Positions 1 through 33,015 of a DNA stretch of 33,015 bases are shown here, piece after piece (position 1 is the stretch's first letter; the number at the start of each line of letters is the position of its first letter). Under the pieces are notes generated by a model. It was given only the letters and a program-made list of their open reading frames with translations. It ran no database searches and was not told where the DNA came from. The stretch is from Candidatus Butyricicoccus stercorigallinarum. Its GTDB lineage: Bacteria > Bacillota > Clostridia > Oscillospirales > Butyricicoccaceae. The stretch spans positions 1 through 33,015 of the forward strand of contig DXIG01000083.1 of the NCBI GenBank assembly GCA_019112985.1, given 5' to 3'. A program made the translations under genes and the position numbers.

Positions 1-18
1 ACATACAAAGTTAGCCAT
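1..18 (-). CDS. 5' end of a CDS running off the window (starts MANFVC...)
   Basis: Minus-strand ATG at 18-16 preceded by AGGAGGAA (about 25-32), directly downstream of the Rrf2 gene; only six codons visible. Confidence 0.45.
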
Positions 19-38
19 ATTGTGTTCCTCCTGAATCT

Positions 39-464
39 TCATTGGTTGGATACGTGTTTTGCCTCCGGAATCAGCTGTTCCAGCGACAATTCATACAGTT
101 TTGTGCGGATATCCTGGTTGATGGTGTTGAATATCCGGTGAAAGGTGCACTCCTTCTTGTGCGCCACGCGGCTGCAATCGAATTCCGTGCTCAGACAATG
201 GTTGATTTCGATGGGTCCGTCGATTTCCTCGATGATTTTGCCCAGCGAGATCTGCCCGGCGGGACACGCCAGCTCGTATCCGCCGCTGACGCCCTTGTAG
301 GACGCGGTCAGCCCGGCCTGTGTCAGCCGGCGCAGGATCTTGAGTGCGAACCGGATGGGAACACCGCTCTCGTCCGCGATCTGCTTGGCGCTGATTTTGC
401 AGCCATGCTCCGCGAGACAATACATGATACGGATTGCATAGTCCGCTTCGTGCGTGATGCGCAT
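39..464 (-). CDS. Rrf2 family transcriptional regulator (possible Fe-S type, three-Cys motif)
   Basis: MRITHEADYAIRIMYCLAEHG...SGGYELACPAGQISLGKIIEEIDGPIEINHCLSTEFDCSRVAHKKECTFH is typical Rrf2; RBS GGAGGT upstream. Confidence 0.93.
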   Translation of the reverse strand: MRITHEADYAIRIMYCLAEHGCKISAKQIADESGVPIRFALKILRRLTQAGLTASYKGVSGGYELACPAGQISLGKIIEEIDGPIEINHCLSTEFDCSRVAHKKECTFHRIFNTINQDIRTKLYELSLEQLIPEAKHVSNQ

Positions 465-499
465 GGTGTACCTCCGAACGTTCCTTTGTCTATGGTTAT

Positions 500-528
500 A
501 GTATACATTTCCCGCCTGCGCTTGTCAA
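500..528 (-). promoter_or_regulatory. SigA-type promoter of the Rrf2 gene
   Basis: Minus strand TTGACA (528-523), 17 nt spacer, TATACT (505-500). Confidence 0.8.
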
Positions 529-530
529 GT

Positions 531-543
531 AGGAATCATTCCT
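531..543. promoter_or_regulatory. Inverted repeat AGGAATCATTCCT, candidate regulator operator
   Basis: Perfect 13 bp palindrome with one central base, just upstream of the -35; CTTGTCAAG (521-529) overlaps the -35. Confidence 0.45.
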
Positions 544-596
544 GTTTTTAATTTTTTTGCGGGCGGGAAATGGCGCAAAAAAATGTAAAAAAACAG

Positions 597-625
597 TTGA
601 CATTTGCACGGCGTTCGATTATAAT
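597..625 (+). promoter_or_regulatory. SigA-type promoter of the tRNA-Leu cluster
   Basis: TTGACA (597-602), 17 nt spacer, TATAAT (620-625). Confidence 0.85.
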
Positions 626-707
626 ATAAACCGTCGCTGAGAGATACGGCGGCAAAATCGGAACGGCATCCGGTTTTTCCCCTCAATTTGCTCATACAAC
701 TCAACAT

Positions 708-790
708 GCGACTGTGGCGGAATAGGCAGACGCGCACGTTTGAGGGGCGTGTGGGCAACCGTACCGGTTCAAGTCCGGTCAGTCGCACCA
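708..790 (+). tRNA. tRNA-Leu(GAG), CCA encoded
   Basis: Acceptor GCGACTG/CAGTCGC, anticodon loop TTGAGGG, T-arm GGTTCAAGTCC, 3' ACCA; long variable arm (class II). Confidence 0.95.
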
Positions 791-794
791 ATAT

Positions 795-880
795 GCAGAT
801 GTGGCGGAATGGCAGACGCGCTAGTTTCAGGTACTAGTGTTCGCAAGGACATGGGGGTTCAAGTCCCCCCATCTGCACCA
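795..880 (+). tRNA. tRNA-Leu(CAG), CCA encoded
   Basis: Acceptor GCAGATG/CATCTGC, anticodon loop TTCAGGT, T-arm GGGGGTTCAAGTCCCCC. Confidence 0.96.
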
Positions 881-881
881 C

Positions 882-917
882 ATCGGAGCAAAGCCGCGCT
901 TTGCTCCGATCTTGTTT
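882..917 (+). terminator. Intrinsic terminator between the two tRNA-Leu(CAG) copies
   Basis: ATCGGAGCAAAG CCGCG CTTTGCTCCGAT followed by CTTGTTTT. Confidence 0.75.
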
Positions 918-965
918 TCCTCTGCCGGAGCGTTTCCGGCGGCGGGGCACAACTTCATCGCGCAC

Positions 966-1051
966 GCAGATGTGGCGGAATGGCAGACGCGCTAGTTTCA
1001 GGTACTAGTGTTCGCAAGGACATGGGGGTTCAAGTCCCCCCATCTGCACCA
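966..1051 (+). tRNA. tRNA-Leu(CAG), second copy identical to 795-880
   Basis: 86 nt identical to the preceding tRNA. Confidence 0.96.
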
Positions 1052-1052
1052 G

Positions 1053-1085
1053 AGAACTTCAATCCTCCGATTGAAGTTCTTTTTG
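1053..1085 (+). terminator. Intrinsic terminator after the tRNA cluster
   Basis: AGAACTTCAAT CCTCCG ATTGAAGTTCT + TTTT. Confidence 0.85.
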
Positions 1086-1122
1086 TATTTTCGGCCAAAA
1101 TCCAAAAAAGGGGGCATGTTCT

Positions 1123-2508
1123 GTGACGCAGCACACCGCAGAGAGCAGCGCGGCGCAGTACCGGCGCATGACGGAGACGCCGGTCTCGCGCCTGATTCTG
1201 AAGCTCAGCGTTCCCACCACCGTCAGCATGCTGGCGACCAGTATCTACAATATGGCGGACACCTACTTTGTCGGCGACCTCGGCACGAGCGCCAGCGGCG
1301 CGGTGGGCGTCGTGTTCGGCCTGATGGCGATTTTGCAGGCGGTCGGCTTTCTGTTCGGCCACGGCGCGGGCAGCATCCTCGCGCGCCGGCTGGGCGGGCG
1401 CGATGTGGAAAGCGCCTCGCGCGCCGCGTCCACCGGCCTGTGCTGGTCGCTGCTCTCCGGGCTGGCGATCACCGCGCTCGGCCTGCTGTTTCTGACGCCG
1501 CTCATGCGCCTGCTCGGCAGCACGGAGACCATTTTGCCGTATGCGCGCACCTATTCGGTGTACATCCTGTGTGCCGCGCCGGTGATGATGGGCAGCTTTG
1601 TGCTCAACAACATCCTGCGCTACGAGGGGCACGCGCTGTTTTCCATGATCGGCATGACGACGGGCGGCGTGCTCAACATCTTCGGCGACTGGCTGCTCGT
1701 GCGCGGCCTGCACATGGGCATCGCGGGCGCGGGTTTGTCCACGGCGGTGTCCCAGTGCATCGGCTTCTGCATCCTGCTCAGCCCGTTTTTGCGCGGCAGG
1801 ACGCAGAGCAGGCTGTCGCTGCGCGCGGTCAGGGAGGGCGTGCGCACGCTGCCGGAGGTGTGCGCCACCGGCCTTCCCAGCCTGATGCGGCAGGGCCTGA
1901 CGAGCGTCTCCACCATGGTGCTCAACGGGCAGGCGGGCGTCTACGGCGACGCGGCGGTGTCCGCGATGACGATTGTCGCGCGCATCTGCTTTTTCGTGTT
2001 CGCCGTGGGCATCGGCATCGGACAGGGCTTCCAGCCGGTGAGCAGCTTCAACTACGGCGCGAAGAAATATTCCCGCGTGCGGCGCGGCTTCTGGTTCACG
2101 CTGGGCGTGAGCGAATGCCTGCTGGGCGCGCTCGCCGTGATCGGTATGCTGCTCTCGTCGCACCTGATCGGCGTGTTCCGCGACGACCCGGCGGTCATCG
2201 AGATCGGCACGTTCGCGCTGCGCGTCCAGCTGGTCGCGCTGTTTTTCCAGCCGCTCGCGCTGTGCGCCAACATGATGTTTCAGAGCATCGGCGCGAACCG
2301 GCAGGCGACGTTTCTCTCGATTTTGCGCAGCGGGCTGTATTTTATCCCGCTGATCGTGCTGCTGCCGCAGGTGATCGGCCTGACCGGCGTGCAGATCGCG
2401 CAGACCATTTCGGATGTGCTCACCTGCCTGACGGCGGCGCCGTTTGTGATCTGGTTTTTCCGCCGCCTGCCGGCGGACGGTGCGGCGCCCGTCATCGGGC
2501 GCCACTGA
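1123..2508 (+). CDS. MATE family efflux transporter
   Basis: MTETPVSRLILKLSVPTTVSMLATSIYNMADTYFVGDLGTSASGAVGV...; about 12 TM; GTG start. Confidence 0.95.
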   Translation: MTQHTAESSAAQYRRMTETPVSRLILKLSVPTTVSMLATSIYNMADTYFVGDLGTSASGAVGVVFGLMAILQAVGFLFGHGAGSILARRLGGRDVESASRAASTGLCWSLLSGLAITALGLLFLTPLMRLLGSTETILPYARTYSVYILCAAPVMMGSFVLNNILRYEGHALFSMIGMTTGGVLNIFGDWLLVRGLHMGIAGAGLSTAVSQCIGFCILLSPFLRGRTQSRLSLRAVREGVRTLPEVCATGLPSLMRQGLTSVSTMVLNGQAGVYGDAAVSAMTIVARICFFVFAVGIGIGQGFQPVSSFNYGAKKYSRVRRGFWFTLGVSECLLGALAVIGMLLSSHLIGVFRDDPAVIEIGTFALRVQLVALFFQPLALCANMMFQSIGANRQATFLSILRSGLYFIPLIVLLPQVIGLTGVQIAQTISDVLTCLTAAPFVIWFFRRLPADGAAPVIGRH

Positions 2509-2526
2509 CGGCACAAGGAGGAGAAT

Positions 2527-2979
2527 ATGGACAAACGGCGCAGATGGGCGGTGGGCTGCAATGTGCTTTTGCTCGCCGCGCTGCTCGTGTTTATCTTTGG
2601 CAACTCATTGCAGCCGCGCGCGCAGTCGAGCGAGCAGAGCATGGGCGTGCTCGCGGCGCTGACCGCCGTGCTCGAGCGGCTGTTCGGCTACGGCGGGCTG
2701 ACCGAGCACGCGGTGCGCAAGCTGGCGCATTTTTCCGAGTTCGCCGCGCTCGGCTTTTTCACACAAAACCTGTGGCGCGTGTGCCGGCGGCTGAACGCGC
2801 ACTATGTGCTGCACGGCCTGCTGTTCGGCCTGCTGTGCGCGCTGACCGACGAGCTGCTGCAAACGCTGACCGACCGCAGCCCGCAGGTCACCGACGTGCT
2901 GCTGGATTTTTCCGGCGTCGTGTGCGGCAGCCTCGCGCTGGTGCTGCTGGTGTGGCTGGCGGCGCGGCGCAGGCGTTGA
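2527..2979 (+). CDS. VanZ-like family membrane protein
   Basis: FGNSLQPRAQSSEQS...VRKLAHFSEFAALGFF...LTDELLQTLTDRSPQVTDVLLDFSGVVCG matches the VanZ-like pattern; RBS AAGGAGGAG. Confidence 0.88.
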   Translation: MDKRRRWAVGCNVLLLAALLVFIFGNSLQPRAQSSEQSMGVLAALTAVLERLFGYGGLTEHAVRKLAHFSEFAALGFFTQNLWRVCRRLNAHYVLHGLLFGLLCALTDELLQTLTDRSPQVTDVLLDFSGVVCGSLALVLLVWLAARRRR

Positions 2980-3004
2980 CATTTCGCGCAAAATTTGGTA
3001 CGCT
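2976..3004 (+). promoter_or_regulatory. SigA-type promoter for the small membrane protein gene
   Basis: TTGACA (2976-2981), 17 nt spacer, TACGCT (2999-3004). Confidence 0.6.
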
Positions 3005-3041
3005 GACGGTACCATCTCGGAACAAAACGGAGGAGAGCAAC

Positions 3042-3206
3042 GTGGGAAGACCAGTCAAAAAAGTACACAAGAGCCAGCAGCAGCGGCTGCAGGAGGCCAA
3101 GGCGCGCCGCGCGGAGCAGCAGAAGAAGGAAGACCGCAACACCTATATCATGCTCGGCGTGGTCGCCGTCATTTTCGTCGTGCTGGCGGCCGTGCTGATT
3201 TTCTGA
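3042..3206 (+). CDS. Small (54 aa) basic single-TM membrane protein
   Basis: GTG start with GGAGAG RBS: (M)GRPVKKVHKSQQQRLQEAKARRAEQQKKEDRNTYIMLGVVAVIFVVLAAVLIF; embedded in the 3' end of the spurious 1008-3206 ORF; own promoter. Confidence 0.7.
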   Translation: MGRPVKKVHKSQQQRLQEAKARRAEQQKKEDRNTYIMLGVVAVIFVVLAAVLIF

Positions 3207-3234
3207 CCGGCGCGCCGGATAAAAATCATACGAT

Positions 3235-3648
3235 ATGAGAAAACTGATTGAGGAATTCAAAACCTTTGCCCTGCGGGGCAACGTCATCGACCTGGCCGTC
3301 GGCGTGATCATCGGCGCCGCGTTCCAGGGCATCGTCACGTCGCTGACGGACGACATCATCTCGCCGCTCATCGGCCTGGTCGCGCAGACCGATTTCAAAG
3401 ACGTGCAGGCGACCGTCCTGGGCGTGTCCATCCGCTACGGCTCGTTTATCACGGCGGTCATCAATTTCTTCATCATGGCGGTCGTGCTGTTCACGCTCAT
3501 CAAGCTGATGAACAAGGCCGCGAGCCTGGGCAAAAAGCCGGAGGAGCCGGCGGCGCCGACCACCAAGGTCTGCCCGTTCTGCAAATCGGAAATTGCCCTC
3601 GAAGCCACTCGCTGCCCGCACTGCACGTCCGACCTCACGCAGACGTAA
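3235..3648 (+). CDS. mscL: Large-conductance mechanosensitive channel MscL with C-terminal zinc ribbon
   Basis: MRKLIEEFKTFALRGNVIDLAVGVIIGAAFQGIVTSLTDDIISPLIG is MscL; C-terminus CPFCKSEIALEATRCPHC. Confidence 0.95.
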   Translation: MRKLIEEFKTFALRGNVIDLAVGVIIGAAFQGIVTSLTDDIISPLIGLVAQTDFKDVQATVLGVSIRYGSFITAVINFFIMAVVLFTLIKLMNKAASLGKKPEEPAAPTTKVCPFCKSEIALEATRCPHCTSDLTQT

Positions 3649-3658
3649 GTTTGCGGCA

Positions 3659-3694
3659 CCGCCCGGTTCGCACCCCGCGCCGGGCGGTTTTTTT
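3659..3694 (+). terminator. Intrinsic terminator after mscL
   Basis: CCGCCCGG ... CCGGGCGG TTTTTTT. Confidence 0.88.
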
Positions 3695-3747
3695 CGCCCA
3701 TTTTGCGGCGGCGCGCCATCGTTTCCCGTTTGTTTACAAATTTCCCC

Positions 3748-3776
3748 TTGCATTTTTCCGCCATTTGGTTTATGCT
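3748..3776 (+). promoter_or_regulatory. SigA-type promoter of htpG
   Basis: TTGCAT (3748-3753), 17 nt spacer, TATGCT (3771-3776). Confidence 0.7.
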
Positions 3777-3779
3777 GTA

Positions 3780-3806
3780 TTAGCACTCGGATAGTAAGAG
3801 TGCTAA
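3780..3806. promoter_or_regulatory. CIRCE element (HrcA operator)
   Basis: TTAGCACTC-N9-GAGTGCTAA, exact consensus. Confidence 0.97.
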
Positions 3807-3844
3807 CGCTGTATTTTTAATAACCGAAGGGATTGACATAAGCT

Positions 3845-5767
3845 ATGGCCAAACAACAGTTCAAAGCAGAGTCCAGGCGCCTGCTCGACATGATGATCAA
3901 CTCGATCTACACGCACAAGGAAATTTTCCTGCGCGAGCTGATCTCCAACGCGAGCGACGCCATCGACAAGCGCCACTTCCGCTCGCTGACCGACGCGGCG
4001 CTCGTTCCGGAAAACGGGTACGAGATCCGCCTGACCGCCGATACCGATGCGCGCACGCTGACCATCTCGGACAACGGCATCGGCATGACGAAGGACGAGC
4101 TGGAGGACAATCTGGGCGTCATCGCGCAGAGTGGCTCGCTGGCGTTCAAGAAGGAGAACCAGACGGAGGACACGGACATCATCGGACAGTTCGGCGTCGG
4201 CTTTTACGCCTCGTTCATGGTCGCTTCGCATGTGCGCGTCGTCTCCAGGGCGTGCGGCGAGACGCAGGCCTATGTCTGGGAGTCGGACGGCGCGGACGGC
4301 TACACGATTGAGCCGGGCGAAAAGGACGGCTACGGCACGGACATCATCCTGACCATCAAGCCGAACCAGCAGAACGACAAGGGCGACGTCGAGGAGGGCT
4401 ATGACGAGTTCCTCGAGACCTACCGCCTGGCCGGTCTGGTGCGCAAGTATTCCGACTACATCCGCTACCCGATCCGCATGCAGATGCCGCACTCCAGGGA
4501 GAAGGCGAAGCCGGAGGACGCGCCGGAGGATTACCAGCCGGAGTACGAGACGGTCTACGAGGACGAGACGCTCAACTCCATGGTTCCGCTGTGGAAGAAG
4601 GACAAGAAGGACATCACCGCCGACGAGTACGACGAGTTCTACCGCGCCAAGTTCATGGACTTCATGAAGCCGCTGCGCGTCATCCACTCGCATTCGGAGG
4701 GTCTGACCGCCTCGTACACCTCCCTGCTGTACGTGCCGGCGCAGGCGCCGTATGACTACTACTCCAAGGACTACCAGAAGGGCTTGCAGCTGTATGCGTC
4801 CGGCGTGCTGATTATGGACAAATGCGCCGACCTGCTGCCCGATTACTTCGGCTTTGTGCGCGGCCTGGTCGATTCCTCCGACCTGTCGCTCAACATCTCG
4901 CGCGAGATGTTGCAGCACGACCGCCAGCTGCGCGCCATCGCCATCAGCCTGGAGAAAAAGATCAAGTCCGAGCTGCTCAAGATGCGCACGGACGACCGCG
5001 AGAGCTATGAGAAGTTCTGGGAGGCGTTTGGCTACACCATCAAGGCGGGCGCCTACGCCAACTACGGCGCGGACAAGGAAAAGCTGCGCGATCTGCTGAT
5101 GTTCTACTCCGCCAAGGAGAAAAAGCTGATCTCGCTCAAGGAATACCGCGACGCGATGCCGGAGGGACAGGAGGAGATCTACTACGCGGCGGGCGCCAGC
5201 GCCGACCTGCTGGACAAGCTGCCGCAGGCGGAGATGGTGCGCAAGCACGACTACGACATCCTGTACCTCACGGCGGACATCGACGAGTTCGTCGTCAGCC
5301 TGCTCGCCGACGAGGACGGCAAGAAGTTCCGCTCGATCACGGCGGGCGACCTGAACCTGTCGTCCGACGAGGAGAAGAAGGAGGCGGAGGAGAAGTCCAC
5401 CGCCAACCGCGCGATGTTTGACCTGATGAAGGAGTCGCTGGACGGCAAGGTCAAGGACGTCCGCGTCTCCTCCCGCCTGGTCAGCGACCCGGTCTGCCTG
5501 ACCTCGGAGGGCAATCTGTCCATCGAGATGGAGCGCGTGCTCAACGCGATTCCGAACGGACAGGGACACGTCACCGCCGAGAAGATTCTGGAGATCAACG
5601 CCGCACACCCGGTGTTTGACACGCTGTGCCGGCTGTACACCGACGACCCGGACAAGCTGAAGCAGTACACCGAGCTGCTGTACAATCAGGCGCTGCTCAT
5701 CGCGGGCATCCCGATCGCCGACCCGGCGGCGTTCTCCAACGCGATTTGCGACCTGATGGTCAAGTAA
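3845..5767 (+). CDS. htpG: Molecular chaperone HtpG (Hsp90)
   Basis: FKAESRRLLDMMINSIYTHKEIFLRELISNASDAIDK...DNGIGMTKDEL...IGQFGVGFYASFMV. Confidence 0.98.
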   Translation: MAKQQFKAESRRLLDMMINSIYTHKEIFLRELISNASDAIDKRHFRSLTDAALVPENGYEIRLTADTDARTLTISDNGIGMTKDELEDNLGVIAQSGSLAFKKENQTEDTDIIGQFGVGFYASFMVASHVRVVSRACGETQAYVWESDGADGYTIEPGEKDGYGTDIILTIKPNQQNDKGDVEEGYDEFLETYRLAGLVRKYSDYIRYPIRMQMPHSREKAKPEDAPEDYQPEYETVYEDETLNSMVPLWKKDKKDITADEYDEFYRAKFMDFMKPLRVIHSHSEGLTASYTSLLYVPAQAPYDYYSKDYQKGLQLYASGVLIMDKCADLLPDYFGFVRGLVDSSDLSLNISREMLQHDRQLRAIAISLEKKIKSELLKMRTDDRESYEKFWEAFGYTIKAGAYANYGADKEKLRDLLMFYSAKEKKLISLKEYRDAMPEGQEEIYYAAGASADLLDKLPQAEMVRKHDYDILYLTADIDEFVVSLLADEDGKKFRSITAGDLNLSSDEEKKEAEEKSTANRAMFDLMKESLDGKVKDVRVSSRLVSDPVCLTSEGNLSIEMERVLNAIPNGQGHVTAEKILEINAAHPVFDTLCRLYTDDPDKLKQYTELLYNQALLIAGIPIADPAAFSNAICDLMVK

Positions 5768-5817
5768 ACCCCGACCGCCCGCCGAATGGCGGGCGGACCG
5801 CATACAGGAGGAACCAG

Positions 5818-6195
5818 ATGGCAGACAAAAAACCCTACCGCGCGACGCGCGTGGACGAGGAGGACGGGCGCGCCGCGCCGCAGCAGGAGCAGATGCCCGA
5901 TCTGGCGTCGCGCAGCGGCGGACTGCCGGTCGTGCTGCTCGTCGTGTTCTTCCTCGCGGCGGGCGGCACGCTGCTGGCGCAGCGCATGCTGGCGGCATCG
6001 TCGGCGGTGTCCGCTGTGGGCTGTGCGGGCATGGCGCTGGCCGCCCTCTGCGGCATCGGCCTGCTCGTGCACGGCACGTTTGAGCGGCTGCGCGAGCGCA
6101 ATGCGGGCCGCCTGCACCGCGCCGCCAGCGCCGCCGCGCTGGCGATTGTCGCCGCGGCGGGCGTTCTGATGACGGCGGCGGGGCTGTTTTCGTAA
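5818..6195 (+). CDS. Hypothetical membrane protein (125 aa)
   Basis: ATG at 5818 after RBS AGGAGG; several hydrophobic segments; no family recognised. Confidence 0.7.
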   Translation: MADKKPYRATRVDEEDGRAAPQQEQMPDLASRSGGLPVVLLVVFFLAAGGTLLAQRMLAASSAVSAVGCAGMALAALCGIGLLVHGTFERLRERNAGRLHRAASAAALAIVAAAGVLMTAAGLFS

Positions 6196-6261
6196 CAAAG
6201 CCGCAACAAATTTGTCAAAAATAATTTAGAAACCGGTCAAAACACGGTCATATTCCGGCGG

Positions 6262-6460
6262 TATACTAAATACGATCCAAGGACAGGGTTCAACAGATTT
6301 TTGATTCATCTCCCTATTTTATCAGGCGGGAGGCTCTTCCCATCGACGCGCCGGGTACGGGCGCGGGGAAGAGCGGTCACGCCCCTTCCTCAGCCCCCCT
6401 TTTTCATGTTTTCATATCGGAGCCCCGGACGGCAGGCATGCTGTCCGGGGTTCTTTGCTG
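6262..6460 (+). ncRNA. Candidate non-coding RNA unit (promoter-like -10, long hairpin, terminator); family not recognised
   Basis: TATACT at 6262-6267; hairpin GCTCTTCCC...GCGCC...GGCGC...GGGAAGAGC (about 6333-6374); terminator CCCCGGACGGC AGGCAT GCTGTCCGGGG TTCTTT; no ORF with good coding features. Confidence 0.35.
6423..6456 (+). terminator. Intrinsic terminator
   Basis: CCCCGGACGGC AGGCAT GCTGTCCGGGG + TTCTTT. Confidence 0.7.
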
Positions 6461-6531
6461 GCAGAGACGCACATAAACTGACGGCAGGTATGCCCGGTTG
6501 TGTGCACCAGGACGAATTGTCCCCGCAAAAC

Positions 6532-6560
6532 TTGTACTGTTTTGCAGTATGGGGTATAAT
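6532..6560 (+). promoter_or_regulatory. SigA-type promoter of the zinc-ribbon gene
   Basis: TTGTAC, 17 nt spacer, TATAAT (6555-6560). Confidence 0.8.
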
Positions 6561-6595
6561 CGAAGAAAACAACGGTCGAAAAGGGAGGAACCAGC

Positions 6596-7264
6596 ATGTA
6601 TTGCATCCGATGCGGAAACCAGTTGGAGGACGGAACCAAATACTGCATTTTCTGCGGAGCGCCCACGGCCGCCGTCAAAAAGGAGCGGCCGCGCCCGGCG
6701 GCGGACGACGACGTCTCCATCCCGGAGGACTTTTTCTCCATCCGCATGGCGCCGGAGCAGGCGATGGAGGAGACTGTCCGCGCGGACGAACAGCCGGATG
6801 AGATAGAGGACATCGAGTACACGCGCGCGATTGCGCGGGACGACATTCGCGCGGCGATTGAAGCGCAGGCGGCGCAGGGCGAACAGCCGGACGAGGCGGG
6901 CGACGCCGATTTTACGCGCGCAATTGCGCGGGAGGACATCCGCGCGGCGATGCGCGAGGCGTCCGCGGCGGAGCAGGCGCCCGCCGCCGAAGACGTGCCG
7001 GAAACGGACATTCCGGACATCCCGATTCCGACCGACTTTATCGAGGAGGAGGAGGTCGTGCCCGCCGGGGAGCCGGAGGACGGTGAGCCCGAGCAGCTCA
7101 TCAGCCGGCGCGGGCTGCTGGCCGTCGTGCTCGTCGTCGTGCTGCTGTTTGCCATCGCGGTCGGCGCGTGCGTGGTCGCGCTGCGCGGAGATACCGTGCC
7201 GGTCAACGACACCGGCTCTGCCGCGCCGGAGGTCGGCTTCTGGTCGGACACGGAGGGCGAGTGA
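6596..7264 (+). CDS. N-terminal zinc-ribbon, single-TM protein with duplicated acidic linker
   Basis: MYCIRCGNQLEDGTKYCIFCGAPT zinc ribbon; TM GLLAVVLVVVLLFAIAVGACVVA; RBS GGGAGG. Confidence 0.85.
   Translation: MYCIRCGNQLEDGTKYCIFCGAPTAAVKKERPRPAADDDVSIPEDFFSIRMAPEQAMEETVRADEQPDEIEDIEYTRAIARDDIRAAIEAQAAQGEQPDEAGDADFTRAIAREDIRAAMREASAAEQAPAAEDVPETDIPDIPIPTDFIEEEEVVPAGEPEDGEPEQLISRRGLLAVVLVVVLLFAIAVGACVVALRGDTVPVNDTGSAAPEVGFWSDTEGE
6791..6976 (+). repeat. Two tandem 31-aa (93 nt) repeats within the zinc-ribbon protein
   Basis: QPDEIEDIEYTRAIARDDIRAAIEAQAAQGE / QPDEAGDADFTRAIAREDIRAAMREASAAEQ. Confidence 0.85.
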
Positions 7265-7303
7265 GCCGCGGAAAAGATTGCCGCCGCCGGGCGCGTCTGC
7301 CGG

Positions 7304-7332
7304 TTGACAAGCATGCGGACATGTTCTATAAT
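7304..7332 (+). promoter_or_regulatory. SigA-type promoter of glgA
   Basis: TTGACA (7304-7309), 17 nt spacer, TATAAT (7327-7332). Confidence 0.88.
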
Positions 7333-7435
7333 TAGTCAGAGTAGGATGATGCAATTTTTGTATAAAGTTGCTATATTTAGGGTGGATTTTCCGCTACAGG
7401 TCCAAGACAGGACATCATATGGAGGAACTTGAAAT

Positions 7436-8878
7436 ATGAAAAACATATTGTTCGCCGCGTCGGAGTGCGTGCCCTTTGTGAAGACCGGAGGTCTGGCAGA
7501 TGTTGTCGGTGCGCTCCCCAAGTCCCTGGATAAGGAAAAATACGACGTGCGCGTGGTCATCCCGGACTACACCTGCATTCCGCAGAAATACCGCAGCCGG
7601 TTTTCCTATTTCGGCAATTTTTACATGGATCTCGGCGATCTCGGCAACTTTTACGTCGGCATTATGACGTGCGAGATGGACGGCATCCGCTACTACTACA
7701 TCGACAACGAGCACTTCTTCCACGGGGAAAAGCTGTACAGCGACATCCTGTGGGACATCCAGAAGTTCAGCTTCTATTCCAAGGCGGTGCTCTCCATGCT
7801 GCCGTTCATCGGCTTCCGCCCGGACATCATCCACTGCCACGACTGGCAGGCGGCGCTCATCCCGGTCTATCTGCACGAGATGTTCCAGGACAACCCGTTC
7901 TACCGCGGCATCCGCACGATTATGACCATCCACAACCTGAAGTTCCAGGGCATCTGGGACATCAAGACGATGCGCCGCTTCACCGGCCTGCCGGGACACG
8001 TCTTCGTGCTCGGCCGCATGGAGTACAAGAAGGACGCCAACATGCTCAAGGGCGGCCTGGTCTACGCCGACCGCATCACGACGGTCAGCGAATCGTATGC
8101 CAATGAGATCCGCATGCCGTACTACGGCGAGGGTTTGGACGGCCTGCTCAACGCGAAGGCGGACACGCTCAGCGGCATCCTCAACGGCATCGACTACGAC
8201 GCCTACAACCCGGCGACCGACCCGCTGATCGCCAAAAACTACGACGCCGAGACGTTCCAGGAGGGCAAGCGCGCCTGTAAGCTGGCCATCCAGCGCGAGC
8301 TGGGCATGCCGGAGGACCCGGATGTCATGATGCTGGCGATGATTACCCGCCTGACCGACCAGAAGGGTCTCGACCTCGTCGAGTGGGTCATGGAGCGGCT
8401 GGTCGCCTCTCGCATCCAGCTGGTCATCATCGGCACGGGCGACCCGCGCTATGAAAACCTGTTCCGCCACTACGAGTGGACGCACAAGGGACAGGTCTCC
8501 GCGAACATCCTGTTCAACGAGGAGCGCGCGCATCACCTGTACGCGGCGGCGGACGCGATGCTCATGCCGTCGCAGTTCGAGCCGTGCGGCCTGACGCAGC
8601 TCATCTCGCTGCGCTACGGCACCGTGCCCATCGTCCGCGAGACCGGCGGCCTGCGCGACACCGTGCAGCCGTACAATTGGTACGAGCAGACGGGCACCGG
8701 CTTCTCGTTCGCCAACTACAACGCGGACGAAATGCTCAACACCATCTTCTATGCGGAGCAGATTTTTTACGACGAGCCGGCCGCATGGGCGGATATGGTG
8801 CGCCGCGGCATGAACAAGGACTTTTCGTGGAGCGCATCCGCGAAAAAGTACGAGGAGCTGTACGATTCGCTCACCTGA
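7436..8878 (+). CDS. glgA: Glycogen synthase GlgA
   Basis: MKNILFAASECVPFVKTGGLADVVGALPKSL...; GT5 signature; C-terminal PSQFEPCGLTQLISLRYGTVPIVRETGGLRDTV. Confidence 0.97.
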   Translation: MKNILFAASECVPFVKTGGLADVVGALPKSLDKEKYDVRVVIPDYTCIPQKYRSRFSYFGNFYMDLGDLGNFYVGIMTCEMDGIRYYYIDNEHFFHGEKLYSDILWDIQKFSFYSKAVLSMLPFIGFRPDIIHCHDWQAALIPVYLHEMFQDNPFYRGIRTIMTIHNLKFQGIWDIKTMRRFTGLPGHVFVLGRMEYKKDANMLKGGLVYADRITTVSESYANEIRMPYYGEGLDGLLNAKADTLSGILNGIDYDAYNPATDPLIAKNYDAETFQEGKRACKLAIQRELGMPEDPDVMMLAMITRLTDQKGLDLVEWVMERLVASRIQLVIIGTGDPRYENLFRHYEWTHKGQVSANILFNEERAHHLYAAADAMLMPSQFEPCGLTQLISLRYGTVPIVRETGGLRDTVQPYNWYEQTGTGFSFANYNADEMLNTIFYAEQIFYDEPAAWADMVRRGMNKDFSWSASAKKYEELYDSLT

Positions 8879-8893
8879 CAACAGACATACCCG

Positions 8894-8924
8894 GGCGGCA
8901 GGCCACAGCCTGCCGCCTTTTTTT
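8894..8924 (+). terminator. Intrinsic terminator after glgA
   Basis: GGCGGCAGGC CACA GCCTGCCGCC TTTTTTT. Confidence 0.92.
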
Positions 8925-8935
8925 GCGCGCCAACG

Positions 8936-8966
8936 CGGATAAGCGCCCGCCCGCCCGCGCATACTA
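8936..8966 (+). promoter_or_regulatory. Candidate SigG-type (forespore) promoter of the spoVA operon
   Basis: CGGATA (8936-8941), 18 nt spacer, CATACTA (8960-8966), resembling the SigG -10. Confidence 0.55.
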
Positions 8967-8993
8967 CGTTTCAGGGAAACGGAGGGAAGGCAC

Positions 8994-9434
8994 ATGGACG
9001 TTACACCGCAGGAATACGCGCAGCTGGTGCGCGCGCAGTCCGAGCCGTCGCCGCTGGGGCGCGATATGGCGTGGGCGTTCGCCGTCGGCGGCGCGATCTG
9101 CGCGCTCGGGCAGGCGATTTTAGAGTTTTGGAAGGCTGCCGGGCTGGGCGCGTCGGACGCCGCGACGGCGGCATCGATGACGCTGATCGCGCTGGCCGCC
9201 CTGCTGACCGGGCTGCACCTGTACGAAAAGCTCGCCAAATACGCCGGCGCGGGCACGCTCGTGCCCATCACCGGATTCAGCAACGCGGTCGCCGCCCCGG
9301 CGCTGGAGTTTAAGAGCGAGGGGCTGATTTTGGGCACGGCGGCGAAGATGTTCACCATCGCGGGACCCGTGCTGGTGTACGGCATCGGCGCCTCCGTCGT
9401 CTACGGCCTGGTGCTCGCGGCATTGGGCGCATGA
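8994..9434 (+). CDS. spoVAC: Stage V sporulation protein AC
   Basis: SpoVA-family membrane protein (AFAVGGAICALGQ...GAGTLVPITGFSNAVAAPALEFKSEGLILG) directly upstream of spoVAD. Confidence 0.95.
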   Translation: MDVTPQEYAQLVRAQSEPSPLGRDMAWAFAVGGAICALGQAILEFWKAAGLGASDAATAASMTLIALAALLTGLHLYEKLAKYAGAGTLVPITGFSNAVAAPALEFKSEGLILGTAAKMFTIAGPVLVYGIGASVVYGLVLAALGA

Positions 9435-9447
9435 GGGAGGCGGGGCG

Positions 9448-10476
9448 ATGAACGGAAAACGGATGGGCGTGGCGACGCTGCGGATGGCGCGCCCGCCGCG
9501 CGTGCGCGCCTGGGCGGCCGTCGGCGGCAAAAAGGAGCGGGACGGCCCGCTGGGCGCGCAGTTCGACGCGGTGTTCCCCGATCCGCTGTGCGGGGAGCAG
9601 ACGTGGGAGCAGGCGGAGGTGCATCTGCAAAAGACCGCCGTCGCCCTGGCGGCGAACAAATGCCGGCTGCCGGTGTCCGCGCTCGATTTGATGCTGGCGG
9701 GCGACCTGCTGGGGCAGTGCGTCGCCTCCAGCTACGCCGCGCGCGGCACGCGGGTGCCCTATCTCGGCCTGTACGGCGCGTGCGCGACGATGGCGGAGAG
9801 CCTCGCCGTCGGCGCCTGCCTGATCGACGGCGGATTTGCCCAGCGCGTCTGCGCGGCGGCGTCCTCGCATTTCTGCACGGCGGAGCGGCAGTACCGCTTT
9901 CCGCTCGCCTACGGCGGGCAGCGCACGCCGACCGCGCAGCGGACGGCGACGGCGGCGGGGGCGTGCATTCTGACGGCGGCGGCGGACGACCGCGCGCCGG
10001 TGCGGCTGACGCACGTGTGCTTCGGCCGCGTGTGCGATCTGGGCGTCACCGACGCGAACAACATGGGCGCGGCCATGGCGCCCGCGGCCTACGACACGCT
10101 GCGCACGCTGCTCAGCGACACGGGCACGCGGCCGGAGGACTACGACGGCATCTTTACGGGCGATTTGGGCGCGACTGGAACGCGCCTGCTGTGCGAGCTG
10201 TTTGCCCGCGACAACATCGACCTGCGCGCCGTGCACGCGGACTGCGGCGGGCTGCTGTTTGACAGCGGGCAGGACGTGCACGCGGGCGGCTCGGGCTGCG
10301 GCTGCGCGGCGTCCGTGCTGTGCGCCCACCTGCTGCCGCAGCTGGCGGACGGGCGCCTGCGGCGCATCATCCTCGCCGCGACCGGCGCGCTGATGAGCCC
10401 GACCAGCGTGCAGCAGGGCGAGAGCATCCCGGCGGTGTGCCACGCCGTCGTGCTGGAATCGGGCGAAAAGAGGTGA
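9448..10476 (+). CDS. spoVAD: Stage V sporulation protein AD
   Basis: Thiolase-like SpoVAD: GPLGAQFDAVFPDPLCGEQTWEQAEVHLQ...GDLLGQCVASSYAAR...GIFTGDLGATGTRLLCEL. Confidence 0.97.
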   Translation: MNGKRMGVATLRMARPPRVRAWAAVGGKKERDGPLGAQFDAVFPDPLCGEQTWEQAEVHLQKTAVALAANKCRLPVSALDLMLAGDLLGQCVASSYAARGTRVPYLGLYGACATMAESLAVGACLIDGGFAQRVCAAASSHFCTAERQYRFPLAYGGQRTPTAQRTATAAGACILTAAADDRAPVRLTHVCFGRVCDLGVTDANNMGAAMAPAAYDTLRTLLSDTGTRPEDYDGIFTGDLGATGTRLLCELFARDNIDLRAVHADCGGLLFDSGQDVHAGGSGCGCAASVLCAHLLPQLADGRLRRIILAATGALMSPTSVQQGESIPAVCHAVVLESGEKR

Positions 10477-10480
10477 GATC

Positions 10481-10837
10481 GTGCCATATGTCACTGCGTT
10501 TGTCGTGGGCGGCGTGATCTGCGCGCTCAGCCAGATCCTCATCGACCGCACCCGCCTGACGCCCGCGCGCATTCTGACGGCGTATGTGGTGCTCGGCGTC
10601 GTGCTGACCGCCGTGGGCGTCTATCAGCCGCTGGTCGACTTCGCGGGCGCAGGGGCGACCGTGCCGCTGCTCGGCTTCGGCTATGTGCTCGCGGAGGGCG
10701 TGCGCACGGCGGTGGCGGAGAGCGGGCTGCTGGGGGCGCTGACCGGCGGCGTGAAGGCGGCGGCCGGCGGCATCTCCGCCGCGGTGGTCTGCGGCCTGCT
10801 CGCGGCGCTGCTGTTTCGCCCGGCGGACAAGAGCTGA
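10481..10837 (+). CDS. spoVAE: Stage V sporulation protein AE (SpoVAEb-type)
   Basis: AFVVGGVICALSQILIDRTRLTPARILTAYVVLGVVL...GAGATVPLLGFGYVLAEGV; GTG start. Confidence 0.94.
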   Translation: MPYVTAFVVGGVICALSQILIDRTRLTPARILTAYVVLGVVLTAVGVYQPLVDFAGAGATVPLLGFGYVLAEGVRTAVAESGLLGALTGGVKAAAGGISAAVVCGLLAALLFRPADKS

Positions 10838-10897
10838 GGGCTGTCGCGCGCCGGAAATCTGTGTTATAATGGGGAAAATATGCAGGGAGGTCGTGTC

Positions 10898-11473
10898 ATG
10901 TCCGCCAGAATTTCCCCAACTGCCCGCGGCTTTTGCTGGAAGCCGTATGTCCTGTATTTTCTGCTGTACGCCGTGCTCGGCTGGTGCTATGAGGTGTTCC
11001 TCGAGGTGGTCGTGTACCGCTGGGGCTTTTCCAACCGCGGCGTGCTGTTCGGCCCATACTGCCCGGTTTACGGCGTGGGCGCGCTGCTGTTCCTGCTGTG
11101 CTTCAGCGGGCTGATGCGGCGGCGCGGCGGCGCGGCGTTCCGGCTGGCGCGCGTGCTGCTGGTGTTTCTCGGCTGCATGGCGGTCGCCACGGCGGTGGAG
11201 CTGATCTCGTCCTACCTGCTCGAATGGACGATCGGGAGCTGGCCGTGGCAGACGTATGCCGACTACGCCTGGAACTTTCAGGCGCGCATCGCGCTGTCGC
11301 CGTCCGTCCGCTTCGGCCTCGGCGGCGTGCTGTTCCTCTATCTGATTCAGCCGCTGTTCGAGCGGCTGGTGGGCAGGCTGTCCCCGCGGGCGCTGGATCG
11401 GTGCGCATACGGCGCGCTGGCGCTGCTGGCGGTGGATTTTGCGGCGACCGTGCTCGTGCAGGTGCTCGCATAA
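10898..11473 (+). CDS. Membrane protein, putative ABC-transporter type IV (CmpB-like) family
   Basis: YFLLYAVLGWCYEVFLEVVVYRWGFSNRGVLFGPYCPVYGVGALLF; RBS GGAGGT lies between ATG 10880 and ATG 10898, and TATAAT is at 10865-10870, so 10898 is preferred. Confidence 0.82.
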   Translation: MSARISPTARGFCWKPYVLYFLLYAVLGWCYEVFLEVVVYRWGFSNRGVLFGPYCPVYGVGALLFLLCFSGLMRRRGGAAFRLARVLLVFLGCMAVATAVELISSYLLEWTIGSWPWQTYADYAWNFQARIALSPSVRFGLGGVLFLYLIQPLFERLVGRLSPRALDRCAYGALALLAVDFAATVLVQVLA

Positions 11474-11487
11474 GAACAAACCGGCGC

Positions 11488-11522
11488 AAAAAAGCCGCGA
11501 AGCGAACTGCTTCGCGGCTTTT
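11488..11522. terminator. Bidirectional terminator between convergent genes
   Basis: AAAAGCCGCGAAGC GAACT GCTTCGCGGCTTTT. Confidence 0.9.
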
Positions 11523-11533
11523 GCCGTTGTGGA

Positions 11534-12814
11534 TCAATACACGCGGATGACGGAGGCGATGTCGCGCACCATGCTCATGCTGCGCATGATGGTCAGCGCG
11601 TCGCGGATGTGGCGCTCGCGCACCGTGTCGGTGATGACGACGAGGTCGGACGAGCCGCCGTTGGACGCCTTCTGGATGACCTGCGAGATGCTGACGCCGT
11701 TGTTGCCCAGAACGCCGGACACGCCGGCGAGCACGCCCGGGCGGTCTTCGACGCGCAGGCGCAAAAAGTACTTGCTCTCGATGTCGTCGATCGACTTGAC
11801 CGGCAGCTGCTTGTAGCAGGTGCAGCCGATGCGGCCGGTGCAGCCCGCGCGCAGGCTGCGCGCGGTGTCGATGATGTCGCCGGTGACGGCGGAGGCGGTG
11901 GGCATCTCGCCCGCGCCGCGCCCCATGAACATCGCGTCGTCCAGCGCGTCGCCGTGGACGAACACCGCGTTGAACGCGTCGTTGACGGTGGCGAGCGGGT
12001 GGGAGTCCGGGATGAGCATCGGATGCACGCGCACCTCGATGCCGTCCGGCGTGTTGCAGGCGACGCCGAGCAGCTTGATCGCCTTGCCCATCTCTCTGGC
12101 GTAGCGGATGTCGGTTGCCTGGATGTGGGTGATGCCCTCGGTGTACACCTGATCGAACGTCACGCGCGAGTGGAACGCGATGGACGCCATAATCGCCATT
12201 TTGCGCCCCGCGTCGTAGCCCTCGATGTCGGCGGTGGGGTCGGCCTCGGCATAGCCCAGCTCGGTGGCCATCGCGAGCGCGTCGGTGAACTCCATGCCGT
12301 CCTGCGTCATGCGGGTCAGGATGTAGTTGGTCGTCCCGTTGACGATGCCCATGACCTCGGAAATCTCGTTGCCCGCCAGGCACTGCTTGAGCGGGCGGAT
12401 GATGGGGATGGCGCCCGCGACGGCGGCCTCAAACTGTAAATCGCAGCGGTGCTGCTCCGCCAGGTCGAGCAGCTCGCCGCCGTACACCGCCATCAGGTCC
12501 TTGTTGGCCGTGACGACGCTCTTGCCCGCGGCGATGGCCTGCGCGATGTAGGTGTGCGCCGGCTCAATGCCGCCCATCAGCTCGACGACGATGGACACCT
12601 CCGGGTCGGACAGGATGTCCTGCCAGCGGTCGGTGAGCAGCGCGGCGTCCACGCCGGGGCGCGCTTTCGCCGCGTCGCGCACGAGGATGTGGGCGATTTC
12701 GATGGGTGCGCCCGCGATTTGCGGCATGTCGGGCGCGCGCCGGCTCAGCAGCTTGTACACGCCGCCGCCGACCGTGCCCAGGCCGAGCAGCGCGATGCGG
12801 ATGGGTTTGTTCAT
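11534..12814 (-). CDS. hom: Homoserine dehydrogenase (with ACT-type C-terminal domain)
   Basis: MNKPIRIALLGLGTVGGGVYKLLSR...GIVNGTTNYILTRM...GYAEADPTADIEGYDAGRKMAIMASIAF...; start trimmed from the ORF track. Confidence 0.97.
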   Translation of the reverse strand: MNKPIRIALLGLGTVGGGVYKLLSRRAPDMPQIAGAPIEIAHILVRDAAKARPGVDAALLTDRWQDILSDPEVSIVVELMGGIEPAHTYIAQAIAAGKSVVTANKDLMAVYGGELLDLAEQHRCDLQFEAAVAGAIPIIRPLKQCLAGNEISEVMGIVNGTTNYILTRMTQDGMEFTDALAMATELGYAEADPTADIEGYDAGRKMAIMASIAFHSRVTFDQVYTEGITHIQATDIRYAREMGKAIKLLGVACNTPDGIEVRVHPMLIPDSHPLATVNDAFNAVFVHGDALDDAMFMGRGAGEMPTASAVTGDIIDTARSLRAGCTGRIGCTCYKQLPVKSIDDIESKYFLRLRVEDRPGVLAGVSGVLGNNGVSISQVIQKASNGGSSDLVVITDTVRERHIRDALTIMRSMSMVRDIASVIRVY

Positions 12815-12859
12815 AGGTCGATCCCTGCTTTCCCTTGTCTGTCTCGATGTGATGCCTTT

Positions 12860-12888
12860 ATCATAGCGTATTTTTGAGCACTTTGCAA
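12860..12888 (-). promoter_or_regulatory. SigA-type promoter of hom
   Basis: Minus TTGCAA (12888-12883), 17 nt spacer, TATGAT (12865-12860). Confidence 0.75.
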
Positions 12889-12898
12889 TGGATTTGCT

Positions 12899-12927
12899 TT
12901 GCATTCGGCGCGCCGCTGCGGTATGCT
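12899..12927 (+). promoter_or_regulatory. SigA-type promoter of the SGNH hydrolase gene
   Basis: TTGCAT (12899-12904), 17 nt spacer, TATGCT (12922-12927). Confidence 0.7.
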
Positions 12928-12951
12928 ATGGACAGAGGACGGTGAACCGCA

Positions 12952-13608
12952 ATGAAGACAATCGTATGCTACGGAGATTCCAACACCCACGGCTTCAATC
13001 CGGCGGATCGGGGGCGCTACGACTACGCCGTGCGCTGGCCGGGCCGGCTGCAGCTGCTGCTCGGCCGGGAGGACTATTACGTCGTCGAAGAGGGGCTGAA
13101 CAGCCGCACCACCGTGCACAGCGATGCCTGCTATGACGACGACAAGAGCGGCGCGGCGCTGCTGCCCGCGGTGCTCAAGACGCATATGCCGGTCGATCTG
13201 CTCGTGCTGATGCTCGGTTCCAACGACCTCAAGCTGCGCTTTCACATGCAGCCGGCGGACATCGCGCGCGGCGCGGCGCTGCTCGTGCAGACGGCCAAAC
13301 AGGTCTCGGCCGCCAAGCGCGCGGACGGCAGGCCGTGCGAAATTCTGCTTGTCTCGCCGCCGCACATCACCGAGGACCTGCGCGGCGGCGGGTGCTATGA
13401 CGAGTTCGGCGACCGCGCCATTGCGCTCTCGCGCGCGCTGGCCGAGCGGTATGCGGCGGTGGCGCACGCCGCCGGTGTGCATGTTTTCGACGCGGCGCGC
13501 GTCGCCGCGCCGTCCCCGCTCGACGGGCTGCACCTGCCGCCGGAGGGACACGCGGCGCTCGCGCAGGCGCTGGCGCCGGTGTGCCGCGCGATTCTGGCGC
13601 GCGGCTGA
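12952..13608 (+). CDS. SGNH/GDSL-type hydrolase
   Basis: MKTIVCYGDSNTHGFNP (block I GDS), LGSNDLK (block III), DGLHLPPEGH (block V). Confidence 0.93.
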   Translation: MKTIVCYGDSNTHGFNPADRGRYDYAVRWPGRLQLLLGREDYYVVEEGLNSRTTVHSDACYDDDKSGAALLPAVLKTHMPVDLLVLMLGSNDLKLRFHMQPADIARGAALLVQTAKQVSAAKRADGRPCEILLVSPPHITEDLRGGGCYDEFGDRAIALSRALAERYAAVAHAAGVHVFDAARVAAPSPLDGLHLPPEGHAALAQALAPVCRAILARG

Positions 13609-13618
13609 GCGCCGCCGG

Positions 13619-13647
13619 TTGACAGCCCCCATGTGAACCGATACAAT
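13619..13647 (+). promoter_or_regulatory. SigA-type promoter of the ABC transporter operon
   Basis: TTGACA (13619-13624), 17 nt spacer, TACAAT (13642-13647). Confidence 0.85.
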
Positions 13648-13687
13648 AAACAACAACAGCAACAACGCACGGATGTGAGGGAGTCGG

Positions 13688-14389
13688 ATGGCATATATTT
13701 CATTTGAAAACGTGACCAAAAACTATAAAATGGGCGAGGTGCTCATCCCGGCGCTGGCCGGCGCGAGCTTTGCGGTCGAAAAGGGACAGCTTGCCGTCAT
13801 CCTCGGCGCGAGCGGCGCGGGCAAGACCACGGCGCTCAACATTCTGGGCGGCATGGAGACGGTGACGGCGGGCGCGGTGTATGTCGACGGGCGCGACATC
13901 ACGCGCCTGCGCGGCAGGCAGCTCATCCAGTACCGCCGCGAGGACATCGGCTTCGTGTTTCAGTTCTATAATCTCGTCCCCAACCTGACCGCGCAGGAAA
14001 ATGTCGAGCTGGCGGCACAGATCTGCCCGGACAGCCTGTCCGCGCCGGAGATGCTCGACCGCGTCGGGCTGGCGGAACGCAAGAACAATTTTCCGGCGCA
14101 GCTTTCGGGCGGCGAGCAGCAGCGCGTGGCGATTGCGCGCGCAATCGCCAAAAATCCCAAGCTGCTGCTGTGCGATGAGCCGACCGGCGCGCTGGATTAC
14201 CGCACGGGCAAGCAGATTTTGCAGCTGTTGCAGGACACCTGCCGGCGGGACGGCATGACGGTGCTCATCATCACGCACAACTCCGCGCTCGCGCCCATGG
14301 CGGACGTCGTCATCCGCATGGCGAGCGGCCGCGTGACCGAGACGATCCACAACCCGGCGCCGACGCCGATCGCGGACATCGAGTGGTGA
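13688..14389 (+). CDS. ABC transporter ATP-binding protein (LolD/MacB type)
   Basis: Walker [10 protein letters not shown], signature [19 protein letters not shown], Walker [13 protein letters not shown]. Confidence 0.97.
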
Positions 14390-14394
14390 CTGCC

Positions 14395-17300
14395 ATGACG
14401 AAATCCCTGCGCAGCAACATCCTGCGGGAGATCCGCGGGACATGGAAGCGGTTTGTGTCGATTGCGCTGATGGCGTTTCTCGGCGCGGGCTTTTTTGTGG
14501 GCATCAACGCGGCCAGCCTTGATATGCAGCTCTCGTGCGACCGCTATCTGGACGAGGCCAACTGCTACGATTTGCAGGTGCTGTCCACGATGGGACTGAC
14601 CGATGACGACGTGGCGGCGGTGCTGCGGGTGCGCGGCGTGCGCGACGCGGCCGGTGTGTATTCGGAAAATGTGCTCGTCGGCATTGCGGACGGCGAGGAA
14701 AAGGTCAGCCTGCTGTCCATCCCGCCGGACAGTGAGATCAACGCCCTGCGGCTGGTCGAAGGCGAGATGGCGCAGCGGGCGGACGAGTGCGTCGTGCCGC
14801 AGTCGCTGCTCGACACCGCGGGCAAGCGCATCGGAGACACGCTCACGATCACCGAGACGCTGGAGGAGGACGAGACGCCGTCGTTCTACCACACCGAGCT
14901 GACCATCACCGGCGTGATCAAAAGCCCGCTGTACATCTACGGCACCTCGGGCGCGAACGAGCGCAGCACCGGCGCGGTGGCGGACTATCTGTACGTGCCG
15001 CAGGCCAACATCGCCGAGGACTACTACACCGGGCTGTACCTGACGGTGGACGGCGCGGCGCAGCTGGACGCCTTCGGCGAGGCGTATGAAGCGCGCGTCG
15101 AGGAGGTGGAGCTGCTCGTCAAGTCGATTGCGGACGAGCGCGAGGCGGCGCGCTATGACCAGCTGACCGGCGAAGCCAACGCGGAGATCGACGAGGCGCA
15201 GGCGGAGCTGGACGAGCAGGCCGCGGACGCGCGCGAACAGATCGCGCAGGCGCAGCGCGAACTGGACGACGCCCAGGCGGAGATCGACGCGGGCAGACGC
15301 GCGCTCGACCGCTCGCGCGCGCAGGCGGAGCGCGAATTTGCCGCGGCGCAGGCGGAGATCGACAGCGCGGAGCGGCAGCTTCAGCAGGGGCGGCGCGCGC
15401 TGGAGACGCAGAGCAAAACCGCGCGCGAGCAGCGCGCCGCGCTCGTGCAGCAGCAGGCGCAGGTGACCGAACAGCTGGAGCAGCTGCGCGCGCAGCGCGA
15501 ACAGACCGCGCAGACCATCGCCGAGCTGGAGCAGCAGCGGGCGCAGCTGACCGAGGCGCTCGCCCAGATGCAGGACGGCATCGACCAGCTGAACCAGCAG
15601 CTGGAGCAGGCGAAGGCGCAGCGCGAGCAGATGATCGCGGCGGGCATGGACATCACCGAGCTGGACGCGCAGATCGACCGGATGGAGCTGGAGTTATACG
15701 AACTTGTAGAGACGCAGTCCGGCTATCAGTTGCAGCTTGAGCAGCTGGACGCGGGACTGGCGGAGGCAAATGCCGGGCTGGCGCAGCTGGATGCGGGCAT
15801 CGCGCAGGCGGAGGACGGCCTGGCGCGCATTGAGAGCGGCATCCGGCAGATCGACGAGGGACTGGCCGCCGCGCGCGCGCAGCTTGCCGCCGCACAGGCG
15901 CAGCTGACCGCCGCCAAACGGCAGCTCGCCAACGCGAAAAACGAGGCGTATGCGCAGCTGAACGCGGCGGCGCGCGAGCTGGTCGACGGACAGGCGGAGG
16001 TGGACGAAGGCGCGGTCGAGCTGGCCGCGCAGCGGGCGGATTTTGACCGCGAGATTGCCGACGCGCAGCGCGAGATCGACGAGGCGCGCGAAAAGGTGGG
16101 CGACATCAACCGCCCGACCTGGTATGTGCTCACGCGCGACGGCAACATCGGCCTGTCCGGCTTCGATCAGGATTCCAGCAACCTCAAGCGCATCGGCTTT
16201 ACGTTCCCGCTCATCTTTTTCCTCGTCGCCGTGCTCATCAGCCTCAGCTCGATGACGCGTATGGTCGAGGAACAGCGCGGGCTGATCGGCACGCTGGGCG
16301 CGCTCGGCTACAGCAGCGGACAGATCGCGGCGAAATATCTGCTGTACGCGGCGGCCGCGTCCATTTCCGGTGCGGTGATCGGCGAGCTGGTGTGCTTCCG
16401 CGTGCTGCCCGTCATCGTGTGGGCGATTTACGACACGTTTTACACGCTGCCCGCGTTTTACACGCCGGTTGACCCGCTGTATGCGGCGGCCGGCCTGCTC
16501 CTCTGTGTGGGCAGCATTGTCGCGGCGACCGCCGCGGCCTGCTGGAAGGAAGTGCGCCGCACGCCGGCGCAGCTCATGCGCCCCAAGGCGCCCAATCCCG
16601 GCAAGCGCGTGCTGCTCGAGCGCGTCACCCCGCTGTGGCGCCGGCTCAGCTTTTCGCACAAGGTCACGCTGCGCAATTTGTTCCGCTACAAAAAGCGGTT
16701 TATCATGACCATCTGCGGCATTGCGGGCTGCTCGATGCTGATCACAGCGGGTCTCGGCCTGCGCGACTCCATCGACCAGCTGCTGCCGCTGCAATACGGC
16801 CAGATCATGCACTACGACCTGATCGCCGTGGCGGGCGACGTGACGCGCGACGAATTTTCCGACATGACGGATGGCCTGCGGGCAGACGAGGCGGTTCGGG
16901 ACAGCCTGTGCGTGCACGCGGAGAGCGTCAATCTGGTCGCGGACGACGGCAAGAGCTACGAGGTGCAGCTGTTCGCCCCGTCGGACGCCGCGCAGTTCCA
17001 GCAGTACATCTCGCTGATTGACACGCAGACCGGGGAGGAAACGGCGTGCGGCGGGCAGATCGCGCTCACCGAGCAGGTGGCGGAGATGCTGGGCGTCGCG
17101 GCGGGCGACACGGTCTCCGTGCGCCGCGAGGACGGCACGCGGGCGGACATCCGCATCGGCGCGGTGGTGCACAACTATCTGAACCACTATGCATTCCTGT
17201 CGGCGGAGGGCTATGCCGCCGCCTTCGGCGAGCAGGCGGAGGACAATGCGTTTTTCGTCCATACCGTCGAGCTGGACGACGCGGCGCTCGATGCGTTCGC

Positions 17301-17787
17301 CAAGCGGCTGAACGACGACACGCGCTACACCACGGTGTCCTCCACGGCGGACGCGCGCGGCGAGGCGAACGACCGGCTGGGACTGATCGACGAGGTGGTG
17401 GTCATTCTCGTCGTCGCGGCGGCGGCGCTGGCGGTCGTCGTGCTGTACAACCTGTCCAACATCAATATCAGCGAACGCATCCGCGAGCTGGCGACCATCA
17501 AGGTGCTCGGCTTTTACGACCGCGAGGTGTACCAGTACAACACGCGCGAGACCGTGATTCTGACGATACTGGGCACGCTGCTCGGCCTGGGCGGCGGGCG
17601 GTGGCTGGCGGGCTTCGTCCTGCTGACGATGGAGATGCGCGGCATTGTCATCGTGCCGACGGTGGAGCCGGCGAGCTACGCCGCGGCCGCCGTGCTCACG
17701 ATTGTGTTCGCGACCGCCGTCAACCTCTCGACCTACTTCGCGCTCCGGAAGATCAACATGGTCGAAGCGCTCAAAAGCGTGGAATAA
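14395..17787 (+). CDS. FtsX-like ABC transporter permease with long extracytoplasmic coiled coil
   Basis: N-terminal TM, A/E/Q-rich coiled coil (about 15150-16110), two FtsX-like TM modules; overlaps neither partner after start trimmed to ATG 14395. Confidence 0.93.
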   Translation: MTKSLRSNILREIRGTWKRFVSIALMAFLGAGFFVGINAASLDMQLSCDRYLDEANCYDLQVLSTMGLTDDDVAAVLRVRGVRDAAGVYSENVLVGIADGEEKVSLLSIPPDSEINALRLVEGEMAQRADECVVPQSLLDTAGKRIGDTLTITETLEEDETPSFYHTELTITGVIKSPLYIYGTSGANERSTGAVADYLYVPQANIAEDYYTGLYLTVDGAAQLDAFGEAYEARVEEVELLVKSIADEREAARYDQLTGEANAEIDEAQAELDEQAADAREQIAQAQRELDDAQAEIDAGRRALDRSRAQAEREFAAAQAEIDSAERQLQQGRRALETQSKTAREQRAALVQQQAQVTEQLEQLRAQREQTAQTIAELEQQRAQLTEALAQMQDGIDQLNQQLEQAKAQREQMIAAGMDITELDAQIDRMELELYELVETQSGYQLQLEQLDAGLAEANAGLAQLDAGIAQAEDGLARIESGIRQIDEGLAAARAQLAAAQAQLTAAKRQLANAKNEAYAQLNAAARELVDGQAEVDEGAVELAAQRADFDREIADAQREIDEAREKVGDINRPTWYVLTRDGNIGLSGFDQDSSNLKRIGFTFPLIFFLVAVLISLSSMTRMVEEQRGLIGTLGALGYSSGQIAAKYLLYAAAASISGAVIGELVCFRVLPVIVWAIYDTFYTLPAFYTPVDPLYAAAGLLLCVGSIVAATAAACWKEVRRTPAQLMRPKAPNPGKRVLLERVTPLWRRLSFSHKVTLRNLFRYKKRFIMTICGIAGCSMLITAGLGLRDSIDQLLPLQYGQIMHYDLIAVAGDVTRDEFSDMTDGLRADEAVRDSLCVHAESVNLVADDGKSYEVQLFAPSDAAQFQQYISLIDTQTGEETACGGQIALTEQVAEMLGVAAGDTVSVRREDGTRADIRIGAVVHNYLNHYAFLSAEGYAAAFGEQAEDNAFFVHTVELDDAALDAFAKRLNDDTRYTTVSSTADARGEANDRLGLIDEVVVILVVAAAALAVVVLYNLSNINISERIRELATIKVLGFYDREVYQYNTRETVILTILGTLLGLGGGRWLAGFVLLTMEMRGIVIVPTVEPASYAAAAVLTIVFATAVNLSTYFALRKINMVEALKSVE

Positions 17788-17791
17788 CGGG

Positions 17792-17827
17792 CAAAGCCGT
17801 ACCGAGACGCCGGTACGGCTTTGTTTT
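17792..17827 (+). terminator. Intrinsic terminator after the ABC operon
   Basis: CAAAGCCGTACCG AGACGC CGGTACGGCTTTG TTTT. Confidence 0.88.
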
Positions 17828-17999
17828 GCGCATCCGGGGCGCAGGCGTCCGCGTTTTCGCCGCGCGGCTTTCCGGCGCGACTGTGCAAGATAATCCATAT
17901 TTAGAATAATCTGGTACAATACAGAACATCGGGGCTGCGCTACAATGGGGACATGAAAGCATACCAAGCAGATAGGTATGATATTGAGGAGGAGAACAC

Positions 18000-19043
18000 A
18001 TGAATTCTATCGAACGTGTCACAGCGGCGCTGAACCATCAGGAGCCCGACCGCGTGCCGGTCTATCCCATTCTGGCCGGCGTGACCCGCAAGCTGGTCGG
18101 CGCAAGCTACGAGAAATGGTCGACGGACGCGGAGACCTGCGCCAACGCCTACATCAAGGCCGTGCGCGAATACGATCTGGACTGCGTCGTTTCGCTGATC
18201 GACCTGTCGGTCGAGTGCACCGCGTGGGGGCAGGAGCTGGTTTTTTCCGAGCAGGACGCCGCGCACCCCAACTACCACAACTGCGTCATTCAGGAAATTG
18301 AGGACTACGCCAAAATCAAGAAGGTGGACTACCGCACGTGCGGGAGAATGATGATGCACATCGACGTCTGCCGCCGTCTGGTGGAGGAGTTTAAGGGCGA
18401 AAAGCCGGTGATCGCGTTCGTATTCGGCCCGCTGGGCACGCTGTCCATGCTGCGCAACCAGTCGGCCATGTATATGGACCTGTACGACGACCCGGACGCG
18501 GTCAAGGGCGCGGCGCACGAGATCGCGGAGACGCTCAGGGAATACGCCGAGGCGCTGTGCGACGTGGGCGTCAACGGCATCATGTGGGATACGCTGTTTG
18601 CCTCCGGCTCGATCATGTCCAAGCAGATGTGGGTCGAGATGGAGTCCGACCTGATGCGCGAGCTGGCGGCGGCTGTGCGCGCGAAGGGCTGCCTGAACAT
18701 GATTCACAACTGCGGCGAGAAGATTTATTTTGACGTGCAGATCGACGCCATGCAGCCCGCGGCGATCTCCTTCCTGTATCCGCCGGACGACTGCGCGTCG
18801 TTTGCGGAGTGCAAGGAAAAATACGGCGACAAGGTCACGCTGATCGGCTGTGTGCCGCCGACCAACGTCGTGATCGGCACGGACGGGGAATGGGATCAGA
18901 TCTGCCGCGACCAGATCGACGCCATGGCAAAGGGCGGCGGCTTTGTGCTCGCCACCGGCTGCGAGTTCCCGTCCGGCTCGCCGTTCGACCGCGCGAAGCG
19001 CATGGTGGACGTGGCCAGGACCTACGGCATCTATTCCCGCTGA
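18000..19043 (+). CDS. Uroporphyrinogen decarboxylase (URO-D) family protein, MtaA/CmuA-like methyltransferase
   Basis: MNSIERVTAALNHQEPDRVPVYP; HNCG and ATGCEFP resemble the zinc-binding HxC...C motif of MtaA-type enzymes. Confidence 0.88.
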   Translation: MNSIERVTAALNHQEPDRVPVYPILAGVTRKLVGASYEKWSTDAETCANAYIKAVREYDLDCVVSLIDLSVECTAWGQELVFSEQDAAHPNYHNCVIQEIEDYAKIKKVDYRTCGRMMMHIDVCRRLVEEFKGEKPVIAFVFGPLGTLSMLRNQSAMYMDLYDDPDAVKGAAHEIAETLREYAEALCDVGVNGIMWDTLFASGSIMSKQMWVEMESDLMRELAAAVRAKGCLNMIHNCGEKIYFDVQIDAMQPAAISFLYPPDDCASFAECKEKYGDKVTLIGCVPPTNVVIGTDGEWDQICRDQIDAMAKGGGFVLATGCEFPSGSPFDRAKRMVDVARTYGIYSR

Positions 19044-19080
19044 GACGGCCGCGCCGGGGCTGGAAAAACGGCGGAAAGAC

Positions 19081-19111
19081 AAAAAGCGCGCCTTTGCAGG
19101 GCGCGCTTTTT
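19081..19111 (+). terminator. Intrinsic terminator after the URO-D family gene
   Basis: AAAAAGCGCGCC TTTGCA GGGCGCGCTTTTT. Confidence 0.88.
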
Positions 19112-19124
19112 GGCATGCTTCCGG

Positions 19125-19161
19125 AAAAAGCAAACGGACAGGCCGGGTTTGCCTGTCCGTT
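19125..19161 (-). terminator. Intrinsic terminator of the 2-oxoacid:ferredoxin oxidoreductase operon
   Basis: Minus strand AACGGACAGGC AAACCCG GCCTGTCCGTT TGCTTTTT. Confidence 0.8.
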
Positions 19162-19194
19162 CGCGGCGTTCGGGAGAACGCGAAAAAGTCTTGT

Positions 19195-20124
19195 TTACCT
19201 GCACTTTGCGAGCAGCTTTTCCCAGCGCTCGTCGACGTACTGCTGCGCCTGCTCGATCATCCACTCGTTGCCCGGCTTGAAGCAGTGCTTGAAGCGCCCC
19301 TGCATGGACATGAATTCCTCGACGGGCAGCTTCTTCTTCGGCATGTAGGTCAGGTGCCATTCGCCCTCCATGACCTCGTACAGCGGCCAGACGCAGGTGT
19401 CCACCGCCAGACGGCAGATCTGCGCCAGATCCTGCGCCTGGAAGCGCCAGCCGCGCGGGCAGGGCGCCATGACGTTCAGGAAGCAGGCGCCGGGGGTGTA
19501 GATCGCCTTGTGCGCCTTCTCGTGCAGATCGCGGAAATTGCCGATGAAGGTGGTCTGTGCGGCGTAGGGGATGTTGTGCGCCGCCATGATCTCGGTCAGG
19601 TCCTTCTTGTTCTGCGTTTTGCCGTAGGAAGCCGTGCCGACCGGCGTGGTGGTCGCGTCGGCAAAGCGCGGGGTGGAGGAGGAGCGCTGGATGCCGGTGT
19701 TCATGTACGCCTCGTTGTCGTAGCAGACATAGACCATGTCGTGCCCGCGCTCCATCGCGCCGGACAGCGACTGGAAGCCGATGTCGTACGTGCCGCCGTC
19801 GCCGCCGAACGTGATAAACTTGTAGTTGTCCTGCACCTTGCCCTTGCGCTTGAGGACGTTGTACGCCGCCTCTACGCCGCCGCAGGTCGCCGCCGCGTTT
19901 TCAAACGCGCAGTGGATGTAGCTGTCCTGCCATGCGGTGTACGGATACAGGAAGGAGGAGACCTCCAGGCAGCCGGTTGCGTTGGTGATAACGGCCTTGT
20001 CCTCCGGCTCCAGGGCGCGCAGCACGCCGCGCACCGCGATGCCCGCGCCGCAGCCGGCGCACAGGCGGTGACCGGGGACAAAGCGCTCTTCTTTCGATAA
20101 CTGTTCCTTCAAACTATATGCCAT
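19195..20124 (-). CDS. 2-oxoacid:ferredoxin oxidoreductase, beta (TPP-binding) subunit
   Basis: RLCAGCGAGIAVRGVLRAL...ATGCLEVSS...FGGDGGTYDIGFQSLSGAMERGHDMVYVCYDNEAYMNTGIQRSSSTP matches PorB/VorB type. Confidence 0.94.
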   Translation of the reverse strand: MAYSLKEQLSKEERFVPGHRLCAGCGAGIAVRGVLRALEPEDKAVITNATGCLEVSSFLYPYTAWQDSYIHCAFENAAATCGGVEAAYNVLKRKGKVQDNYKFITFGGDGGTYDIGFQSLSGAMERGHDMVYVCYDNEAYMNTGIQRSSSTPRFADATTTPVGTASYGKTQNKKDLTEIMAAHNIPYAAQTTFIGNFRDLHEKAHKAIYTPGACFLNVMAPCPRGWRFQAQDLAQICRLAVDTCVWPLYEVMEGEWHLTYMPKKKLPVEEFMSMQGRFKHCFKPGNEWMIEQAQQYVDERWEKLLAKCR

Positions 20125-20130
20125 GGTTTC

Positions 20131-21312
20131 TTACTCCCTCTGTCCAATGTGGCGGTAAACCTCGCCCGTCTCGCCGGTCGCGACGATCTCGTCCAGCGCG
20201 TCGAAAATTTCGGTGCAGTCCTCGATGCGGAAGTCGCGGCCGCCCAGGCCGTAGACAAAGTTGACCGCCTTCGGACGGTTGTCCAGATCGTACATTGCGC
20301 TGCGCGTCTCGGCGAACAGCGGGCCGCCCGCGGCGGAAAAGCTCTCCGCCTTGTCGAGAATGGCGACCGCCTTGCAGCCGGACAGCGCCTGCGCGATTTC
20401 GTCAAACGGGAACGGGCGGAAGACGCGGACCTTGACCATGCCGACGCGGCGGCCCTGCGCGCGCAGGTGGTCGACGGTGGCGCGCGCCGTGCCGGCGGAC
20501 GAGCCGATGAGGACGACGGCGGTCTCCGCGTCCTCCATGCGGTACGCCTCAAAGAAGCCGTAATAGCGCCCGGTCTGGTCGCCGAAGCGCTTGCCCACGT
20601 CGAGGATGACCTGCTTGGCGCGCTTCATCGCCTCGGCCTGCGCCTTCTTCGCCTCCATGTAGTAGGGCGAGATGCCGTAGGGGCCGACGGCCAGCGGATT
20701 TTCGTGCTTGAGCAGGTAGTTTTCCGGGTGGTATTCGCCGACGAACTGCTTGACCAGCGCGTCCTCCTCCAGCTCGATGTTTTCCACCGCGTGGGAGGTG
20801 ATAAAGCCGTCCTGGCAGACCATGATCGGCAGGCGGACGTCCGGGTTTTCGCTGATCGGCATCGCCTGGATGTAGTTGTCATACGCCTCCTGGTTGTTCT
20901 CGGCGAACAGCTGAATCCAGCCCGCGTCGCGCGCGCCCATGGCGTCCGAATGGTCGTTGTTGATGTTGATCGGGCCGGTCAGCGCGCGCGTGACCAGCGC
21001 CAGCGTGATCGGCAGGCGGTAGGACGAGGCGACGTACAGCAGCTCCCACATCAGCGCGAGGCCGCAGGAGGAGGTCGCGGTGATGGCGCGCGCGCCGGCC
21101 GCCGCCGCGCCGATGCAGGTGGACATCGAGGAGTGCTCCGACTCGACGGTGACAAATTCGGTGTCCACTTCGCCGTTGGCGACGTACTGCGCAAAATACT
21201 GCGGGATCTCAGTGGACGGGGTGATCGGGAACGCGCCCATGACGTCCGGGTTGATCTGCTTCATGGCGTAGGCAACGGCCTCGTTGCCGGAAAGTCTTTC
21301 ACGGATGGACAT
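20131..21312 (-). CDS. 2-oxoacid:ferredoxin oxidoreductase, alpha subunit
   Basis: LSGNEAVAYAMKQINPDVMGAFPITPSTEIPQYFAQYVANGEVDTEFVTVESEHSSMSTCIGAAAAGARAITATSSCGLALM matches PorA. Confidence 0.95.
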   Translation of the reverse strand: MSIRERLSGNEAVAYAMKQINPDVMGAFPITPSTEIPQYFAQYVANGEVDTEFVTVESEHSSMSTCIGAAAAGARAITATSSCGLALMWELLYVASSYRLPITLALVTRALTGPININNDHSDAMGARDAGWIQLFAENNQEAYDNYIQAMPISENPDVRLPIMVCQDGFITSHAVENIELEEDALVKQFVGEYHPENYLLKHENPLAVGPYGISPYYMEAKKAQAEAMKRAKQVILDVGKRFGDQTGRYYGFFEAYRMEDAETAVVLIGSSAGTARATVDHLRAQGRRVGMVKVRVFRPFPFDEIAQALSGCKAVAILDKAESFSAAGGPLFAETRSAMYDLDNRPKAVNFVYGLGGRDFRIEDCTEIFDALDEIVATGETGEVYRHIGQRE

Positions 21313-21315
21313 GAC

Positions 21316-21618
21316 TCACTCGCCCTCCTTTCCGAACGAAATGGCCTGGAACGGACAGACCTTATAGCAGATGCCGCAGCCCTTGCAGTGGTCAAAATCG
21401 AAGTCGGTGCGCTTGCCCGCCTTGACCGGGATGGCGGAATCCGGGCAATAGGGCGCGCACAGCAGGCACTGCTTGCACTTGGACGGATCCCAGTGCGGGG
21501 TGGTGGTGCGCCATTCGCCGGTCTTGGTCAGCACGGCCGTGCCCGGCTCATAAATTTCACAGCCCGGCGTCAGCTCATACCATTTGGACTGCTCGTTGAT
21601 CTCGTTTGCGTGAATCAT
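21316..21618 (-). CDS. 2-oxoacid:ferredoxin oxidoreductase, delta (2x[4Fe-4S]) subunit
   Basis: CKQCLLCAPYCPD and CKGCGICYKVCP; start at ATG 21618 overlapping the end of the gamma gene. Confidence 0.94.
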   Translation of the reverse strand: MIHANEINEQSKWYELTPGCEIYEPGTAVLTKTGEWRTTTPHWDPSKCKQCLLCAPYCPDSAIPVKAGKRTDFDFDHCKGCGICYKVCPFQAISFGKEGE

Positions 21619-22193
21619 CCTACTTGTACCTCTTGCATAGACTTGGTCAGAACGGTCATGTTGCCCGCGATGACCTGCGGTTTGGTTGCGAACTTGTGCT
21701 TGAACGACGCCTCCATGTTGGCGACGAACTGATCCGGGTCGACGACGCCGGAAACCTTGACGGCGGCGGCGAGCATGGGCGTGTTCGGGAAGTTTTTGCC
21801 CAGAATTTCCTCCGAGATGCGGCGCGCGTCGATCGTGCACACGCGGCCGGGGTAGTCGCCCAGCTCCTCGCGCACCTCAGCGGGGGATTTGGCGGTGTTG
21901 ACGATGATGGCGCCCGCCGGGTTCAGGCCCTGCGTGACGTCCACCGTCTCGATCAGGCTCTCGTCGACGACGACGACGTAGTCCGGGTCGTAAATGTTGG
22001 AATGCACCGTGCAGCGCTCGTCGCTGATGCGGTTGTACGCGGTGATCGGCGCGCCCATGCGCTCCGGGCCGTATTCCGGAAAGCCCTGTACATACTTGCC
22101 CGAGCTGAAAGCGGCGTCCGCGAGCAGAAGACAGGCGGTCTTCGCGCCCTGTCCGCCGCGGCCGTGCCAGCGGATCTCCACTGTGTTCTGCAT
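21615..22193 (-). CDS. 2-oxoacid:ferredoxin oxidoreductase, gamma subunit
   Basis: EIRWHGRGGQGAKTACLLLADAAFSSGKYVQGFPEYGPERMGAP matches PorC/VorC. Confidence 0.95.
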   Translation of the reverse strand: MQNTVEIRWHGRGGQGAKTACLLLADAAFSSGKYVQGFPEYGPERMGAPITAYNRISDERCTVHSNIYDPDYVVVVDESLIETVDVTQGLNPAGAIIVNTAKSPAEVREELGDYPGRVCTIDARRISEEILGKNFPNTPMLAAAVKVSGVVDPDQFVANMEASFKHKFATKPQVIAGNMTVLTKSMQEVQVG

Positions 22194-22263
22194 GAAAAAT
22201 CTCCTCCATCCATTCTATTGCAATTTCTTTTTTTTGCGTCTTCTCCCGGCTGCCACTCCGCGC

Positions 22264-22533
22264 ATCGACAAAAAAAGCTCTCATCCGTAAAAGGACGAGA
22301 GCATAGCGACTCCGTTTTACCACCTGTTACTGCATACCATCATATGAGCTTCCGATAACGGGGAAAACCGGCATGACCTACTTGCCGGGCAACCGGGTTC
22401 GGCCTGCGACTCGGGAGTGATTTTCAGACTGCGTGTACTTCTGCCGGGCTTACACTGTCCCCGGTTCGCTGCGAGGTTCGGCACAGCCATACTGTCTCCG
22501 TCGCTGTCTTTTCAGCGGAATGTTCAGTTGGTT
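22264..22533 (-). promoter_or_regulatory. T-box riboswitch leader, best specifier AUC (Ile), controlling the oxidoreductase operon
   Basis: Minus-strand Stem I motifs GCGAACCGGGGACAGTGTAAGCCCGG...GAAAATCACTCCCGAG, AAGTAGGTCATGCCGG...CCCGTTAT, antiterminator AGGTGGTAAAACGGAG...CTCTCGTCCT, then terminator GCTCTCGTCC TTTTAC GGATGAGAGC TTTTTTT. Confidence 0.93.
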
Positions 22534-22539
22534 GTTCTA

Positions 22540-22568
22540 AGTATAAGCACATTTTGCACCGATTGCAA
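22540..22568 (-). promoter_or_regulatory. SigA-type promoter of the T-box/oxidoreductase operon
   Basis: Minus TTGCAA (22568-22563), 17 nt spacer, TATACT (22545-22540). Confidence 0.82.
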
Positions 22569-22745
22569 TGGGGATTGTGCACAAAAAGCGGCGGGCAATT
22601 ATGGTTAAGGTGTGGGAATGTTCTTGAAAAATTCTGAAAAATTAGAAAACTTTTGTGAAATTAGCGTTTTTTTTTCGCGGCGGCGAAAAAAATCTGCTAC
22701 AATAAAGGATACAACAGAACGCAACGGACGAAAGGGGCTTCTCCC

Positions 22746-24050
22746 GTGAAAGAGAGTATGAAGAAATATTTGGGCTGGGGTGCGACCGTGGTGGTCGTCG
22801 GCGCGCTGACGCTGCTGATCTTTTTCTGCATCTACAAGCTGGACGCGCTGCTGGCCGCGCTTTCCGGGCTGGTCTCCATCCTGATGCCGGTCATTCTCGG
22901 CATCGGCATCGCCTACGTGCTCGCGCCCGCCTACAACTGCCTGCGCGGCAAGCTGCGCCGGCTGCTGTGTCAGTCGCTGAACTGGCGCGGGCGGCGCGCG
23001 CTGCGCTGCGCGGATGTGCTCGCGATGACGGGCACGTTTCTCGGCGCGGGCGCGTTGATCGCGGGCCTGCTGTCGCTGCTGCTCCCGCAGCTCATCGGCA
23101 GCGTGACCAGCTTCGTCTCCGCGCTGCCCACCAATCTGCTGCACGTCTCGCAGACGCTGCAATCGCTGCTGGCGAGCAATCCGGAGCTGGAGCAGAACGC
23201 CATGTCGCTGTACGTGCAGACCATCAACTACATCGAGCAGTGGATTCAGACCTCGCTCGCGCCGTCCGTGCAGGACGCGCTGAGCTATGTGTCGGTCGGC
23301 CTGATGAATACGGTCACGCTGCTCAAAAACCTGCTCATCGGCATCATCGTCGCGGTGTATCTGCTGGCGGGCAAGGAAAAATTCTCACGTCAGATCAAGC
23401 GCTGCCTGTACGCCGTGCTCGGCGCGCGCTGGGGCAACGTCGCCATGGAATACGCGCGCTACGCCCATCAGATGTTCAGCGGCTTCATCGGCGGCAAGCT
23501 GATCGATTCGTTTATCATCTTTCTCATCTGCTGTGTGGCGCTGCCGCTGATGAACATGCCGTACGCCATGCTCGTGAGCGTGATCGTCGGCGTCACCAAT
23601 ATCATCCCGTTTTTCGGTCCGTTTATCGGCGCGATCCCGTCGTTCATCATCATCCTGATCGACGATCCGCTCAAGTCGCTGTATTTCCTCATCTATGTGC
23701 TCATTTTGCAGCAGTTTGACGGCAACATTTTGGGGCCCAAGATTCTGGGCAACTCGACCGGCCTGTCCAGCTTCGGGGTGCTGTTCTCCATCCTGCTGTT
23801 CGGCGGCCTGTTCGGCTTTGTCGGCATGCTCATCGGCGTGCCGCTGTTCGCCATTTTGCACCGCATCGGCTCGGACATTATCGACCGCCTGCTGGTGCGC
23901 CGCCATCTGCCGCGCGCGGAAGCGGCGTATGCGGGCACGGAGCGCATCGAAGCGGTGTGCGCGCCGCCGGAAAGCGAAGACGCGCCGCCGGACGGCGAAG
24001 ACGAGGCCGCTGACGACGAAAACGGGGCGGCGGACGGCGCGGACGGCTGA
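22746..24050 (+). CDS. AI-2E family transporter (copy 1)
   Basis: FIGGKLIDSFIIFLICCVALPLMNMPYAMLVSVIVGVTNIIPFFGPFIGAIPSFIIILIDDP...GNILGPKILGNSTGLS; GTG start. Confidence 0.94.
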   Translation: MKESMKKYLGWGATVVVVGALTLLIFFCIYKLDALLAALSGLVSILMPVILGIGIAYVLAPAYNCLRGKLRRLLCQSLNWRGRRALRCADVLAMTGTFLGAGALIAGLLSLLLPQLIGSVTSFVSALPTNLLHVSQTLQSLLASNPELEQNAMSLYVQTINYIEQWIQTSLAPSVQDALSYVSVGLMNTVTLLKNLLIGIIVAVYLLAGKEKFSRQIKRCLYAVLGARWGNVAMEYARYAHQMFSGFIGGKLIDSFIIFLICCVALPLMNMPYAMLVSVIVGVTNIIPFFGPFIGAIPSFIIILIDDPLKSLYFLIYVLILQQFDGNILGPKILGNSTGLSSFGVLFSILLFGGLFGFVGMLIGVPLFAILHRIGSDIIDRLLVRRHLPRAEAAYAGTERIEAVCAPPESEDAPPDGEDEAADDENGAADGADG

Positions 24051-24101
24051 CCGCGTTTTCCCGCGGAACGCAACGAAGAAACAGGAAAGGAGACCCGTTT
24101 T

Positions 24102-25391
24102 GTGAGAAACAGTATGAAGCGCTATCTGGGCTGGGGCGCGACGGTGGTGGCTGTCGGCGCGCTGATGCTGCTGCTCTTTTTTGGCATCTACAAGCTGGAC
24201 GCGCTGCTGGGCGCGCTGTCCGGCCTGCTCTCCATCCTGTCGCCCGTACTGTTCGGCATCGCCATCGCCTATGTGCTCTCGCCCGCCTACAACTGGCTGC
24301 GCGCCAGGCTGCGCCGCCTGCTGTGCCAATCGCTGCACTGGCGCGGGCGGCGGGCGCTGCGCTGCGCGGATGTGCTCGCGATGACGGGCACGTTTCTCGG
24401 CGCGGGCGCGCTGGTCGCGGGTATGCTGTGGCTGCTCATCCCGCAGCTCATCAGCAGCGTGAGCAATTTTGTCTCCGCGCTGCCCGCCAATCTGCTGCAC
24501 GCCTCGCAGACCTTACAGGGTCTGCTGGCGGACAACCCGGAGTTAGAGCAGCACGCCATGCTGCTGTACGCGCGCACGCTCAGCTACATCGAGCAGTGGG
24601 TGCAGACCTCGCTCGCGCCGTCCGCGCAGGAGGCGCTGGGCTATGTGTCGGCGGGGCTGATGAACACGGTCGCGCTGCTGAAGAACCTGCTGATCGGCGT
24701 CATCGTCGCCATCTATCTGCTGGCGGGCAAGAGCGGCTTTCTGCGCCAGATCCGGCGCAGCCTGTACGCCGTGCTCGGCGCGCGCGGCGGCAATCTCTTT
24801 TTGCGCTATGCGCGCTATGCCCATCAGATGTTCAGCGGCTTTATCGGCGGCACGCTGATCGATTCGTTTTTCGTCTTTCTCATCTGCTGCGTGGCGCTGC
24901 CGCTGATGCACATGCCGTACGCCATGCTCGTGAGCGTGATCGTCGCCGTCACCAACATCATCCCGTTTTTCGGGCCGTTCATCGGGGCGGCGCCGTCCTT
25001 TGTCATCATTCTGATCGACGACCCGATCAAATCCATCTATTTTCTCATCTATATTCTCATCCTGCAGCAGTTGGACGGCAACATTCTGGCGCCCAAGATT
25101 CTGGGCAACTCGACCGGCCTGTCCAGCTTCTGGGTGCTGTTCGCCATCCTGCTGTTCGGCGGCCTGTTCGGCTTTGTGGGTATGCTGCTCGGCGTGCCGC
25201 TGTTCGCCGTGCTGCACCGCATGGTGAGCGACGGCATTTCCCGCCTGCTGGCGCGCCGCCGCCTGCCGGACGACCCGGCGGCGTATGCGTGGCTGGACTA
25301 TATCGATGAGACGACCGGACAGCCGGTGAAGCGCCAGCGCGCGCCGGCGTGCGGCGCGGGGGCGGACGCCCCCGGCGACGGAGAGGAGTAG
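24102..25391 (+). CDS. AI-2E family transporter (copy 2)
   Basis: Paralogue of 22746-24050 with the same motifs; GTG start after GGAAAGGAG. Confidence 0.94.
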   Translation: MRNSMKRYLGWGATVVAVGALMLLLFFGIYKLDALLGALSGLLSILSPVLFGIAIAYVLSPAYNWLRARLRRLLCQSLHWRGRRALRCADVLAMTGTFLGAGALVAGMLWLLIPQLISSVSNFVSALPANLLHASQTLQGLLADNPELEQHAMLLYARTLSYIEQWVQTSLAPSAQEALGYVSAGLMNTVALLKNLLIGVIVAIYLLAGKSGFLRQIRRSLYAVLGARGGNLFLRYARYAHQMFSGFIGGTLIDSFFVFLICCVALPLMHMPYAMLVSVIVAVTNIIPFFGPFIGAAPSFVIILIDDPIKSIYFLIYILILQQLDGNILAPKILGNSTGLSSFWVLFAILLFGGLFGFVGMLLGVPLFAVLHRMVSDGISRLLARRRLPDDPAAYAWLDYIDETTGQPVKRQRAPACGAGADAPGDGEE

Positions 25392-25401
25392 CGATCGTTC
25401 T

Positions 25402-26475
25402 GTGACTTCCATACAAGGCAGGCGGGACGCCGCGCTGGACAATCTCAAAGGCCTGCTCATCCTCAGCGTGGTGTACGTGCACATGTACGACATGCTGGGG
25501 CAGAAGACGCCGCTGCTGTACACCATCCGGCTGGTGGTGCTGTCCGTGCAGATGCCGCTGTTTCTGTTTTTGTCCGGCTATTTTGGAAAAAACGTCCAGA
25601 AGCGCAGGCAGACGGCGTTTGTGGATTATCTGATCCCGTTTCTGCTGTTCAACACGCTGTACTACCTGATGCGCGCCGGGCAGCAGCCGGAACTGGAATA
25701 CGGCCTGCTCCGCCCGCTCAACATGTACTGGTTCCTGCTGACGCTGCTGCTCATCCGGCTGCTGCTGCCCGAGCTGCTGCGGGTGCGCGGACTGCTGCCG
25801 CTCTCCGTGCTGCTGGCGCTGCTCGCCGGCGGGGATTCCTATTTCGGGCGCACGCTGTCGCTCTCGCGCACGGTGTGCTTTTTTCCGTTTTATCTGCTCG
25901 GCTACTACTGCACGGAGGCGCACATGCGGCGCATCCGCCGCCTGCCCGTGCCTGTCGCGCTGGCGGGCGGCGCGCTGGGCGCGCTGCTGTCGCTGTGGAT
26001 GACGGACACGCTGCACCCGGACGGCGACGCGAGCCACCCGTTCCAGCTGGTCAATTCGTACGAGACGCAGGGGCTGGAGCCGTGGGAGGGCGTGCTGTTC
26101 CGCCTGTCGATTTATCTGATCGCGCCGCTGCTCGGCGCGCTGCTGCTGCGGCTCGTCCCGTCGAAAAAGGGCCTGCTGACGCGCATCGGGCGCGGCAGCA
26201 TGACGGTCTATCTGCTGCACGCCTTTCCGATGCTGTGGGCGGTGCGCCACTGGGAGTGGCTGTGCGGCCTGCTGCACCGGCTGATGCCGGCGCTGGCGCA
26301 GTACGACTACCCGGGGCGGCTGGTGGGCGGCGTTCCGCAGCTGGCGCTGCTGGCGGCGTATGCGCTGCTCGTGTCGCTCGCGCTGAGCAGCCCGGCGGTC
26401 ACGCGCACCTATCAGCGGATGATGGAGGACGTGCAGCGCATGCTGTTTCGCCCGCCGCGCGGCGAGGAAAAGTAG
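25402..26475 (+). CDS. Acyltransferase-3 family membrane protein
   Basis: RDAALDNLKGLLILSVVYVHMYDMLG...LSVQMPLFLFLSGYFGKNVQKR...; multi-TM. Confidence 0.85.
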   Translation: MTSIQGRRDAALDNLKGLLILSVVYVHMYDMLGQKTPLLYTIRLVVLSVQMPLFLFLSGYFGKNVQKRRQTAFVDYLIPFLLFNTLYYLMRAGQQPELEYGLLRPLNMYWFLLTLLLIRLLLPELLRVRGLLPLSVLLALLAGGDSYFGRTLSLSRTVCFFPFYLLGYYCTEAHMRRIRRLPVPVALAGGALGALLSLWMTDTLHPDGDASHPFQLVNSYETQGLEPWEGVLFRLSIYLIAPLLGALLLRLVPSKKGLLTRIGRGSMTVYLLHAFPMLWAVRHWEWLCGLLHRLMPALAQYDYPGRLVGGVPQLALLAAYALLVSLALSSPAVTRTYQRMMEDVQRMLFRPPRGEEK

Positions 26476-26489
26476 AAATCGGTCAAAAG

Positions 26490-26520
26490 ATGCAGGAAAT
26501 CGCGCGGATTTCCTGCATTT
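26490..26520 (+). terminator. Possible intrinsic terminator (short U tract)
   Basis: ATGCAGGAAATC GCGCG GATTTCCTGCAT TT. Confidence 0.55.
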
Positions 26521-26534
26521 GTGGTTGAAATAGC

Positions 26535-26563
26535 TTGTCATCGGCGCATGGGTTTGCTATAAT
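26535..26563 (+). promoter_or_regulatory. SigA-type promoter of gdpP
   Basis: TTGTCA (26535-26540), 17 nt spacer, TATAAT (26558-26563). Confidence 0.85.
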
Positions 26564-26641
26564 GCATAATGAATTGGTGGCAGCATCTGCCGCCGCGGTT
26601 TTCCGATTGGATGCGAAAGCCGGAAAGGAGGCCGTTTCGTC

Positions 26642-28654
26642 TTGGATAAACGGTTGAGCAAAATTTTAGAGCCGGGCTTCGGCATGTATTTTGTTGTCTT
26701 TCTGCTGTTTGCCTGCGTCAGCGCCTTTTTTTCGCTGTATCTGGCGGTTTTTGAGCTGATTGTGTGCGGCGCGCTGTACGGCTATTACAACGTCTCCATG
26801 CGCCGCCGCCGCCGCGACATGTTGCAGTATCTGGAATCCGTGTCGGGCAACATCGACGCGGAGTCGCAGCAGACGATGAGCACTTTTCCGCTGCCCATCA
26901 CCGTCTGTATGCTCGGCACCAGCCAGATCGTCTGGTGCAACGAGCGCTTCAACGACGTGTACGACATGAGCGACAGCCTGTTCGAGCAGACCGTGGGCGA
27001 CATCGTCCCCGGCTTCGATACGTCGTGGCTGTTTGAGAAAAAGTCGCAGTACCCGTCCGAGGTCAAAATCGGCGACCGGTACTATACGATTTTCGGCTCG
27101 CTGGTGCAGCCGTCGGACGGCAGCGCGAGCGTGCTGATGACGCTGTACTGGATCGATTCCACCGAGCTGGTCACCCTGCGCAGGGGCTATGAGGAGAGCC
27201 GCCCGGTGGTCTCCATCATCTCGATCGACAACTACGAGGAGCTGGTCAAAAACGTCAGCGATTCGGAGAAGGCGACGCTGCTCGCCGCGATCGACAACCG
27301 CATCGGCGAGTGGGCGAAGGACGTGCACGGCGTGCTGCGCAAATTTGACCGCGACCGCTATATTTTCATCATCGAGGAGCGCGACCTGGCGGCCATCGCG
27401 CAGAACAAGTTCGCCGTGCTCGATTCGGTGCGCTCCATCATCTCGCGCGAGGGCATCAACGCCACGCTGTCCATCGGCATCGGGCGCGACGGGCGCACGC
27501 TGGAGGAAAAATACGAATTTGCGGCGCTGGCGCTCGAAATGGCGCTGTCGCGCGGCGGCGACCAGACGGTCATCAAAAACCGCTTCGCCTTTGAGTTTTT
27601 CGGCGGCGTGACCAAGGAAGTGGAGAAGCGCACCAAGGTCAAGTCGCGCGTCATGGCCAACGCGCTCGGCCAGCTGATGCGCGATTCGTCGCAGGTGTTC
27701 GTCATGGGACACCGCAATTCGGACATCGACGCGGTGGGCGCCGCGGTGGGTGTCGTCTGCGCCGCGCGCAGCCGCGGCAAGCAGGTGTACGTCGTCCTGC
27801 GGCGCAAGCAGACGCTCGCGCAGCCGCTGCTCGACAAGCTGGACGCCAGCGGCGAGTACGAGGACGTGTTCATCGAGCCGGAGCAGGCGGAAGAGCTGAT
27901 CGATATGAACAGCCTGGTGGTCGTCGTGGACACCAACCGCCCGGACTTTGTCGAAGCGCCTGAGCTGCTCCAGATGTGCCGCCGGGTGGCGGTCATCGAC
28001 CACCACCGCCGCGCCGCGGACTATATCGAAAACTGCGCGGTCAACATGCACGAGCCGTCGGCCTCGTCCGCCAGCGAGCTGGTGAGCGAGCTGCTGCAAT
28101 ACATGGTGCCCAACCAGACGATCAGCCGCCTGGAGGCGGAGGCGCTGCTGGCGGGCATCCATCTGGACACCAAGGGCTTTTCCATCAAGGCGGGCGTGCG
28201 CACGTTTGAGGCGGCGGCCTACCTGCGGCGCGCCGGTGCGGACATGACGGCGGTCAAGAGCATGTTCCAAAATTCGTTCGACGAATATATGCAGCGCGAG
28301 CGCGTCATCTCGTGCGCGCGCTCCACCGCGGGCGGCGTCGTCATCGCCATCGCGGACTTTGAAACCTCCCGTCCGATCGCGGCGCAGGCCGCGGACGAGC
28401 TTTTGAATATCATCGGCGTGAGCGCGAGCATCGTGGCGTTCCCGCTCGGCAGCGACATTGTGGTCTCCGCGCGTTCGATGGGCAGCGTCAACGTGCAGGT
28501 CATCACGGAGATGCTGGGCGGCGGCGGCAGCCTGACGGCGGCGGGCGCGCAGATGAAGAACACCGACACCCGGACGGCCACCGAGCGCATCTACCGCGCC
28601 GTCGAGACCTATCTGGAATGCCGGAGCGCGCAGGACGACGAGGACACACCATAA
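26642..28654 (+). CDS. gdpP: Cyclic-di-AMP phosphodiesterase GdpP (PAS, degenerate GGDEF, DHH/DHHA1)
   Basis: Two TM segments, GHRNSDIDAVGAAVG, DTNRPDF, VIDHHRR, GGGGSLTAAGAQM; TTG start after AGGAGG; upstream of rplI-dnaB. Confidence 0.95.
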   Translation: MDKRLSKILEPGFGMYFVVFLLFACVSAFFSLYLAVFELIVCGALYGYYNVSMRRRRRDMLQYLESVSGNIDAESQQTMSTFPLPITVCMLGTSQIVWCNERFNDVYDMSDSLFEQTVGDIVPGFDTSWLFEKKSQYPSEVKIGDRYYTIFGSLVQPSDGSASVLMTLYWIDSTELVTLRRGYEESRPVVSIISIDNYEELVKNVSDSEKATLLAAIDNRIGEWAKDVHGVLRKFDRDRYIFIIEERDLAAIAQNKFAVLDSVRSIISREGINATLSIGIGRDGRTLEEKYEFAALALEMALSRGGDQTVIKNRFAFEFFGGVTKEVEKRTKVKSRVMANALGQLMRDSSQVFVMGHRNSDIDAVGAAVGVVCAARSRGKQVYVVLRRKQTLAQPLLDKLDASGEYEDVFIEPEQAEELIDMNSLVVVVDTNRPDFVEAPELLQMCRRVAVIDHHRRAADYIENCAVNMHEPSASSASELVSELLQYMVPNQTISRLEAEALLAGIHLDTKGFSIKAGVRTFEAAAYLRRAGADMTAVKSMFQNSFDEYMQRERVISCARSTAGGVVIAIADFETSRPIAAQAADELLNIIGVSASIVAFPLGSDIVVSARSMGSVNVQVITEMLGGGGSLTAAGAQMKNTDTRTATERIYRAVETYLECRSAQDDEDTP

Positions 28655-28685
28655 CGAGTATCGATTCACCCAGGAGGGATTTGTC

Positions 28686-29135
28686 ATGAAGGTTATTTTA
28701 CAGCAGGATGTCAAGGGCAAGGGCAAGAAGGGCCAGCTTGTCGAGGTATCCGAGGGCTATGGCAGAAACTATCTGCTGCCCCGCGGTCTGGCGGTCGCCG
28801 CGACGGCGGACAACATGAACCAGATGAAGCAGGCCGAGGAGGCGCGCGCGCACCGCGAGGCGGTTGAACGCGCGGAGGCCGAGGAAAACGCCAAAAAGTT
28901 CGACTCCATCATCGTGCACATGACCGCCAAGGGCGGCACGAGCGGGCGCATCTTCGGCTCGGTCACGAGCAAGGAAATCGCCGCGCAGCTCAAGAAGGAG
29001 CACGGCATCGAGATCAACAAGCAGAAGATCGTGCTGGACGAGGCGATCAAGACGTTCGGCACGTTTGAGCTGAAGGTCAAGCTGTATCCGGAGGTCGTCG
29101 GCAAGCTGAAGGTGCAGGTCACGGAGGCGGAATAA
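28686..29135 (+). CDS. rplI: 50S ribosomal protein L9
   Basis: MKVILQQDVKGKGKKGQLVEVSEGYGRNYLLPRGLAV. Confidence 0.98.
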   Translation: MKVILQQDVKGKGKKGQLVEVSEGYGRNYLLPRGLAVAATADNMNQMKQAEEARAHREAVERAEAEENAKKFDSIIVHMTAKGGTSGRIFGSVTSKEIAAQLKKEHGIEINKQKIVLDEAIKTFGTFELKVKLYPEVVGKLKVQVTEAE

Positions 29136-29160
29136 CGCCGCACCGCCGGGGAGGAAGGAC

Positions 29161-30495
29161 ATGGCAATGGACGAACTGCTGGCACGGCAGATGCCGCAGG
29201 CGCTGGAAGCGGAGCAGGCGGTCATCGGCTCCATGCTGATCGACCCCTCGTGCGTGCCGGAGGTCATCGAGCTGCTGCGCCCCGAGGACTTTTACGCGGA
29301 GGAAAACCGCCGCATCTTTGAGACCATCTTCTCGATGTTCACCGGCTCGGCGCGCATCGACGCGGTCACCGTGCTCAACGAGCTGAAGGTCAACGGCGTG
29401 TACGACGACGCGGGCGGGCGCGCCTACCTGTCCCAGCTGATGGACGTCACGCCGACGGCGGCGGGCGTGCGCGAATATGCGCGCATCATCCGCGACAAGA
29501 GCATGCTGCGCGAGATCGCGGCGGCGGGCGCGGACATTCAGGCGATGGCCTACGAGGGCGCGGGCGATGCGGGCGACATCGCGGAGTCGGCGGAGCAGAA
29601 AATCTACGCGGTGCGCCACGGGCGCGAGGTGCAGGGTCTGACGCCCATCAAGAGCGTCATTTTAGACGTCTACAACCGTCTGGACGAGCTGGCACAGAGC
29701 GAGAGCGGGCTGCCCGGCCTGCCGACCGGCTTCCACGAGCTGGACCGGAAGCTCACCGGCCTGAACAAATCCGACCTCATCCTCATCGCGGCGCGGCCGG
29801 GCATGGGCAAGACCGCCTTTGCGCTCAACGTCGCGCTGTATGCCGCCAAGCACACCGACCGGGACATCGTCCTGTTCCAGCTCGAGATGAGCCGCGACCA
29901 GCTCGCCTCGCGCCTGCTGGCGCAGGAGGCGGTCATCGACTCGCAAAAACTCAAGACCGGCGAGCTCGACCCGGACGACTGGGCGAAAATCGCGCGCGCC
30001 TCCAACGCGCTCGCCAAGACGCACATCTACGTCGACGACAACCCCGCCATCACGGTGGCGGAGATCAAGGCCAAGTGCCGCCGCCTCGGCGACAATCTGG
30101 GGCTGATCGTCATCGACTATTTGCAGCTCATGCAGTCGGGCAGGCGCACGGAAAACCGCGTCAACGAGATCGCCGAGATCTCCCGCGCCATGAAGATCAT
30201 GGCGAAGGAGCTGCGCGTGCCGGTCGTCTGCCTGTCTCAGCTGTCGCGCGCGGTCGAAAAGCGCGAGGACAAGCGGCCGATGCTGTCCGACCTGCGCGAA
30301 TCGGGCGCGATCGAGCAGGACGCGGACATCGTCCTGTTCATCTACCGCGACGAATACTACGACGGCGACAGCGACGAGAAAAACAACGCGGAGATCATCA
30401 TCGCGAAAAACCGCCACGGCGCGACCGGCTCGGTCATGCTGCAATGGCTCGGACAGTACACCACCTTTTACAATCAGGATCGCAGGTACGAATGA
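29161..30495 (+). CDS. dnaB: Replicative DNA helicase DnaB
   Basis: MPQALEAEQAVIGSMLIDP...LILIAARPGMGKTAFALNVA...VIDYLQLMQ...SQLSRAVEKREDKRPMLSDLRESGAIEQDADIV. Confidence 0.98.
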   Translation: MAMDELLARQMPQALEAEQAVIGSMLIDPSCVPEVIELLRPEDFYAEENRRIFETIFSMFTGSARIDAVTVLNELKVNGVYDDAGGRAYLSQLMDVTPTAAGVREYARIIRDKSMLREIAAAGADIQAMAYEGAGDAGDIAESAEQKIYAVRHGREVQGLTPIKSVILDVYNRLDELAQSESGLPGLPTGFHELDRKLTGLNKSDLILIAARPGMGKTAFALNVALYAAKHTDRDIVLFQLEMSRDQLASRLLAQEAVIDSQKLKTGELDPDDWAKIARASNALAKTHIYVDDNPAITVAEIKAKCRRLGDNLGLIVIDYLQLMQSGRRTENRVNEIAEISRAMKIMAKELRVPVVCLSQLSRAVEKREDKRPMLSDLRESGAIEQDADIVLFIYRDEYYDGDSDEKNNAEIIIAKNRHGATGSVMLQWLGQYTTFYNQDRRYE

Positions 30496-31817
30496 AACAG
30501 CTGGTACGGCGGACAATCGAACAGTACGACATGATCCCGCCCGGCGCGCGCGTGCTGTGCGGCCTGTCGGGCGGGGCGGATTCGGTCAGCCTGCTATTGT
30601 GCCTGCGCGAGTTGGGCTATGACGTGTGCGCCTGCCATCTCAACCACGGCCTGCGCGGGGCGCAGGCGGATGCGGACGAGGCGTTTTGCCGCGCGCTGTG
30701 CGCGCGGCTGGGCGTGCCGCTTCGCGCGGCGCGCTGCGACGCACAGGCGGAGGCCGCGCGCAGCCGCCAGTCGCTGGAGACCGCCGCGCGCCGGCTGCGC
30801 TACGACTTTTTTGATCGCTGTGCGCGCGCCTGCGGCGCACAGCGCATCGCGACGGCGCACACGGCGGACGACAATCTGGAGACCATGCTGTTTCACCTGA
30901 TCCGCGGCACGGGCGCCGCCGGGCTGGCGGGCATTCCGCCGGTGCGCGGCGCGGTCATCCGCCCGCTGCTCGCGGTCGAGCGGCGGCAGGTGGAGGACTA
31001 CCTCACCGCGCGCGGGCAGGACTGGCGCACGGACGCGACCAATTTGGACGACGGCTGCACGCGCAACCGCCTGCGCCACCACGTCATCCCCGCGCTGCGC
31101 GCCATCGAGCCGGGTGCGGCGCGCCATGCGGCGCGGGCGGCGGCGCTGCTGCGGCGCGACAACGCCTGTCTGGACGCGCTGGCGCGCGTGGAGGGCACCT
31201 CTGTCGCGGCAGAGCGGCTGCGCGGCATGCCGGAGGCGCTGGCGACGCGCGCGGTGCGCGCGCTGCTGGAGCAGGCGGGCACGCCGATGGGCGAGATCGG
31301 GCAGCGGCACATCGACGCCGTGCTCGCGCTCGCGCACAGGCCGTCCGGTTCGGTCAGCCTGCCGGGGCGCCGGCGCGCCCTGCGGCGCGGCGATGCGGTT
31401 TGCATCGAGCGCACGCCGCCGCCGGCGGAGGCCGTCGCGCTGGAGCCGGAGCGCCCGGCGCGCTTCGGCGCATATCTCGTGTTGGTCACGAGAAAAATAC
31501 ACGATATTCACAGTTCGTTTACGTTTTATCCCATCGCATATGATACAATCAATACGGTCTGCCTGCACGTGCGGCGGTGGCGGCCGGACGACCGCATGAC
31601 CCTGCCGGGGGCGCGCGGCGCCCGCTCGCTCAAGCGGCTGTACGCCGAGCGCGGCATCGCGCCCGAGCGGCGCGACGGTCTGCCGGTGCTCTGCTGCGGC
31701 GCCGACATCGTGGCGGCCACCGGTATCGGCGTGGCCGCCGGGTATTGCGGTACGACAGCGGCCTTTGCCGTCCGGCTGTGCGCAGGGGACAGGGAAGAGA
31801 GAGGAGCTCAGACATGA
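30492..31817 (+). CDS. tilS: tRNA(Ile)-lysidine synthase TilS
   Basis: PP-loop CGLSGGADSVSLL; HLNHGLRGAQADADEAF; TAHTADDNLETMLFHLIRGTG; ATGA overlaps with dnaB and hpt. Confidence 0.96.
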   Translation: MKQLVRRTIEQYDMIPPGARVLCGLSGGADSVSLLLCLRELGYDVCACHLNHGLRGAQADADEAFCRALCARLGVPLRAARCDAQAEAARSRQSLETAARRLRYDFFDRCARACGAQRIATAHTADDNLETMLFHLIRGTGAAGLAGIPPVRGAVIRPLLAVERRQVEDYLTARGQDWRTDATNLDDGCTRNRLRHHVIPALRAIEPGAARHAARAAALLRRDNACLDALARVEGTSVAAERLRGMPEALATRAVRALLEQAGTPMGEIGQRHIDAVLALAHRPSGSVSLPGRRRALRRGDAVCIERTPPPAEAVALEPERPARFGAYLVLVTRKIHDIHSSFTFYPIAYDTINTVCLHVRRWRPDDRMTLPGARGARSLKRLYAERGIAPERRDGLPVLCCGADIVAATGIGVAAGYCGTTAAFAVRLCAGDREERGAQT

Positions 31818-32353
31818 AACAGGATATCGAGAGAGTACTTTTGTCGGAGGAAGAGATCGCGGCCAAGGTCGCGGAGCTCGGCGCAAAAATTTCCGAGGAT
31901 TACGCGGGCAAGGACCCCATCATCATCAGCGTGCTCAAGGGCTCGTTTATGTTCATGGCGGATCTGGTGCGCGCCATCACCATTCCGTGCACGGTCGACT
32001 TCATGTCGGTGTCCAGCTACGGCTCGGGAACCAGCTCCTCCGGTGAGGTCAAAATCGTCAAGGATTTTGACAACAGCATCGAGAACCGCCACGTCATTAT
32101 CGTCGAGGACATCCTCGACAGCGGGCGCACGCTCAGCTACCTGATGAAGACACTAAAGGCGCGCGGCGCGGCTTCGCTTGCGCTGTGTACGTTTTTAGAT
32201 AAACCGGAGCGCCGGGTCGTGCCGGTGGACGTCGCCTACAGCGGCTTCCGCGTTCCGGATTCCTTTATTGTGGGCTACGGCCTGGACTACGACCAGCGCT
32301 ACCGCAATTTGCCGTATGTCGGCGTGCTCAAGCCGTCGGTATACGGAGAATAA
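31814..32353 (+). CDS. hpt: Hypoxanthine phosphoribosyltransferase
   Basis: ISVLKGSFMFMADLVRAI...VIIVEDILDSGRTLSYL...GYGLDYDQRYRNLPYVGVL. Confidence 0.97.
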   Translation: MKQDIERVLLSEEEIAAKVAELGAKISEDYAGKDPIIISVLKGSFMFMADLVRAITIPCTVDFMSVSSYGSGTSSSGEVKIVKDFDNSIENRHVIIVEDILDSGRTLSYLMKTLKARGAASLALCTFLDKPERRVVPVDVAYSGFRVPDSFIVGYGLDYDQRYRNLPYVGVLKPSVYGE

Positions 32354-32387
32354 CACTTCCGGCAACGGAGAGGAGTGACAGATACTT

Positions 32388-33015
32388 TTGAATCGAAATA
32401 CCAACAAAATGAAGGGCATGGGATTTTATGCGATTATCCTGGTTCTTCTCGTCGTTACGGTTTCCGTGCTGCTGCAGCAGGATACAGCGCCGGCGGTGAC
32501 ATACGCGCAGGTGGTCGAGGCGTTTGAAAACGAGCAGGTGGACAGCTTCGTGATCGACGGCAATACCTTCGAGGCGACGCTCAAGGACAACTCGCGGATG
32601 GAATACCGCCTGCCCAGCGTCGAGCTGTTTTTCAACGATCTGGGCGAGACCATCCGCCAGCAGAAGGCGGACGGCATCCTCAAGGACTATGACTGGACCA
32701 CGCAGGACATTCCCTGGTGGGCGAGCATGGTGCCCTATATCATCCTGTTTGCGATTTTCGGCCTGTTCTGGTACTTTATGTTCAGCAAGCAGGACGGCGG
32801 CGGCCGCGGTGCGATGCAGTTCGGCAAGGCGCGCGCCAAGCTGGCCAGCGACGACAAGCGCCATGTGACGTTCCAGGACGTCGCGGGCGCGGACGAGGAA
32901 AAGGCGGAGCTGGAGGAAATCGTCGAATTTCTGAAAAACCCCAAAAAATTCACCGAGATCGGCGCGCGCATCCCCAAGGGCGTGCTGCTCGTCGGCCCGC
33001 CGGGCACCGGCAAGA
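32388..33015 (+). CDS. ftsH: ATP-dependent zinc metalloprotease FtsH (3' truncated by window end)
   Basis: TTG start after [60 protein letters not shown]; tilS-hpt-ftsH order. Confidence 0.95.

Follow-up and report, generated by a model that had tools for sequence, protein, structure and literature searches.

T-boxes are leader RNAs in which the uncharged cognate tRNA stabilises an antiterminator. Those of the Ile class are known on ileS and on branched-chain amino acid biosynthesis genes, and share with the leader described here the canonical elements, the AUC specifier, the UGGN bulge and the antitermination layout. The present leader differs from them in its target, a ferredoxin oxidoreductase encoded by four por genes, in a score below the Rfam gathering cut-off, and in an unusually conserved Stem III. 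The main text of Wels 2008 (PMC2494555) makes no mention of such a target, and no T-box on such an enzyme was found in the open literature, a scope outside which fall the surveys Vitreschak 2008 and Gutierrez-Preciado 2009, where a table entry is possible. The T-box is ordinary in kind; what is new is the target, which would add a redox enzyme class to those under T-box control, and the gene candidate that results.

No dedicated gene is known for the activity called 2-oxobutyrate synthase (EC 1.2.7.2). Ferredoxin-dependent formation of 2-oxobutyrate from propionyl-CoA and CO2 has long been reported from anaerobes, clostridia among them (Buchanan 1969 and later work, going by its citation in PMC7476758). 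PorGDAB would share with it the reaction and the role in isoleucine synthesis of anaerobes; 2-oxobutyrate synthase has been described as an activity, whereas PorGDAB would be a candidate gene set with isoleucine-specific control. A second known route, from propionyl-CoA and formate by PFL/TdcE of E. coli (PMC7476758), has precursor, product and anaerobic setting in common with the route proposed for PorGDAB, and differs in relying on a glycyl-radical enzyme and formate rather than on ferredoxin and CO2. According to the same paper, published in 2020, this formate-lyase route may account for some of the reported ferredoxin-dependent carboxylation.

The window analysed here is a stretch of 33,015 nucleotides from Candidatus Butyricicoccus stercorigallinarum (contig DXIG01000083.1, positions 1 to 33,015). 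The promoter, leader and operon on its minus strand comprise the following features.

22568-22540, minus strand: sigma-A-type promoter, TTGCAA-17-TATACT (pattern scan, 9/12 matches)
22513-22288, minus strand: T-box leader RNA with Stem I, Stem II, IIA/B, Stem III and antiterminator (RF00230 and covariation)
22421-22419, minus strand: specifier codon AUC (Ile), then A (sequence reading, calibrated register, 55/55 relatives)
22331-22348, minus strand: Stem III hairpin, of GCATATGNTGGTATGC type in relatives (97.7% of cells paired, both-side changes at 4/6 pairs)
22319-22322, minus strand: UGGU in the antiterminator bulge, predicted to bind the tRNA 3' end (sequence reading)
22292-22325, minus strand: antiterminator, AGG/ACGG with UCGU/CCU (98% and 91% of cells paired in its two helices, with both-side changes)
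22277-22302, minus strand: intrinsic terminator, 10-pair stem and T7, alternative to the antiterminator (pattern scan; 95.7% of cells paired, six pairs with both-side changes)
22193-21615, minus strand: porG/porC, gamma subunit (TIGR02175, 212 bits, above cut-off)
21618-21316, minus strand: porD, ferredoxin-like delta subunit, overlapping the porG stop (TIGR02179, 95 bits, above cut-off)
21312-20131, minus strand: porA, alpha subunit (PorA_Arch, 477.9 bits against an equivalog cut-off of 550; POR_N above cut-off)
20124-19195, minus strand: porB, beta subunit, thiamine diphosphate half (PorB model, 361.4 bits against a curated cut-off of 405)

Two tandem AI-2E/YtvI-like membrane proteins are encoded divergently from this operon (22746-25391, plus strand).

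The original prediction of a full T-box leader with SigA promoter, antiterminator and terminator is borne out by direct reading, pattern scans and covariation. With permissive filters, RF00230 aligned along its whole length (model positions 1-219) to minus-strand 22513-22288 at 61.2 bits; the E-value is 8e-13 for a search of 701 bases and 5.9e-13 for one of the 2.1 Mb genome. This score falls under the Rfam gathering score of 93 bits, which is why a default Rfam scan of the window returned tRNAs only and missed the leader. In the whole genome, RF00230 yielded ten T-boxes including the por leader, 4 of which score below the gathering cut-off; default annotation thus under-reports T-boxes in these GC-rich Clostridia. 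When the leader was folded as a single sequence no signal emerged (z -0.48), in keeping with the mutually exclusive states of a switch. A similar promoter sequence precedes the leader in close relatives. The antiterminator sequence AGG-UGGUAAA-ACGG matches its UCGU-CCU pairing partner as had been described, and the UGG of the bulge is invariant across the leader alignment. UGGU is present in the leader and would pair with the discriminator A first suggested for the tRNA; one pattern search of the draft genome did not find tRNA-Ile(GAU). Elsewhere in the window, at 708-1051 on the plus strand, lie three consecutive tRNA-Leu genes with anticodons GAG, CAG and CAG, the CAG copies being apparently identical in the cmscan alignment.

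Direct reading places the specifier AUC at 22421-22419, ahead of the conserved A and the 3' strand of Stem I, in agreement with the codon first proposed. To calibrate the register it was applied to the genome's other T-boxes, where its reading agrees with the amino acid of each target gene: CTC for leuA, GTC for ilvBN-C-D and valS, TGG for trpE, TTC for pheST, and ACC for thrS; the alaS T-box was read by eye as GCC. A DAHP-synthase operon also gives TTC. No Ile T-box other than the por leader was found in this genome, ilvBNCD being under a Val and leu under a Leu T-box.

Relatives of the alpha subunit were sampled from 80 loci. Gene order is G-D-A-B in the 79 loci with all four genes, the remaining one being cut by a contig end. 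A leader search open to any codon recovered complete leaders at 55 of the 80 loci, and the specifier is AUC in all 55, never Val or Leu. These leaders span Butyricicoccaceae, Oscillospiraceae (including Clostridium viride), Anaerovoracaceae (Sinanaerobacter, Emergencia, Hornefia and Aminicella), Syntrophomonadaceae and one Peptococcaceae genome. Leader presence requires five changes on the alpha tree, compared to 20 in shuffles, and the leader is retained along most of that tree; its distribution fits a single old gain and a few losses. In an alignment of 36 leaders, 92% of cells are standard pairs and 26 of the 41 pairs carry substitutions in both partners, with a covariation score of 0.39 (0.21 when shuffled, at most 0.13 with partners slid). 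The terminator state is supported by covariation equally to the antiterminator state, and sequence conservation of Stem III (GCATATGNTGGTATGC type) is unusually high. Retention of AUC in every leader, together with stems that covary far above shuffled and slid controls, excludes chance, and the por leader is almost certainly an Ile T-box. At one locus, in Desulfosudis (Thermodesulfobacteriota), a Syntrophomonas-like por operon carries upstream of porG a shortened, apparent T-box remnant which retains the start of Stem I and the terminator; this points to a transfer after which control was lost.

All four family-domain subunits are encoded in a single operon with the gamma-delta-alpha-beta arrangement first noted, which would assign the enzyme to the four-subunit POR/VOR class of 2-oxoacid:ferredoxin oxidoreductases. 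The two models whose cut-offs are exceeded by gamma and delta, TIGR02175 and TIGR02179, describe a pyruvate/2-ketoisovalerate subfamily. Substrate class was judged by profile scores, which do not prove substrate, and by these scores the enzyme falls short both of the PorA/PorB pyruvate synthase equivalogs and of VOR: alpha reaches 341 bits with the VOR alpha model (cut-off 646), below its POR score, and beta 292 bits with the 3-methyl-2-oxobutanoate dehydrogenase beta model (cut-off 405), below its PorB score. All four subunits are nearer to POR than to VOR models. Subunit set and fold family are shared with Pyrococcus POR (9bt4), whose alpha subunit is the nearest solved relative of alpha (301 bits), and with other four-subunit PorGDAB enzymes; the alpha motif reads PININNDH in the window and PINIWNDH in Pyrococcus. 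None of the alpha motifs inspected separates members with the T-box from those without it.

That the closest models are pyruvate synthase subunits, and the nearest solved relative a POR alpha, speaks for an ordinary pyruvate:ferredoxin oxidoreductase or pyruvate synthase that has come under an Ile T-box incidentally. We consider this unlikely: there is no obvious reason to tie a pyruvate enzyme to isoleucine alone, with a specifier invariant across families, or to keep the leader along so much of the tree. Moreover, the genome also holds two single-chain PFORs and one IorA, so that porGDAB is additional to, rather than itself, the housekeeping pyruvate enzyme. The non-housekeeping role envisaged in the original prediction is strengthened by comparison, as is the carboxylating, biosynthetic direction it considered possible.

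Under the mechanism proposed here, isoleucine shortage would lead uncharged tRNA-Ile to bind the leader through the AUC specifier and the UGGU bulge, upon which the antiterminator would form and porGDAB would be transcribed. The enzyme would then work reductively, converting an acyl-CoA, CO2 and reduced ferredoxin to a 2-oxoacid committed to isoleucine. Most likely it would act as a 2-oxobutyrate synthase on propionyl-CoA, feeding IlvBN-IlvC-IlvD and an aminotransferase and bypassing threonine dehydratase. Judged from regulation and genome content, a reductive role in isoleucine precursor supply is probable, and the assignment of propionyl-CoA and 2-oxobutyrate as substrate and product is a tentative one. 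In many gut and syntrophic Clostridia, the four-part ferredoxin enzyme is a probable candidate for the synthesis of isoleucine from propionate and similar fatty acids. Conserved and with strictly Ile-specific control, the operon gives the ferredoxin route a defined set of genes that can be tested, one that occurs both in gut butyrate producers and in syntrophs; if the proposal is correct, it would help to annotate a POR-like branch currently called pyruvate synthases, and would mean that gut bacteria make an amino acid out of short-chain fatty acids.

Reactions of 2-oxoacid:ferredoxin oxidoreductases are reversible, and PorGDAB could in principle run in the oxidative direction, removing 2-oxoacids to gain energy or balance redox, in which case the T-box would sense nutrient state. 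This is very improbable, as isoleucine shortage should raise PorGDAB and oxidation would then burn the scarce precursor, while a reductive role makes sense of such induction. The AUC specifier is, moreover, shared with genes of isoleucine supply. In C. viride, ilvA, encoding threonine dehydratase, has its own AUC T-box (L161/L168; G027:C1:439482-439726) in the same genome as the T-box-controlled por operon, so that por is co-regulated with a known isoleucine-specific step; in Hornefia and Aminicella ileS bears an AUC T-box. These leaders tie por to isoleucine supply.

IlvC was found in 34/34 sampled leader-bearing genomes besides that of the window. Among the 34, six (G003, G019 Hornefia, G020 Aminicella, G022, G033 and G034) have neither a threonine dehydratase nor a citramalate synthase recognisable with the models used, these being drafts in which absence is provisional; in two others (G028 and G029) the threonine dehydratase matches are partial only. 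The genome of the window encodes three proteins of the CoA-transferase family, potential activators of short fatty acids, as well as one aminotransferase of the IlvE type. Against the proposed reading, no propionate gene is linked to the por operon. A threonine dehydratase of the TIGR01127 type is present in the window's genome and in most relatives with the T-box, and citramalate synthase occurs in Syntrophomonas and in a single further genome with the leader, so that the propionate route is not always needed. That por everywhere substitutes for a missing threonine or citramalate route is ruled out, since just those six genomes lack both.

A further point against 2-oxobutyrate is that ilvBNCD in the window's genome is under a Val T-box only. 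Cells starved for isoleucine and replete with valine would induce the oxidoreductase but not IlvBNCD, which would suit a product that bypasses IlvBNCD. This is the main argument for carboxylation of 2-methylbutyryl-CoA to 3-methyl-2-oxovalerate, from which a single transamination would give isoleucine, leaving IlvBNCD to serve valine and leucine only. Such a division fits the T-boxes of this genome, where ilvBNCD has one for Val, leu one for Leu and por one for Ile, and 2-methylbutyrate is reported as an isoleucine precursor in rumen anaerobes (work cited in PMC7356843) and likewise in C. sporogenes (going by a title among the references of PMC7476758). On the other hand, the subunits score higher with POR than with VOR models, a branched-acyl-CoA enzyme would be likely to serve valine and leucine too, for which no specifier occurs among the 55 leaders, and IlvC is retained in every sampled genome with the T-box. 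The branched substrate is accordingly possible yet doubtful, and 2-oxobutyrate from propionyl-CoA, favoured by isoleucine-only control combined with POR-like subunits, is the more likely of the two. The original suggestion of a branched-chain 2-oxoacid enzyme providing isoleucine and valine precursors stands in its isoleucine part, given the invariant AUC; its valine part is weakened by the separate T-boxes for valine and leucine, and its branched substrate by the model scores, 2-oxobutyrate being favoured at least as much.

Directly 3' of porB, 16 loci (e.g. L091:8182-9096) in Syntrophomonas, Peptococcaceae and C. viride encode a CbiT-like protein of about 305 residues; in Butyricicoccus the gene lies away from the por operon (C9:7428-8330 in the window's genome), and no T-box was seen upstream of such stand-alone copies. 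Orthologues (>280 bits) are present in 24 of 35 leader-bearing genomes, the window's included, compared to 2 of the 16 that lack a complete leader, a co-occurrence which shared ancestry could explain in part. An old, widespread ferredoxin-dependent isoleucine pathway composed of the Ile T-box, porGDAB and a dedicated CbiT-like partner appears highly unlikely. In its boldest form, PorGDAB would convert butyryl-CoA to 2-oxovalerate and the partner would methylate this at C3 to the isoleucine keto acid. This is just a long shot: the predicted fold is CbiT-like, but the SAM-binding motif, a glycine-rich GxGxG loop in CbiT, is altered and reads ISGESIAVEAA. A different part for the partner in such a pathway would be compatible with the altered motif.

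Other T-boxes and neighbouring genes were seen in the same material. At L136 (G022) and L140 (G027), and at L165 and L166, a PaaK-type aryl-CoA ligase and an ACT-domain gene are under a TTC (Phe) T-box, which looks like control of phenylalanine supply from phenylacetate. An AMP-forming acyl-CoA ligase at L139 (G033) and L167:5473-7215 is under a T-box seemingly reading TAC (Tyr), possibly for a route from 4-hydroxyphenylacetate to tyrosine. In the window's genome, contig C139 (L169:4574-8522) carries an IorA gene immediately preceded by one for an acyl-CoA ligase, and also bears a Trp T-box before a transporter.
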